Source of the DNA: Bacteroidia bacterium
GTDB lineage: Bacteria; Bacteroidota; Bacteroidia; B-17B0; Aurantibacillaceae
Assembly (NCBI GenBank): GCA_025362575.1
Contig: JANYIQ010000279.1
Location: forward strand, 1 to 64,000
DNA length: 64,000 nucleotides
Direction of reading: 5' to 3'
Below are positions 1 to 64,000 of this stretch, in pieces (the stretch's first letter is position 1; each line of letters opens with the position of its first letter). The notes below the pieces were generated by a model, which did not search any database, was not told the origin of the DNA, and saw only the letters and a list, made by a program, of their open reading frames with translations. The position numbers and the translations under genes are program-made.

Positions 1-282
1 TTTGTTTTTACCGAACAGGGTGTTGCAATGTTGTCGGGTGTTTTGAGTAGTAAAATAGCAATTCGTGTAAATATTCAGATAATTAGAGTATTTACAAAAA
101 TGAGAGAGATGATTGTGAATCACAAAGAGATTTTTTTAAAACTCGAGCAAATAGAGAAAACCCTTTTGCAGCAAGATAAAAAAATAGCAAAAGGTGAATC
201 TGAAATACAGATCATATTTAAGGCCTTAAAACAGTTATTAGAAAAACCAAAAACCCAGATGGAAAAAATAGGATACAAATAA
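1..282 (+). CDS. ORF6N domain-containing protein, C-terminal part (5' end outside window)
   Basis: Frame is open from base 1: FVFTEQGVAMLSGVLSSKIAIRVNIQIIRVFTKMREM matches the ORF6N/KilA-N-associated motif; the ATG at 28 is internal. Confidence 0.7.
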   Translation, partial: FVFTEQGVAMLSGVLSSKIAIRVNIQIIRVFTKMREMIVNHKEIFLKLEQIEKTLLQQDKKIAKGESEIQIIFKALKQLLEKPKTQMEKIGYK

Positions 283-283
283 A

Positions 284-1354
284 ATGCAAACAACCGAAAA
301 TAACACTTACTTTAAGGGTAGGGGTGCGCAATTAAATCCCAATAACAAATTTAACCTTCATGGTTATGTTCGTGAATATATAGAGGTATTAGATGAGGAA
401 ATGATCCTGAACGAAAAAACCGAGATCATTAATACTTATCCCAAAACGATCATTAATAAAGTAGATAGCGAAGATATCGGTCTTGCTTATTCTTTAAATC
501 CCTACCAGGGCTGCGAGCACGGTTGCATTTATTGCTACGCCCGCAACACCCACGAGTATTGGGGTTACAGTGCAGGGCTCGATTTTGAACGTAAGATCAT
601 TGTGAAACAAAATGCCGTTGAGCTTTTAGAAAAACATTTCAGTAGCAAAAAATGGAAGCCCATGCCCATTATGCTTTCGGGTAACACCGATTGCTACCAG
701 CCGGTTGAACGCCAGCTTGAAATTACACGACGCATTTTGCAGGTATGTTTAAAATACAAACACCCTGTTGCTATTATTACAAAAAATGCTTTAATATTAA
801 GAGACATCGATGTATTAAAAGATCTGGCCAGATTGAATTTAGTACATGTTATGGTTTCGATAACGGGAACAGATGAAGATGTTCGCCAAAAATTGGAACC
901 AAGAACCGCTACTTACAAGAACAGATTTAAAGTATTGGAGGCATTATCTACAAATAATATTCCTTGTGGTGTTATGGTGGCGCCAATTATTCCGGGTATT
1001 AATAATCATGAGATACCGAGTGTGATCGAGTTGGCTGCAAAAGCAGGCGCTACATCAGCCGGTTTTACAATTGTGAGATTGAACGGATCCATTGGCCCAA
1101 TATTTAAAGATTGGTTGCTAAAAAATTTTCCGGATCGTGCCGATAAAGTTTGGAATCAGATCTGCGACAGCCATGGCGGAAAAGTAAATGACAGCCGTTT
1201 AGGTGTGCGCATGCGCGGCGAAGGAAAAATGGCAGAAAGCATTAAGCAGCTTTTTAAGATATCTAAAGAACGCTTTATGAAGGAAGAGAAATTCGAATTT
1301 AATATCGGCTCCTTCAATTACAAAGCAGGGGAAGCTCAGTTGAGTTTGTTCTAA
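284..1354 (+). CDS. PA0069-family radical SAM protein (SPL-related)
   Basis: GCEHGCIYCYARNTHEYWGYSAGLDFERKI, a CxxxCxxC radical SAM cluster motif; full-length ORF. Confidence 0.9.
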   Translation: MQTTENNTYFKGRGAQLNPNNKFNLHGYVREYIEVLDEEMILNEKTEIINTYPKTIINKVDSEDIGLAYSLNPYQGCEHGCIYCYARNTHEYWGYSAGLDFERKIIVKQNAVELLEKHFSSKKWKPMPIMLSGNTDCYQPVERQLEITRRILQVCLKYKHPVAIITKNALILRDIDVLKDLARLNLVHVMVSITGTDEDVRQKLEPRTATYKNRFKVLEALSTNNIPCGVMVAPIIPGINNHEIPSVIELAAKAGATSAGFTIVRLNGSIGPIFKDWLLKNFPDRADKVWNQICDSHGGKVNDSRLGVRMRGEGKMAESIKQLFKISKERFMKEEKFEFNIGSFNYKAGEAQLSLF

Positions 1355-1388
1355 GACTTTTAACCTTGAACCTTCTAACTTAAGTTTT

Positions 1389-2594
1389 TTAACACTTCTC
1401 AATAATGGCCGCATAACCCTGACCAACACCAATGCACATGGTTACTAAAGCATATTTTTTATTTTGAAGTTGCAGTTCTATCGCCGCCGAATTTAAAATT
1501 CGTGCTCCGCTCATTCCTAAGGGATGTCCGAGAGCTATGGCTCCACCGTTAGGATTGATACGCGGATCGTTATCATCTAATTTCCACTGACGGGTACAAC
1601 CTAAACTTTGCGCTGCGAAAGCTTCGTTCAATTCAATAATGTCAATATCCTTCCAGCTTAAGCCTGCTCTTTTTAAAGCAATATTGGCGGCTTCAACCGG
1701 ACCTAATCCCATTATTCTTGGCTCAACACCGGCAACACCGCTTGATACAATTCGTGCAAGCGGACTAAGTTTATTATTTTTTATACCCTGTTCAGAAGCC
1801 AATAAAAGTGCGGCGGCTCCATCGTTCAATCCCGATGCATTTCCGGCAGTTACGGTTCCATCTTTTTTGAATGCTGTTTTTAATTTTTGTAAACCTTCTA
1901 AAGTGGTATTTGCTTTTGCAAACTCATCTTTACTGAATAAAATTGGATCACCTTTTTTTTGCGGAATTTCAATGCCAACAATTTCTTTTTCAAATCTTCC
2001 GGCGGCTAATGCTTTTGCAGCTTTCTGTTGACTCCACAATGCGAATTTATCCTGATCTTCTCTGCTGATCTTATGAAGCTCTGCAACATTTTCGGCAGTA
2101 TCGCCCATGGCATCCACGCCAAACATTTCTTTCATTTTCGGATTAATGAATCTCCATCCAAAACTTGTATCAAACAATTGCTGATCTCTGCCAAATGCAG
2201 AACTTGCTTTGCTCATTACCAAAGGACCGCGCGTCATGTTCTCAACACCACCTGATATCATCAGGTCGGCTTCACCTAATTGTATATATCTTGCTGCATC
2301 AATACTGGCACTTAAACCCGAAGCGCATAATCGGTTAACGGTTTGTCCGGGAACTGTAATTGGTAAACCCGCCATTAAACCCGCCATTCGCGCAACGTTG
2401 CGATTATCTTCACCAGCCTGATTGGCGCATCCCATTATCAGATCACCAACCTGTGACCAGTTAACACCCGGATTTTTTTTGATCAATTCTTTTAAAACAA
2501 TTGTTGCCAGATCGTCTGTTCTAACAACCGATAATGTTCCTCCAAAATTTCCGATGGCAGTTCTAACGCCATTAATGATATATGCTTGGTTCAT
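1389..2594 (-). CDS. acetyl-CoA C-acyltransferase (thiolase)
   Basis: NRLCASGLSA, NEAFAAQ, GGAIALGHPLGMSGAR, CIGVGQG thiolase motifs; start chosen at MNQAYIINGVRTAIG rather than the longer ORF. Confidence 0.93.
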   Translation of the reverse strand: MNQAYIINGVRTAIGNFGGTLSVVRTDDLATIVLKELIKKNPGVNWSQVGDLIMGCANQAGEDNRNVARMAGLMAGLPITVPGQTVNRLCASGLSASIDAARYIQLGEADLMISGGVENMTRGPLVMSKASSAFGRDQQLFDTSFGWRFINPKMKEMFGVDAMGDTAENVAELHKISREDQDKFALWSQQKAAKALAAGRFEKEIVGIEIPQKKGDPILFSKDEFAKANTTLEGLQKLKTAFKKDGTVTAGNASGLNDGAAALLLASEQGIKNNKLSPLARIVSSGVAGVEPRIMGLGPVEAANIALKRAGLSWKDIDIIELNEAFAAQSLGCTRQWKLDDNDPRINPNGGAIALGHPLGMSGARILNSAAIELQLQNKKYALVTMCIGVGQGYAAIIEKC

Positions 2595-2672
2595 AGTAAA
2601 AGAATGAGATATAAAAGTACAGTTTTTGCCATCAGTAAACAAAAACCGCGAGGTATGCACTCGCGGTCTGTT

Positions 2673-3146
2673 TTATTCAGGTTTATATTCCTGTTTATGA
2701 GTATCGTTGGTTTTGTAAACATCATCTTCATCATCTTCACTGTCTTTTAACTCGTAATGTTTCTCATTATCAATATTGATATTTACGACAGTCGGAGGAG
2801 GGGAAGGATTGCTTACCCAAATGGTTCCGTTCCAGAATACATAATGATTTCTCCAATTATCCCAATAAAAATTGTGCCCCGGAAAATATACCCATCTGCG
2901 GTTATAAGCGCGTTTTGGTCCCCAAAATGGATGGTAAATAACAAATTTTGCAGGACGATAGATGCTTTTCTTAACCACAACTTTAGCACCGTGATGTGGA
3001 TGCGGGCCCATTGCTTTTCCGCCATGGCCAACGTGACCATGTCCGCCTCCGTGGCCACCATGTCCGCCTTTTTGTGCAAAACCATTCAGTGTTCCAAACA
3101 CTAAAAAAGATATTGCAATAAGAACTGTTTTTGTTAGATGTTTCAT
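2673..3146 (-). CDS. secreted His/Gly-rich hypothetical protein
   Basis: Signal peptide MKHLTKTVLIAISFLVFGTLNGFAQ, then KGGHGGHGGGHGHVGHGGKAMGPHPHHG; acidic C-terminus. Confidence 0.7.
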   Translation of the reverse strand: MKHLTKTVLIAISFLVFGTLNGFAQKGGHGGHGGGHGHVGHGGKAMGPHPHHGAKVVVKKSIYRPAKFVIYHPFWGPKRAYNRRWVYFPGHNFYWDNWRNHYVFWNGTIWVSNPSPPPTVVNINIDNEKHYELKDSEDDEDDVYKTNDTHKQEYKPE

Positions 3147-3234
3147 ATAAGTTAGTTTTACTTTTGACTTTCAGAAAACCCGAAGGTTTAATGTATTAAC
3201 AAATTTTATGCATGTACTCAAGCAACAAAATTGT

Positions 3235-3645
3235 TTACCAATCTTTTGATGTGCGGTAAACGGTGCCTTTGAATAAACCAACAATAGCATGATCGGAAGT
3301 TCTTTTGATCTTAATGGTGTAAATGCCAATTTTATTGGAACAATTTTCTTCTCTGGCCTCGGCAACTATTTCATCACCTTCCATTAACGAAACGGTGTGT
3401 GAGATGGAGGTTTCTACCGAAACAGCTTTTTTACCATGAGAGTTAGATGCGAAAGCCAAAGCGCTATCGGCTAAAGAATAAGTAATGCCGCCATGTGCAA
3501 TTCCGAAACCGTTGAGCATTTCATTGCGTACTTTTAAACTGAGTTTGCAAATTCCATTCCCGGTTTCAAGAACAGTAATGCCAAGCCACTGACTAAAATA
3601 ATCTTTGGCCATCATGGTATCCACTATTTCTTTCGGGCTTTTCAT
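3235..3645 (-). CDS. paaI: PaaI-type hotdog-fold acyl-CoA thioesterase
   Basis: GFGIAHGGITYSLADSALAFASNSHG, a hotdog thioesterase motif; lies near the thiolase. Confidence 0.8.
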   Translation of the reverse strand: MKSPKEIVDTMMAKDYFSQWLGITVLETGNGICKLSLKVRNEMLNGFGIAHGGITYSLADSALAFASNSHGKKAVSVETSISHTVSLMEGDEIVAEAREENCSNKIGIYTIKIKRTSDHAIVGLFKGTVYRTSKDW

Positions 3646-3648
3646 TTT

Positions 3649-4206
3649 TTAAACTCTCGGTTTCCAGATTATTTCAGTGGCCTTAAGATCTTGTGATAGT
3701 TTGCGAGACAGCACAAATAAATAATCCGATAAACGATTCAAATATTTATAAATAAGTTCATCTACTTTTTCGTTCTCTGAAAGTTTTAAAGTGGCGCGTT
3801 CGGCTCTGCGGCAAACACAGCGGGCAATGTGACAATAAGAAACAACTGTATTGCCTCCCGGTAAAACAAAATGTTTCATCTCCGGAAGTGTTTCATTCAT
3901 TTTATCAATTGCTTTTTCCAATAATTCAACATCTGTTTCTTTTAATTGCGGCAGTTGCATTTTAAGGTCTTTTTCAGGATCGCTTGCCAATAAAGAACCA
4001 ATTGTAAAAAGGCGGTCCTGTATCTCAATAAGAAGATCGAATAATTCTTTTTCGGAAATGTTATCGCGAATTAAACCCAGATGCGAATTCAATTCATCAA
4101 CTGTGCCATAAGCTTCGATGCGAATGTGATGTTTCGGAACGCGTGTACCGCCAATCAAAGAGGTTTGTCCTTTATCTCCTGTTTTCGTATAGATCTTGAA
4201 TGCCAT
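3649..4206 (-). CDS. PduO-type cob(I)yrinic acid a,c-diamide adenosyltransferase
   Basis: KIYTKTGDKGQTSLIGGTRVPK, EAYGTVDELNSHLG, RAERATL motifs. Confidence 0.93.
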   Translation of the reverse strand: MAFKIYTKTGDKGQTSLIGGTRVPKHHIRIEAYGTVDELNSHLGLIRDNISEKELFDLLIEIQDRLFTIGSLLASDPEKDLKMQLPQLKETDVELLEKAIDKMNETLPEMKHFVLPGGNTVVSYCHIARCVCRRAERATLKLSENEKVDELIYKYLNRLSDYLFVLSRKLSQDLKATEIIWKPRV

Positions 4207-4253
4207 TTCAGTTTAAAATTAAATTATTTTTCAGGAAACAGCAATCAATCTTT

Positions 4254-6623
4254 TTAGAACTTCAAACTTACGTTTAAATTAGGTAAAATTGGCAGCTGAT
4301 CAATTCGCTGGAACGTGAAACGATTTACGTAAAAAATATTCTTACGATTGTATACGTTCGTAACTCCGCCACTAAATTCAAGAATTATTTTTTCTGTCCA
4401 GTTGTAACGGTATTTAACACCAATATCCAAACGGTGAAAATCTGTTAAACGCATGGAGTTAAGATCGCCGGGCAAATAACCTAATTGTCCGTTTGCATTA
4501 GAATAATTGTAGTTTAAGTTGTTGTTGAAATTAAGCGAAGGGTAATATCCTTGTGTTGGAGTTACCGGGAAAGGAGAACCATAGTTCCAGCGGGCATTTA
4601 ATTCCCAATTACGTTTTTTTCCGAAGGTGTAAGAAGTAACTAAGTTAACATTATGTCTTCTGTCGAAGCTTGGCGGGTAATTGGTAACAACACCTGTTGA
4701 TGTATTCCCTGACCAGCGATTATTAACAATGTAAGAGTAAACCGCCCAGAAATAAAAGCGCTTGCGTTCAAATTTCAGAACAAGATCAGCGCCTTGTGCA
4801 CGGCCTTGTTCAACAACGAAATCTTTTTTAGAGGCATCGGGTTTGCTGGCATTTTCCGGGGTATCATCAAAGATCTTATCGCGATTCGTATTCATGATCT
4901 GGTTAAAGAATTTCTGATACACTTCAACGTTCAATTCAAAATATTTTAAGAAATCGAATTCAAAGCCGGCCACCATGTGATTGGCTTTTTGAACGGAAGA
5001 TTTTACTTCGAGAGATTTTCCGTTCTTATCAAGATATGTTTTTGGAAGGTTATCGTTTTCAGGAGCGTTAATGAATCCGTAAAATAAATTCACAACATCG
5101 CGGTCAGAGCTTGAACTCATTAAACTCTGGCTGTATAAACCACCTGCTGCTTTGAATCGGATCTTAGGAGTAATATTTAGTTTAAAGCTTAAGCGCGGTT
5201 CAGGCGAAAACACGTTAAGTGTAGCGTAATATTGCATGCGGAAGCTTGGCTCGAAAATGAAGCGTTTTTTGGCGCCAACATATTTGTATTTCACAAAAGC
5301 TCCAAGATCGGAAGTTGAACGTGTAACCTGAATTTTTGTGAAGTAAGGGTTTTGCAATTCGTAATTAGCTCCGGTGATGATTCCTTCAAAGCCAAACTTA
5401 ACTTCGCTGCGACCAATGAATTTAATGAAATTGAATCCTGCATTAAAACCGTTTATGCTGCTTGATTTTTTATCGGTGTCAATGTTCGGGTTCTTGTAAT
5501 CTATTTTATATTGTGAATATGCGAAAACGCCTTCGATCAATAAATTGGAGTTATTTGGGATAAGAACAAAGTTAGATCCTGCACCGTAAGATTTCCAGTT
5601 ATAGGTAGCAATGCTTGGATAATCTACTTTATCATTAAAATTAAATCCGAACAAATTCAGCTTGCTTCCGTTTGTGGCGTTAAATGAAAGTTTGCCATAC
5701 ACATCCGTAAAATAAAATGGTAAGCCATCTTTGTTAGCGTATGAATAAAGGCTTTTAGAGGTTTGAGGTAAATAGGAGTGTTTTGCCGAAATAACAAAAG
5801 AGGAACTTCCTTTTCCGTCTTCTTTTAATTTGGCAAGCGGGCCTTCCAATAGAATTTTTGCAGCGAAAGTAGATGCAGCAACCTTGCCGCCGAATTGTTT
5901 TTTATTTCCGTCTCGTGTAGTAACATCCATAACAGAAGAAGTTCTTCCGCCATATTCAGCACCAAATCCTGCAGAATAAACATCAGCGTTTTTCATGATG
6001 TCATTATCAAAAACAGAGAATAATCCGATCGAGTGAAAAGGGTTATAAATGATCATCCCGTCAAGCAAAACTTTATTTTGTACCGGTAAACCTCCTCGAA
6101 TGTATAATTGTCCGCCTTGATCACCGGTAAAGGTAACTCCGGGTAACACCTGTAAATACTGTGCCAGATCGGGTTCACCGATACTGGGTAATTTGCTGAT
6201 GATAATGGGATCGACCTTCTGAACCGAAACTGTGGTGTTCTCAACTTTTTCTGCCTGATTAGTGGAAACTTCTATTTCGTTAAGATTAATTCCGCCTTTG
6301 GTACAGAAGAATTTTTTGTTAAGAATTTCACCGGCTTTAATTTTGATGGATTCGGTAATGGTGTCAAAATCAAGATTCGTAACCATAAGGGTATAATCTC
6401 CCGGCGGAACTTTTGTGATCGAAAAATAACCATTTAGATCCGTATTAGCGCCAATGGTGGTGCCTTTTAAAAATACATTCGAAAAAGGAACCGCTTCGCC
6501 ATTTTTTTTATCGTAAATAATTCCTTTAATAGAACCGCTGTTTTGAGAAAAACCAAATGCAGAAAAAAGCATCAGAAACACCAGAGCATTTATTTTTTTG
6601 TGATCGAAATTGGTCTTAAGCAT
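4254..6623 (-). CDS. TonB-dependent receptor with N-terminal carboxypeptidase-regulatory-like domain
   Basis: Signal peptide, CarboxypepD_reg-like domain, plug QLYIRGGLPVQNKVLLDGMIIYNPFHSIGLFSVFD, C-terminal beta-strand NVSLKF. Confidence 0.92.
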   Translation of the reverse strand: MLKTNFDHKKINALVFLMLFSAFGFSQNSGSIKGIIYDKKNGEAVPFSNVFLKGTTIGANTDLNGYFSITKVPPGDYTLMVTNLDFDTITESIKIKAGEILNKKFFCTKGGINLNEIEVSTNQAEKVENTTVSVQKVDPIIISKLPSIGEPDLAQYLQVLPGVTFTGDQGGQLYIRGGLPVQNKVLLDGMIIYNPFHSIGLFSVFDNDIMKNADVYSAGFGAEYGGRTSSVMDVTTRDGNKKQFGGKVAASTFAAKILLEGPLAKLKEDGKGSSSFVISAKHSYLPQTSKSLYSYANKDGLPFYFTDVYGKLSFNATNGSKLNLFGFNFNDKVDYPSIATYNWKSYGAGSNFVLIPNNSNLLIEGVFAYSQYKIDYKNPNIDTDKKSSSINGFNAGFNFIKFIGRSEVKFGFEGIITGANYELQNPYFTKIQVTRSTSDLGAFVKYKYVGAKKRFIFEPSFRMQYYATLNVFSPEPRLSFKLNITPKIRFKAAGGLYSQSLMSSSSDRDVVNLFYGFINAPENDNLPKTYLDKNGKSLEVKSSVQKANHMVAGFEFDFLKYFELNVEVYQKFFNQIMNTNRDKIFDDTPENASKPDASKKDFVVEQGRAQGADLVLKFERKRFYFWAVYSYIVNNRWSGNTSTGVVTNYPPSFDRRHNVNLVTSYTFGKKRNWELNARWNYGSPFPVTPTQGYYPSLNFNNNLNYNYSNANGQLGYLPGDLNSMRLTDFHRLDIGVKYRYNWTEKIILEFSGGVTNVYNRKNIFYVNRFTFQRIDQLPILPNLNVSLKF

Positions 6624-6883
6624 AAGTAAATTTAAAAGGCAAAAAATTGAGCCGTAAATGTACCAAATTATTGTACAATAAATGGACCGTTTATGTAATA
6701 ATCTAAATATTTAGATTCTATCGTTTTGGTTGAAAAAAGCCCTTTTTTTGGTAAAATTTAAGCGCTTCCAAACACAAATCCAACAATTCGACTAATAAGC
6801 CAAAATATGGCACCAATAAATTTGGAATCATAAATTAATTTCTATAAATTTACTATAATATTAATCTGAAAAATCCCCTTACT

Positions 6884-9800
6884 ATGATATATAATTACTT
6901 AAAAAATCTTTCTTGCATACTGTTAGTGTGCGTTGGATTATCTTCTAAAGCACAGACTGCTTATTCTGAGACTTTCGGAAGCGGAACAACATCGACATTT
7001 CCGGGTGGCTGGACTTTTGCCAGTGGTGACTGGGGTGTTGACCCGGATATAGCAAACGGAGGCTCAATCATTGATTGTACAATTCCTTTGTCTTCAATTG
7101 GATCAAAGATGTACGGTGCCGATGGTACTTCGGGTTTACAGCAATCGGTTTCGGCGCCTTTTGTAACAACAAATATTACTAATATGATCCTGAAGTGGAA
7201 CGGATTGCGTTCCCTTGGTGCACCTGCATTAACAGTGGAAGTGAGTACAGATAATAGTACTTACACTCCTTTAACGATTACAGATGTTCTTTCGGATGGT
7301 GCTTGGCATACTTTTACAGTGGCAGTTCCTGTTGCTTTCGAAAATAAATCAACAGTTTATGTTAGGTGGTCTTATACAGGTGCTAGTAGTGGCAATTTTA
7401 TTGCTTTTGACGACATTGATATTTCAGGAACGGCTTCTCCGGTATACTATTGGGATGGTTCAGGCGCTCTAAACAGCGTTTCTTCATGGTGGTCAAATTC
7501 AAATGCTACAGGCAGTCAACCTACAGATTTCGTAACACCCAATCAAATTTTCAACTTATACCCTAATGCAACAAGTGCTACAGCTGCTACCCTTGGTGGT
7601 GCGTGGACAATAAGTGGATCAGGTGTTAAGTTAAATGTTGGAGATGGTTCAACAGGTTTTAACTTGAACCTTAGTTCAGTTCTGACTGTTGCTTCTTCTG
7701 CAAAATTAAACGTATTAAATACCGCAACTTTAACTTTATCTAATACTACATTTCCTTCGTCTGCATTTGTAACTTTAAATGCAGGCTCAACAGTTGATTA
7801 TGCACAGTCATCTTCTGTAGCAATATTGAACATGACGCACTCTCATTTAACAATCTCAGGTGGTGCAGATAAAACTCAGCCGGGAAATTTAACTATTAAT
7901 GGTGACCTGAATTTGAATGGAAGCAGTTTTGTAATGTCTAACAGCTCGCTTCAGACATTGAACCTCAATGGGATGATTTTAGGAAGTGGAACTTTGAAAA
8001 CAGGAAATTCAAAATTGAACATTAACGGTTCCGGTACATTTGGTACAATTACTTTTGCTGCAGGATCAACAGCTAATACATTAAATCAGTTCAATGTTAA
8101 CAGAGGCAGTGCAGGTGGTATTGTTTTAGGATCAGATCTAACTGTAAACAGCACATCTAATTTACAGAACGGTACAATTAGTTTAAACGGTAAGAACCTT
8201 ACTTTAAACGGCGCAATTACTTTTCCGGCGACTACTGCAAATGGAAGTTTTATTGGTTCTAAAACATCTACCTTAACAATAGGTGGTTCGGGATCGGTTA
8301 CCAACAATTTATTAATGAGCGCACCAACTATGGGTTATGTACTGTTAAACAGAAGTGGTGCAACAATAACCGCGGGTAATTCAATTGATATTTGGGGTGA
8401 TCTAACTCCAACGGCAGGTACTTTTGCTGCAGGCGGAAATCTAACGATTAAAAGCGACGCATCTAATAAAGGAAGAATTGGTATTATTGGAGCTTCTGGT
8501 GCATTTACCGGTAGCCCAACAGTTGAGGTGTTTAAAAACGCAGGCTTAACCGGATGGGTTAATATTGGTTCAGGTGGCGTAAATGGTGCTTCTATGTCAG
8601 GTTGGAATTCAAGCTTCGCAATTACCTGCGCTTCTTGTCCTGATGGATCATCAGTAGGTGGTGTTGCATTTACCTCGGTTTATACATATGATGAAACAGC
8701 ATTTATAGGAGATGATTCAAATACTGCCCATTACATTCCTATTGCTTCTTTAGGGGGACTTAATTCCAATACAGGATATTGGGTTTATTTAGGTAATGGT
8801 GCTGTAAATACTACTGCAATTACTATTCCTTTAACAGGGGGCGTGAATACTAATGCTTCCGGTGGTGGATTCAATTTAACTTTATCAGCAGGTGCTCCTG
8901 CGGCTACTGATGGATGGAATTTAATTTCAAATCCATATCCTTCTCCAATTTTAGTTTCTCAGGTTATTGCTTCGGCGGGTGGAGCTAATGTGGATAACAC
9001 ATTTTATGTTTATGATCCGGATGCAAATGCAAACGTGCCTTTTACAGCAGGAAGCGTTATCCCTATGGGACAAGCATTTTCAGTAAGAGCATTAAACAGC
9101 AGTGTAAACTTTAGTCCAAACGAAAATTGGAAAACAACAACTAATAACAATACAGGAATTTTGAAAACATCTTCCGCATCTAATTATTATTTTGACGATT
9201 TCTTATTGGATCTTACCAGTACTACTTTTACTACAGGTTACTTCTCACAAGCTTATTTTAAATTTGATGCCACCTCAACAACCGGGTTTGACAACGGTAA
9301 AGATGCGTTTTATTTATCAAGCTCTGTTGATAATACAACACCGAGTATCTTCAGTACAACAAGCGGAAATAAATTTTTAAGAAACTCTTTACCAAGTCTT
9401 AGTGGTTTAGTTACTATACCTTTAACCATAACTACAGGTACAGCTTATGCCGGTGTTTATAAAATTAACCCGGTTAACATCAATAAACTACCTGCAGGCG
9501 CTTGTGTTAACTTATACGATATCGCGAATAATGTAACGCATAATTTAAGAACAGGTGCTTACACTGCAACCATTGCAGCTAACGCAACTACTCCTCAGTT
9601 CGAGTTAAGAATTACTTTAAATTCAGCTACAATGACCTCTAACGTTAGTCAGCCATTATGTTCTAAGATTAACAATGGTTCTATTATCGCTAAAGGAACT
9701 TCAGCCGGTCCATGGAACTATACTTGGAAAGACGCTTCAGATAATATTATTAAAACCAAAACCAACTCATTGGTTGCTGATACTTTAAAAAATCTTGGTG

Positions 9801-10411
9801 CAGGTACTTTCAAAGTAGATGTGAATACAGTTGCAATGTGTGATAATGCAAGTCAGACATTTAACGTAGCCTCTACGTCTGCTTTACCGATTTCTAATTT
9901 CAGTGTTAACAAGGATACTTTATACCTTGGTAGTACAACCCAGTTCATCTTTACAAACAACTCTACGGGCGCTAACACTTATTCTTGGAAGTTTGGAGAT
10001 GGCAACACTGCAAACACTCCAAGTGCAACACATATGTATGGAAGCACTGGTGACTACAAAGTAAGCCTGATCGCTGTGAATTCAGCTTGTGGTGATTCAT
10101 CTTCATTTAATTATGATGTTCACGTAGTAAATACACCAACATTGGCAGGTATTACTTCTATTGCTTCATCTGACAATAATATTAAAATCGGAAAAGATGC
10201 TAAAGGTATTTTTGTTCAAATGAATTATGATAAAAATACTCAGGCAACTGTGAGTATCAGTAACGTACTAGGACAATTATTGGTTAGTCCTAGAATTATC
10301 GAAGGTGATACTGAGAAATTTTATTTCGATGTAAATGCTAAAGATCAATTATTGTTAATTACAGTTACTACCAATGATAAGCGTATCACTCAGCGTATCT
10401 TTAATAACTAA
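6884..10411 (+). CDS. large secreted protein with repetitive beta-rich region, PKD domain and T9SS-type C-terminal domain
   Basis: Signal peptide; PKD-like SWKFGDGNTANTPSATHMYGSTGDYKVSLIAVNSACGDS; C-terminal ISNVLGQLLV...QRIFNN resembles a type A sorting domain. Confidence 0.8.
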   Translation: MIYNYLKNLSCILLVCVGLSSKAQTAYSETFGSGTTSTFPGGWTFASGDWGVDPDIANGGSIIDCTIPLSSIGSKMYGADGTSGLQQSVSAPFVTTNITNMILKWNGLRSLGAPALTVEVSTDNSTYTPLTITDVLSDGAWHTFTVAVPVAFENKSTVYVRWSYTGASSGNFIAFDDIDISGTASPVYYWDGSGALNSVSSWWSNSNATGSQPTDFVTPNQIFNLYPNATSATAATLGGAWTISGSGVKLNVGDGSTGFNLNLSSVLTVASSAKLNVLNTATLTLSNTTFPSSAFVTLNAGSTVDYAQSSSVAILNMTHSHLTISGGADKTQPGNLTINGDLNLNGSSFVMSNSSLQTLNLNGMILGSGTLKTGNSKLNINGSGTFGTITFAAGSTANTLNQFNVNRGSAGGIVLGSDLTVNSTSNLQNGTISLNGKNLTLNGAITFPATTANGSFIGSKTSTLTIGGSGSVTNNLLMSAPTMGYVLLNRSGATITAGNSIDIWGDLTPTAGTFAAGGNLTIKSDASNKGRIGIIGASGAFTGSPTVEVFKNAGLTGWVNIGSGGVNGASMSGWNSSFAITCASCPDGSSVGGVAFTSVYTYDETAFIGDDSNTAHYIPIASLGGLNSNTGYWVYLGNGAVNTTAITIPLTGGVNTNASGGGFNLTLSAGAPAATDGWNLISNPYPSPILVSQVIASAGGANVDNTFYVYDPDANANVPFTAGSVIPMGQAFSVRALNSSVNFSPNENWKTTTNNNTGILKTSSASNYYFDDFLLDLTSTTFTTGYFSQAYFKFDATSTTGFDNGKDAFYLSSSVDNTTPSIFSTTSGNKFLRNSLPSLSGLVTIPLTITTGTAYAGVYKINPVNINKLPAGACVNLYDIANNVTHNLRTGAYTATIAANATTPQFELRITLNSATMTSNVSQPLCSKINNGSIIAKGTSAGPWNYTWKDASDNIIKTKTNSLVADTLKNLGAGTFKVDVNTVAMCDNASQTFNVASTSALPISNFSVNKDTLYLGSTTQFIFTNNSTGANTYSWKFGDGNTANTPSATHMYGSTGDYKVSLIAVNSACGDSSSFNYDVHVVNTPTLAGITSIASSDNNIKIGKDAKGIFVQMNYDKNTQATVSISNVLGQLLVSPRIIEGDTEKFYFDVNAKDQLLLITVTTNDKRITQRIFNN

Positions 10412-10433
10412 ATTTAATAAAACAGCTTAAATA

Positions 10434-10467
10434 AAAAACCCTCACGAAATCCGTGAGGGTTTTTTTA
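10434..10467 (+). terminator. intrinsic terminator
   Basis: AAAACCCTCACG-AAATC-CGTGAGGGTTTTTTT perfect stem-loop with T-tract, after the 6884..10411 CDS. Confidence 0.9.
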
Positions 10468-10601
10468 TGCCATGGTTTTTAATTTAAAAACAGAAGCTAG
10501 CCCCGATCATTTCCTTCAACTTCACATTCCAACTGCTTTTCCCTTCAAAACATTTTTCACTATGACCGAGGCTGCTCTGCTTTTGGCTGCAACAAGACCT
10601 G

Positions 10602-10952
10602 TTAAGCTGCTTTGTTTTCTTTTTTGGTTAAAAGGAGCAGTTCGCTGGCCACTACTTCGGTAATGTATTTTTTAGAACCAGACTTATCGGTGTAATGCCG
10701 GGTGCTTAATTTGCCATCAATGGCTACTTCGGTACCTTTTTGCAGAAGCTGTTGCGCTATGGCCGCTAATTTGCCCCATACTACAACATTGTGCCAGTGT
10801 GTCTCACTTATTTTCTCACCTTTTTTATTGGTGTAATACTCGGATGTGGCTACCGAAAAACGTGCTACTTTGTTTCCGCTCTCTAATGTTTTTACTTCTG
10901 GATTAGCTCCTAAATTTCCTACTAATTGTACGCGGTTTTTAATGGTCATCAT
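10602..10952 (-). CDS. ssb: single-stranded DNA-binding protein (copy 1)
   Basis: MMTIKNRVQLVGNLGANPEVKTLESGNKVARFSVATSEYY...WHNVVVWGKLA OB-fold SSB; start trimmed to the MMTIKNR start shared with copy 2. Confidence 0.93.
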   Translation of the reverse strand: MMTIKNRVQLVGNLGANPEVKTLESGNKVARFSVATSEYYTNKKGEKISETHWHNVVVWGKLAAIAQQLLQKGTEVAIDGKLSTRHYTDKSGSKKYITEVVASELLLLTKKENKAA

Positions 10953-11021
10953 GATTTTAATTTTTAACTGTTTATTTGTTTGTGGTTTAATGTTTATTTG
11001 TTTTGATTTTTTGTCATCCTG

Positions 11022-11037
11022 TCCCGACGCGTCGGGA
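11022..11037. repeat. palindromic module TCCCGACGCGTCGGGA (copy 1) inside TCATCCTG...TGTCGAAGGAT
   Basis: Perfect 16-bp palindrome read directly; related copies at 20514 and 34010. Confidence 0.85.
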
Positions 11038-11093
11038 TGTCGAAGGATAAAAAACCTGAATAGAGCCCGGCCCATGTTCAGGTGTTTTATTAT

Positions 11094-11435
11094 TTAGTTA
11101 GATTTTCTGTTTATTAATAAGAATTCATTAGCAACGATCTCGGTGATGTATTTTTTCACTCCGTCTTTATCTAAATAATCTCTGGTGTTGATCCTGCCAT
11201 CAATAACTACTTCAGTACCTTTTTGTAAAAGCTGCTCGGCTAACCCGGCTAATTTGCCCCACACAACTACATTATGCCATTGTGTTCCGGTTACCTTTTC
11301 ACCCTTTTTGTTCGTATAATACTCGTTGGTGGCTATCGCAAATTTTGCAAGTTTGTTCCCGCTCTCTAATGTTTTTACTTCCGGTGCCCCACCTAAATTG
11401 CCTATTAACTGTACGCGGTTCTTAATTGTCATCAT
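11094..11435 (-). CDS. ssb: single-stranded DNA-binding protein (copy 2, tandem paralog)
   Basis: MMTIKNRVQLIGNLGGAPEVKTLESGNKLAKFAIATNEYY; clearly paralogous to 10602..10952. Confidence 0.93.
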   Translation of the reverse strand: MMTIKNRVQLIGNLGGAPEVKTLESGNKLAKFAIATNEYYTNKKGEKVTGTQWHNVVVWGKLAGLAEQLLQKGTEVVIDGRINTRDYLDKDGVKKYITEIVANEFLLINRKSN

Positions 11436-11446
11436 AATTTTAGTTT

Positions 11447-11520
11447 TTAATTGTTTTACTTTTTTTTAATTTGTGTAGGAATGCATCCTACGGGTTTAAT
11501 TGTTTTACTTTTTTTAATTA
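11447..11520. repeat. GTAGGA-ATGCA-TCCTAC palindrome flanked by ~24-bp direct repeats
   Basis: TTTAATTGTTTTACTTTTTTTAAT-like sequence on both sides of TGTGTAGGAATGCATCCTACGGG. Confidence 0.75.
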
Positions 11521-11823
11521 TTATTTATTTTCTGTCATCTGTACTTTTCGTTGCAACGGATATTTCGATTTGACGAGGACAAAGGTATGGCAGGAAAAAA
11601 ACGGGATTCGTATTTTAAGTATTTGAATCCGGAATAAATCATTTGTAATCGTTTGTAGTCGGATAATGAAGTGATGCGAAATGGGCTATAACCCTTTAAT
11701 GACAATAGTTTTGGAGGAGGTTCCTGGCCTGGAAATTAAATTTTAAAGGAAGCCTGAAATTATCCATTTTTTTATTTTAAACGGGTAGAGGAGTTAAAAG
11801 AAGGGTAAAGAGGAGGCTGCTTT

Positions 11824-13209
11824 TTAAATTTTTATCCCGATAATGCAAACATCATCCACCTGTTCTAAATTACCTTTCCAGGCTTCAAATACAGTGTTGA
11901 GTTTTTGCTGCTGTTTATCCATAGGTTCTTTCGAGATCGATAAAAGCAATTCGTTCAATTGTTTATACTTGAATTTTTTCCCCTTCGGTCCGCCAAACTG
12001 ATCAGCATAACCATCGGTATACAAATACAGCATATCACCGGGCTTGGTTTCAATGCTATGAAGCGTGAAGGAATTTAAATGCTCTCCTTTTCCAACAGGC
12101 ATTTTGTCTTTTGCTAATTCTATGATCCTGTTATCGCGTATTAAGATCGGGTGATTATTTGCTCCCGCGTAGGTAATAGTTGAGAGTTGAGAGTTGAGAG
12201 TTGAGAGATGGGAGTTTTGAGTAGAGTCTTGCCCTTTCTCCGAACTCTTATCTCTAAACTCTAAACTCATCAATATAGCATCCATCCCATCTTTACCGCC
12301 ATCTTTCGAAATGCTGTCAATTAAACGATTCCGCACATGATTTAAAACCTTATGAGGTTCATAAATATCTTTTTCGTTAATGGCCTCACTTAAAAAACCA
12401 ATGTTGAGCAAACTCATGAAAGCGCCTGGCACGCCATGGCCTGTACTATCACAGACCGCCAGATAAAACTTATTTTCCCGTTCAGTAGCCCAGTAAAAAT
12501 CGCCACTTACAATGTCTTTAGGTTTAAACAGAACAAAATGGCCGGGTAAATATTTGCTTAAGAACTGATCGTGTGCAAGAAGGGTATACTGAATACGTTT
12601 AGCGTAGTTAATACTGTCGGTAATTTCTTTATTCTTCTCTGTTAATTTTTCGCGACTGTCACTTAACTCTGTTTTAAAAATAAATACAACAGAAACGGTG
12701 GCCATAAAAACCGTGAACAGATTCAACAGATAAATGCCCATTGCAAATGGAATTACATAAGTCGGCGGAAACAATACATTCCCGGCAATGGATAAGATCA
12801 GGCAAAGCATGGAAATAGCTGTAAAGACTAAAGCACTTTTTACTTTCGGAAAAATGATCATTGGTGGTACTGAAATCACAAGAAAGCCAAGATAAAATCC
12901 TGTATCCTTACCGGTCATAACCGACACTGATCCAAAAAAGACAGACGCCATAACTGAAATAAAATACCGCCCTGTGTTTAGTCCAAACATTTTTATTAAA
13001 AATGGAGGCAAACTAAACACAAGTACTCCTAGTGCGAAAGCAACAACCAGATCATAGTAGCCGGTCATCAAAAAAAGTAAAATATAGGTAAGGCAAATAG
13101 GCACACCCAGAACGCTGATGCCATTAACTAGTTTGATCTGCTCTTTAATGTCGGCGGGTGTTTCAGCTTTAATACCGTAATGCGTTATGTTAAGAAACAG
13201 CTTCTTCAA
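11824..13209 (-). CDS. SpoIIE/PP2C-type serine phosphatase with N-terminal membrane domain
   Basis: Several TM segments, linker EITDSINYAKRIQYTLL, phosphatase motifs FVLFKPKDIVSGDFYW, CDSTGHGVPGAFMSL, GMDAILMSLEF, LYTDGYADQFGG. Confidence 0.93.
   Translation of the reverse strand: MKKLFLNITHYGIKAETPADIKEQIKLVNGISVLGVPICLTYILLFLMTGYYDLVVAFALGVLVFSLPPFLIKMFGLNTGRYFISVMASVFFGSVSVMTGKDTGFYLGFLVISVPPMIIFPKVKSALVFTAISMLCLILSIAGNVLFPPTYVIPFAMGIYLLNLFTVFMATVSVVFIFKTELSDSREKLTEKNKEITDSINYAKRIQYTLLAHDQFLSKYLPGHFVLFKPKDIVSGDFYWATERENKFYLAVCDSTGHGVPGAFMSLLNIGFLSEAINEKDIYEPHKVLNHVRNRLIDSISKDGGKDGMDAILMSLEFRDKSSEKGQDSTQNSHLSTLNSQLSTITYAGANNHPILIRDNRIIELAKDKMPVGKGEHLNSFTLHSIETKPGDMLYLYTDGYADQFGGPKGKKFKYKQLNELLLSISKEPMDKQQQKLNTVFEAWKGNLEQVDDVCIIGIKI
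12179..12275. repeat. degenerate GAGAGTT-type tandem repeat inside the phosphatase CDS
   Basis: tgagagttgagagttgagagttgagagatgggagttttgag...cgaactcttatctctaaactctaaactc; encodes DSTQNSHLSTLNSQLST in frame. Confidence 0.8.
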
Positions 13210-13272
13210 TTTGGCGTTGTATAGTTAGTTTGATAAATATAGTAAAAAAGAAAATAGGCTTATTTGTAAATA

Positions 13273-13310
13273 ACTACAATTTGTAGTATCTTTATGCTAT
13301 AATTTGTAGT
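13273..13310. promoter_or_regulatory. putative operator of the adjacent XRE/S24 regulator
   Basis: 15-bp perfect palindrome ACTACAATTTGTAGT (13273-13287) plus a second AATTTGTAGT half-site directly before the ATG. Confidence 0.55.
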
Positions 13311-13313
13311 AAT

Positions 13314-14102
13314 ATGAGTAAGATAATTAATAAGATCGCCAACAACATCCGCTTCCTAAGGCAGCTGAGGGGCTTATCACAAGAGGAAATGGCCGATGAA
13401 CTTGAAATTACACGTTCGCGAATTGGCGGCTACGAAGAAGGTCGTAATGAGCCACCCATTGATCTGTTAATCCGCTTATCTGAATATTTTCATATTGCCA
13501 TTGATGCCCTTATAAAAGGCGATCTTAAAAAAACAAATCCTGATGCTTTGATGAAGATCGGGAAGAACCGAATTTTATTTCCGGTAATCATAGACAGCGA
13601 AGGCGATGACATGATCGAGTTAATTCCGGTTAAAGCATCTGCAGGTTATTTAAGAGGCTATTCTGATCCTGAATACATGGAGAAGTTACCGCGCATGAAA
13701 CTTCCATTCTTACCGGTTGGTAAACACAGAGCTTTCCCTATTAAAGGAGATTCAATGCCTCCTATAAAAGAAGGATCTTTTGTTATTGGAAAGTATCTGG
13801 AACGTATTGAAGATATAAAACCCGGACATACTTACGTTGTGGTTACAAAAGACGATGGTTTAAGTTACAAACGCATCATGAACTTCAATAAAAAAGAAGG
13901 TAGTGTAGAGCTGCACTCCGATAATAAAATGTATGCGCCTTACAAGGTTAAATTTGAAGAGATCCTAGAATTATGGGAATATACCTGCAGCATTAACATT
14001 GGCGATTACAAAGATGATGAACTTAACCTAGACAGCATTATGAATATGCTTAAAGGTTTGAAAATTGAAATTGAGCATATCAAAAAGAACAAGCCAAATT
14101 AA
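13314..14102 (+). CDS. XRE-family HTH regulator with S24/LexA-like C-terminal domain
   Basis: IRFLRQLRGLSQEEMADELEITRSRIGGYEEGRNEPP HTH; FPIKGDSMPPIKEGSFVIGKYLERIEDIKPGHTYVVVTKDDGLSYKRI S24-like. Confidence 0.9.
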   Translation: MSKIINKIANNIRFLRQLRGLSQEEMADELEITRSRIGGYEEGRNEPPIDLLIRLSEYFHIAIDALIKGDLKKTNPDALMKIGKNRILFPVIIDSEGDDMIELIPVKASAGYLRGYSDPEYMEKLPRMKLPFLPVGKHRAFPIKGDSMPPIKEGSFVIGKYLERIEDIKPGHTYVVVTKDDGLSYKRIMNFNKKEGSVELHSDNKMYAPYKVKFEEILELWEYTCSINIGDYKDDELNLDSIMNMLKGLKIEIEHIKKNKPN

Positions 14103-14317
14103 CGGGCCACCCTGTACCTTTTTTGTCCGGGATAATGGCAGTTTAATGCACCAAAAGGGCTTTCAAAAGATAGTTATTTATATAAATTACTGATATTTAG
14201 TTATTTAAGCCTGCATGTTAAATTTCTCAGCGGGTATCCGGCCCTGTTTCATTATTAAAATATCAATGCTATATTTATGTGGACCTAAAAACTGATTCCA
14301 TTTAGGCTCATATTAAG

Positions 14318-14698
14318 ATGAAGCAATTCGAAACATCCGTCTTTCTAATGTATGTATACGACGATACTTTTATCGAATTCGTCGCAAAAAAAGACGCCTT
14401 GTTGGATGCGGATGATTTTTGGGAATCAAAGAAAATGATCTTGGAACATCAACCCGGTAAAAAATTTTACGCCTTGGTAAACGGCAAGGATTTCTTTAAT
14501 GTTACCAAAGAAGCAAGAGAAATAGCGGCGAGCAAAGAGTTTTCTGACCACTTAGAAGCAGTTGCCTTATGCAGTAATAATTTTGCCCTGAAAATATTCG
14601 GAAATCTTTACATAAAGATAAATAAACCTAACACCCTAACGCAATTTTTTGATGATCGCCAAAAAGCTGAGGACTGGTTAAGAAGCCAAATGAAATAA
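14318..14698 (+). CDS. hypothetical STAS/SpoIIAA-like small protein (paralog 1)
   Basis: IFGNLYIKINKPNTLTQFFDDRQKAEDWLRSQ, a C-terminal motif shared with 14702..15115 and 60014..60469. Confidence 0.6.
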   Translation: MKQFETSVFLMYVYDDTFIEFVAKKDALLDADDFWESKKMILEHQPGKKFYALVNGKDFFNVTKEAREIAASKEFSDHLEAVALCSNNFALKIFGNLYIKINKPNTLTQFFDDRQKAEDWLRSQMK

Positions 14699-14701
14699 GT
14701 T

Positions 14702-15115
14702 ATGAATTTGCCACCCAATAATAATAATGATTTTTTAAGGTCAATAGATCTGAAGCATTCTATGGTTCATTTACGAAGCGATGGAATTGTTCAGATCAAC
14801 ATGGGTGACAATATGGAAATTGACGAGAAAGTTTCGCAGGAAATGGTAGATGCCATTGGTAAACTCAGCGAAGGAAAAAAAGTTTTAGTGCTTGGTATTG
14901 CAGGAACAAATGCAACGGCAACTTCCGAGGGACGTGCACACTCAGCGTCTGAATCAGGAACCGTATTTACTTTAGCAGATGCATTTGTGATCAATTCACT
15001 CCCCCAAAAGATCATCGGAAATTTTTATCTGAATTTTCATAAACCAATTGTACCTACCAAGGTGTTCGACGATGTTGAAAAAGCAATTAAGTGGTTAAAA
15101 AGCCATCAGCTTTGA
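14702..15115 (+). CDS. hypothetical STAS/SpoIIAA-like small protein (paralog 2)
   Basis: IIGNFYLNFHKPIVPTKVFDDVEKAIKWLKSH; same architecture as its neighbour. Confidence 0.6.
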   Translation: MNLPPNNNNDFLRSIDLKHSMVHLRSDGIVQINMGDNMEIDEKVSQEMVDAIGKLSEGKKVLVLGIAGTNATATSEGRAHSASESGTVFTLADAFVINSLPQKIIGNFYLNFHKPIVPTKVFDDVEKAIKWLKSHQL

Positions 15116-15178
15116 ATTTAACCTGTAGGATTGAAAAAATCCAACGACTTGTACCTTTATTTTGTAACTTAGTTCATC

Positions 15179-16114
15179 ATGCCAAAACACATTTTCATAA
15201 TGGTTTGTTTTTTTATGAGCATTAGTTTAAATGCGCAACATCCGTATTATGGTTCTTTAAATCAGCAATTACTTAGCACCAACCCTGCTTTTGCAGGAAG
15301 CAACAAACAATTGCGCGTGCAAACCATTGGTGGAACTTTAGATTTTCAGAAATACGGTTATTATAAAACAGGATATTATTTTGGAGCAGATGGTTTGGCA
15401 GGAAAACATTCAGGCCTTGGACTTTCGGCTCACTACGAACAAAACGGACCGGCGTATTCTAATACACAAGTAGATCTGAGTTACGCTTATCACATTAATA
15501 TTGGTGAGAAAACAAAATTAGTTCCGGCATTTCAGGTTTCTTTTTTTCAAGTAGCAATGAATGCCAATTATGTTAATTATAATGAAATATGGGGAAATGC
15601 AATAATAGAATTTCCTTATGTTCCTCCAAGTGGAATTCTTAGAAGAAACAACCTCGATTTTTCGGGCGGCTTAATGTTTTACAGAGAAAGATTTTTCGCG
15701 GGAGCAAGTGTTTTAAGTTTTAATCAACCTGACGAAGGATTATTAGGAGTTTCGAAACGTCCGTTAACCCAGGTGTATCAGCTTGGCTATCGTATGCCGG
15801 TAAACCCTTTGAGCAGTTTGGATTTTTATGCATTCTTTAAAACCCAAAAAACCCGTGAAACATTTTTGCAATACGGATTGTATTATAACATCAAATTTAT
15901 TTCTTTTCATTTAGCCAATCGCCTCAATGATATTTCAAATACAAACGCAGTAGTAATGGGATTGAATTTTAATTATTCAGGGTTTAAGATAGGATATAAT
16001 TGCAACTGGAATTATTCAAAACACTCCGGTAATTATTTCTTTAATGAAGTTTATCTTTCCATGAACTTTGGCGCCAAAAAAACCGACGATCCGGGAGTGA
16101 AATTGTATTATTAG
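15179..16114 (+). CDS. PorP/SprF family type IX secretion system outer membrane protein
   Basis: Signal peptide; QHPYYGSLNQQLLSTNPAFAGSNKQLRVQ; beta-barrel C-terminus. Confidence 0.9.
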   Translation: MPKHIFIMVCFFMSISLNAQHPYYGSLNQQLLSTNPAFAGSNKQLRVQTIGGTLDFQKYGYYKTGYYFGADGLAGKHSGLGLSAHYEQNGPAYSNTQVDLSYAYHINIGEKTKLVPAFQVSFFQVAMNANYVNYNEIWGNAIIEFPYVPPSGILRRNNLDFSGGLMFYRERFFAGASVLSFNQPDEGLLGVSKRPLTQVYQLGYRMPVNPLSSLDFYAFFKTQKTRETFLQYGLYYNIKFISFHLANRLNDISNTNAVVMGLNFNYSGFKIGYNCNWNYSKHSGNYFFNEVYLSMNFGAKKTDDPGVKLYY

Positions 16115-16127
16115 TATATGTTCTTAA

Positions 16128-16250
16128 AAATTTCACGCAGATGATCGCAGATGAATGCGCAGATTTCCGCAGAATAGAGACAAAACATATTAGCTGAGAA
16201 AGTCTATCCGCGAAGACCCGCCAGATCGGTCAAATCAGCGTTCCATTAAC
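16128..16250. repeat. degenerate CGCAGAT-unit interspersed repeat
   Basis: cacgcagatgatcgcagatgaatgcgcagatttccgcagaa...atccgcgaagacccgccagatcggtcaaatcagcg. Confidence 0.65.
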
Positions 16251-16251
16251 T

Positions 16252-16680
16252 TTAACGCTTCGTTTTTTTATTTGGATCACAGTTCTTGCAATCCGGATAG
16301 ATGAGTACCCCGCATTTATCAGGCAAACTCTGAATATGACCTTCTTCATCCTGTGCAACAATTTTTTTGAAGCAAAGACTTGTCGCTCTTTTCCGGTTCT
16401 TTAAATACTTAACCGTTTTTTCGGGAATTACATTTCCAACTATCGAAGTTTCAAAATGACCTTCCGTATCCTGAAAAGTAATATCAAAACTTTTTACAAC
16501 CTCCTGATACGGATTGCCATATTTATCGAGTGCAATAACTTTGTAATTGGTCTCATCAAACTCAGCTTTAAAATAAGTGTCTTCTTTTTTGATCTTTATT
16601 TTTTCTACTTCCTGCGAAAAAGAGATAAAAGATGAAAGACACAAAATAAAAGATGCTGATATTTTAAAGAGAAATTTCAT
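16252..16680 (-). CDS. secreted hypothetical protein
   Basis: MKFLFKISASFILCLSSFISFSQ signal peptide; the upstream ORF extension runs through a repeat and is discarded. Confidence 0.7.
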   Translation of the reverse strand: MKFLFKISASFILCLSSFISFSQEVEKIKIKKEDTYFKAEFDETNYKVIALDKYGNPYQEVVKSFDITFQDTEGHFETSIVGNVIPEKTVKYLKNRKRATSLCFKKIVAQDEEGHIQSLPDKCGVLIYPDCKNCDPNKKTKR

Positions 16681-16799
16681 TATTCCAAAATTAAGGAAAT
16701 AACGGAGTTTGGATAAGAAGGTAACAAGAACATTTGAAGAAGGGATTGTTGATAGCTTACTTAGTAATAGCTTCACAGAAGTATACAAATTTGATCGCA

Positions 16800-16894
16800 G
16801 AGTTTGCGTTAGGGATTGAGCCATTGTTTGAGCTCTTTTTGTCCCGAAGGGCAAAAAAGCGAGTGGCGAAAGCCCGGCCCGAAGGGCAACGCCC
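16800..16894 (-). repeat. dispersed GGGCGT...GGCTCAATC element, copy B (minus strand)
   Basis: Reverse complement GGGCGTTGCCCTTCGGGCCGGGCTTTCGCCACTCGCTTTTTTGCCCTTCGGGACAAAAAGAGCTCAAACAATGGCTCAATCCCTAACG aligns with 33964..34122. Confidence 0.85.
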
Positions 16895-16907
16895 AAAACT
16901 TAAACTT

Positions 16908-18554
<1,647 letters not shown>

Positions 18555-18599
18555 TTATTAAGGCCGTAAATATAGGAAATTAAGAGGAGGAGTGCAAGG

Positions 18600-18660
18600 G
18601 ACTTAGAATACAGTCTATAGTTGGCAGCAGCAGTATGCGGTAGGCAGTTTTGTGGTAGCA
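18600..18660. repeat. degenerate GGCAGT-unit repeat
   Basis: acagtctatagttggcagcagcagtatgcggtaggcagttttgtgg. Confidence 0.5.
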
Positions 18661-18713
18661 GGAAATATGATTATTATAAAATAATAGTATCTTCGATTTC
18701 TTAAATTAAAGGA

Positions 18714-19544
18714 ATGAAAAAAGTACTGATATTTCTGTGTATTTCGCAATTCGCAATAGCTCAAATTGTGATTAAAGGAAAAGTGATCGATAAAAGCAAC
18801 AATGAACCTGTTTCTTTTGCCAGCATTGGGGTTAAAGGCAGATCGTTCGGAACTGTTTGTGACGAGAATGGCAATTTTGAATTAAAAGTAGGAACTGTGA
18901 TAGATAGCGATTCACTAAAAATTTCAGCTATCGGTTATTTAACAAAAGCCATTGTGATGGCCAGCGCCAAAAACCTGAATAACGAAAAAATAAGCTTAAA
19001 TCCGGCCTCCATTCAATTAAGCGAAGTAAAAGTGAAGCCTCAAAAAACGGTTCAAAAGGTTTTAGGAAATAAGAACTATAATGAGAATGTTTGCATGTCG
19101 TTTCAAGGCCCTGAGGGAAGCTGGAAAGGCGCTGAGGTGTCGATCAAGGCAAACAATAAAAGGAACCGACTGGTGTTTTTAGAAGATTTTAATTTTTACA
19201 TCGTAAAAAATCTTTATAAAGATTCACTCACTTTCAGATTGAATCTTTACAAGGAAGATAAGAACGGAATGCCGGGAGAAAATTTGTTAAGGAAACCAAT
19301 TGTTTTCAGAACAAAAATAAAAGAAGGGGTGTTGACCGTAAATCTGAAAAACTATTTCATTAATACCGACGGTGATTTTTTTATTAGTTTGGAATGTTTG
19401 GAAGAAAAAATTGACAAGGAAATATTTTGTTTCTCAGGTGCACTGGCAGGACCATCTTATGTGAAGATGTCGACCTTTGCCGACTGGCAAAAAATTCCGT
19501 TTGGAGGGGTTGATCTTAATGTAACCGTATCTTACCAAAAATAA
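18714..19544 (+). CDS. carboxypeptidase-regulatory-like domain protein (tandem paralog 1)
   Basis: Signal peptide; IKGKVIDKSNNEPVSFASIGVKGRSFGTVCDENGNFEL; paralogous to 19548..20381. Confidence 0.8.
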   Translation: MKKVLIFLCISQFAIAQIVIKGKVIDKSNNEPVSFASIGVKGRSFGTVCDENGNFELKVGTVIDSDSLKISAIGYLTKAIVMASAKNLNNEKISLNPASIQLSEVKVKPQKTVQKVLGNKNYNENVCMSFQGPEGSWKGAEVSIKANNKRNRLVFLEDFNFYIVKNLYKDSLTFRLNLYKEDKNGMPGENLLRKPIVFRTKIKEGVLTVNLKNYFINTDGDFFISLECLEEKIDKEIFCFSGALAGPSYVKMSTFADWQKIPFGGVDLNVTVSYQK

Positions 19545-19547
19545 AAG

Positions 19548-20381
19548 GTGCTGAGGTGGTTCACATATTTTGTACTGCTTTATAATCTGTCGTTCGGACA
19601 AAATATAATAAACGGAATTATTAAGGATGCAAATAACTCGCAACCTATTCCTTATGCTTCCATTGGTGTTGTTGGTAAACATTTTGGTACGCTTTGCGAT
19701 CAGAATGGAAACTTCGAATTAAGCATTCCTTTTTTTACAGATGAAGATACACTTAAACTTTCAGCTGTAGGTTATGAAAATCTATCAATAACAAAAGCAG
19801 GAGTGAGAAGCATTAAAGGAAAAACACTTTTATTGAAACCTTTGGTTTACGATCTTACGGAAGTGAAAGTAAAACCTCAAAAAGTGTACAATAAAATTTT
19901 AGGAACAAGCGATTATTCTAAAAAGAACTGCACGGCTTTTATTGGTGAAAATGATAACTGGAAAGGGGAACAGGCCGCCATACAGGCCAATAATAAGAAG
20001 GGAACTACAGTTTACATTGAAGGCTTTAATTTTTACATTATAAATAATGCTTATATAGATTCTTTAAAATTTAGGGTAATGTTTTATGAAGTTGGAGCGA
20101 AAGGATATCCGAGCAAGACCTTTTTAAAGAAACCGATCATTTTTAAAACCAATGTAAAGCAGGGGGAGGTACATGTTGATCTGAAAGATTATTTTATCAG
20201 TACTTCCGATGATTTTTTTATCAGTTTAGAATGTTTGGAGGATACAATGGAGCCTGGAAAATTCTGTTATGCAGGTTCCGTAAAAGTTCCTTCGTTTTAC
20301 AAAACCTCTGCTTTTGGCCGTTGGGGAAGGGTTAGAGGTGGCGGCGGCGATTTTAATGTGAATGTTTCTTACGTTAAGTAG
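19548..20381 (+). CDS. carboxypeptidase-regulatory-like domain protein (tandem paralog 2)
   Basis: INGIIKDANNSQPIPYASIGVVGKHFGTLCDQNGNFEL; near-parallel to its neighbour over full length; GTG start. Confidence 0.8.
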   Translation: MLRWFTYFVLLYNLSFGQNIINGIIKDANNSQPIPYASIGVVGKHFGTLCDQNGNFELSIPFFTDEDTLKLSAVGYENLSITKAGVRSIKGKTLLLKPLVYDLTEVKVKPQKVYNKILGTSDYSKKNCTAFIGENDNWKGEQAAIQANNKKGTTVYIEGFNFYIINNAYIDSLKFRVMFYEVGAKGYPSKTFLKKPIIFKTNVKQGEVHVDLKDYFISTSDDFFISLECLEDTMEPGKFCYAGSVKVPSFYKTSAFGRWGRVRGGGGDFNVNVSYVK

Positions 20382-20411
20382 TGGTCAGTTGAAGAGTCAA
20401 AATGTCGATTT

Positions 20412-20483
20412 CGTCATTGCGAGGAGGAACGACGAAGCAATCTCATCGCAGAACAGATTGCCGCGCTATCGCTCACAATGACG
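20412..20483. repeat. inverted-repeat element CGTCATTGCGAG...CTCACAATGACG
   Basis: 72 bp; outer arms CGTCATTGCGAG/CTCACAATGACG, inner arms GCAATCT/AGATTGC. Confidence 0.85.
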
Positions 20484-20513
20484 GCTCTATGTCAGTTCGA
20501 GCGTGTCATCCTG

Positions 20514-20529
20514 TCCCGACGTGTCGGGA
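20514..20529. repeat. palindromic module TCCCGACGTGTCGGGA (copy 2) inside TGTCATCCTG...TGCCGAAGGA
   Basis: 7-bp stem TCCCGAC/GTCGGGA; same flanks as the 11022 copy. Confidence 0.85.
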
Positions 20530-20545
20530 TGCCGAAGGACGAGAA

Positions 20546-21349
20546 CTATTTTTTCATACTCAATCTGATCTGAGTAATTACTCTTTTGGTGTACAAAGGA
20601 AAATCGCCCTGCATCATCCAGTTATAATAGCTTGGTTCTTTTTCAAACACTTCTGTCACCGGTTTATCTTTATGTTTTCCGAAACTGAATACTTCAATGT
20701 TATTTTCATTAAAAACAATTCTGCCGGCAAGATCTGCGTTTTTTGTCTTAGCAGTTAAAGTGCTTAATGAAGTAATGTCATTTTTTACAGGCTTGTATAA
20801 ATTTCCTTTCTCGTCTTTTATCTCTGTGTTTTCATACCTTGTTAATTGGGCTAAAAATATTTCGTAAGTGGCAACTGTATCGGCTTCGGCACTATGGGCA
20901 TTGATTAGATCTTTATCGCAATAAAATTTGTAGGCTGCTTTTAAATTGCGTGGTTCCATAAAGTGGAAAATATTCTGAACATCCACCAGTTTTCTGTTCT
21001 TAAGATCAAAATCAACGTCAGCACGCAAAAATTCCTCAACCAAAAAAGGAACATCAAATTTATTGGAATTAAATCCGGCAAGGTCTGCGTTGCCTATAAA
21101 TGCAGACAGTTGAGAGGCGAGCTCTTTGAAAGTAGGACACTGTGCAACATCTTTATCATAAATGCCATGAATTTTTGAAACAAAAACAGGAATTGGGATC
21201 TGCGGATTAATTCGCCATGTTTTTGTTTCGGTTTTGTTATCGGTATTTACCTTTAGTAGACAGACTTCTACGATCCTGTCGCTGCCGATACTTAAACCGG
21301 TTGTTTCAAGATCAAAAAATACGATAGGGCGATTAAGATTCAGGTTCAT
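20546..21349 (-). CDS. 3'-5' exonuclease, DnaQ/RNase T-like
   Basis: PIVFFDLETTGLSIGSDRIVEV ExoI motif; HSAEADTVATYEIF ExoIII motif. Confidence 0.88.
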   Translation of the reverse strand: MNLNLNRPIVFFDLETTGLSIGSDRIVEVCLLKVNTDNKTETKTWRINPQIPIPVFVSKIHGIYDKDVAQCPTFKELASQLSAFIGNADLAGFNSNKFDVPFLVEEFLRADVDFDLKNRKLVDVQNIFHFMEPRNLKAAYKFYCDKDLINAHSAEADTVATYEIFLAQLTRYENTEIKDEKGNLYKPVKNDITSLSTLTAKTKNADLAGRIVFNENNIEVFSFGKHKDKPVTEVFEKEPSYYNWMMQGDFPLYTKRVITQIRLSMKK

Positions 21350-21384
21350 GGTTTACATTTATCCCCCGGGATTGATCCCGGAAT

Positions 21385-22614
21385 TTAGTTAATTACTTTT
21401 ATGGATTCTAAAACTTCTTCCACACTCTTGCTATCGGCGAAAAACGAATTTATTTTCAGCATCACTTCATCCAATAAAGAATCAGGGCAAGAAGCACCGC
21501 TAGTGATTACAATTTTGAGTGGCGTTTTGTTTGGTAAGAAATTATTTGTGCTCAACATTTTTTTGTGAGGGTAATCGAAATGATGAATTAAGTTTTTGCT
21601 TTCAATTTCTTTTGCCGATGAAATAAAATAAGTTGGAAATTTGCGCTCGCATAATTCTGCCAGATGCGATGTGTTAGAGCTGTTGTATCCGCCTATGACA
21701 ATGGCCAGATCAGCGTCGGTTTTTAGAAGTCCGTACGTGGCATCTTGGTTTTCGTTAGTAGCGTAACACAAAGTATCGTGTGTATCGGCAAAATGCTCCT
21801 TTAAATTTGTGGCGCCATATTTTTTTATCATCAGTTCTTTAAAGTAATTGGCAATTTCTTCGGTTTCGCTCGCCAGCATGGTGGTTTGATTGATCACACC
21901 AAGCTTACTCAGATCTGATAAAATATCAAAACCTTCAGAAAATTTTCTATTAAATAATTTTTCAAATTCACTTTGCGTTTTAGAGTTCAAAATAAATTCT
22001 CCCAACAGCTTCGCCTCTTCTATATCTCTTAACACAATGGCTTTACTGTGAGTTGTACTTCTCGAAAAAGTAGAGCGCGTTTCTTCGTGATCATGTTTTC
22101 CGTGAATGATGATGGTATGATTTGTCTTTCCGATCTGCTCCGATTTTTTCCAAACGCGTTCAACGAAAGGGCAAGTAGTATTATATTTAGCAGTAGGAAT
22201 TCCTTTTTTATTCAGAATGTCTAATATCTCTAAGGGCGCGCCGAATGCAGGAATGATAACTACATCATCCGGCGTTAAAACATCAAAGGAAATTAATTGT
22301 TTGCCATGAGTATCCTGTAAAAATTGAACGCCGCGTTCGGTAAGATCTTTATTCACTTCGGGATTATGGATCATCTGACTCAGTAGAAAAATACGTTTAC
22401 CGGGATTTTCATCTAAGGCTTTAAACGCAATTTCAATCGCATTCTCAACGCCGTAACAAAAACCAAAATGCCGCGCAATAAAATATTGTACAGGCCCAAA
22501 ATCTAAAACTGTAGGTGAATTATCTTTTTTTCTTGGATCCTGAACCTTCCGGAATTCTTTCACCACCGATATGATCGGGCTGCGGTAAAAGCTTGGTATT
22601 TGAAAGGTTTTCAC
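21385..22614 (-). CDS. ispH: 4-hydroxy-3-methylbut-2-enyl diphosphate reductase
   Basis: RHFGFCYGVENAIEIAF, TTCPFVERVWKKSEQIG, TSGASCPDSLLDEVM (three Fe-S Cys motifs); GTG start. Confidence 0.94.
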   Translation of the reverse strand: MKTFQIPSFYRSPIISVVKEFRKVQDPRKKDNSPTVLDFGPVQYFIARHFGFCYGVENAIEIAFKALDENPGKRIFLLSQMIHNPEVNKDLTERGVQFLQDTHGKQLISFDVLTPDDVVIIPAFGAPLEILDILNKKGIPTAKYNTTCPFVERVWKKSEQIGKTNHTIIIHGKHDHEETRSTFSRSTTHSKAIVLRDIEEAKLLGEFILNSKTQSEFEKLFNRKFSEGFDILSDLSKLGVINQTTMLASETEEIANYFKELMIKKYGATNLKEHFADTHDTLCYATNENQDATYGLLKTDADLAIVIGGYNSSNTSHLAELCERKFPTYFISSAKEIESKNLIHHFDYPHKKMLSTNNFLPNKTPLKIVITSGASCPDSLLDEVMLKINSFFADSKSVEEVLESIKVIN

Positions 22615-22871
22615 TATTCGTATATGTCTTTTCTATGGCCTAAAGCAATAATTGAAACTAAAAGAATGTTATCTTCGATCTCATATATAACTCTATAATT
22701 TCCTTGTCTAACGCGGTACCCATCCCGTCCTCTAAGTTTTTTGAAGCCATGTGGGCGTGGGTTTGAAGCAAGTTTTGAAATGGTTTCTAAAATGGGGGCC
22801 GCAATATCGTCTGAAAGTTTGTCTAATTGCTTTTGAGCTGTTTTAGATAAAAGTATTTGATAGACCTTCAT
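22614..22871 (-). CDS. RelE/ParE-family type II toxin
   Basis: KTAQKQLDKLSDDIAAPILETISKLASNPRPHGFKKLRGRDGYRVRQGNYRVIYEI...GHRKDIYE. Confidence 0.92.
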   Translation of the reverse strand: MKVYQILLSKTAQKQLDKLSDDIAAPILETISKLASNPRPHGFKKLRGRDGYRVRQGNYRVIYEIEDNILLVSIIALGHRKDIYE

Positions 22872-23068
22872 TGTTTTTTACTTTTCCGTTTTTTTAAATA
22901 TTCGGAAAAACGAATCGAAGATTCTTTTTTAGATTTAACCTTGTCGTAGAGCTTAATATCCTCCAATTCTTCTAACTCCTTAATTAAATGGTCGTACTCT
23001 TCAATAGTTAAAACAACGGCTTGTTTTTTGCCTGAACTGCTGGTAATATATTTCGGATGTAGAGTCAT
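22868..23068 (-). CDS. Phd/YefM-like antitoxin
   Basis: Overlaps the toxin start by 4 nt; KYITSSSGKKQAVVLTIEEYDHLIKELEELEDIKLYDK; start set to the internal ATG MTLHPKYI. Confidence 0.8.
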   Translation of the reverse strand: MTLHPKYITSSSGKKQAVVLTIEEYDHLIKELEELEDIKLYDKVKSKKESSIRFSEYLKKRKSKKQ

Positions 23069-23160
23069 TTTACTAAGCAAATTTACGAAAATCCGTGGTA
23101 AATAGCAATGAAAATTGTTCATTCCTTAACGTTTAACAAATAAGCTATAACTTATTAAAC

Positions 23161-24069
23161 TTAACTCTTATTCCTTGGATGAAAACTCAAAATATTATCC
23201 CTCAAATACTGCAGGTCTAAGTGAGTGTAGATCTCAGTAGTAGTAATGCTTTCGTGCCCAAGCATTTCCTGAACAGCTCTTAGGTCGGCGCCGCCTTCTA
23301 CTAAATGAGTGGCAAAGGAGTGTCTGAATGTATGCGGACTCAAGGTTTTTTTGATGCCGGCTTTTGCGGCAAGATCTTTTATGATGTAGAATACCATTAC
23401 GCGGGATAATCCGGAACCGCGACGGTTTAAAAACAAAGTATCTTCAGCTGATTTTTTTATTGGTACGTGAACCCGTATTTTTTTGATGTAATTCTTTAAT
23501 AATTTTTTCGCGCCGGTTCCAATAGGCACTAAACGCTCTTTATTTCCTTTGCCGGTTACTTTAATGTAATCGTCATCCAAATGTAAAGCACTTATTTTTA
23601 ATCCTACCAGTTCACTCACGCGTAATCCGCAACTGTAAAGGGTTTCAAGTAATGCCACATTACGTTCGCCTTCGGGTGTGCTGCGGTCGATCAAACCAAC
23701 CATTTTATCAATTTCTTCAATCGTTAAAAAAATGGGAAGTTTACGGGCTGTTTTAGGAGCTTCTAATAATTCGGCCGGACTTTGTTTCACCTCATTTTCT
23801 AACAGTAAAAATTTGTAAAAGGTTTTAATGCCCGAAATAATGCGGCCTTGTGAAGTGGCTGAAAAATTAAGTTCCGAGATCCATCTTACAAAAGCCTGTA
23901 ATTCGTTTAATTCAATATTAACCGGCGATTTGTTGCTTAAAAACAATTGCGAGTATTGCTCCAGTTTATTGAGGTCGTCGGCATAGGCTTCAATTGAGTT
24001 TTTAGCCAGCGAACGCTCTAATTGAAGGTATTGTTTGAATTGAATTTTATATGAATTCCAGCTGCTCAA
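23161..24069 (-). CDS. xerD: site-specific tyrosine recombinase XerC/XerD
   Basis: YSCGLRVSELVGLK, GKGNKERLVPIG, LSPHTFRHSFATHLVEGGADLRAVQEMLGHESITTTEIYTHL catalytic motifs. Confidence 0.93.
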   Translation of the reverse strand: MSSWNSYKIQFKQYLQLERSLAKNSIEAYADDLNKLEQYSQLFLSNKSPVNIELNELQAFVRWISELNFSATSQGRIISGIKTFYKFLLLENEVKQSPAELLEAPKTARKLPIFLTIEEIDKMVGLIDRSTPEGERNVALLETLYSCGLRVSELVGLKISALHLDDDYIKVTGKGNKERLVPIGTGAKKLLKNYIKKIRVHVPIKKSAEDTLFLNRRGSGLSRVMVFYIIKDLAAKAGIKKTLSPHTFRHSFATHLVEGGADLRAVQEMLGHESITTTEIYTHLDLQYLRDNILSFHPRNKS

Positions 24070-24099
24070 AAAGTATTAAATTTTGCTTACTTTTACAGT

Positions 24100-24522
24100 A
24101 TGAAGTTAATTATAATTAACGGACCAAATTTAAATCTTTTAGGAATAAGAGAGAAAGATGTATACGGCAGTCAGTCGTTTGACGACTACCTCGAAGAGCT
24201 GCGCGCAAAGTATCCTGATGTAACCATTGGTTATTATCAAAGCAACGTGGAGGGCGAATTGATCAATGAATTGCAGGAAAAAGGTTTTATTTACGATGGG
24301 ATCATTTTAAATGCCGGTGGTTATACGCATACTTCTGTTGCCATGGCCGATACTGTGAAAGCCATTAAGGCCCCGGTTATCGAAGTACACATCAGCAATA
24401 TCTTTGCGAGAGAAGATTTTCGTCATATTTCATACATCGGCCGAAACTGTATTGGCAGTATCTCTGGCTTTGGATTAAAAAGTTACGAATTGGCTCTTAA
24501 TCATTTTCTGGATAAAAAATAA
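24100..24522 (+). CDS. aroQ: type II 3-dehydroquinate dehydratase
   Basis: IINGPNLNLLGIREKDVYGSQSFDDY, LNAGGYTHTSVAMADT, EVHISNIFAREDFRHISYIG. Confidence 0.95.
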   Translation: MKLIIINGPNLNLLGIREKDVYGSQSFDDYLEELRAKYPDVTIGYYQSNVEGELINELQEKGFIYDGIILNAGGYTHTSVAMADTVKAIKAPVIEVHISNIFAREDFRHISYIGRNCIGSISGFGLKSYELALNHFLDKK

Positions 24523-25277
24523 TGAAGAAAGTCATACTGTTTTTTTTTATATCAACTTGTTTTTTCAGTGCCTGTAACGAGTCGCCAAAAGAACAAAAAG
24601 ACACAAGAACAAGTTCATCCAGCTTTAATTTGCAGGGCTATTGGGCTAATATTGGCTTTATGAGCAGGGCCAAACAAACCGGTTTGGCCAAAGTGAATTT
24701 TTACTGTACCGAAATGCTTTTCGATAGAGATTCGGTTACCATTGATAATGGTTTTGAAAGCTATAAACTCAAATACATTTTGCAGGATTCGCTTTGCATT
24801 CTCTGTAAGGCTTTTCAGGATAAGGACCTTGAGCTGAGAATTGAAACTCCTGAATTTATTCAGTTTAAAGATACGGCGCTCAATAAAATTCACGGATCAG
24901 ATTTTTTTAATCGCATGCCGGATAATGGTTTAAAATTTAACGCGATCTTAAATGAAAACCTTTTGGTGGGAGAATATTCTGTATACAATGGAGAAAAAAA
25001 GACAGATCAGAAAGTGGAATTCAAACGAAATGGAGAATTAAAAGGACTGCCCGAGTTCATGTCATACCAGATCTGTTATTCCGGCGATTGCCAGTCTTCG
25101 CCCGATACAGCGGCAAATATCGTAACACTTAAAAATAGGAATGCAGAAGATGATGATTATGTTTGGACAAAAGATTACGCCACTAATCGTTTAAGAATAT
25201 TTCAATTGGCGCCTGCTGTGCCGGATATGAAAGGTGCCAGAAAAGTAACAAAGTTGTTGTTTGATCTGAGACCTTAA
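24522..25277 (+). CDS. hypothetical lipoprotein
   Basis: Lipoprotein signal MKKVILFFFISTCFFSACNESPK; overlaps the aroQ stop. Confidence 0.75.
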   Translation: MKKVILFFFISTCFFSACNESPKEQKDTRTSSSSFNLQGYWANIGFMSRAKQTGLAKVNFYCTEMLFDRDSVTIDNGFESYKLKYILQDSLCILCKAFQDKDLELRIETPEFIQFKDTALNKIHGSDFFNRMPDNGLKFNAILNENLLVGEYSVYNGEKKTDQKVEFKRNGELKGLPEFMSYQICYSGDCQSSPDTAANIVTLKNRNAEDDDYVWTKDYATNRLRIFQLAPAVPDMKGARKVTKLLFDLRP

Positions 25278-25901
25278 TTAATTTAAGATATCTAAGTTCC
25301 CTAAACCTTCTCTTACCACATTAATTTCGCCGCTACTGCAATCCAAAACTGTAGAAACATAAATATTTCCATGGCCGCCATCAACAACCAGATCAACTTT
25401 ATCGCCATATTGCTGTTCAATAATTTCGGGATCTGAAAAATATTCTAAGATACTGTCGCCACCATCGTGCAAACTCGTTGATATAATTGGGTTTCCGAGA
25501 GCGTTCACAATTTCGCGGCAAATGGCATTATCGGGCACGCGAATGCCAACGGTTTTTCGTTCTTGTTTTATTATTTTAGGAACATTGCTGCTGGCTTCTA
25601 AAATAAAAGCATAGGGCCCCGGCAATGCTTTTTTCATGATTCGAAAAATATGATTGGGAATGGGTTTTGTGTATTCACTCAAATGACTGAGATCACTGCA
25701 CACAAAAGAGAACTTCGATTTTTCGGGTTTAATGTTTTTTAATTTACAGATGCGCTCGATGGCTTTTACTTTAGTAATGTCGCAACCCAAAGCGTAAACA
25801 GTATCGGTAGGATAGATGATAATACCGCCGTTTTTAAGGCAATCAACAATACGGTCAATTTCTTTTGATTGAGGATTTTCGTTATTGAGACGGAGGAGCA
25901 T
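25278..25901 (-). CDS. L-threonylcarbamoyladenylate synthase (Sua5/YciO/YrdC)
   Basis: GGIIIYPTDTVYALGCDITKVKAIERICKLKNI, TVGIRVPDNAICREIV, PIISTSLH; start trimmed to MLLRLNNENPQ. Confidence 0.92.
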   Translation of the reverse strand: MLLRLNNENPQSKEIDRIVDCLKNGGIIIYPTDTVYALGCDITKVKAIERICKLKNIKPEKSKFSFVCSDLSHLSEYTKPIPNHIFRIMKKALPGPYAFILEASSNVPKIIKQERKTVGIRVPDNAICREIVNALGNPIISTSLHDGGDSILEYFSDPEIIEQQYGDKVDLVVDGGHGNIYVSTVLDCSSGEINVVREGLGNLDILN

Positions 25902-26036
25902 GGGGTAAAGGTACTCAAAAAGTAGGCCTTTTTGGTCCAAAACCAACCAGTTATTAAGAGGAAGATGCCAATAATAGGATTTATTAGGAAGGAGGACTTG
26001 TATTCAGTACATTTATTATAATAAACATAATTGCTT

Positions 26037-28259
26037 ATGAAAAATAGATACAACTTTTTAAAGCAGATCGTTATCATACTTTGTTTTGTTTTTTCGAATA
26101 AAGTCTTGATTTCACAAACAGTGAATGTACCTTACCAGTTTTACCACGACGTTAATAATAATTGTATTTACGACTCTGGAGATACTCTTCTATATAATTT
26201 GCCTGGGAATATAAAGATCTCTTACCTGAATAGCGCTGCGACAACAAATTCAACTTCAAATGTGGTATGGTGCACAAATTCTTTAACAGTTTCAAATCCT
26301 TCAGTTCCGGCAGTAAATTCAACAACTTTTACAAATTGGGGCCCTGGATATTATCCATTTATCACAGTCAATAGTACATGTTCTTCATATTCGAATTTGT
26401 CTTATACTGCAACAAATTATTTACCGATTAAAACTATCAATCAAATGAGTGATGTTTGGTATAGTGCTAAAAATGTAAGTAGTTATTACGGTAGTTCTGT
26501 CAATAATATCTTTCCAATTTGCTTTAACAATGGCAACGATTCTATGGAATTTAGTTTGACATTTATGAATCTGTATACCTGCAATAATATAACTTCTACA
26601 CGAACTTTCAGTTTGTATTTTGATGGGATACTGTACGAGCAAATTACAACAATTGGAGCTAGCTATTCTACGGTTAATGGAATAAAAACTACTATAAATG
26701 AAAATTATAATCCTTATTATGATGATATGTATTTTAAATTAATACCTCCTCCAGGAATTTCAGCTTTAGGCAACCACACTTTTACCCTAAAATCAACAAA
26801 TTTGTTTAATTACTTGAATACGGCAATTAATTACAGCTGCATTTTAAATTCAGTTCCATGCTCAAAAATATCCGGGCAATTTTATAATGATTGTAATGCC
26901 AATTGCACTAAAGATGGAGGAGATATGACTGTAAGTATAGGGGTAAAGGCTTTAATTACGAATGGGACATCTAACTACAATATTTCGCCAGATGTATTCG
27001 GAGGATTTTCATGTTATTTAGCAAGTAATTTGGCTAGTTCACTTACTTCTTTTTCAATAAATCCATCCTATACTCCTTGTGCTTCGGCAGTTTCAACGAT
27101 TAATATTCCTGCTGGAGCAACCACAAATACGATAACTTTAGGATACAAGAATAATAGTTATGCATTCGATCCAATCCCATATTTGGCAAGTTCCTCTTTC
27201 CCGTTTTTTCCTGGAACCAGTTATACACTCGCGGCTAATGTTTATTTTTCCGCTACTTCAGGCTGCAATACCCCAACTTTAACTAATCCCGGAAAGGTGA
27301 AATTTTTTCTCGATAAGAGTTTTATTTTTCAAAATGTGGTCAGCCCAACACCTTTACCAAATTCAATTCTGCCCGGACCTGGAGGCGACACGTTGGTTTG
27401 GAATGAACCCAATTTTTATACTTCTGCATTTAATTATTCATTTGTTGCAACAGTGTCTCCCACAGTAATAGTAGGAACAGTCTTTGAATTTGCAAGTATA
27501 ATTCAACCGACCTATGATGATAAATTTAGCAATAACATATTTAATACTGGACCACATGGAATTGGATTGCCTTATGATCCGAATGGGAAAGAATGCTATG
27601 CACAAGGTATACAGCCGAATGGTGATATTCCTTTTGGAGTACAAAATTTAGAATACACCATACATTTTCAGAATATTGGAACGGCGGTTGCGAAGAATGT
27701 CACTACTCTTGATACCTTAGATTCAAATTTAGATTGGACAACTCTGCAAGTGTTAAGTAGCAGTTTTCCGGTTCAAACACAGGTAGACAATTCTTCGGGT
27801 CAAACCATTTTCTATTTTAAGAATATCAATCTTCCTGATTCGACAAGTAGCCCTCAGGGCTCACAGGGATTTGTTCGGTATTCAATAAAATTAAAATCCG
27901 GCGTTCCTGTTAACACAATAATTAAAAACAGAGCACATAATTATTTCGATTTTAATGCGCCCGTTCCTACCAACCAAACAAAAAACAAATTGGTTTTATT
28001 TGCAGGAATAAATGAAGTTGAATTATCGAACTCCATCAAACTTCTACCCAATCCTGTTAACGATAAATTATTTATTTCATGTGAGCAACCAATGAAAGAA
28101 CTTAGCATTATCAATAGTTTAGGGCAATTAGTGTTTAAACAAGAAGTAAGCGATAAACAAACAAGCGTTGAAATGAACTCTTTGCCAAGAGCATTTTACT
28201 TTGTTAGTATTACACTTAATTCGGGTCAGGTTATCACCAAAAAAGTGATCAAGAACTAA
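26037..28259 (+). CDS. secreted DUF11-like repeat protein with T9SS type A sorting domain
   Basis: Signal peptide; LEYTIHFQNIGTAVAKNVTTLDTLDSNLDW; C-terminal IKLLPNPVNDKLFISCEQ...ITKKVIKN. Confidence 0.87.
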   Translation: MKNRYNFLKQIVIILCFVFSNKVLISQTVNVPYQFYHDVNNNCIYDSGDTLLYNLPGNIKISYLNSAATTNSTSNVVWCTNSLTVSNPSVPAVNSTTFTNWGPGYYPFITVNSTCSSYSNLSYTATNYLPIKTINQMSDVWYSAKNVSSYYGSSVNNIFPICFNNGNDSMEFSLTFMNLYTCNNITSTRTFSLYFDGILYEQITTIGASYSTVNGIKTTINENYNPYYDDMYFKLIPPPGISALGNHTFTLKSTNLFNYLNTAINYSCILNSVPCSKISGQFYNDCNANCTKDGGDMTVSIGVKALITNGTSNYNISPDVFGGFSCYLASNLASSLTSFSINPSYTPCASAVSTINIPAGATTNTITLGYKNNSYAFDPIPYLASSSFPFFPGTSYTLAANVYFSATSGCNTPTLTNPGKVKFFLDKSFIFQNVVSPTPLPNSILPGPGGDTLVWNEPNFYTSAFNYSFVATVSPTVIVGTVFEFASIIQPTYDDKFSNNIFNTGPHGIGLPYDPNGKECYAQGIQPNGDIPFGVQNLEYTIHFQNIGTAVAKNVTTLDTLDSNLDWTTLQVLSSSFPVQTQVDNSSGQTIFYFKNINLPDSTSSPQGSQGFVRYSIKLKSGVPVNTIIKNRAHNYFDFNAPVPTNQTKNKLVLFAGINEVELSNSIKLLPNPVNDKLFISCEQPMKELSIINSLGQLVFKQEVSDKQTSVEMNSLPRAFYFVSITLNSGQVITKKVIKN

Positions 28260-28333
28260 ATTTCTTTTTTGCTATCCTCTATTTCCCTATCTTTATTATT
28301 CCGAAGGGAGGTCTTCGGCTAAAATTAAAACCT

Positions 28334-29641
28334 ATGGATCGTCGCGATTTCTTTTTAAAATCTGCCGCTGCAACAGCTGGACTCACTTTTTTATCGGCAA
28401 TTGATAAAGTTTATGCTGCTGAACTTGAAAACCAAGTGGCGCGCATTCAGAACTTAAGCCCTGAGGCCGCCGCGTCTGATGAGGATTTTTGGAGTTGGGT
28501 GCGTGAGAGTTTTACTATTTCTCCTAACATCATCAATCTGAATAATGGCGGGGTTAGTCCGCAACCAAAAGTTGTTCAGGATGCTCACATACGTTATTAC
28601 CAATATTGCAACGAAGCGCCTTCTTATTACATGTGGCGTATTTTAGATGCGGGCCGCGAAGGCTTGCGTGAAAAACTTTCTGAACTCTGCGGTGTTGATC
28701 CTGAAGAAATAGCAATTAACCGTAATGCTACTGAAGGATTGAACACCGTTATTTTTGGTTTGAATTTAAAGGCAGGCGATGAAATTGTTTTAAGCAAATA
28801 CGATTATCCTAACATGATGAACGCCTGGAAACAACGTGAAAAAAGAGACGGAGTAAAATTGGTGTGGATCGATATTCCTCAGCCTATCGAAGATGATAAG
28901 GCTATTGTGAAGTTATATGAGGATGCAATTACACCAAAAACAAAAATAGTTCACATCACACATCAGATCAATTGGAGCGGACAAATTGTTCCATGTAAAC
29001 TTATAGCTGACATGGCTCACAGTAAGGGTTGTGAGGTTATTGTTGATGCCGCTCATTCATTTGCGCAATTTGATTTTAAATTTAGAGATACAGGTGCTGA
29101 TTATTTAGCTGCCGCTTTGCATAAATGGTTATGCGCTCCTTTTGGAAGCGGACTCATGTACGTAAAAAAGGAAAAGATCAAGAATGTCTGGGCCTTATTA
29201 TCAAGTACCGAACCAGATGGCGGCGACATTCGCAAGTTCGAAACTTTAGGAACACGTTCAATGGCATCTGAAATGGCTATTGGTGCCGCGGTAGATTTTC
29301 ATAATGTAATTGGCGCGAAACGTAAAGAAGAACGCTTACGTTATCTCAAAAATTACTGGTATGAGAAAGTAAAAGGTCTTCCAAAGATCGTTCAGGCTAC
29401 TTCTTTTAAACCTCAATATTCATGCGCCATTGCTCATGTTGGTTTTGAGGGCTGGAAAGGCGGGGATATTGAAAATAAGTTATGGGAGAAACATAAAATT
29501 CATACCTCCACATTCGTTTACGAAAAACTAAATGGCATTCGAGTTACCCCAAATATTTATACAAGTACTCGCGACTTAGATATTTTAGTTAAAGGCTTAA
29601 CGGAAATATCTAAAATGGATCCGCCTGTGGCAGCGAAATAG
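28334..29641 (+). CDS. exported aminotransferase class V (PLP-dependent, isopenicillin-N-epimerase-like)
   Basis: Twin-arginine-like MDRRDFFLKSAAATAGLTFL; NRNATEGLNTVIFGLNLKAGDEI; VDAAHSFAQFDFKFRDTGADYLAAALHKWLCAPFGSGLMYV (PLP-Lys region). Confidence 0.9.
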   Translation: MDRRDFFLKSAAATAGLTFLSAIDKVYAAELENQVARIQNLSPEAAASDEDFWSWVRESFTISPNIINLNNGGVSPQPKVVQDAHIRYYQYCNEAPSYYMWRILDAGREGLREKLSELCGVDPEEIAINRNATEGLNTVIFGLNLKAGDEIVLSKYDYPNMMNAWKQREKRDGVKLVWIDIPQPIEDDKAIVKLYEDAITPKTKIVHITHQINWSGQIVPCKLIADMAHSKGCEVIVDAAHSFAQFDFKFRDTGADYLAAALHKWLCAPFGSGLMYVKKEKIKNVWALLSSTEPDGGDIRKFETLGTRSMASEMAIGAAVDFHNVIGAKRKEERLRYLKNYWYEKVKGLPKIVQATSFKPQYSCAIAHVGFEGWKGGDIENKLWEKHKIHTSTFVYEKLNGIRVTPNIYTSTRDLDILVKGLTEISKMDPPVAAK

Positions 29642-29661
29642 AATGATCATTGGTGCTAAAA

Positions 29662-29694
29662 AAAAGCCGGCTCAAATCATGAGTCGGCTTTTTT
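29662..29694. terminator. bidirectional intrinsic terminator
   Basis: AAAAAGCCGGCTCA-AATCA-TGAGTCGGCTTTTTT between convergent genes. Confidence 0.9.
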
Positions 29695-29741
29695 AATGGG
29701 TTTAACTCGTTGGATATTATCCTAAGGGTTGAATCTTAATA

Positions 29742-32700
29742 TTACTTTATCAATGTTACGTGTCCTGTTAACTCTTTTGTTTTACCAAACACGTTGGTTA
29801 ATTTTATTCTCCAGGTATAAATACCTTCTTTAATTTGCTTATTACCTTTAGTACTCATAGTACCATCCCAAGCTTCGTTAATGTCGGTAGAAGCGAATAG
29901 TTTCTCACCCCAGCGATCGTAAACTTCAAATTCAAATTTGGTGATACCATAACCTTTAGCAAAGAACAGATCATTTAAACCATCCCCGTTTGGTGTGAAA
30001 GTATTCGGAACAAAGATACCGAAGTCTTCGGTTACCATTATTGACTTTGTGATAGTGTCTGAACAACCATGATCGCTTTTTACCACTAAGGTAACAGCAT
30101 AATTACCTGCTTCAGGGTATGCATAAACCGGACTTTGAACGTTAGAAGTATTTGCAGCAGTGCTTGCAAAATACCAGTTCCAGCTTGCAACGTTAGCAGA
30201 ATAAGAAGCATCGCTAAATGTTACATCTTCATTGAATACAGGTTTGATCGGTGCGTAGTTAAAGTCGGCAACCGGAATTGGATAAGCATTAACCATCATG
30301 GCAGTTGCGTTAACACAACCGTTCATATCGGTTACTGTTGCAACAACTGAATAGTCATGAGCAATGTTATAGCAGTGGCCGGTATTAGTTCCTGTTAAAG
30401 AAGCACCGTCACCAAAATTCCAGTCAATACTTTGTAAAGCTGTTGAAGTAGAAAGTGTAAAGGTTACGCAAACCGGAACACAACCATTATTTTTGCTTGA
30501 TAAAATATTTGGCATTGGTAATGGATTAACAAGTGCAGTTGTAATGATCGTTGCTGAACAACCAATATTATCGCTAACTGTTACCTGATAGTTTCCACTG
30601 AAAGCTGAAGATGTAGTTGGAAGATTTGGGTTCTGTGCAGTTGAACTGAATCCCTGAGGACCTGTCCAGGAATAGAACACGCCACCGTTTGCTGATAAAG
30701 ATAGAACTTGATTAGCACAGATCGGCCCGTTGTTAAATGCTGTAGGAACCGGAAGTGGATTTACTATTACGTTTTGGTTAGCAGTGTTTGTACAACCTGC
30801 AACACTTCCAACTACTACCATATACTGTCCTGCATTTGCAACAACTGCATTTGGTATTGTAGGATTTTGAACGTTAGAAATAAAACCATTTGGACCAGTC
30901 CATAAATAAGTAGAACCACCTGTAGCACCTAAGCTTACAGTTTGATTAACGCATAAAGTAGAACCTGATGTTGTAACAATAGGTAAAGGATTTACAACTA
31001 ATGCATGAGTTGTTGAATTGATACAACCGTTAGCATCGATAACAGTTAAGGTATAAGTACCACCGCATGGTAAACCTGTAACTACAATTCCGGGATTTGA
31101 AGAGTTAGAGTTAAATGCAGCAGGTCCGCTCCAAGCATAAGTAACACCACCTGTACCATTGAAAATAGTTGATTTGCCTTCGCAAACCGGACCATTACTG
31201 GTAATAGCCGGTGTCGGTAAAGGGTTAATGGTTACAGATGTTGTAACGGCAGCTGTACAAGCTCCTATCGCAGCAACTACAGTATAAATACCGTTTGCAG
31301 GCAAAGTAACCGCAGGAATACTTGGATTAGCAATAACACTGTTAAATGCATTAGGACCACTCCATATATAACCTAAACCACCGGTTGCGTTTAAGTTTAA
31401 AGTGTTACCAAAACAAACCGGACCATTTTGTGTAATGGCAGGAGTAGGTAATGGAATAACACCAACGTTTGCAACTGCTGTATTTGTACAACTATTAGCA
31501 TCGGTTACTAAAACAGTGTAAGAACCGCTCATTGCTAATTGTGCATTTGGAATATTTGGGTTTTGAGCATTTGAAGTGTAACCTCCCGGTCCGCTCCAAG
31601 CATAAGCTGTACCACCCGTTGCAGTTAAACCAATACTTGTAAGCAAACAAGCCGTAGGGCTGTTTACCGTAACAATGGGTAGTGGGTTAATTATAACGTT
31701 TGTTGTGCCTGTACTCTTACAGCCATTAATGTTTGTAAGAGCTAAAGTATATGTTCCGGCATTTGTTAAAGCAACAGCAGGTACATTTGGATTTTGAAGA
31801 TTTGAACTGAATGCTGAAGCAGCAGGACCTGTCCAGGTATAAGTTGTACCGCCTAAACCTGTGAAATTAAGTTGAGATCCTAAACAAACCGGACTATTAC
31901 TTGTAATAGTTGGAGTAGTTGGAGCGTTAACAACAACGGTATTAGTAATGGTGGTGGTTGTGCAACCTGTATTTAAAACACATGTGTAAACACCCGCTGC
32001 TGCTGCAGTTACCGCAGTAATAGATGGGTTTTGAGCAGTGCTAGTAAAACTGTTAGGACCATTCCACATAAATGTTGGAGCAACAGTACCTGAATAAGCA
32101 GTAGTGAAATTTAAAGCGCTGCCAGTACATAATGGAGAGTTAGCGGTTACAGTACCGGTAACACCACCCGAAGGGCCCGCCCCAACGTATAATTTATAAT
32201 CTTCAGTTTCGCCGTAACCGTATAAGTTACATGGGTCAATTGTAATGCCTGGGGTTGCGTACGCACAACGTACTCGCATTCTATAAAGTCCGGCAGGAAC
32301 TGCTGGAACAATAAAGTTCATGGCAGCAAAAGTTGCAGCCGTTGGAACACCAGGTGTGCCTGTAACACGCTCAGCAGGAACCTGGAAAATACCGTCGTTA
32401 TTCCAATCCACAAATACAGCACAACCTTGAGCATAAATGTTGCCTGATTGAAAATTACAGGTAATGTTCTGACCAACGTTAACTACCAAATACATTGGGC
32501 AAGGCCAAAGCATGTAGTTATTGATACCACCAAGGTTTTGTGCATTACAACCGGAGTTGTTATTTGTAATGTTATTTACCGCACCTGTTGTATTAAAACT
32601 ATTAATGAAGTCGTTAATGAAGTTACCTCCGGCATTTGAAGCCCCTGCTTGGTTACAAGGTTTCTGAGAGTACTGCGGCATGCAATAAGGTGTAGGAAAT

Positions 32701-32786
32701 GTGCCAACTTGAGCAGTAAGTTTTCCTGTAGAAAGTAAACCCCCTAAACAAATAAAAATTCCTATTTTATTTATAATATTTTTCAT
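29742..32786 (-). CDS. GEVED + seven Ig-like repeats + two PKD domains + gliding-motility-associated (type B T9SS) C-terminal domain
   Basis: CAVFVDWNNDGIFQVPAERVTG; about seven ~80-aa repeats (PLPTPAITSNGPVC...GTYTLTVIDANGC); FVPNTFTPNGDGLNDLFFAKGYGITKFEFEVYDRWGEKLF. Confidence 0.9.
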   Translation of the reverse strand: MKNIINKIGIFICLGGLLSTGKLTAQVGTFPTPYCMPQYSQKPCNQAGASNAGGNFINDFINSFNTTGAVNNITNNNSGCNAQNLGGINNYMLWPCPMYLVVNVGQNITCNFQSGNIYAQGCAVFVDWNNDGIFQVPAERVTGTPGVPTAATFAAMNFIVPAVPAGLYRMRVRCAYATPGITIDPCNLYGYGETEDYKLYVGAGPSGGVTGTVTANSPLCTGSALNFTTAYSGTVAPTFMWNGPNSFTSTAQNPSITAVTAAAAGVYTCVLNTGCTTTTITNTVVVNAPTTPTITSNSPVCLGSQLNFTGLGGTTYTWTGPAASAFSSNLQNPNVPAVALTNAGTYTLALTNINGCKSTGTTNVIINPLPIVTVNSPTACLLTSIGLTATGGTAYAWSGPGGYTSNAQNPNIPNAQLAMSGSYTVLVTDANSCTNTAVANVGVIPLPTPAITQNGPVCFGNTLNLNATGGLGYIWSGPNAFNSVIANPSIPAVTLPANGIYTVVAAIGACTAAVTTSVTINPLPTPAITSNGPVCEGKSTIFNGTGGVTYAWSGPAAFNSNSSNPGIVVTGLPCGGTYTLTVIDANGCINSTTHALVVNPLPIVTTSGSTLCVNQTVSLGATGGSTYLWTGPNGFISNVQNPTIPNAVVANAGQYMVVVGSVAGCTNTANQNVIVNPLPVPTAFNNGPICANQVLSLSANGGVFYSWTGPQGFSSTAQNPNLPTTSSAFSGNYQVTVSDNIGCSATIITTALVNPLPMPNILSSKNNGCVPVCVTFTLSTSTALQSIDWNFGDGASLTGTNTGHCYNIAHDYSVVATVTDMNGCVNATAMMVNAYPIPVADFNYAPIKPVFNEDVTFSDASYSANVASWNWYFASTAANTSNVQSPVYAYPEAGNYAVTLVVKSDHGCSDTITKSIMVTEDFGIFVPNTFTPNGDGLNDLFFAKGYGITKFEFEVYDRWGEKLFASTDINEAWDGTMSTKGNKQIKEGIYTWRIKLTNVFGKTKELTGHVTLIK

Positions 32787-32812
32787 AGTTCAAAAATTAA
32801 AATGCGTTTTGC

Positions 32813-33208
32813 TTAGTTAGGCTTGTATATAAGTGTTTTTGCAGGTAAAAGAACAATTGCGTCTTTAAACCCGGGTAAAGTAATGATAACTTCTTCGTTC
32901 TCTTTTCTCTGATCTTCGAAACGATGAATGCAAATGATGGATTCGTTTAAGGGTACTCCTTCAGGTGAATAATTACGCTTCACATAAAACGATTCTGAGT
33001 AATACCACATTTCCTGTGCATATAACATTTTGTTGGTTTCTTTCCATTTGTCAAAAACATCAGGCCCACCATGCATATTTGCAACGTAGATCCAAAATTT
33101 TTCAACTTTCTCAGGGTTCAATTTAATTTCCGCCGTCTTTTGTGAGAAAGAAGAAAAAGTTAACCCTAAAAGGAAACTCAGTAAGAATAATTTTATGCTT
33201 GTTTTCAT
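32813..33208 (-). CDS. secreted hypothetical protein
   Basis: Signal peptide MKTSIKLFLLSFLLGLTFSSFSQ; complete ORF downstream in the same orientation as its neighbour. Confidence 0.65.
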   Translation of the reverse strand: MKTSIKLFLLSFLLGLTFSSFSQKTAEIKLNPEKVEKFWIYVANMHGGPDVFDKWKETNKMLYAQEMWYYSESFYVKRNYSPEGVPLNESIICIHRFEDQRKENEEVIITLPGFKDAIVLLPAKTLIYKPN

Positions 33209-33508
33209 GATCTGGTAATTAATAAATCTTTATAGTACAAAGTTATGGATAAACAGTCCTTTAGGGCAATTTTTCACTCATTCTTTGTCACAGTTCGCTC
33301 ATTGGCAAAACCCCGAAAATGGCAATGTTGAAAGCCTGTTAATTATTTGAAAATGAGTAATATATGATATTCATCGACGAAATTCACCATTTAGGAAGCC
33401 AATTAAGTCATTTGATTGTGTCTAATCTTAATCAAACCTGAATTAGTATCAACATTCTTTCTAAACTTCTTAATCAGCTATCTTTGTTTGTAACAAAGTT
33501 CAACGCCA

Positions 33509-33961
33509 ATGAAAAAAATAATTTCAGCAACTCTACTTTTATGCGGATTAATTATCGCAGGATTTTCGTTTTCAGACAAAAGTCCGGAACGGAAAATAGT
33601 TTTCACGCCAAATGCACCTAAACCAATTGGTCCGTATAGCCAAGGCGTTTTAGTAAATAATACATTGTATGTGGCAGGACAGGTTGGTCTTACTTTAGAA
33701 GGAAAGATCGATTCTTCCTCAATAGAGAACGAATGCACACTTGCATTAAAAAACATTAAAGCCATTGTTGAAGCGGCAGGAATGAACATGCAACACGTGG
33801 TGAAATCTACTTTATATGTAAAGGATCTGAAGAACTGGACAAAAATAAAGGAGGTGTATGGATCCTATTTTCAAATCAATCCACCGGCGCGCGAAACCGT
33901 TCAGATCGCGGATCTGCCAAAGGGTGCACATTTCGAAATATCGGTTGTTGCAGTTAAATAA
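33509..33961 (+). CDS. RidA/YjgF family deaminase with N-terminal signal/anchor
   Basis: APKPIGPYSQGVLVNNTLYVAGQVGL, PPARETVQIADLPKGAHFEISVVAV; preceded by hydrophobic MKKIISATLLLCGLIIAGFSF. Confidence 0.92.
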   Translation: MKKIISATLLLCGLIIAGFSFSDKSPERKIVFTPNAPKPIGPYSQGVLVNNTLYVAGQVGLTLEGKIDSSSIENECTLALKNIKAIVEAAGMNMQHVVKSTLYVKDLKNWTKIKEVYGSYFQINPPARETVQIADLPKGAHFEISVVAVK

Positions 33962-33963
33962 AT

Positions 33964-34122
33964 GGGCGTGTCCCTCGTTCCCTGCCTACCGGCAGGCAGG
34001 CTCGGGTTGTCACGACACGTCGTGATTCGCCACTCTCTTTTTTTGCTTAAGGAGGCAGAGCAAAAAAGAGCTCAAACTCCCGATAGCTATCAGTAGGCTC
34101 AATCTCTCACGAAGCCGCTCCC
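33964..34122 (+). repeat. dispersed GGGCGT...GGCTCAATC element, copy A (plus strand), with nested palindromes
   Basis: Aligns with 16800..16894 (minus); contains CCTGCCTACCGGCAGGCAGG (33981-34000), TCACGACACGTCGTGA (34010-34025), GATAGCTATC (34082-34091). Confidence 0.85.
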
Positions 34123-34216
34123 AAAAGACATTTTGGTATATTTAAGCATGAAGTCAATAAGCAGTTTCTTAATCCGTGTTACCAATTTGTGTTTTATATT
34201 TTAAGCATGTGAATGA

Positions 34217-34795
34217 GTGAGTTCTGAACCCAAAACATATACTCTGTTAAGATCTGACAGAGAAAAAGGAATAAAATTGTTATTTGAGCTTTACGCCAAA
34301 AAACTATTGAATTATGCTGCCTATAATTGGAAAACAGAACAGGATGCAGCTTGGGATCTGATCTATAAAACCATTTACAAAGTTGCGGATGTAATAAATG
34401 AATATGAATTTGAAAACGAGGAAAAATTTGCTTCTTTCATTTTTAAAATATTTATTAATTATTTAAGGAATCATGTTCGCGATGCGAAAACCGCAATGCA
34501 AGGTAATTTGGAAGTAGAATTGAATGATAACATCATAAATAATTATTCGGATGTTGCAAAACAAACGAAAGTCACACCTGCTTTAAAGATCTTGCAGCAT
34601 GAGTTGGATAAACTGGAAGATTGGCAAAGAATATTATTACTGATGAGAAGTCAGAACATGGCTTACAGTGAAATTGTGAAATACGTGAACAAGCCTGAAG
34701 ATCAATTAAAAACCTATTACGCTCGATTGAAAAAGCAACTGAGCGAAAAAGTAAATGAGCAATTAAACGCCTTAACACCAAAAGAAAATGTTTAA
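34217..34795 (+). CDS. sigma-70 family (ECF-type) RNA polymerase sigma factor
   Basis: KLLFELYAKKLLNYAAYNWKTEQDAAWDLIYKTIYKV sigma2-like; LEDWQRILLLMRSQNMAYSEIVKYVNKPEDQLKTYYARLKKQL sigma4-like; GTG start assumed. Confidence 0.8.
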   Translation: MSSEPKTYTLLRSDREKGIKLLFELYAKKLLNYAAYNWKTEQDAAWDLIYKTIYKVADVINEYEFENEEKFASFIFKIFINYLRNHVRDAKTAMQGNLEVELNDNIINNYSDVAKQTKVTPALKILQHELDKLEDWQRILLLMRSQNMAYSEIVKYVNKPEDQLKTYYARLKKQLSEKVNEQLNALTPKENV

Positions 34796-36293
34796 CGATA
34801 ACAAATACAAGGTTAGCCTGAACGAGCTTGATCACCTGCTAAACCAGGCCTTTTTGGAATTGGATTTTACAAATCCTAAAAACGAAACTATTATGCAAGC
34901 AATTTCGAAGCAGGTAATGTTCAATGATAATTATACGCTTGTAAAAACAAAAACATCAAAAATTAATTTTAAATTATTATCATTAGTTGCAGCCGGGATT
35001 ATAATTGCCATTACTGCAGTTTTAATTTATAAACCTAATTCTGAAAATTCGCCAAAAGTGAATTCAGGGCTGCCTGTATTAAAGAATGAAAACAATGCGG
35101 GTTCAGGAAATGCAGTGATACAAGAAGAAATAGTTCCGGCTCAGGTAGAACACTTTATTCATGAGCAACCTTTGCAAAATAATGGAAATGAAAAAAGGCC
35201 TCTTGAAAACATTACAAATTTGCTAGATGAAGTTAAAGACAGCACCAAGAAAGAAGAAGTGCTTTTAATAGTAAGTACTGATATGCCAGGCGGGCCATTT
35301 TTAAAGGTGCAGAAAAATGAAGATAGCGCCTATGTTTTTCCGAAATTGACAGAAAAGGAAATAAAAGTAAATGCCAAACAGAAAAAGCGAATGTTAGATG
35401 CTTTGATGAAGTTCAGTAAAGATAAATATGCGTTAATTCCAATGGGTACGTTCAATTATAAAAGCGAAACCGTTTCACTCCACCCCTTTTACATACAAAC
35501 GAAAGAAGTAACAAATTTAGAATACCGTACGTTTTTATTTGATCTGCTCATTCAGGGTCGTAAAGAAGAATTTCTAAAAGCGAAACCAGATCAGCAGCAA
35601 TGGGTAAAGGAATTTGATCGTCTTTTTCTTCAGCCTATGGCCGACAATTATTTTTCGCATGTAGCCTACAATAGTTATCCGGTTGTAAATATCACCCGCG
35701 AGGGTGCAGAAATGTATTGTGTTTGGCTTAGTAAGGAAGTAAATAGTTTATTGAACGAAAAAGAAAAACCTTTGATGAATGATGTAAGATTGCCTTCTGA
35801 TGCAGAATGGACCTATGCAGCTTCCGGCGGAATTAAAGATGCGATCTATCCTTGGTGGCCATTACCTGCTAATGCAAAATACTTTAAAGATGGAAATTAT
35901 ATTAGAAACGCCCGTGGTTGTTTTTTAGCTAATTTTTGCCTGAAAAAATATACTCAAGTTTTAGATAGCATTGGCGAGTGCAATAACAACAAGCATAAAG
36001 ATGCATACACCACTGCCGGTTACATGGTGGGGCACTTAATGCTTGTGGCGCCCGTTGACGCTTACAACCCTAACGATTATGGTTTATATTGCATGAGTGG
36101 AAATGTGGCCGAAATGGTAAAAGTAACAGATCTGAGAACAAACAAAGTGCTTACTATTGGTACAAAAGGAGGAGGTTGGAACAGTGATGAACAGCATTTG
36201 AAGTTAAATAGCGAAGATGAATATGCGGGCAAATCAAGCCCATCTCCCTTTATTGGTTTCAGACCGGTAATAAGTGCAAATTCAATAAAATAA
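34788..36293 (+). CDS. membrane-anchored SUMF1/FGE-sulfatase-domain protein (GldK/GldJ-like fold)
   Basis: Single TM LSLVAAGIIIAITAVLIY; FYIQTKEVTNLEYRTFL, VRLPSDAEWTYAASGG, GLYCMSGNVAEMV, GGGWNSDEQHL, FIGFRPV; overlaps the sigma-factor gene by 8 nt. Confidence 0.87.
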   Translation: MFNDNKYKVSLNELDHLLNQAFLELDFTNPKNETIMQAISKQVMFNDNYTLVKTKTSKINFKLLSLVAAGIIIAITAVLIYKPNSENSPKVNSGLPVLKNENNAGSGNAVIQEEIVPAQVEHFIHEQPLQNNGNEKRPLENITNLLDEVKDSTKKEEVLLIVSTDMPGGPFLKVQKNEDSAYVFPKLTEKEIKVNAKQKKRMLDALMKFSKDKYALIPMGTFNYKSETVSLHPFYIQTKEVTNLEYRTFLFDLLIQGRKEEFLKAKPDQQQWVKEFDRLFLQPMADNYFSHVAYNSYPVVNITREGAEMYCVWLSKEVNSLLNEKEKPLMNDVRLPSDAEWTYAASGGIKDAIYPWWPLPANAKYFKDGNYIRNARGCFLANFCLKKYTQVLDSIGECNNNKHKDAYTTAGYMVGHLMLVAPVDAYNPNDYGLYCMSGNVAEMVKVTDLRTNKVLTIGTKGGGWNSDEQHLKLNSEDEYAGKSSPSPFIGFRPVISANSIK

Positions 36294-36331
36294 AAGCAAA
36301 CATTTTCGTTATATTTAGAGCAATTCCCACA

Positions 36332-38740
36332 TTGAAAAAAGCGGTACTCATAGCACTTTTTTGTTTAACCGCTTTTGTAATTGAAGCCCAACAAAATTTT
36401 TTCGGAAGAATTTCAGATTCAACCGGCCTGGGTTTGGAATTTGTTACCGTTGCTATTTTAAATACTTCCGACAGTAGTTTAGTGCAAAGCACTTTAACGG
36501 ATGTAAAAGGCATTTACAATTTTTCCGTTGTTCCAAGCGGAGAGTACATCTTGAAAAGTTTTGTAATTGGATACGCTGAAAATTATTCTTTGATCACGGT
36601 AAATGAAAATACGAAGGAGCTTCCTAATATTATTTTGAAAACAAAAGGCATTAACTTAAATGAAGTAAGCATCACAGCCATCAAAAAAAGCATTGAATTC
36701 AAAAATGGGAATATAACAGTTAACATTGAAGATAGTCCTTTAGCTGCAGGCAATTCGGTTTACGATCTGTTGTTTAAATTGCCAGGTGTTACCGTTGATG
36801 AAGACGATAACATTTTGATCCAAGGCAGAAGCGGAGTGAAGGTAATGATCGATGATAGGGTACAGCAAATGTCAAACAAACAGCTGATCAATTTGTTGAA
36901 AGGTTTAAATGCATCAAATATTGAAAAAATAGAGATCCTCAAAAACCCACCCGTTAAATACGATGCTTCAGGAACCGGCGGAATGATAAACATCAGAACT
37001 AAAAAAATTAAGCTAACCGGTACGAGTGGATCAGTAAGTTATAATTATTCTCAAGGCTTTTATGCTTATCATATCCCCTCAATTTCACTGAACCACAAAT
37101 CAAAAAAGCTGGCTTTCTTCAGTAATTTTGGTTTACAGAAGGATAAGACCCACCACGACCATCACTTCAATAAAAAAATTGTTTACGATTCTTTTACTTC
37201 CGAAATGGATCAAAGAATGAATAATAATGAGGGTGGAAAATTTTATCACGTTCAGGCAGGTTTGGATTGGTACATTAACAAAAAGAACACAATAGGTGTT
37301 AAAGTGAACAGTGATGGAGGCTTGGAGTATGAAGATAATAAAGGAGCTACTTCCATTAGCGATACTGCTTTAGGTTATAATCAATTGGAATTCTATTCAT
37401 ATATGCCAAATCCGTGGCACTATTCTAATTATAATTTTAACGCAGAACATTTGTTTGATACGCTGGGAACTAAGTTTGTTTTTTCGGTGGATTACGCCCC
37501 TAATTATGATATTTATGACGGAAAAAGTGAGAATAACTTTCTTGATAATTCAGGAAAGCATGTGTTTCAACCTTTCAATTACACCCAGAGCAATACCATT
37601 ACCTGCAATGTTCTTACTTCAAAAGCCGACCTGCAAAAAGTATTTGCAAAGGGTTTAATTCTTGAAGGTGGTGTAAAAGGTTCTGATCTGATCATGGTGA
37701 GTGATTATAATTTGAAAAATCAGGACAACGTAAGCGGAAATTTTATTTTAGATACCAATTTTAGCAATAAATTCTCTTATTCCGAACAATTGTCGGGTGC
37801 TTATCTTAATGCAAAAAGAGAGGTCGGTAAATTTAATTTACAGGCAGGCTTGAGAGGTGAGAACACACATATCCTGGCAAAGAACAGAACAGGCAACGCT
37901 AATTATACTCGAAACTATTTTAATTTATTTCCTGTGGGAAGTATTGAATTTAATCCGAATGAAAATAACAGTCTGCAACTGAATTACAACAAACGAATTA
38001 ATCGGCCGAATTATAATTCATTCAATCCCTATAAATCTCGGAGCAGTATATTCATGGCAAACATGGGAAATCCTTATGTATTGCCTGAGTATTCCAACAC
38101 GATAGAATTGTCGCACACCTACAAAGGAGTTTTATCGAATGCGATCTCTTACGAAAATGTAAAGAATTACCAATTGGATCTTACCTTACAAAACGATTCT
38201 ACAAGAGAAACTATTGCTTATGTGCAAAATCTGGATCGATGTTTTGAATTTGCTTATTCACTTTTTTTTCAAAACGAAATAACAAAATGGTGGATGATCT
38301 CTTTTAACGGAAGCGCATCCTACTCAGAATATTTCGGGAACATCAACGGATTGAATTATTATTCTCGCGGTTATTTTTCAATTGCTAATTTGACCAGTAC
38401 ATTTTTGGTTAAAAAGAAAACAAAAATTGAATTGAACGGTAAATATATCGGTCCGCGTTACATCGGTGTTTGGTATAATTACCCGCGCTGGGCGGTTTCA
38501 TTAGCCCTTAAGAGATCCTTCTTGAACGAGAAACTGAATGTTGTGGTTGGTGTGGATGATATCTTTTTCACTATGCAAGGCAACAATCAGATTAAATTAC
38601 CAGGCCAAGATTGGAAGATAACCGCCACAAATGATTCGCGACGATTCAAAGTAGCGATAACTTATATTTTTGGAAAAACAAAAGTTGAGGAGCGCGATGT
38701 AAGCAGTAATTCTGAGGAAAAGGGAAGATTGGGCAAATAA
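36332..38740 (+). CDS. TonB-dependent receptor / outer membrane beta-barrel family protein
   Basis: CarboxypepD_reg-like N-terminus; LLFKLPGVTVDEDDNILIQGRSGVKVMIDDRVQQMSNKQLINLLKGLNASNIEKIEILKNPPVKYDASGTGGMINIRTKK; TTG start. Confidence 0.9.
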   Translation: MKKAVLIALFCLTAFVIEAQQNFFGRISDSTGLGLEFVTVAILNTSDSSLVQSTLTDVKGIYNFSVVPSGEYILKSFVIGYAENYSLITVNENTKELPNIILKTKGINLNEVSITAIKKSIEFKNGNITVNIEDSPLAAGNSVYDLLFKLPGVTVDEDDNILIQGRSGVKVMIDDRVQQMSNKQLINLLKGLNASNIEKIEILKNPPVKYDASGTGGMINIRTKKIKLTGTSGSVSYNYSQGFYAYHIPSISLNHKSKKLAFFSNFGLQKDKTHHDHHFNKKIVYDSFTSEMDQRMNNNEGGKFYHVQAGLDWYINKKNTIGVKVNSDGGLEYEDNKGATSISDTALGYNQLEFYSYMPNPWHYSNYNFNAEHLFDTLGTKFVFSVDYAPNYDIYDGKSENNFLDNSGKHVFQPFNYTQSNTITCNVLTSKADLQKVFAKGLILEGGVKGSDLIMVSDYNLKNQDNVSGNFILDTNFSNKFSYSEQLSGAYLNAKREVGKFNLQAGLRGENTHILAKNRTGNANYTRNYFNLFPVGSIEFNPNENNSLQLNYNKRINRPNYNSFNPYKSRSSIFMANMGNPYVLPEYSNTIELSHTYKGVLSNAISYENVKNYQLDLTLQNDSTRETIAYVQNLDRCFEFAYSLFFQNEITKWWMISFNGSASYSEYFGNINGLNYYSRGYFSIANLTSTFLVKKKTKIELNGKYIGPRYIGVWYNYPRWAVSLALKRSFLNEKLNVVVGVDDIFFTMQGNNQIKLPGQDWKITATNDSRRFKVAITYIFGKTKVEERDVSSNSEEKGRLGK

Positions 38741-40501
38741 TTAGACCGTTTCCGCAAACTGCAATTCATACAATCTCTTAAAATGCCCGTTGTGTGCAAT
38801 TAACTCATCTTGCGTTCCCTGCTCAACAATTGCGCCCTTATCAAACACAATGATCTTATTTACGTTCTTAATGGTAGATAAACGATGAGCTATAATTATT
38901 GAAGTTCTTCCTTTAGTGATCAGATCGGTTGCAGTTTGTATGAGTTGTTCAGTGTGCGAATCAATGGTGGCCGTTGCCTCGTCTAAAATGAATAATTTAG
39001 GATTGTAAACATAAGCTCTTATAAAAGCGATCAATTGTCTTTGTCCGGCCGATAAACTAACGCCCCGCTCTTTAACCACGTAATTGTATGCTCCCGGCAA
39101 GGAGTTCACGAATTCGTGCAGACCAATTTGTTTCGAGGCCTTTATAACTTCTTCTAAAGTAATTTTAGGATTGTGCAAAGCAATATTGTTAAAAATGCTA
39201 TCATTAAATAAATGTACGTCCTGTAAAACAGCGCCGGTATTTTTTCGCAATTCTTCGAGCTGATAGTTAGTGATGTTAATTTCATCCACTAAAATTTCAC
39301 CTTTATTTATCTCATAAAAACGGCTTAGTAAATTAATGATGGTTGATTTTCCGGCACCTGTTGCGCCAACTAATGCTACTGTTTCGCCGGCATTAATTTT
39401 GAATGACACATCCTTTAAAACAAAATTATCATTGTTATAGGCAAACCACACATTTTTAAATTCAACCGAACCTTTTATGTTACTGAACGTAACGGTTCCT
39501 TTGTCTTCAATTATTTCATCAGAATCAATTACCTTAAAAACCCGCTCTGCGGCTACAATACCCATCTGCAAGGTATTTAAACGGTCGGCGAGTAAACGAA
39601 TGGGTCGAAATAACATGTTCACCATCATCACAAAAAAAGTGATGTCGCCCAAGCCAACATTGTAAGTGTTTTTGTTGGCTCCAATGAACCAGATCAAAGC
39701 AGCAATGGCAACGGCTGATAAGATCTCCACCACCGGAAAGAAGATCGAGTAATACCAGATCGAACGAATGTTTGCCTTTCTGTGTTTATCATTTATTTCT
39801 TTGAATTTTTCTAACTCTTCTTCTTCGCGGTTAAATAATTGTACGATGCGCATTCCCGTGATGTGTTCCTGAGTAAATGCATTCAATGAAGCCACCGCGT
39901 TTCGTACTTCGGCAAATGTTTTTTTAACCCCGTTCTTAAAAAGAGTTGTGGCAATTAATAAAAGTGGTACTGTACAAAGTACAATTAAGGTAAGTACCCA
40001 GTTCTTTATGAACATCACGATCACAAAAATAAGTAGCATTAAAATATCTCCGCTTATTACAATGAAGCCTTGTGAAAAAACATCACTTAAACTTTCAATG
40101 TCCGATATGGCTCTCGTAACAAGCGTTCCAACGGGTGTCTTATCAAAATAAGAACTTTTGAGCGTTACAATGTGTTTGTAAACGTGAGTGCGCAGATCTT
40201 TTACAATGCTTTGTCCTAATAAACTGGTGAGATAAATATTGCTGAATTGAAGTAAGGCTTCAACAATTAAAGTTGCTAAGATCAAACAACCGATCGTATT
40301 CAATCCCGAAAGATCTTTGCTGTTAATTACAAAATCGTTTAGGGCTTTGTTAATTAAAAGCGGACGAACAATTGCCAATGAGGCAAGCGCCAAAGTTAAA
40401 GCCAGGGCAGCAAAAAATTGTTTTTTATACGGTTTTGTATACGATAAAATGCGTTTTATCAATGAAACATTCAGGCCTTTATTTGGTTCAGCTTTACTCA
40501 A
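38741..40501 (-). CDS. ABC transporter, ATP-binding/permease fusion (MsbA/MDR-like)
   Basis: TM exporter domain; GATGAGKSTIINLLSRFY, LSAGQRQLIAFIRAYVYNPKLFILDEATATID. Confidence 0.95.
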   Translation of the reverse strand: MSKAEPNKGLNVSLIKRILSYTKPYKKQFFAALALTLALASLAIVRPLLINKALNDFVINSKDLSGLNTIGCLILATLIVEALLQFSNIYLTSLLGQSIVKDLRTHVYKHIVTLKSSYFDKTPVGTLVTRAISDIESLSDVFSQGFIVISGDILMLLIFVIVMFIKNWVLTLIVLCTVPLLLIATTLFKNGVKKTFAEVRNAVASLNAFTQEHITGMRIVQLFNREEEELEKFKEINDKHRKANIRSIWYYSIFFPVVEILSAVAIAALIWFIGANKNTYNVGLGDITFFVMMVNMLFRPIRLLADRLNTLQMGIVAAERVFKVIDSDEIIEDKGTVTFSNIKGSVEFKNVWFAYNNDNFVLKDVSFKINAGETVALVGATGAGKSTIINLLSRFYEINKGEILVDEINITNYQLEELRKNTGAVLQDVHLFNDSIFNNIALHNPKITLEEVIKASKQIGLHEFVNSLPGAYNYVVKERGVSLSAGQRQLIAFIRAYVYNPKLFILDEATATIDSHTEQLIQTATDLITKGRTSIIIAHRLSTIKNVNKIIVFDKGAIVEQGTQDELIAHNGHFKRLYELQFAETV

Positions 40502-41258
40502 TGAAAATTTCTTTCGGATAAATAATGTCAGTTAAAAATAAACCGCAGGCCGGTGCCGACATTCCTGCCTCGTTGCGGTCTTTATCTTCAATTATCTTTT
40601 TAAGATCGTAGATGGTGATTTTTTGCCTGCCTAATTGAATTAGTGTTCCTACAATGGCGCGCACCATGTTTCTTAAGAAGCGATCGGCGGTAATTACAAA
40701 GCGCCATTCGTTCTCATTTATTTTTTCCCAGCGCGCATAAGTTACTTTACAAATATTGGTTTTTGCAGAAGTGCTGAGTTTACTGAAACTGGTAAAATCG
40801 GATGTTTGCAATAACAGATCTGCGCCTTTGTTCATCAATTCAAAATCAATATCTCCATAAAGGAACCAGGATGATTCTCCGATGAAGGGATCTTTTTGCT
40901 GATGTAAGTAATAGTGATAGGTACGCGAGGTGGCATCAAAGCGAGCGTGAGCAGTATCTTTCACTGTTAAAATGTCGACCACGCTAATATCTTCAGGCAA
41001 AACGGTATTGAATTTATATAGCCGATTTTTTTTATCAGATATAAGATCAGTTGCTGTTGTATCGAAATGTGCGAAATATTTTTTTGCATGAACTCCGGTA
41101 TCCGTTCTCCCGCAGCCAATAAGGTCAATTTTTTCCTGGAGGATCATGCTCAGCTTTTCCTCTAACACCTGTTCAATAGTATCGGGCGTATTATCCTGGA
41201 TCTGCCAGCCGTTATACTTGGTGCCTTTATATTGAATTTGTAGGAAATAGCGCTGCAT
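40494..41258 (-). CDS. truA: tRNA pseudouridine(38-40) synthase
   Basis: QYKGTKYNGWQIQ, GCGRTDTGVHAKKYFAHFD, DRFLRNMVRAIVGTLIQLGRQ. Confidence 0.95.
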   Translation of the reverse strand: MQRYFLQIQYKGTKYNGWQIQDNTPDTIEQVLEEKLSMILQEKIDLIGCGRTDTGVHAKKYFAHFDTTATDLISDKKNRLYKFNTVLPEDISVVDILTVKDTAHARFDATSRTYHYYLHQQKDPFIGESSWFLYGDIDFELMNKGADLLLQTSDFTSFSKLSTSAKTNICKVTYARWEKINENEWRFVITADRFLRNMVRAIVGTLIQLGRQKITIYDLKKIIEDKDRNEAGMSAPACGLFLTDIIYPKEIFIE

Positions 41259-41315
41259 TGTCTCTTTTTAGCTCTCAGTTCGCGGAAATTTAGATATCTT
41301 TGAACCCTTGTAATT

Positions 41316-42728
41316 ATGGGCAAAGTTAATAAGAATATTGTATTACCCGACCTTGAGGTCATCGACACTTCTGCCGAAGGAAAAGCAGTGGCCAGGCATG
41401 AAGGAATGGTGGTTTTTTGCGAAGGTGCAGTACCCGGAGACATTGTAGATGTTCAGATCTTTAAGAAAAAGAGCAAATGGGCAGAAGGGAAGGTTGTTGC
41501 CATTAAAAAACCATCTGAGAACAGAACCGAGCCGGCTTGTAAACATTATGGTACTTGTGGTGGTTGTAAATGGCAAAATTTGAATTATAAGGCCCAACTT
41601 CATTTTAAACAGAAATTTGTTTACGATGCTTTGGTTAGAATTGGTCATCTGGATATTCCTGAGATCACTCCCATTTTCGCAAATGAAGAACAATATTTTT
41701 ACAGAAATAAATTAGAGTTTTCTTTCTCCAATAAAAAGTGGTTAACCCTAGAACAAATTCAAAGTGGTACAGAAGTTGAAAATAAGAACGCGGTAGGATT
41801 TCATATTCCCGGTCGCTTCGATAAAGTGCTTGACATAGATCATTGCCATTTACAGGCTGAACCCAGTAATCAGATCCGAAATTTTATTCGAGACTATGCT
41901 TATAAACACGGACTCACTTTTTTCGATATTAAAGATAAAGGTGGTTTTTTCAGAACTTTGATGATCCGCACCACCGGCATTGGAGAAGTTATGGTTGTTG
42001 TTTCGGTATATGATTGGTTAGAGAAAGAATTGTTCGCATTACTGGATGAGATGGAAGTAAAGTTTCCTCAGATCACTTCTTTGCAATACGTTCATAATGC
42101 CAAGGCAAATGATAGTTTTGAAGGAACAGACATAAAAACATACAACGGTCGCTCTTTTATTTATGAAGAGATGGAAGGTTTGAAATTTAAAATTTCGGCC
42201 AAATCTTTTTATCAAACCAATTAAAAACAAGCTTATAATTTATATAAGATCACCAGAGATTTTGCGGGATTGAAAGGAAACGAATTGGTTTACGATCTTT
42301 ACACGGGTACCGGAACCATAGCCAATTTTGTGGCACGTAATTGTAAAAAAGTAATTGGTGTCGAATATGTAGAGGATGCGGTGAAAGATGCTTTTGAGAA
42401 TTCAAAAATAAATAATATTGATAATACTTTTTTTGTTGCCGGCGACATGAAAGATGTTTTGAATGATGCGTTTATTACAGAGCACGGTAAACCGGATGTG
42501 ATGATCGTTGATCCGCCTCGCGCGGGCATGCACGAAGATGTAGTGAAGGTGATCCTGAATGCCGCTCCTGAAAAAGTAGTATATGTAAGTTGCAACCCCA
42601 GCACTCAGGCCCGCGATCTTGCTTTAATGGCACACCAATACAAGATCATTAAAGTACAACCTGTAGATATGTTCCCGCAAACAGCGCATGTTGAAAATGT
42701 TGTTCTTTTGCACAAAATTAAACCTTAA
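41316..42728 (+). pseudogene. rlmD: 23S rRNA (uracil-C5)-methyltransferase (RlmD-like), interrupted by in-frame TAA at 42222-42224
   Basis: TRAM + Fe-S CKHYGTCGGCKWQNLNYKAQL in the first ORF; [46 protein letters not shown] in the second; both ORFs in the same frame, read-through gives ...[34 protein letters not shown]. Confidence 0.88.
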
Positions 42729-42751
42729 ACTTTCCAACCTTAAACTTTAAA

Positions 42752-43336
42752 ATGTTAGGCTTAAAATTAGAAACCGATCCACACTGGGTAAACATCGTTG
42801 AAAAGAACATCGAAGAAATTTTAACGGATCATGCCTGGTGCGAGCAAAAAGCTGCTACCAATGCTATCTCCATTGTGGTTAGTTATCCATACCATTCTGA
42901 TCTGGTAAATGAATTATTGAGTTTAGCGAAAGAAGAATTGACCCATTTCGAAATGGTGCATCAAAAAATAAAGGAGCGGGGATTGAAACTTGGTTTTGAA
43001 CGTAAGGATCAATACGTAAATGAATTGTATAAATTCATGCGCAAAGGTCATGTTAAAGAAATTGTACTCATTGATAGGCTTTTATTTTCAGCTATGATCG
43101 AGGCAAGAAGCTGTGAACGTTTTAAAGTACTTTCCGAGAACATAAAGGATGAGGAGTTAAGATCATTCTATCGTGAATTAATGATCAGCGAAGCCAACCA
43201 TTACACCACGTTTTTAGGCTTTGCCCGAAAATATGGGAATGACGTAGAAGATGTGAATAAGCGTTGGGAGCAATGGCTCAGCCACGAGAGCGAAGTAGTG
43301 AAAAACTACGGCAAAAGCGAGACCGTTCACGGCTAA
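42752..43336 (+). CDS. miaE: tRNA-(ms[2]io[6]A)-hydroxylase
   Basis: HAWCEQKAATNAISIVVSYP, KEELTHFEMVHQKI, RLLFSAMIEARSCERFKVL, EANHYTTFLGFAR di-iron ligands. Confidence 0.92.
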   Translation: MLGLKLETDPHWVNIVEKNIEEILTDHAWCEQKAATNAISIVVSYPYHSDLVNELLSLAKEELTHFEMVHQKIKERGLKLGFERKDQYVNELYKFMRKGHVKEIVLIDRLLFSAMIEARSCERFKVLSENIKDEELRSFYRELMISEANHYTTFLGFARKYGNDVEDVNKRWEQWLSHESEVVKNYGKSETVHG

Positions 43337-43433
43337 CCTAAACCGATTCAGGTTTCTCGATTTTTTTATCAGGTGAAATGTTATACTTTAGTGTATTAAT
43401 TGAACTTACTTTTAAGCAAAAATTATCCCCACG

Positions 43434-44882
43434 ATGAATAAAATCTACAATTCTAAAATTGGTTTCAAAAAGGTTTTATTTCTTTTCTTAACCCTATTGA
43501 GTTTTGATTTTTCTTTGGCTCAAATAAAAAACGAAAAGAACATTCCTTATACATTTACCGCAAAGGATTCAAAGCAAAATATAAAATGGAACAGAAATAG
43601 CAACGTAGCAGTATTGGTTGTAATAAGTGAAAATTCTACAGAACCTGTTCCAACTAATTTTGATAGCTATGCTCCTCAATCCGAATTTAGAAAAGGATCA
43701 AATATTGATAACTCTTATGTTGTTTACAAAGGCATTGGTAATGAAGTTGAATTAAGCGGACTAAAATTAGGAGTTGATCATTATGTCTGGGTTTACGAAA
43801 CTAATGCTGCCGGTATTTTGAAAAATATCACTAATGATGTTTTGGGACCTGATTCTTATAAAACAGTTCCTAATTCACCGATGGCTGCTACGCCGGTAGT
43901 ATGTCCTGCCGTTGGCGGAATAGTTTGTACGCTTAATGGTTCTACCTCTTCCGGATATATTGCAGGTCCTGCGCCATGTAATGCTGCGTCTTTTGCAACA
44001 ACAAATCCTTGGGATGGAGCAAGCTGTACCGGATTTATTTCATTCACTTTTTCTTCGCCGGTTAAAACAACAATTATAAAAATGATCGCAGTAAATACTG
44101 CACCTGAAAATACCACCATTTCTCAAACCGGCGGAACCGGCGGAACTTTGTCAACAAGCGGTCCGGTTTGCATGAGTGCGGCAGGATTAGTGCTTGGGCC
44201 ATACACCGGCTCAGGATCTTATGGAGATGTGGCAGTAACTGTATCATCAACCGGAACATATTTAACATTGACCTGTACCAACACCGGTTGTAATTCAGGC
44301 TGGGTAGCGGCATGTCCTTCTTTTATTTCTGTATTACCGATCGAGTTAATTTCTTTCACCGGCGAATGTAATGTTGAGAATGTGGTTGATCTTAAATGGA
44401 AAACGATCAGTGAAACAAACAACGATTTCTTTACCATTGAACGCAGCAATAATACATATGACTGGGAAATTATCGGAAGAGTTAAAGGAGCCGGAAATTC
44501 AACTCAGGTGAATGATTATAAATTCACAGATAAACAACGTTTTACTGAAACAGTTTATTACCGTATCAAACAAACCGATTTTAATTCTGAATCAAAATAC
44601 TCTGAAATAATTGCGGTAAGCAATTGTAAACTTATTGCCGCGAGCGTGGATGAGGTTTCGATTTATCCGAATCCGGCTACAGATGTGTTTACTGTTAATA
44701 GTAACTCAAGCGCCACTACATTAGAGATCTATAACGCACTTGGTGTAATGGTTGCAAAAAAGAATCTGGAAGTTGGCGAAAACAAACTGAACAGCTCTGA
44801 CCTTAAAAGTGGAACATATTACGTAAAGATTTCGGATGCTACTTCTGCAAGTAAGATGACCAAATTGATCATCAATCCATAA
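43434..44882 (+). CDS. secreted protein with T9SS type A sorting domain
   Basis: Signal peptide; PIELISFTGECNVENVVDLKWKTISETNNDFFTIERS; VSIYPNPATDVFTVNS...KLIINP. Confidence 0.9.
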   Translation: MNKIYNSKIGFKKVLFLFLTLLSFDFSLAQIKNEKNIPYTFTAKDSKQNIKWNRNSNVAVLVVISENSTEPVPTNFDSYAPQSEFRKGSNIDNSYVVYKGIGNEVELSGLKLGVDHYVWVYETNAAGILKNITNDVLGPDSYKTVPNSPMAATPVVCPAVGGIVCTLNGSTSSGYIAGPAPCNAASFATTNPWDGASCTGFISFTFSSPVKTTIIKMIAVNTAPENTTISQTGGTGGTLSTSGPVCMSAAGLVLGPYTGSGSYGDVAVTVSSTGTYLTLTCTNTGCNSGWVAACPSFISVLPIELISFTGECNVENVVDLKWKTISETNNDFFTIERSNNTYDWEIIGRVKGAGNSTQVNDYKFTDKQRFTETVYYRIKQTDFNSESKYSEIIAVSNCKLIAASVDEVSIYPNPATDVFTVNSNSSATTLEIYNALGVMVAKKNLEVGENKLNSSDLKSGTYYVKISDATSASKMTKLIINP

Positions 44883-44890
44883 ACCGGAAT

Positions 44891-45529
44891 TTATTTTTCG
44901 GTCTTAAGTAATTTAATATCGGCAATTAGTTTATTTACCTGAACACTGTCAGTACCATCGTACATTCCGCGAATACGTTTGGCTTTATCTATCAGTAAAA
45001 AAAGTTCACTGTGTAAAAAGCCCTCCGGTGTACCGTCGTCTTCCAGTGCATTTACCAGATAATCGTCTTTGGCTAAATTATAAATTGTTTTTTTGGATCC
45101 CGTTAAAAAATGCCATTTGTTTTTGATGGCTTGATATTTTCCGGCATACATATTCAATACTTCAGCAGTATCGTGGGCAGGGTTTACTGTATGAGAAAGG
45201 ATCAAAAAATCATTATCGTTTTTAAATTCATTCTGTACGCGTATCAATTGCGTGCTCATTTGCGGGCAAATGCTCTGGCAGGTCGCAAAGAAGAAATCGG
45301 CTACATAAATTTTGTTCTCAATGTTCTTTTCAGAAACTGTATCGCGATACTGATTAATTAATTTGAAAGCACCTACGCTATGATAAATGGTGTCGGTACC
45401 TTTTGTATCCGTCAGTTTTTTCTCACCTAAAACAGGTAATAAGAATTTTTTGGCTTCGTCTGTTTTTTTTTCTTCAGAGCAAAATGAAAATAAAAAAACA
45501 CTAAGTGTAAAAACGAAAAGTTTATTCAT
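44891..45529 (-). CDS. SCO1/SenC family protein
   Basis: Lipoprotein-like start MNKLFVFTLSVFLFSFCSEE; ADFFFATCQSICPQMSTQLIRVQ (CxxxC); LSHTVNPAHD. Confidence 0.9.
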   Translation of the reverse strand: MNKLFVFTLSVFLFSFCSEEKKTDEAKKFLLPVLGEKKLTDTKGTDTIYHSVGAFKLINQYRDTVSEKNIENKIYVADFFFATCQSICPQMSTQLIRVQNEFKNDNDFLILSHTVNPAHDTAEVLNMYAGKYQAIKNKWHFLTGSKKTIYNLAKDDYLVNALEDDGTPEGFLHSELFLLIDKAKRIRGMYDGTDSVQVNKLIADIKLLKTEK

Positions 45530-46190
45530 TGGATTTGTCTTTAATTTCATTTTCTTTGATCAGGTTCTTTTTTTCTTCCTTGATCCTTAAGTGGCGGTAT
45601 TCCCCCAATAATCTTTTTATTTCGGCAACGTAACGCCCATCGTAATAACCTCTGATCCGCCTTTGTTTATCAAGCAGCACAAAAAAACTGTAATCGATGT
45701 AATAAGGTTTCGACATAAAATAACGAACGTTAATGCTGTCGAATGACGAGGCTTTCCAATAACATTGTTCAATGTTGTTCAGGCTGAAGTTCAAACTGTC
45801 TTTTAAATTATTTTCAACGGTATTTACCGAACCGTTTTTAGGATAGATCAATAGTATGGGTAATTTTTCGATGTCGTCCTTTTTATATTGAGTGTAATCA
45901 CTTAATCCGCCGATTCGAAAACCGTCTTTTTCGTATTTGGGTTTTATGAATGAAAGTACCAGAACGGGATATGCAGTAGTATCAAATTGTTTCAATGATA
46001 ATTTATTCTCTTTATCGGCCTGGTAAAATGCAGTATTCGGTAAATTGTAATAAACCGTGTCTTTACCATTAGCTTGCTTGGGGCCGAAATAATTTAATTT
46101 TTTGGAATTGATGGTTGTCATTTCCAATATGATCCAGAACGTGGAGGGGAACAGAATGATCAGGAAAAGCATCCATCTTTTATTTTTCAT
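45522..46190 (-). CDS. membrane-anchored degenerate SCO/thioredoxin-like protein
   Basis: N-terminal TM; C-terminal SFFVLLDKQRRIRGYYDGRYVAEIKRLLGEYRHL parallels LFLLIDKAKRIRGMYDGTDSVQVNKLIADIKLL in the SCO neighbour; overlapping genes. Confidence 0.65.
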   Translation of the reverse strand: MKNKRWMLFLIILFPSTFWIILEMTTINSKKLNYFGPKQANGKDTVYYNLPNTAFYQADKENKLSLKQFDTTAYPVLVLSFIKPKYEKDGFRIGGLSDYTQYKKDDIEKLPILLIYPKNGSVNTVENNLKDSLNFSLNNIEQCYWKASSFDSINVRYFMSKPYYIDYSFFVLLDKQRRIRGYYDGRYVAEIKRLLGEYRHLRIKEEKKNLIKENEIKDKSNE

Positions 46191-46229
46191 AAGGCCTGGC
46201 TATTAAATAGCGTGGTAAAAGTACAAAAA

Positions 46230-46259
46230 AAAGCCGTCACGACTGATCATGACGGCTTT
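46230..46259. terminator. intrinsic terminator
   Basis: AAAGCCGTCA-CGACTGATCA-TGACGGCTTT. Confidence 0.85.
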
Positions 46260-46276
46260 AATTAAAAGTGATCTAC

Positions 46277-47314
46277 TTATTGAATGATCAGTTCTTTAAC
46301 AGAAGTACTGTTACCCATTGTTGTTTTCACATGGTAGAGGCCTGCGCTAAGGTTTCTCACGTCAACGGAGGTATTAAGTTCGCCTTTAGTATTTCCTAAG
46401 TCTACAGTTTTAACAACCTGACCTAAACTGTTCATTATCTGAACTGAAACAGTTTCTGCATTCTGATTGTTCAAACTAACCGCAAACTGGTTAGTTGCAG
46501 GATTAGGATAAATATTCAAAGAAGAAATGGAATTTGAATTTTCTTTTATTCCGGTAAAGACATCATTGTTAATGCTAACTGCAGTTACAGTACTGTTTAA
46601 AGTAGCCGTTGCAGAAGTTATGGATGTAACATTGTGCGTTAAGATCGGAAATTTTTGAGAGGAGTGGTAATACTCGTAGCTAGTAATGCCAACTGTAAGA
46701 GTTACAAGACCAAACAAAAAGCTTGCATTCAATGTTTGTTTTGATTTTACCTGAAGGCAATTGGTAAAGGTAACACCACCCGGCAACATTACTGTTCCTG
46801 TACCCGTTGCGTTTGTTACAACATTTCCATTAAAAGTGCCTGATAATGTGCTAGCAGAAATACTTCCCCCAATAGCATCGGTGTTACTATAACCCATTGT
46901 TATGGGCCATACCGCCATTACCGCTGAATTGGTAAATGTAATGGTAAGGGTATTTGCTTTAATTCCTAAAGCTTCATATTGGGTAGTTGGGGTAGAGGTT
47001 GCTTTGTAAAAGTTGTTATTTGTTCCACCATCTGTTGAACCAATGGTTGCAGCAGGATATGAGCTACTGCCGGTTAAAGAAGATGGTGTGGTGTAGGAAG
47101 TAGATACAACTAAACTAGTGTTAGTTGTTAAACTGGTGAAATTCCATACCTGATTAAGGCCAGTATTTATTGGCATTGCCGATGTTGTATCAAAGCCTTT
47201 TTTTCGCTCAGCGTCGCCAACAACTGGTTCGTTAAAAGCTTTTGTTAAAGTTATTTGCGCATTGCCAATATTAACAAGAGAACAAAGTAAAATAAAAGTG
47301 TAAAGTTTTTTCAT
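46277..47314 (-). CDS. secreted protein with T9SS type A sorting domain
   Basis: Signal peptide; SSLNIYPNPATNQFAVSLNNQ...SVKELIIQ. Confidence 0.9.
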   Translation of the reverse strand: MKKLYTFILLCSLVNIGNAQITLTKAFNEPVVGDAERKKGFDTTSAMPINTGLNQVWNFTSLTTNTSLVVSTSYTTPSSLTGSSSYPAATIGSTDGGTNNNFYKATSTPTTQYEALGIKANTLTITFTNSAVMAVWPITMGYSNTDAIGGSISASTLSGTFNGNVVTNATGTGTVMLPGGVTFTNCLQVKSKQTLNASFLFGLVTLTVGITSYEYYHSSQKFPILTHNVTSITSATATLNSTVTAVSINNDVFTGIKENSNSISSLNIYPNPATNQFAVSLNNQNAETVSVQIMNSLGQVVKTVDLGNTKGELNTSVDVRNLSAGLYHVKTTMGNSTSVKELIIQ

Positions 47315-47410
47315 GTGAATGGTTTTTAAATTCAGCTAAAGATACAAAAAAGCTTTTCAATTGTCTAAAAATTAAACAATTAACCTTGAATTTGAGCTAA
47401 TAAACTGAGG

Positions 47411-48151
47411 CTAAATGCCCAACACTTCTTTTAGCTTAGAATAACCGGTACGGCTAATTGGAATTTTTTTACCGTTTTTTAATAGAGCCAAATAAGTATT
47501 CTTTTCAAGGGGTTCTATTCTGGTAAGCTGTTGCAAGTTAATAATGAAAGAGCGATGTGTTCTGAAAAAAACAGAAGGGTCCAAGATCTCTTCATAGTAG
47601 TTCATGGTTTTCTTTTTCAGAAAGTAAGAATCTTTCGTAAAAATTTTCACATAATCATCGTAAGCTTCAATGTAAAAAATTTCGTTAACCGGAACGATCC
47701 TTATATCGCTTCCGTTCTTAACAACAATCCTGTTTTTTTCTTCGGGTTGTTTATTGGTGTTCTCTAAAATGGGAGCTAATTCTTTTTGGTGAACATCTGA
47801 TCTTTTTGCGCGCCATTTTTCTATGGCCACATCAAAACGTTCTTTACTGAATGGTTTCAATAAGTAATCAATGGCGTTGGCTTCAAAAGCTTTTATGGCA
47901 AATTCATCAAAGGCGGTTGTAAATATTACAGAGGGCATTTCATCCAATAGTTCCAGCATTTCAAAACCATTTATCTTGGGCATTTGTATGTCTAAAAAAA
48001 CAAGATCGGGTTTGTGTTTTGTAATGGCTTTAACACCTTCAAACCCATCGCCGCATTGGGCAATTACCTCAAAATTTTTGTGCGACTCAAGATATTCCTG
48101 AACCAAACCCCGCGCAAGAGGTTCATCATCTATGATAATTATTTTTTGCAT
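47411..48151 (-). CDS. LytTR-family response regulator
   Basis: IIIDDEPLARGLVQEYL, PDLVFLDIQMPKINGFEML, YLLKPFSKERF; LytTR domain IFYIEAYDDYVKIFT...FFRTHRSFIINLQQL. Confidence 0.95.
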   Translation of the reverse strand: MQKIIIIDDEPLARGLVQEYLESHKNFEVIAQCGDGFEGVKAITKHKPDLVFLDIQMPKINGFEMLELLDEMPSVIFTTAFDEFAIKAFEANAIDYLLKPFSKERFDVAIEKWRAKRSDVHQKELAPILENTNKQPEEKNRIVVKNGSDIRIVPVNEIFYIEAYDDYVKIFTKDSYFLKKKTMNYYEEILDPSVFFRTHRSFIINLQQLTRIEPLEKNTYLALLKNGKKIPISRTGYSKLKEVLGI

Positions 48152-48153
48152 GC

Positions 48154-49191
48154 CTATTGAGGTATTTTTAATTGGGTTTTAAATGTGGTTTCTTTTTTTG
48201 AGGTCGATAAAAGATCATGCCTTGAATAAATAAGAAATAATCTTCTTTGCACCGAATTCAATCCAAAGCCCAATCCTTTGCTTGCACTTACAGTTTGGGG
48301 ATCAAAAGGATTTTGAACCTCTATGATCAAATTGCCGTTTTCTTTTTTTGAATCAATGCGAATGATAATGTCGCCGGTGTTGTCATACAATCCAAATTTA
48401 ATGGCGTTCTCTACAATGGGCTGTAATAATAAAGAGGGCAGGGTGCAAATGTCGCTTTCGCCGGAAGAATTTATTTCAATATTTAAGCGATGACCAAATC
48501 TTACTTTTTCTATTTCTAAATATAAATTCAGGTGATCGAGCTCTTCTTTTAATGTTACCAATTGCTGATCATCTTTCTTTAAAGTTCCTCTGAGGAAATC
48601 GGAAAGTTGCTGCACCATTTTTCTGGCTTCGTTTGGCTTACTTCCCACCAAAGCGCTTATTGAATTTAAACTATTGAATAAAAAATGGGGTTGAAGTTGT
48701 TGGCGTAATTTAGATAATTCCGCTTCACGCATTAAAGCTTCCATTTCGTTCTGTTTATTTTCTTTTTGATTTTGTTCAGCAATAAAATTTAAAAGCCAAT
48801 TTAAGATCGTAATGAAAGAAGTGATCAAGAGCGAAAATGCAAAACGAATAGGCATTGATCGATTTAGAAAATCAAGGTAAGAAGCGTCATTTTTGAAGAT
48901 CGAACTGAGTATCCATCTTAGTGCGACACAATAAACAGCCGAAAAACCAAGCCAGTAAATGAACCGGTAAAGTTGATTTGTTTTTCCGGGCTGGTAGTAA
49001 CGGTAAAGATTCATTACCGAAAAACTAATGACTGCTAAAAGTAAAGTAGAGACCGCAGAATCAATGAACGATGTTTTCCAACCTAAATTTAAACGGTGTA
49101 AAACAACAGTTTGTGCTGCGCCCCAAAACAGCCACCATGCCATGAACATGATCAGCTGTTGAAATTTGGAGTATTGAAACGGTTTATTCAA
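48154..49191 (-). CDS. LytS-like sensor histidine kinase (His_kinase family)
   Basis: TM N-terminus; LRQQLQPHFLFNSLNSISALVGSKPNEARKMVQQLSDFLR; LPSLLLQPIVENAIKFG. Confidence 0.95.
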   Translation of the reverse strand: MNKPFQYSKFQQLIMFMAWWLFWGAAQTVVLHRLNLGWKTSFIDSAVSTLLLAVISFSVMNLYRYYQPGKTNQLYRFIYWLGFSAVYCVALRWILSSIFKNDASYLDFLNRSMPIRFAFSLLITSFITILNWLLNFIAEQNQKENKQNEMEALMREAELSKLRQQLQPHFLFNSLNSISALVGSKPNEARKMVQQLSDFLRGTLKKDDQQLVTLKEELDHLNLYLEIEKVRFGHRLNIEINSSGESDICTLPSLLLQPIVENAIKFGLYDNTGDIIIRIDSKKENGNLIIEVQNPFDPQTVSASKGLGFGLNSVQRRLFLIYSRHDLLSTSKKETTFKTQLKIPQ

Positions 49192-49200
49192 AAATAATAT

Positions 49201-49548
49201 TTAGGCAAAAGTTAAGTTTTTTGCCTGAATTAACATCGATTTCTGACGAATAAACTGTATGAACGAACCGGCATCTTCACTTTCGTGAGTGGTTGAATAG
49301 ATCTGTTCTCCATCCTTAACATCATTTAAGGCATATAGGTTAGAAACATCAATGAATTTCCAATTAACGGTTTTGCTTTCGTTATTTGTAAATTCTACCT
49401 CTTCACTTTTCCCGATCTTCCTTGCCTTAAAAAAAGCTTCTTCTAAGTTCTTCGCTTCAATGAGTCGGGTTTGTTCATCAAACTGTGAGTTGTGTTTTCC
49501 TTTATCGATGTTGATATTGAAAACCAATTTTGCAATGTATCTGATCAT
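49201..49548 (-). CDS. DUF4288-like protein
   Basis: MIRYIAKLVFNINIDKGKHNSQFDEQTRLIEAKNLEEAFFKARKIGKSEEVEF; start trimmed. Confidence 0.7.
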   Translation of the reverse strand: MIRYIAKLVFNINIDKGKHNSQFDEQTRLIEAKNLEEAFFKARKIGKSEEVEFTNNESKTVNWKFIDVSNLYALNDVKDGEQIYSTTHESEDAGSFIQFIRQKSMLIQAKNLTFA

Positions 49549-49634
49549 GATCTTATGTTTTAATTTATTTAGCCGGTTGGATTTTTTATACGCATAAGAC
49601 TTTGACCCAACACTCAAAATCCTACGGGTTTTAC

Positions 49635-49660
49635 CCCGCCGGACATTTGTCCTACGGGGT
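49635..49660. repeat. imperfect palindrome CCCCGCCGGACATTTGTCCTACGGGG
   Basis: Stems CCCCG/CGGGG and GGACA/TGTCC; lies between two co-directional genes. Confidence 0.75.
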
Positions 49661-50478
49661 TAATAGCTTCTTATGTCAATGCCACCTAATACTACGTCGC
49701 CTTTAAGTATTAAAATTTTATCGCTATCCTGTAAATTATGTTGAACAGTGCGTTTATCTTCAATACTTCCCATTATAACGGATACCGAATCTGATTGTAA
49801 TTTCCAATTAGGGGGTATAATTAATTTTGTTCCTCCAAACACCTGACTTATTTCAAGTGTAGCTGATCCGGTAAAGTCGGCTTGCGTTAAATTGATCTCG
49901 CAACCTCCAAATACCACAGAAATGTTGCCGCCTTTAAACTCTTTCGAGATGATGTTTTTTTGTACAGCTCCAAAAACAACAGCGGCTTCAATAAAATTTT
50001 CGTTACTCGGTACACCTTCTTTGTAACAATTAGAATATTTATCGTAATCTGCCCAGCCTCTGTGTCCGTGTCTTTGCCATCTCCTGTTGTGTCTCGACCA
50101 TTTTCTCCAATTATTACGGCGTGGTTTAAAAATGATAAAGAATCCGATCATGATAATTAATATTGGCCACAATAATGGTTTAATGGCCATGGCAGGATAA
50201 AATTCAGACACCAAAAATATACCTCCTATTGCTATTGGTATAAACGAACCTGCTTTTCTGAACCTATGCTTTATTAAACTAACAACACCAATTGCAATTA
50301 AAAGCATTTGCCAGGTGAATAACCATTCGGGTAATTGCGCGCCAAGTTCTCTTGCTAAAAAAAGCGAACCGGCCAATACAACAAAAATGCCCCCGATAAT
50401 TTTTCCTCTCCTGTGAGATCTCTCCCAATCCTTCCAAACATCTTCGTTGTTCTCTTTATTTATTTCTGTATTTTCCAT
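49660..50478 (-). CDS. LiaF-like membrane protein with C-terminal cell-wall-response (bactofilin-like beta) domain
   Basis: Paired TM segments; NISVVFGGCEINLTQADFTGSATLEISQVFGGTKLIIPPNWKLQSDSVSVIMGSIEDKR. Confidence 0.85.
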   Translation of the reverse strand: MENTEINKENNEDVWKDWERSHRRGKIIGGIFVVLAGSLFLARELGAQLPEWLFTWQMLLIAIGVVSLIKHRFRKAGSFIPIAIGGIFLVSEFYPAMAIKPLLWPILIIMIGFFIIFKPRRNNWRKWSRHNRRWQRHGHRGWADYDKYSNCYKEGVPSNENFIEAAVVFGAVQKNIISKEFKGGNISVVFGGCEINLTQADFTGSATLEISQVFGGTKLIIPPNWKLQSDSVSVIMGSIEDKRTVQHNLQDSDKILILKGDVVLGGIDIRSY

Positions 50479-50586
50479 TTTGTTTGTTTTTTTATCAAAT
50501 GTACAGTGGTTGCCAAGAGTGTACAAGGTCAAATAGGTGATTATGGGCAGTTAGTCGGTGAATGGTACCTTGGGGGCGGTAACCTG

Positions 50587-51096
50587 CTATAATTTGTTTG
50601 CTCTGTAGTAGCGCAGCATTTCTGCATAACCCATTTTCATTTTAAACCCATTTATTGCTTGCGCAATGCGTTTAGCTTTGGTAGCATCGGTTTTGGCGCT
50701 ATCTATCCATTTTGAATAGTATTTTTGATGTGAGCCGGGCAGTGAATCGTAAAAAGTTTTGGCATGTTTATCTTCATTAAGACATAAGATAAAATCTTCA
50801 GAGAAGTTGAAAGATGATCTGTCTTCTTCAAGTTTTACGGCAACTTTTTCTCCAATGTTCTTTTTAATTCCTTTGCGCATGCTTGCATTGATCGCCATGA
50901 TAAAATTACCTTCGCCCATTGGTAAAATGCTTACTTGTTTTAAAACGTGCGTATCAATTTTTCCTTTAACAGGGAATGATGTTTTTTGATCAGGCTTTAT
51001 TTTCTTAGCGATCTTGGCAGGTATCTCAATATAGGTCCAACCGGTTTTTTCACCTTTCTTTCCAAATTTTTCAAGTATGGCAATGAATTCAATCAT
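50587..51096 (-). CDS. DUF1905 / YdeI-OmpD-associated domain protein
   Basis: KTGWTYIEIPAKIAKKIKPDQKTSFPVKGKID; FYDSLPGSHQKYYSKWIDSAKTDATKAKRIAQAI. Confidence 0.82.
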   Translation of the reverse strand: MIEFIAILEKFGKKGEKTGWTYIEIPAKIAKKIKPDQKTSFPVKGKIDTHVLKQVSILPMGEGNFIMAINASMRKGIKKNIGEKVAVKLEEDRSSFNFSEDFILCLNEDKHAKTFYDSLPGSHQKYYSKWIDSAKTDATKAKRIAQAINGFKMKMGYAEMLRYYRANKL

Positions 51097-51112
51097 AACA
51101 GAAAATAAGTTT

Positions 51113-52372
51113 TTATGGTTTCGAATTTTGCTCAGCCAATTTACGTTTTACCATTTGGTTAACCCCATACATTAAGAAAGCTGCAATTACCATTGACGCT
51201 AATACCACATAACCTAAAACATCGTAGCGCTCTAAGATGCCATCGGGTCTTTGTATTACTATCATTCCCGCAAAAGCAGATGCAATGCCGCCCGAAATTT
51301 GCGCAATGGATGAGTTAATGCTCATGTAAGCACCTCTGTCTTGCGGACTCGGAATTGCAGAGGCTAAAGCTTGTGACGAGATCATGCGTGCTGAAATTCC
51401 TGCAAATAGAACTACGTTCAATGCAATAACGATCCATAAAGGTGTTACTCCAAGCCGAGTATAAAAAGTTACCATAATCATAGCTAAAATTGTACCGATT
51501 ATAAATACAGGATATTTGCCAATTTTATCACTCAATTTTCCCATTAAGGGTCCAAACATTATTGAACATATTCCGGTAACGCCATATACAATTGGCAGAT
51601 CATCCATTGTTAAACCTAAATTGTTTGTGCTAAACGCGCTTCCAAAAGGCATTAACATGAATCCTCCGGTTGATAATAAAATGCCTGCAACAAATCCCTG
51701 AATGTAATCTTTTGTAGTAAGCGTTTTTATTAAATGTTGAACAGGATTTCTATCTGACTTTAATTTTAAATGTTCATCAATTGGTTTCATATAGATCACA
51801 ATGAAGACACCAACTATTACTCCAAATATGCAGATCATCCAAAAAGGAGAGTGCCATCCGAATTTATTGGCCAGTAATAAACCAATTGGTAAACCTAATA
51901 CTTGCGATGCGGCAAACGCCATCATTACAAATCCCATTACGCGACCGCGAACTTCCATTTTAAAGAGATCGGTAATGATGGCAAAACCTATGGAGCCAAC
52001 TACCCCGCCAAAAATTCCGGTTACAATGCGGGCGCCTAACAAGAATTCGTATGTAGGAGCAATGGCGCATAAAAAAGTTCCTAATAGAAAACCGATGTAA
52101 AAGAACAGCAATAATTTTTTACGATCGAATTTATCCGCAAAACCTGCGGCTAGTAATCCCGATGCTCCGGCACTAAATGCATACGCCGAAACAACTAAAC
52201 CAAATTGGGAGGTGCTGATGTGTAATTCTTTCAAAAGAATTGCTCCCAATGGCGATAGCACCATGAAATCTAAAATGATGGTGAATTGTAAAATAGCAAG
52301 AATGGCAATAACGAAGATCTGATATTTTGTAAATGTGTGTTTTTCTTGTGGAGATTTATTCATTAGGTTCAA
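51113..52372 (-). CDS. MFS transporter
   Basis: 12 TM-like pattern; ADKFDRKKLLLFFYIGF; RGRVMGFVMMAFAASQVLG. Confidence 0.93.
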   Translation of the reverse strand: MNLMNKSPQEKHTFTKYQIFVIAILAILQFTIILDFMVLSPLGAILLKELHISTSQFGLVVSAYAFSAGASGLLAAGFADKFDRKKLLLFFYIGFLLGTFLCAIAPTYEFLLGARIVTGIFGGVVGSIGFAIITDLFKMEVRGRVMGFVMMAFAASQVLGLPIGLLLANKFGWHSPFWMICIFGVIVGVFIVIYMKPIDEHLKLKSDRNPVQHLIKTLTTKDYIQGFVAGILLSTGGFMLMPFGSAFSTNNLGLTMDDLPIVYGVTGICSIMFGPLMGKLSDKIGKYPVFIIGTILAMIMVTFYTRLGVTPLWIVIALNVVLFAGISARMISSQALASAIPSPQDRGAYMSINSSIAQISGGIASAFAGMIVIQRPDGILERYDVLGYVVLASMVIAAFLMYGVNQMVKRKLAEQNSKP

Positions 52373-52611
52373 TTAATTTGCATAAGTATTAGCCAGTGAA
52401 TATAAATTAATGATCGATCAAATAATGGCATTTGTTTATATCCTTTAAACAGCGCCTCGTGAATCGATCTTTCCGTTCTTGTAAATACATGAAAATCATA
52501 TAAATAGGAAACTTTAGCCTTTTAGGTAAAGCTTGTTAAATTATGTTTTGGTGAATAAATACCTAAATTTTCTGCCCTTTTTTGTAATACCTTGGGTAAA
52601 TCAAATTTTAA

Positions 52612-53007
52612 TTGAAAAAGGTGAACAGAATATTATTAATACTTACTTTATTTATTTCGCTGCTTGTTTATCCAATGAACAATATGGCGAAGTACGATGA
52701 GGTATTACTTAATACTGAAAACTATAAAGATTATACTTTATTCATTTACAAACAGAATAAAGCAGACTGTCCTTACCTTATTAAAATACAGAGTCACAAG
52801 AACGGTTACAAGGAGATGATGGTTATTGAGAACGATGATGATCTTTTCAGATTTATCATGGTAGAAAAAACCTCCACCGAAATATTATATTATCCTTTTG
52901 CTTGGCAAGATATAAAAGCCATCAATGTAAAAGACCTAAAAGACAATTGTAAAAGAGTTTTGGATAAGAGCGTTAAGTACAACGATAAAAAAGCTATTAC
53001 AAAATAA
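52612..53007 (+). CDS. secreted hypothetical protein
   Basis: TTG start; signal-peptide-like MKKVNRILLILTLFISLLVYP. Confidence 0.6.
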   Translation: MKKVNRILLILTLFISLLVYPMNNMAKYDEVLLNTENYKDYTLFIYKQNKADCPYLIKIQSHKNGYKEMMVIENDDDLFRFIMVEKTSTEILYYPFAWQDIKAINVKDLKDNCKRVLDKSVKYNDKKAITK

Positions 53008-53042
53008 TTTCGTTCCAGATCTTTCTTTGATTCAATATCAAT

Positions 53043-53996
53043 TTATTTCCATTCACTTACTTCATCCAGTTTCTTAAGCGTTTCAGGTTTTAATTGCAGT
53101 CTGCTTGCAAACAAAATATCTTTTAACTGAGCAATGCTTGTTGCGCTGGCAATTGGTGCACCTATGCTTGGTTTGGAATTAAGCCAGGCAATTGCAATGT
53201 TGCCACAGGTTGTTTCGTATTCTTTTGCTACTTCATCCAATACTTTTAAGATAGAAAGCCCTCTTTCGTTCAAATAGTTCTTCGCTTTCGCACCTCGCAC
53301 GCTTTTCGAAAGATCTGCTTCACTTCTATATTTTCCGGTAAGAAATCCTGCCGCCAAAGAATAATAATTGATTACACTCACATTATTTTCGTGGCAAATG
53401 GGTTCGAGTTCTTTTTCAAACACTTCGCGATCGTATAAGTTATACAAGGGCTGAAATGTTTCGTAGCGTGGAAAATTATTTTTTGCACTGGCTTCTAAAA
53501 AATCTTGCAATTTTTTGGGAGATAAATTAGAAGCGCCTATCCATCTTACTTTACCGGCTTTAACTAATTCATGATAAGCTTCCAAAGTTTCTTCAACCGG
53601 AGTTATATTATCATCCACATGCGTTTGATACAGATCTATGTAATCGGTTTGTAAACGACGCAAAGAATTGTCCACCATTTTTAAAATATACTTCTTCGAA
53701 ATGTTTGGTCCTTCACCCATATCCATGCCTACTTTTGTGGCAATTATCATTTTGTCGCGGTTCTTTATTTGCTTCATCCATTTTCCAATAATGGTCTCTG
53801 ATTCGCCGCCAATGCCGCTTGCCCAGCGCGAATAAACATCGGCAGTGTCAATGAAGTTATAACCGCTGGCAAAAAAAACATCCAGTATTTCAAACGAACT
53901 TTTCTCATTAATGGTCCAGCCAAAAACATTAGCTCCTAAACAAAGCGGATTAACCACCAGATCTGTATTTCCTAATTTTCTTTTTTTCATACTCAA
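53043..53996 (-). CDS. aldo/keto reductase
   Basis: NFIDTADVYSRWASGIGGESETIIGKWMK, IIATKVG, DYIDLYQTHVDD, VRWIGASNLS. Confidence 0.95.
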   Translation of the reverse strand: MSMKKRKLGNTDLVVNPLCLGANVFGWTINEKSSFEILDVFFASGYNFIDTADVYSRWASGIGGESETIIGKWMKQIKNRDKMIIATKVGMDMGEGPNISKKYILKMVDNSLRRLQTDYIDLYQTHVDDNITPVEETLEAYHELVKAGKVRWIGASNLSPKKLQDFLEASAKNNFPRYETFQPLYNLYDREVFEKELEPICHENNVSVINYYSLAAGFLTGKYRSEADLSKSVRGAKAKNYLNERGLSILKVLDEVAKEYETTCGNIAIAWLNSKPSIGAPIASATSIAQLKDILFASRLQLKPETLKKLDEVSEWK

Positions 53997-54021
53997 AAAC
54001 TTAAACTTTCAAACCTTAAAC

Positions 54022-54045
54022 TGTCATCCTAAGCTTGCCAACCGG
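54022..54045. repeat. possible uninterrupted TGTCATCCT...TGCC..GGA element
   Basis: TGTCATCCTAAGCTTGCCAACCGGA compared with the palindrome-interrupted copies at 11013 and 20505. Confidence 0.45.
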
Positions 54046-54047
54046 AA

Positions 54048-55307
54048 TCATTCCCAGTGAAATATTTTTTTCTTCAATAAAAAACTATCCTGGTTAACTC
54101 TGGTAAAACCTATCGTTATGGTGTCAAAATTATGTATGCCCCACATGATCATATGTCCTTTTATGTGAACACTGTAATTGAAACGAAAGATATCAGTGCT
54201 GTCTTTGCTGTTGATCATTGTTCCGGTTTTGTGAACTGAATCAACATTTAATTTCATGTAGATCTTTTTTGAGCACATGTTTTCCAATCGTGCGTAATTT
54301 TTATACTGAACGATCAGGCGGTACCACCTGCCGCAATTGGTTTTGAGAGGCTCAAGGGTTTTACGATTCTTGCTAAAATCATCGGCGTAATAGATCCCGT
54401 ATAATGGCGGATGCGGACCTTCGTGATGTGCTTCATTAGCTTTGTTGTAACCGATCATGAAATTGTAAATGAAGCAAGGTCCAAGAATTAGAATTTTTAA
54501 ACCTTTCTGAATTAATTTCACGGTTTTATGCTGTTCTACGGGATAAAGATCAATTGCTTCGGCATCTTTGTTGTGGAAAAATAAATTATTAAGTCGAGGC
54601 AGATCAGGAGTTAACATAAAAATTCCCATTAAGGTTAATTCGCTTGAGAAGATCTTAACCACAATGTCGAAACAAAAATTCATCATCACTACATTTATCA
54701 TAATAGCCAAATAAAGTAATGTTCCTGCCATGCTCGTTTTACGAGATATTAAAAGTAGTCCTGCAAGAACTTCCAATCCACCCGTAAAATAATTATAAGC
54801 GGGCGAATAGCCCATGTATGCCCAGGCAAGTTGCATGGGCGAAAAATTGCCGAGGGGTTCAACAAGCTGTTCAAGATCAGGAAACGGAAACTGCGATTGA
54901 AAAATTTTAGCAAAACCATAAGTTAGGATCTCAAAGGCCATGTATATTCTAACAAAACTTGCGAAATAGAAATGAAGCTTCTGATAGTTCTCACGGCTTT
55001 TATCGATAACCGACCACAAAGCAGTTCCTACAAGTGCCATGTATAGAGCCGAGAAGGTTTGCACGAAAAAATATTTGCTGCTGTCTATTCCTTCAACATC
55101 AACCAAAAACAATTTTTTGCCTACCCACGGCACAATTTTTAACCAGATATCATTATAATGATCAAAAAGATTCTCGGTTCCCGGAATGAAATTAAGTGGC
55201 CAGGGAAAGATCAATAACGAAAAATAAAGCACACAAAACCTCAGAGCGATCTTTTCGTTCATTGCCCAGGGGTACGGACTTGGTTTTGATTCTTTTTCTT
55301 CAGTCAT
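54048..55307 (-). CDS. DoxX-like integral membrane protein
   Basis: Several TM segments; RIYMAFEILTYGFAKIFQSQFPFP; GGLEVLAGLLLISRKTSMAGTLLYLAIMINVVMMNFCFDI. Confidence 0.75.
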   Translation of the reverse strand: MTEEKESKPSPYPWAMNEKIALRFCVLYFSLLIFPWPLNFIPGTENLFDHYNDIWLKIVPWVGKKLFLVDVEGIDSSKYFFVQTFSALYMALVGTALWSVIDKSRENYQKLHFYFASFVRIYMAFEILTYGFAKIFQSQFPFPDLEQLVEPLGNFSPMQLAWAYMGYSPAYNYFTGGLEVLAGLLLISRKTSMAGTLLYLAIMINVVMMNFCFDIVVKIFSSELTLMGIFMLTPDLPRLNNLFFHNKDAEAIDLYPVEQHKTVKLIQKGLKILILGPCFIYNFMIGYNKANEAHHEGPHPPLYGIYYADDFSKNRKTLEPLKTNCGRWYRLIVQYKNYARLENMCSKKIYMKLNVDSVHKTGTMINSKDSTDIFRFNYSVHIKGHMIMWGIHNFDTITIGFTRVNQDSFLLKKKIFHWE

Positions 55308-55356
55308 GATTTTAGCAGACTAAAGGTATAAAAATTTAGAATATAGAAGAGCCCCT

Positions 55357-56526
55357 CTACTTAGAGGCGTTAACACTTATCTCTTTGGGATCAGCCTTAG
55401 GGGTGGCGTGCTTGAGCACATTGGAGATCAGCAATTCATTGAATTTTTGCGGTTCCTCAAAAACCGGACAGTGGGCCGAGTTCTCAAACAGGATCATTTC
55501 TTTGTAAGGGGCATTAATGGCGTTACAATATTCTTTGGTAATATCTGCACAGGTAACAAAATCGTGTTTGCCCTGAACAAAATAAACAGGAATTTCAAAT
55601 TGTAATGAGTTTGCCAGAAAGTTAATGGATAAGAACTGGTCATTCCATAATAATTTTTTTGAGCGATAGGTTCCGGCAAGATATTTTGCTTTGTCGCGAA
55701 CAGTGAATTCAGGCGCGAAGGTTGTGATCTTGGTCAATTGGTAGTGCGCATTCTTTTCATAAAAGATCCTGGCATTGCGTTCTATCCAGCTGTACATTTT
55801 AATGGCGTCCTTCAATAAAATATCGCCATTGATATTACGACTGAAATCGAACTGAGCAAATTTGGTGATCTCTTTTTTGTTTTCTTTGCGCTCAGCCAGT
55901 TTGTTAATGGTATCGTATGAAAGCTGTAAATTCTTTTTTGCATTCACAACTTGTCCAATACCAACATAAGCATAATAATCTTCAGGATATTTTTTTATGG
56001 TGATGATTCCTAAGATGGAACCCCAGGAGTGACCTACCAGAAAAATTTTTGGCTGCGTAAAACGCTTTTTAAGATATTGAGTTATTTCATGGGTATCATC
56101 AAGAATCTGATTTAAACTAAAAGATTCATCCGGAATGGAACCATGATTGGATTTCCCCGCTCCCCGCTGATCCCACATCACAACGGTATAATATTTCTCA
56201 AGGTCTTTATTATAATGACGAAGAAGCGGCATTTCGCTGGTGCCCGGACCACCGTGTAAAAACAGTAAAACAGGATTCGAAGGATTTTCGCTGCGAATGA
56301 GAACCCACTGTTCAACACCGCCGATCTTGATTTTTTTAAGTTCATTTATCGGCTTAATGTTTACTAAACTTGTGTGACGGATCTTTGGGGTATAACCACA
56401 AGATGCCATTAAAAGGATAAGGAAAAAGGCAATGGATATTTTAGCAATACTTTTAATAGAGAGTAAGATTACGAAAATTTTGCTTTTTCTCAAGAAAACA
56501 GCTTTTAAATACCTGTAATTTAACAT
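55357..56526 (-). CDS. alpha/beta hydrolase (proline-iminopeptidase-like), probable lipoprotein
   Basis: LFLHGGPGTSEMPLLRHY, VVMWDQRGAGKS, FLVGHSWGSILGI; lipobox-like LLMASCGY means the true start may lie downstream. Confidence 0.9.
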   Translation of the reverse strand: MLNYRYLKAVFLRKSKIFVILLSIKSIAKISIAFFLILLMASCGYTPKIRHTSLVNIKPINELKKIKIGGVEQWVLIRSENPSNPVLLFLHGGPGTSEMPLLRHYNKDLEKYYTVVMWDQRGAGKSNHGSIPDESFSLNQILDDTHEITQYLKKRFTQPKIFLVGHSWGSILGIITIKKYPEDYYAYVGIGQVVNAKKNLQLSYDTINKLAERKENKKEITKFAQFDFSRNINGDILLKDAIKMYSWIERNARIFYEKNAHYQLTKITTFAPEFTVRDKAKYLAGTYRSKKLLWNDQFLSINFLANSLQFEIPVYFVQGKHDFVTCADITKEYCNAINAPYKEMILFENSAHCPVFEEPQKFNELLISNVLKHATPKADPKEISVNASK

Positions 56527-56572
56527 CTAAACAAGGTTTAGGCGATTTGAGATAAAAAAGAAGGCCTCGCAA

Positions 56573-57976
56573 TTATTTTTTAGATAATTTATTTAAACTC
56601 TTCTCAATGTAATTTTCATTGGTCATTAATGCCGTTTGAATTTTTTTGGCGTAATGAATGCTGTCTAATATTTCCCTCTGTTTTTCTTCAATGATCGTTT
56701 TTTGAAGTCGTGTTGTTTTTAAAGTTCTGAAAACAAAAGCGGCGAAGATGATCACAATAATAAAGCCAAGCGCAACGGCAATTATGATGATCTGTTGAAA
56801 ATGGCTTTTTTCTTCGGCAATGGCTCGTTCTTTTTCCTGTTGCTCTTTAATGATGGCTTCTTTTTTATCGAATTCGTATTTTAAATGATTTTTTATTCCC
56901 GCACGATGTGTTTCCTGATTTACAATACTGTCTCGGTAAATAATATATTGTTTGTAATGTTGAAATGCGCTTGCGTAATTTCCGCCGGCCGAATCAATTC
57001 TCGAGATCAGTCGTTCTGCATTTCTTGTGTTTTCAGGCAGTCTAAGTTTTTTCGAAAGTACGAGTGAACTATCTGTATAGCCAAGCGCCAGTTTCAAATT
57101 ATTGGCTTTGCCGAGTTTAAATTTTATATGCGATAATCCGCCTGCAGGAACATCTTTTTTAGAAGAGAGATCAAGATAAACCACTCCAATGTTATGAAGA
57201 GAAGCAACAATGCCCTGCTTATCGTCGATCTCTTCACGGATCTTTAAACTCCTGATGTAATAGTCCAATGCTTTAAAAATATCACCTTCATGAAAATAGG
57301 CCCCTCCAATGTTATTTAGCGAATAAGCAATTCCCAATTTATCCCCGATCTCTTCCTGAAGCTTCATGCTCTTACCATAATATACGAGAGATTTGTGCAT
57401 GTTATTTTGCTTGTAATAAACACTTCCTATATTGTTCAGTGAATGAGCAATGCCTTCTTTATCACCTATCTTTTCGCGTATCTCGAGGCTTTTGAGACCA
57501 TATTCAAGCGCTTTGTTCATGTCGTTCTGGTTGTGATACATGGCCCCCATATTACCAAGCAATTCGGCAACGCCAAGCTGACTTCCAACCTCCTGCTGTA
57601 ATTTTAGGCTTTGACCGAAATAATCAAGTGCTTTTGGAATATCGCCCTGATTATTATAAATGAAGGCAAGATTATTGTAGGCCTCTGCCAAACCTTTTTT
57701 TCCTTTTCGTATTATGCTTTCGTTTTTGTCTTGCAACAGTTTTTCGGAAAGCTGAAGCATTTGATCATTATACAAAGGCCACACTTTATCATCGCTCACA
57801 TTTTCGATCAGAGATAACAGGATATTTATTTTGATGGTATCGTTCTTGCTTTTGTTCAAAGCATTAACAAGCGAATCGATGTTTTGCGCCTGCGTAAAAA
57901 AGCTAATGTAAAAAAGAGGCAGAAGAAAAAAATATTTATGAGCTTTAGCGGATAACATCGTGCTAAAAATAAACAT
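56573..57976 (-). CDS. TPR-repeat signalling protein with TM and C-terminal 'DSIHYAKKIQ' linker
   Basis: TPR array (ALEYGLKSLEIREKIGDKEGIAHSLNNIGSVYYKQ); TM IIIIAVALGFIIVIIFAAFVF; ends KQREILDSIHYAKKIQTALMTNENYIEKSLNKLSKK. Confidence 0.9.
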   Translation of the reverse strand: MFIFSTMLSAKAHKYFFLLPLFYISFFTQAQNIDSLVNALNKSKNDTIKINILLSLIENVSDDKVWPLYNDQMLQLSEKLLQDKNESIIRKGKKGLAEAYNNLAFIYNNQGDIPKALDYFGQSLKLQQEVGSQLGVAELLGNMGAMYHNQNDMNKALEYGLKSLEIREKIGDKEGIAHSLNNIGSVYYKQNNMHKSLVYYGKSMKLQEEIGDKLGIAYSLNNIGGAYFHEGDIFKALDYYIRSLKIREEIDDKQGIVASLHNIGVVYLDLSSKKDVPAGGLSHIKFKLGKANNLKLALGYTDSSLVLSKKLRLPENTRNAERLISRIDSAGGNYASAFQHYKQYIIYRDSIVNQETHRAGIKNHLKYEFDKKEAIIKEQQEKERAIAEEKSHFQQIIIIAVALGFIIVIIFAAFVFRTLKTTRLQKTIIEEKQREILDSIHYAKKIQTALMTNENYIEKSLNKLSKK

Positions 57977-57998
57977 TTAAAGCGATAATTACATGGGT

Positions 57999-58532
57999 TT
58001 ATTTGGAATTAATAGAGTCCTTCGCGATCAAATAAATAAAATTCAGATTATTCTGTTCACCGTAATAACTCATTTGCTGTTCGGCAATTTTTTGAGCACC
58101 TAATTTTTGAATTGCTTTTTGCGAGCGGATGTTGTGCGCGCCGATATGAAATACAACATTATCAACGAACTTAAAGGCGTGCTCCAGCATTAATTTTTTT
58201 AAAGCAGCGTTATGTCCTTTGCCCCAACAATTGCGACTCACAAAGGTGTAACCAATGGAGATCAGACTTTTCTCTTTATCATAGCCGTAAAAGCGAGAAC
58301 TGCCAATGACTTCACCTGTTTTAGCATCGTAAACTAAAAATGCACCTTTCGATTCAAGAGCACCTTTAAAGAATATTTCAAACACTTCTCTTTTATACCG
58401 GTCTTTATTCGGGTGTTGTTCCCAAAGCAACGGATCGTTTGCAACGGCATAGAGTTTTTCAAGATCATTTTCTCCAAGGGGAAAGATCTTTACGAATTCG
58501 TTTTGAAGAGATGGTTGTAATTCAAATGACAT
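57999..58532 (-). CDS. GNAT family N-acetyltransferase
   Basis: GSSRFYGYDKEKSLISIGYTFVSRNCWGKGHNAALKKLMLEHAF; IGAHNIRSQKAIQKLGAQ. Confidence 0.92.
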   Translation of the reverse strand: MSFELQPSLQNEFVKIFPLGENDLEKLYAVANDPLLWEQHPNKDRYKREVFEIFFKGALESKGAFLVYDAKTGEVIGSSRFYGYDKEKSLISIGYTFVSRNCWGKGHNAALKKLMLEHAFKFVDNVVFHIGAHNIRSQKAIQKLGAQKIAEQQMSYYGEQNNLNFIYLIAKDSINSK

Positions 58533-58542
58533 GAGAAGATGT

Positions 58543-59907
58543 TTATTTTTTCTTTTCTAATCTCTCCAGTTCCTTTTCAAAAAATGTTTCGTTGGGTAAA
58601 AGACTTGCTTGTATGCGTTTGGCATAGTGAATGGAATCTAAGATCTCTTTTTGTTTATCTTCGATAACAGCATAAGCCTGCTCTATCTTTTTATTTTTTT
58701 CATCCAAGGCCATATTCGCTTTACGTTTCAGACGGTAGGCATAGAATACAAATACACCAAAGCCGGCAAATAAAATAGAACCAATAGTAAAGGAAATGAT
58801 CATGATCCTGTTCTTTTTTAATTCCAGATATTGAATGCCTTTTTCGGAAGTGAGTAGTTTTATTTCTTTCTCTTTATTTTCGTTCTCATATTTCGCCGCC
58901 AGTTCATTCAGCATTTTAGCATTCTCGTGATTGTAAATGCTGTCCTTAACGCCTGTATACCTTTGATAAAAGGCATAGGCTTTTTCGAAATTCTTTAGTT
59001 TTCCAAAAGCCAATGAAATGCTTTGAAAAGCGTAACTTGTGTATTGCAGATAATTTTCTTTCTGACAAATAGATAATGCCTTTTCGTAAAAGCCAATGCT
59101 TTCGCTGTATTTTTTTTGTTCATAAAAAACATCACCGAGGTTTATAATGGCAAGCGCCCCATCCATTTTATTATTATTACGATGGGCCAGTTCATAAGCG
59201 CTTTCAAGATAGTCTTTGGCAGTTTTGTAGTCTTTTTGATTCATGGCCACAACGCCCATGTTTATGAGTGTTGAAGGAATGGCAATGCTGTCTCCGGCTT
59301 CTTTTTTTATTTTCAGAGACTTATCATAATATTTTAGGGCTTCTTCGTAGTTGCCGCTTTCTTCGTTCTTTATACCCAGGTTGTTGTAACAATTCGCCAA
59401 ACCTTTTTTATCGTTAATTAGGAGATCGATAATAATGGATTTTTTGAAATAGTTTTCGGCCATGGCATATTGCCTCTGTTTTAAAAATATGGTACCAATG
59501 TTATTATAGGTTGATGATAATAATTTTTTGTTGGCTACATCTGCTTTTTCTTCGCCTTCTTTGAGCCCCGATAACAAAGCCGCAGAACGCAAATAAAATT
59601 TAAGCGATTGTGTGTAATTGCCTTTATAAAAATGGATCACGCCAATGTTATTACTGGCAGTGAGTTTACCGGTTAAAAAATTTATTTTTTCGGAAAGTAA
59701 TAATGCTTGTTGTGCAATTTTTAAAGCTGAATCGGAATTGTTTGTATTAAAATGCCAGAACATGGCATTGAGTGAATTTACTTTTTGTGTGTCGGAACTC
59801 GCATTAGTGTAACGTTTGTAAACCGAATCTAAGGAGCGGTTTTGTGCCAGCGCACTTGTGAAAAGAGCCAAGATGAAAACGAAAATAAAGACTATGTTCT
59901 TGAGCAT
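58543..59907 (-). CDS. TPR-repeat signalling protein with TM and C-terminal 'DSIHYAKRIQ' linker
   Basis: TPR array; TM IMIISFTIGSILFAGFGVFVFYAY; ends DKQKEILDSIHYAKRIQASLLPNETFFEKELERLEKKK. Confidence 0.9.
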   Translation of the reverse strand: MLKNIVFIFVFILALFTSALAQNRSLDSVYKRYTNASSDTQKVNSLNAMFWHFNTNNSDSALKIAQQALLLSEKINFLTGKLTASNNIGVIHFYKGNYTQSLKFYLRSAALLSGLKEGEEKADVANKKLLSSTYNNIGTIFLKQRQYAMAENYFKKSIIIDLLINDKKGLANCYNNLGIKNEESGNYEEALKYYDKSLKIKKEAGDSIAIPSTLINMGVVAMNQKDYKTAKDYLESAYELAHRNNNKMDGALAIINLGDVFYEQKKYSESIGFYEKALSICQKENYLQYTSYAFQSISLAFGKLKNFEKAYAFYQRYTGVKDSIYNHENAKMLNELAAKYENENKEKEIKLLTSEKGIQYLELKKNRIMIISFTIGSILFAGFGVFVFYAYRLKRKANMALDEKNKKIEQAYAVIEDKQKEILDSIHYAKRIQASLLPNETFFEKELERLEKKK

Positions 59908-60013
59908 GGTTTACCTCGCTAATATAACATAATTTACTCTTGCGACAGGAATATTATATTTGGACGAATTACCCTTCAATTAAGGAATAGGTAAGTCCAA
60001 ATAACTGAGTAAT

Positions 60014-60469
60014 TTATACTGCGGGGCTTTGAATTCCTTTATTTTTTGAGATCCATTTCATGGCCATTTCTTCTGAATCGAATAAATTGGTTGGGTATTT
60101 GGGCTTGTTCTTTTTTAAGGAGATGTATAATTTACCAAAAAGACGCTGCGGAAAACTATGCACCACAATAGCAAGAGAATTTTGATTTTGAAAGCCGACT
60201 CTTTCAAACATTTCCATTTCACGCGCCTCTTTACTTACTCCGCCGTATAATCCGGGTATTACTAAAACATGGTAAGCAACTTTGCCGTTATTGGTGAGCC
60301 GTGCAACTGCATCATGAATGTCAATTTGATCCTGTGCTTCCACCTGGTATTCATCCTGCTTAAAGCGTATTTCAAGCACGCCATCGTTTCGCACACTTAC
60401 TTTTGTTAATGAAGTTTCTTCTGAATCTAAATATTCAAAAGCAATAGTTCTATTTATCAATAACGACAT
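60014..60469 (-). CDS. hypothetical STAS/SpoIIAA-like small protein (paralog 3)
   Basis: SFPQRLFGKLYISLKKNKPKYPTNLFDSEEMAMKWISKNKG parallels 14318..14698 and 14702..15115. Confidence 0.6.
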   Translation of the reverse strand: MSLLINRTIAFEYLDSEETSLTKVSVRNDGVLEIRFKQDEYQVEAQDQIDIHDAVARLTNNGKVAYHVLVIPGLYGGVSKEAREMEMFERVGFQNQNSLAIVVHSFPQRLFGKLYISLKKNKPKYPTNLFDSEEMAMKWISKNKGIQSPAV

Positions 60470-60778
60470 TTATTTTTATTATTCTAATGGCAATACGTGG
60501 TTCTATGAAGCAAAAAAAATACTTATTTGAAGATAAGCTAAATTTTTTGAACATCCAATTTTCAGGGATGAGGGTTGAGACAGTTAAAGAAATGGAATTG
60601 CCTCGTAATTGTTTAATTTTATTGAGGAAGCAAGATCAGATCACAATTAAAATACCTTGAGGAAAAGCAGAAGCAATAGCAAGAAAAGACAGATAAACGG
60701 GAAGCTTTTTTCAGGGACTAGCCCTAAATTGAGACCAAAAGGGCTAAAATTCTTTTTTCAGTAATAATAAAATAATAT

Positions 60779-60786
60779 TATATTTG
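60779..60786 (+). promoter_or_regulatory. Bacteroidota-type -7 element TATATTTG upstream of tRNA-Pro
   Basis: Matches TAnnTTTG consensus, ~22 nt before the mature tRNA 5' end. Confidence 0.5.
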
Positions 60787-60808
60787 CACTCTCAAATTTT
60801 GAGGAGTT

Positions 60809-60886
60809 CGGGGTGTAGCGTAGCCCGGTTATCGCGCCTGCTTTGGGAGCAGGAGGTCGCAAGTTCGAATCTTGCCACCCCGACCA
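60809..60886 (+). tRNA. tRNA-Pro(TGG), 3' CCA encoded
   Basis: CGGGGTG...CACCCCG acceptor, CTGCTTTGGGAGCAG anticodon arm (TGG), GCAAGTTCGAATCTTGC T-arm. Confidence 0.96.
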
Positions 60887-60890
60887 AAAT

Positions 60891-60920
60891 CAAAGCCTTC
60901 ACATTGTGGAGGCTTTTTTT
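60891..60920 (+). terminator. intrinsic terminator after tRNA-Pro
   Basis: AAAGCCTTCAC-ATT-GTGGAGGCTTTTTTT. Confidence 0.8.
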
Positions 60921-61031
60921 GTTCCCAGACCTTAAAAAACAAGCTTTTTTATAAATACTTAAAAAATCCCTGTTTTTCACTGTTTTTGGCCTTTTCCGAC
61001 CCGTTTTTAATCGTATTTTTGTTTGCTTATT

Positions 61032-62561
61032 ATGCAAGAACAGATTTTAATCCTCGATTTCGGCTCACAATATACGCAGCTTATAGCCAGGCGTTTACGC
61101 GAACTAAATGTATACTGTGAGATCCATCCTTATAACAAGGTTCCAACAATAACCCCCAACATTAAAGGCGTCATTCTTTCCGGTTCACCTCACAGTGTCC
61201 GCGAAGAAAACGCCCCACAGCCAGATCTATCCAACATTAAAGGTAAATTGCCTTTGTTAGGTGTTTGCTACGGCGCACAATTGCTTGCCCATTTTTACGG
61301 CGGCGAAGTTGGCAAGTCCAATTCACGTGAATATGGTCGCGCGCATTTAGAATTAGTTGATCCAAAAAATAAATTACTTAACGGCTTAACTCAGGATAAA
61401 GAAGTTTGGATGAGCCATGCAGATACCATTTTAAAAATTCCTGCCAATTATAAGATTATTGCCAGTACGCGCGATGTTAAAGTGGCCGCTTACGCCATCG
61501 ACGCAGAAGAAACTTATTGCATACAATTTCATCCGGAGGTTTATCACACAACAGAAGGATCACGATTACTCAAAAATTTCGTTTACGATATTTGCGGCTG
61601 CAAAGGTTCATGGACCCCTGTTTCATTTATTGAAACAACAATTGCTGATCTTAAAACACAATTAGGTGATGATAAAGTTATTTTAGGATTATCGGGTGGT
61701 GTTGACAGCAGTGTTGCTGCCATGTTATTGCATCAGGCTGTTGGAAAAAATTTGCATTGCATTTTTGTTGATAATGGTTTGCTTCGCAAGAATGAATTTG
61801 AAAGCGTTCTGGATTCATACAAACACATGGGCTTAAACGTAAAAGGTGTGAATGCAAAACAATTATTTTATGATGCGCTCAAAGGATTGTCAGACCCTGA
61901 ATTAAAACGTAAAGCCATTGGTAAAGTATTTATTGATGTGTTCGATAAAGAATCGAAATTAGATAAGGATGCTAAATGGCTTGGGCAAGGAACCATTTAT
62001 CCTGACGTGATCGAAAGTGTTTCGGTGAAAGGCCCGAGCGCTACAATTAAATCTCATCACAATGTTGGTGGTTTGCCTGATTACATGAAACTAAAAGTAG
62101 TTGAGCCCCTTCGCAGTTTGTTTAAAGATGAAGTGCGTCGCGTTGGTAAAGCGCTTGGTCTTGATGAAAATATTTTAAATCGCCATCCTTTTCCCGGCCC
62201 TGGTTTAGCAATAAGAATTCTTGGAGACATTACCGAAGACAAAGTAAAAATTTTACAGGAAGTTGATGCCATTTATATTGACGGATTAAAACATCATGGT
62301 TTATATAATCAGGTATGGCAGGCCGGTGCAATTTTACTGAACGTTCAAAGTGTTGGTGTAATGGGCGACGAAAGAACTTATGAGAACGCGGTTGCGCTTC
62401 GTGCTGTTTCATCAACAGACGGAATGACGGCAGACTGGTGCCATTTGCCATATGAATTTTTAGCAAAGATGAGCAATGAGATCATCAATAAAGTTAGAGG
62501 TGTGAACAGAGTGGTTTATGACATAAGTTCGAAACCGCCTGCAACAATTGAGTGGGAGTAA
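61032..62561 (+). CDS. guaA: glutamine-hydrolysing GMP synthase
   Basis: [61 protein letters not shown]-terminal KPPATIEWE; start set to MQEQ. Confidence 0.97.
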
Positions 62562-62562
62562 G

Positions 62563-62652
62563 AGGAATTATGAATGTTGAATTATAAATGATGAATTATG
62601 AATTGAGCCTCTGTGCAACTCTGTGTTCTCCGTGCCTCCGTGGTTTTAAAAA
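62563..62652. repeat. degenerate GAATTATGAAT and CTCTGTGCAACTCTGTG...CCGTGCCTCCGTGG low-complexity repeats
   Basis: Two adjoining low-complexity blocks, read directly. Confidence 0.6.
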
Positions 62653-64000
62653 ATGACCTTACTAAAAACGAAATATTCAAAACTGTTCCTGACTTTAATT
62701 CTGAGTCTGGTTTACCTTATTTCTTTTTCTCAGGAAAAATCCACCAACATCCAAACCATCAACAACAAAAAGTACTACATCCATAAAGTTGAAAAAGGAC
62801 AGAGTCTGTACGCGATCTCAAAAATTTATGGTGTAGATGTAAATATTATTCTCGCTGATAATGATGAAGCGATCGATGGCCTTAAACCCGGACAGGATCT
62901 TAAAATTCTGATCCCTTCACAAACTGCCGCGGCAACAACTAAAACAACTTCAATCATTGATACCAACCGATACGTTTATCATAAAGTGGAGAAAAGAGAA
63001 ACCATTTATGCGATCTCAAAAAAGTATAATGTTACAGAGGCAAAACTTTTAGAGTTAAACCCCGACATTGCCAGTGGCATTAAAAAAGATCAGCTGATCA
63101 TTATTTCCGAAAAGAAAAGACTCTTTACTGAAATTGCAACTGCAAGTTTAGCACCAAAGGATTCAGTAATTTCCAAACCAAAAAAAGCAGGTTATAATGT
63201 GGGATTGTTTTTGCCTTTCAAATTAGCAGAACTTGATTTCATTGATGTGAATACCTTAACGCAAAGCAAAGCAAACTTCCCGCAGATACAATCGCTTACC
63301 ACCGATTTTTATCTTGGTTTTCGCAGGGCAGTTGATTCATTGAAAAGCAAAGACTTCGATGTGAATTTGCAATTGTACGATGTGGATGATAAGGATTCAC
63401 TGAAACTGGAAACAACCTGCAAAAGCATCGATTTTAAATCATTGGATTTGATCGTTGGTCCGCTTTATGCCTCAGGTTTCAAAGTGGTTGCGAACTACGC
63501 CAAAGCCGCTTCTATTCCTGTTGTTTCACCGGTTACTCAGCAAAATAAAATTTTATATAAAAATGCGCTCACCTCAAAAGTAAACCCTTCGCAATATACT
63601 TTGCTGGAATCGCTTGTTGAATATTGCATCGACTCATTAAAATATAATTCCAATATTTTTATCGTGAATAACGGAATGCCAAAAGACCTTGCTTATGTAA
63701 AAGCCTTTAAGCAGCATTATAACCAAAGACTGAAGGAATTAAACAAACCGGTTTGGGACAGCGTGCGTGAAGTAAAAGGACTTGCAGGCTTTAAAGCTGC
63801 TTATGTACCGGGAAACAGGAACGTAGTTATTTTACTTACTAATAATCTGGTGTACTTAACGGATTTTATAACCCAGTTGGCAGTATACAGCGATAAAAAG
63901 GAAATTGTACTTGCAGGTTGGCAAAATGTTACAGGTTTTGAAAACATCGATCAGGAGTATCTCAATAAACTGAAATATACCTTTGCATCTCAAAACAATT
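62653..64000 (+). CDS. LysM domain protein with periplasmic-binding-protein-like (ABC substrate-binding) domain, 3' end outside window
   Basis: By-eye translation MTLLKTKYSKLFLTLILSLVYLISFSQEK; KYYIHKVEKGQSLYAISKIYGVDVNIILADND...LKPGQDLKILIPS and a second LysM; not in the ORF track because it is open at the window edge. Confidence 0.85.
   Translation, partial: MTLLKTKYSKLFLTLILSLVYLISFSQEKSTNIQTINNKKYYIHKVEKGQSLYAISKIYGVDVNIILADNDEAIDGLKPGQDLKILIPSQTAAATTKTTSIIDTNRYVYHKVEKRETIYAISKKYNVTEAKLLELNPDIASGIKKDQLIIISEKKRLFTEIATASLAPKDSVISKPKKAGYNVGLFLPFKLAELDFIDVNTLTQSKANFPQIQSLTTDFYLGFRRAVDSLKSKDFDVNLQLYDVDDKDSLKLETTCKSIDFKSLDLIVGPLYASGFKVVANYAKAASIPVVSPVTQQNKILYKNALTSKVNPSQYTLLESLVEYCIDSLKYNSNIFIVNNGMPKDLAYVKAFKQHYNQRLKELNKPVWDSVREVKGLAGFKAAYVPGNRNVVILLTNNLVYLTDFITQLAVYSDKKEIVLAGWQNVTGFENIDQEYLNKLKYTFASQNN

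Follow-up and report, generated by a model that had tools for sequence, protein, structure and literature searches.

Short palindromes in place of a few nucleotides: candidate very small mobile modules in a Bacteroidia genome

RESULTS

One palindrome in at least six dispersed repeats

How does one 16-bp palindrome come to lie inside several unrelated repeats of the same genome? The question is raised by a 64,000-nucleotide stretch of contig JANYIQ010000279.1 of a Bacteroidia bacterium (GenBank assembly GCA_025362575.1), which we refer to as the window. An earlier note had described three 16-bp sites in it as variants of one palindrome, and both this description and the coordinates were verified. 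The module, PAL1, is a perfect palindrome, TC(A/C)CGAC-NN-GTCG(T/G)GA; allowing up to two mismatches, it was seen four times in the window, against 0.22 expected by chance. The features of the window that matter here are the following.

11022-11037, no strand: PAL1 TCCCGACGCGTCGGGA in host E (11013-11046, minus strand; CCTTCGACA-PAL1-CAGGATGAC)
20514-20529, no strand: PAL1 TCCCGACGTGTCGGGA in host E (20505-20538, minus strand; CCTTCGGCA-PAL1-CAGGATGAC)
33964-34118 (end approximate), plus strand: host A copy (GGGCGTGTCCC...CTCAATCTCTCACG) with three palindromic modules
33981-34000, no strand: PAL3-type palindrome CCTGCCTACCGGCAGGCAGG in this host A copy, a clean insertion
34010-34025, no strand: PAL1 TCACGACACGTCGTGA in this host A copy, replacing GGCT (or CGCT) of empty copies
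34078-34095, no strand: decayed 18-bp PAL2 TCCCGATAGCTATCAGTA in this host A copy, replacing AAT (empty form, CAAAC-AAT-GGCTC)
16871-16874, minus strand: GGCT, the four nucleotides that PAL1 replaces, in an empty host A copy running down the minus strand from 16894
16131-16165 (end approximate), minus strand: empty host D copy, ATCTGCGA-TCAT-CTGCGTGAAA
62619-62648 (end approximate), plus strand: empty host C copy, CTCTGTGTTCTCCG-TGCC-TCCGTGGT

The earlier note had also proposed a search of the whole genome (4.32 Mb in 327 contigs, 98% complete). This search yielded 63 exact matches to the PAL1 pattern TCMCGACNNGTCGKGA, in many flank contexts and with many empty host sites, and none to the reversed control. 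Detailed work covered about 0.86 Mb of the assembly, in pieces, and there PAL1 and the core of a second palindrome, PAL2 (TCCCGATAGCTATCGGGA, 18 bp), were the most overrepresented perfect palindromes of 12 to 16 bp, with a Markov expectation of about zero. Rather than the two unrelated host repeats first assumed, the contexts printed genome-wide revealed at least six, listed here with the four nucleotides found in empty copies.

Host A: GGGCGTGCCCC..GGGTCG-PAL1-TTCGCCACTCGC, holding the site at 34010; GGCT or CGCT
Host B: REP-type hairpin GGTCGGTG-PAL1-GTGCTCCCGACC, flanking a RAYT gene on contig 57; AGCT
Host C: CTCTGTGTTCTCCG-PAL1-TCCGTGGTTAAC; TGCC, TGTC or TGTT
Host D: AATCTGCGA-PAL1-CTGCGTGAAA; mostly NNAT
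Host E: CCTTCGGCA-PAL1-CAGGATGAC, holding the sites at 11022 and 20514; AGCT or GGCT
Host H: ACTCGACA-PAL1-CACTAC, related to host E

Hosts A, C, D, and E (GGGCGTGCCC.., CTCTGTGTTCTC.., ATCTGCG.., and CTTCGACAAGCTCAGG..; in the window, for example, at 33964-34118, 62619, 16131, and 11013) are themselves dispersed elements.

PAL1 sits outside long open reading frames (ORFs) in 41 of 45 cases, in sequence of which ORFs make up 82%, and the copy at 20514-20529 has convergent ORFs on either side. The copy at 11022, one of the four exceptions, falls in the N-terminal stretch of a single-strand-binding protein (SSB) reading frame, ahead of the SSB domain, and may precede the true start codon. Around it, two tandem stretches (10611-10910, inside the SSB gene, and 11094-11393) share 71% identity, with host E between them, and probably represent a duplicated ssb gene. 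Apart from one tRNA, no known RNA family was found in the window.

PAL1 replaces four nucleotides

For the third site, a different host repeat and a homolog without any insert (16800-16894, minus strand) had been reported. The repeat is indeed a different one, but the homolog does not simply lack the module: with GGTTG-PAL1-TTCGCC in one copy and GGCCG-GGCT-TTCGCC in the other, four nucleotides have been replaced. Empty copies exist for the first two sites as well (CCTTCG(G/A)CA-AGCT/GGCT-CAGGATGAC). Across hosts A to E, anchored patterns, which strongly diverged copies escape, recovered 28 filled copies with the 16 bp and 36 empty ones, 35 of which have exactly 4 nucleotides at that point. 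Since empty copies carry 4 nucleotides where filled copies carry 16 bp, the PAL1 event is a substitution and not an insertion. Among 60 flank families, none had direct 4-bp repeats touching the module, as target duplication would predict, and on the basis of this flank comparison and the filled and empty counts, we ruled out plain insertion with target duplication. What stands of the original suggestion is that small palindromic modules enter, or are exchanged within, older repeats, in many contexts and with empty sites to compare; plain insertion does not.

Some copies may have traveled with their host repeat, so that independent events are fewer than copies. That modules spread only in this way, through recombination among the copies of a given host, would agree with the similarity of filled copies within a family and with the 7, 5, and 8 filled copies that anchored patterns detect in hosts C, D, and E, respectively. 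It would leave unexplained, however, why identical 16-bp sequences occur in unrelated hosts, in a tRNA relic, and in terminators, and why module variants coexist within a single host, and we consider this explanation very unlikely.

The remark that the host A copy (33964-34118) carries extra palindromes is borne out by a manual alignment with 11 further copies: CCTGCCTACCGGCAGGCAGG is missing from the other copies without any loss of bases, pointing to clean insertion, and GATAGCTATC belongs to the decayed 18-bp palindrome at 34078-34095. A 4-nucleotide rule for every module was rejected: with PAL2, 3 or 6 nucleotides may be lost instead, and PAL3 (CCTGCC..GGCAGG) inserts cleanly.

Module structure and insertion places

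Across 66 sites, positions 3 and 14 of PAL1 form an A-T pair in 53 cases, a C-G pair in 12, and a mismatch in 1, while the two central bases vary freely. Such coupled changes around a variable center fit a hairpin whose loop is free to vary, or else two module lineages; in filled hosts, a 6-bp hairpin with a 4-nucleotide loop is predicted. Conservation beyond the 16- to 18-bp unit was not found among the 60 flank families, nor was a strong target consensus, the one bias being the rarity of T (2 to 4%) at the position directly bordering the module. Complementary flanks of at least 5 bp were present in five of these families, and direct flank repeats of at least 5 bp likewise in five, against 0.7 expected for each.

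In Bacteroidetes bacterium UBA4416, the only other genome with multiple PAL1 copies (see below), 7 of the 19 copies sit on top of a stem, against 2.1 expected, and two of these stems are terminators. No such enrichment at hairpin tips was found in the source genome (3 of 47, against 3.4 expected), and hosts C and D are predicted to form no stable hairpin; a hairpin loop as universal target was therefore ruled out on these two counts. Hairpin tips and spacers between repeats are favored, though they are not the sole targets. Nor do the modules fall into the class of intrinsic terminators (a G+C stem followed by a T run), as only a few copies, such as those in L090 and L156, cap one. In the window, a sequence with two mismatches to PAL1 (46237-46252, TCACGACTGATCATGA) lies where a terminator-like hairpin (AAAAGCCG..CGGCTTT) has its loop region and is possibly a decayed PAL1 or a chance match.

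A symmetry maintained through coupled changes, the capping of terminators by some copies, and the position of most copies outside long ORFs could also be expected of a conserved binding site or regulatory hairpin, placed and kept by selection. Selection does not explain, however, why a whole sequence should replace 4 nucleotides in unrelated hosts, nor why two species hold the bulk of the copies and seven genomes of the same genus hold none, and we give this explanation little credence.

PAL1 is concentrated in two genomes

Among 60 relatives screened, UBA4416 (G026) was the sole other positive, with its 19 PAL1 copies; PAL1 was not found in seven genomes of the same genus, nor was it found in viral contigs. 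A search of 84,980 species genomes for the exact core, TCACGACGCGTCGTGA, yielded 48 stretches, of which about 15 come from UBA4416. The core is multicopy only there and in the source genome, the other stretches being scattered singles at chance level.

UBA4416 contains a relative of host E that is empty in one place (GTCACCCTG-AGCG-GAGTCGAAGGG) and filled elsewhere. It also contains a degenerate tRNA-Arg(TCT) gene in which AGCT of the D-loop has been exchanged for PAL1; the gene of its relatives is empty, and an intact second copy is located on contig C33. The relic itself (L148:1-120, contig C49), which ARAGORN missed, lies at a contig end. This last circumstance, together with the restriction of multicopy PAL1 to two draft assemblies, might raise the suspicion of an assembly or sequencing artifact. 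Against this, PAL2 behaves alike in a genome assembled as one contig and in viral contigs of many data sets, and the copies show natural coupled variation, leaving such an artifact next to no probability.

PAL2, a sister palindrome

PAL2 shares the arms of PAL1, TC(A/C)CGA...TCG(T/G)GA, and occupies the same positions in hosts D and E. Within the family, it is present in 79 copies in G022, 68 in G019, 55 in G011, 35 in G006, 21 in G084, and 15 in the source genome. Its distribution in the class is patchy, with 0 to 30 copies among species of a single genus, and it is absent from the genomes sampled from other classes of the phylum; such uneven counts are as expected for a mobile sequence. No description of the PAL2 sequence was found in the literature searched, which included few subscription papers, and an earlier one may exist.

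Filled and empty sites can again be compared. In related viral contigs (86 to 89% protein identity), an empty site, ATCTCA-AAT-CTCACATCT, has a filled counterpart, ATCTCA-PAL2-CTCACATCT, directly upstream of a conserved gene; in one viral contig, the module is nested in tandem TCTCA units. In the one-contig genome G084, a broken tRNA-Leu in tandem arrangement, GGTGG-AGA-PAL2-GGTAGAC, is found beside the intact GGTGG-TGG-AATT-GGTAGAC. The locus (L207:9070-9300) is a tandem duplication at tRNA-Leu(TAA), with the PAL2-bearing broken copy preceding the intact gene. Two tRNA-like remnants read TTCG-PAL2-CAGT, the lost nucleotides being, as we assume from the standard T-loop, AGTC or AATC. A large tRNA array in G019 (L225:8800-9700) includes broken tRNA genes, two of which are interrupted by PAL2.

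Three nucleotides are lost in host J of G084, in the viral pair, and in the window copy at 34078. Elsewhere, PAL2 replaces 4 nucleotides or, where viral contigs carry the CCCCTCTTGAGAG..GGGG repeat, 6, the latter figure being reckoned against the presumed empty form of that repeat. With losses of 3, 4, or 6 nucleotides, the fixed loss of 4 holds for PAL1 and not for PAL2.

Y1 transposases and RAYT genes

The earlier note had seen no transposase or RAYT gene. This is true of the window, but the genome as a whole contains eight Y1 transposase genes. Genes of the RAYT type (L041:1290-2012 and L042, on contigs C57 and C48, respectively) each have their own flanking REP-type hairpin, GGTCGGTGAGC TGT GCTCCCGACC and GGTCGGGGATC TGT GATCCCGACC, which is the classic RAYT-REP arrangement. 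These hairpins differ from PAL1, which sits within one REP copy: on contig 57, the host B hairpin upstream of the RAYT gene is filled with PAL1 and the downstream copy is empty.

One may suppose, then, that the genome encodes a Y1 (HuH) transposase or RAYT that mobilizes the palindromes in the manner of REP hairpins. The number of Y1 genes, the PAL1-carrying REP hairpin beside one of them, and a correlation between Y1 and palindrome counts over 120 genomes (rho of 0.45, uncorrected for kinship and genome size) speak for this. On the other hand, Y1 insertion of the known type leaves its target intact, and a GTAG/CGTC tag at the module edge was not found among the 60 flank families. Moreover, no Y1 match was found in G084 (21 PAL2 copies) or in G067 (35 copies of TCCCGA..TCGGGA), which weakens the case for RAYT as a necessary mobilizer. 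On balance we think this explanation unlikely; an enzyme of the Y1/RAYT kind is possible, but a strict need for it does not look to be given.

Proposed mechanism

Taken together, the same palindrome in unrelated hosts, the filled and empty copies, the loss of 4 nucleotides, the coupled arms, and the patchy lineages lead us to propose, from sequence comparison, that PAL1 and PAL2 are probably very small, noncoding mobile modules that spread by replacing a few nucleotides inside other sequences. In transit, the palindrome would be single-stranded DNA or RNA folded into a hairpin, which a trans-acting enzyme would join into a short, single-stranded gap or loop, the nucleotides replaced being lost; the insertion places would often be hairpin tips, spacers between short direct repeats, and tRNA loops. 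A hairpin intermediate and an enzyme that need not be of the Y1 kind are proposed because G084 and G067 are rich in palindromes and have no Y1 match. More tentatively, and with less than even confidence, we suggest a dedicated transposition-like process that swaps 4 nucleotides for the 16-bp palindrome, with a trans-acting enzyme and palindromes with TC(A/C)CGA arms as its substrates; such an element would spread by itself and would match or undercut in size every bacterial mobile element described.

Spread might instead occur at the RNA level, with PAL RNA hairpins invading RNA loops and a reverse transcriptase copying the product back into DNA, as has reportedly been suggested for cyanobacterial small dispersed repeats (SDRs). 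The tRNA loops, terminators, and hairpin repeats among the targets would suit such a route, as would a coupled stem with a free loop, but hosts C and D are no hairpins, and we judge it rather improbable.

If the modules are mobile, as we favor, they would rank with the smallest mobile DNAs known, and their form of insertion would be unlike that of standard transposons: nothing is duplicated, PAL1 costs a constant 4 nucleotides, and the targets share no strong consensus. They offer a tractable case for how very short palindromes spread. Filled and empty copies of the same site, PAL2 in a one-contig genome without a Y1 match, and a core whose bulk lies in two species make a search for the enzyme practical.

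Comparison with known small repeats

Cyanobacterial SDRs are hairpins of about 20 nucleotides with coupled changes, nested in other repeats or in tandem repeats, limited to certain lineages, and presumed to be mobile. By analogy, they appear to be the closest known system in behavior, and the modules may be called SDR-like: PAL1 is likewise a hairpin with compensatory changes, and nesting occurs both in dispersed repeats (hosts A to E and H) and in short tandem ones (TCTCA, in the viral contig). SDRs, reportedly the subject of Elhai et al. in 2008, belong to another phylum and have other sequences, whereas PAL1 is a perfect 16-bp palindrome that replaces 4 nucleotides. SDR5 is described as inserting exactly between two HIP1 nucleotides (PMC4390886). 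HIP1 itself resembles PAL1 as a perfect palindrome repeated within one lineage, but it is a cyanobacterial octamer of very high frequency (PMC4390886), and PAL1 is a 16-mer with 63 copies inside other repeats.

Like REPs and REPINs, PAL1 is a short palindromic hairpin outside genes, and some REPs also sit within other palindromes (PMC3733652, PMC3116915). The PAL modules differ in having no GTAG/CGTC tag unpaired at one end and in measuring 16 bp (PAL1) and 18 bp (PAL2) instead of 20 to 40 bp. The inverted doublets of REPINs are not seen either, there being four close pairs (C85, C153, C172, and C175) among the roughly 50 places listed. The PAL modules also occur mostly as single copies, and PAL1 sits within the REP of a RAYT and does not appear to be that REP. 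Miniature inverted-repeat elements (MITEs), at 70 to 300 bp, have terminal inverted repeats and usually duplicate their target; the PAL modules share with them a noncoding nature, palindromic ends, and dispersal, but not the length, the terminal inverted repeats, or the target duplication.

Rickettsia palindromic elements (RPEs) are about 100 bp or longer. They, too, are palindromic modules found inserted in genes for RNA as well as for protein (PMC3733652), and PAL2 likewise is read in frame (PDSYRE) in a few viral ORFs; RPEs are frequent in genes, however, while PAL1 avoids them and PAL2 lies in few ORFs. For the PAL2-bearing viral ORF of L233, no empty homologues were found. In-frame PAL2, read as PDSYR(E/D), was observed in ORFs predicted on viral contigs that are unrelated to one another (L233:3986, L232:4807, and L234:1848), and one of these copies probably precedes the true start.
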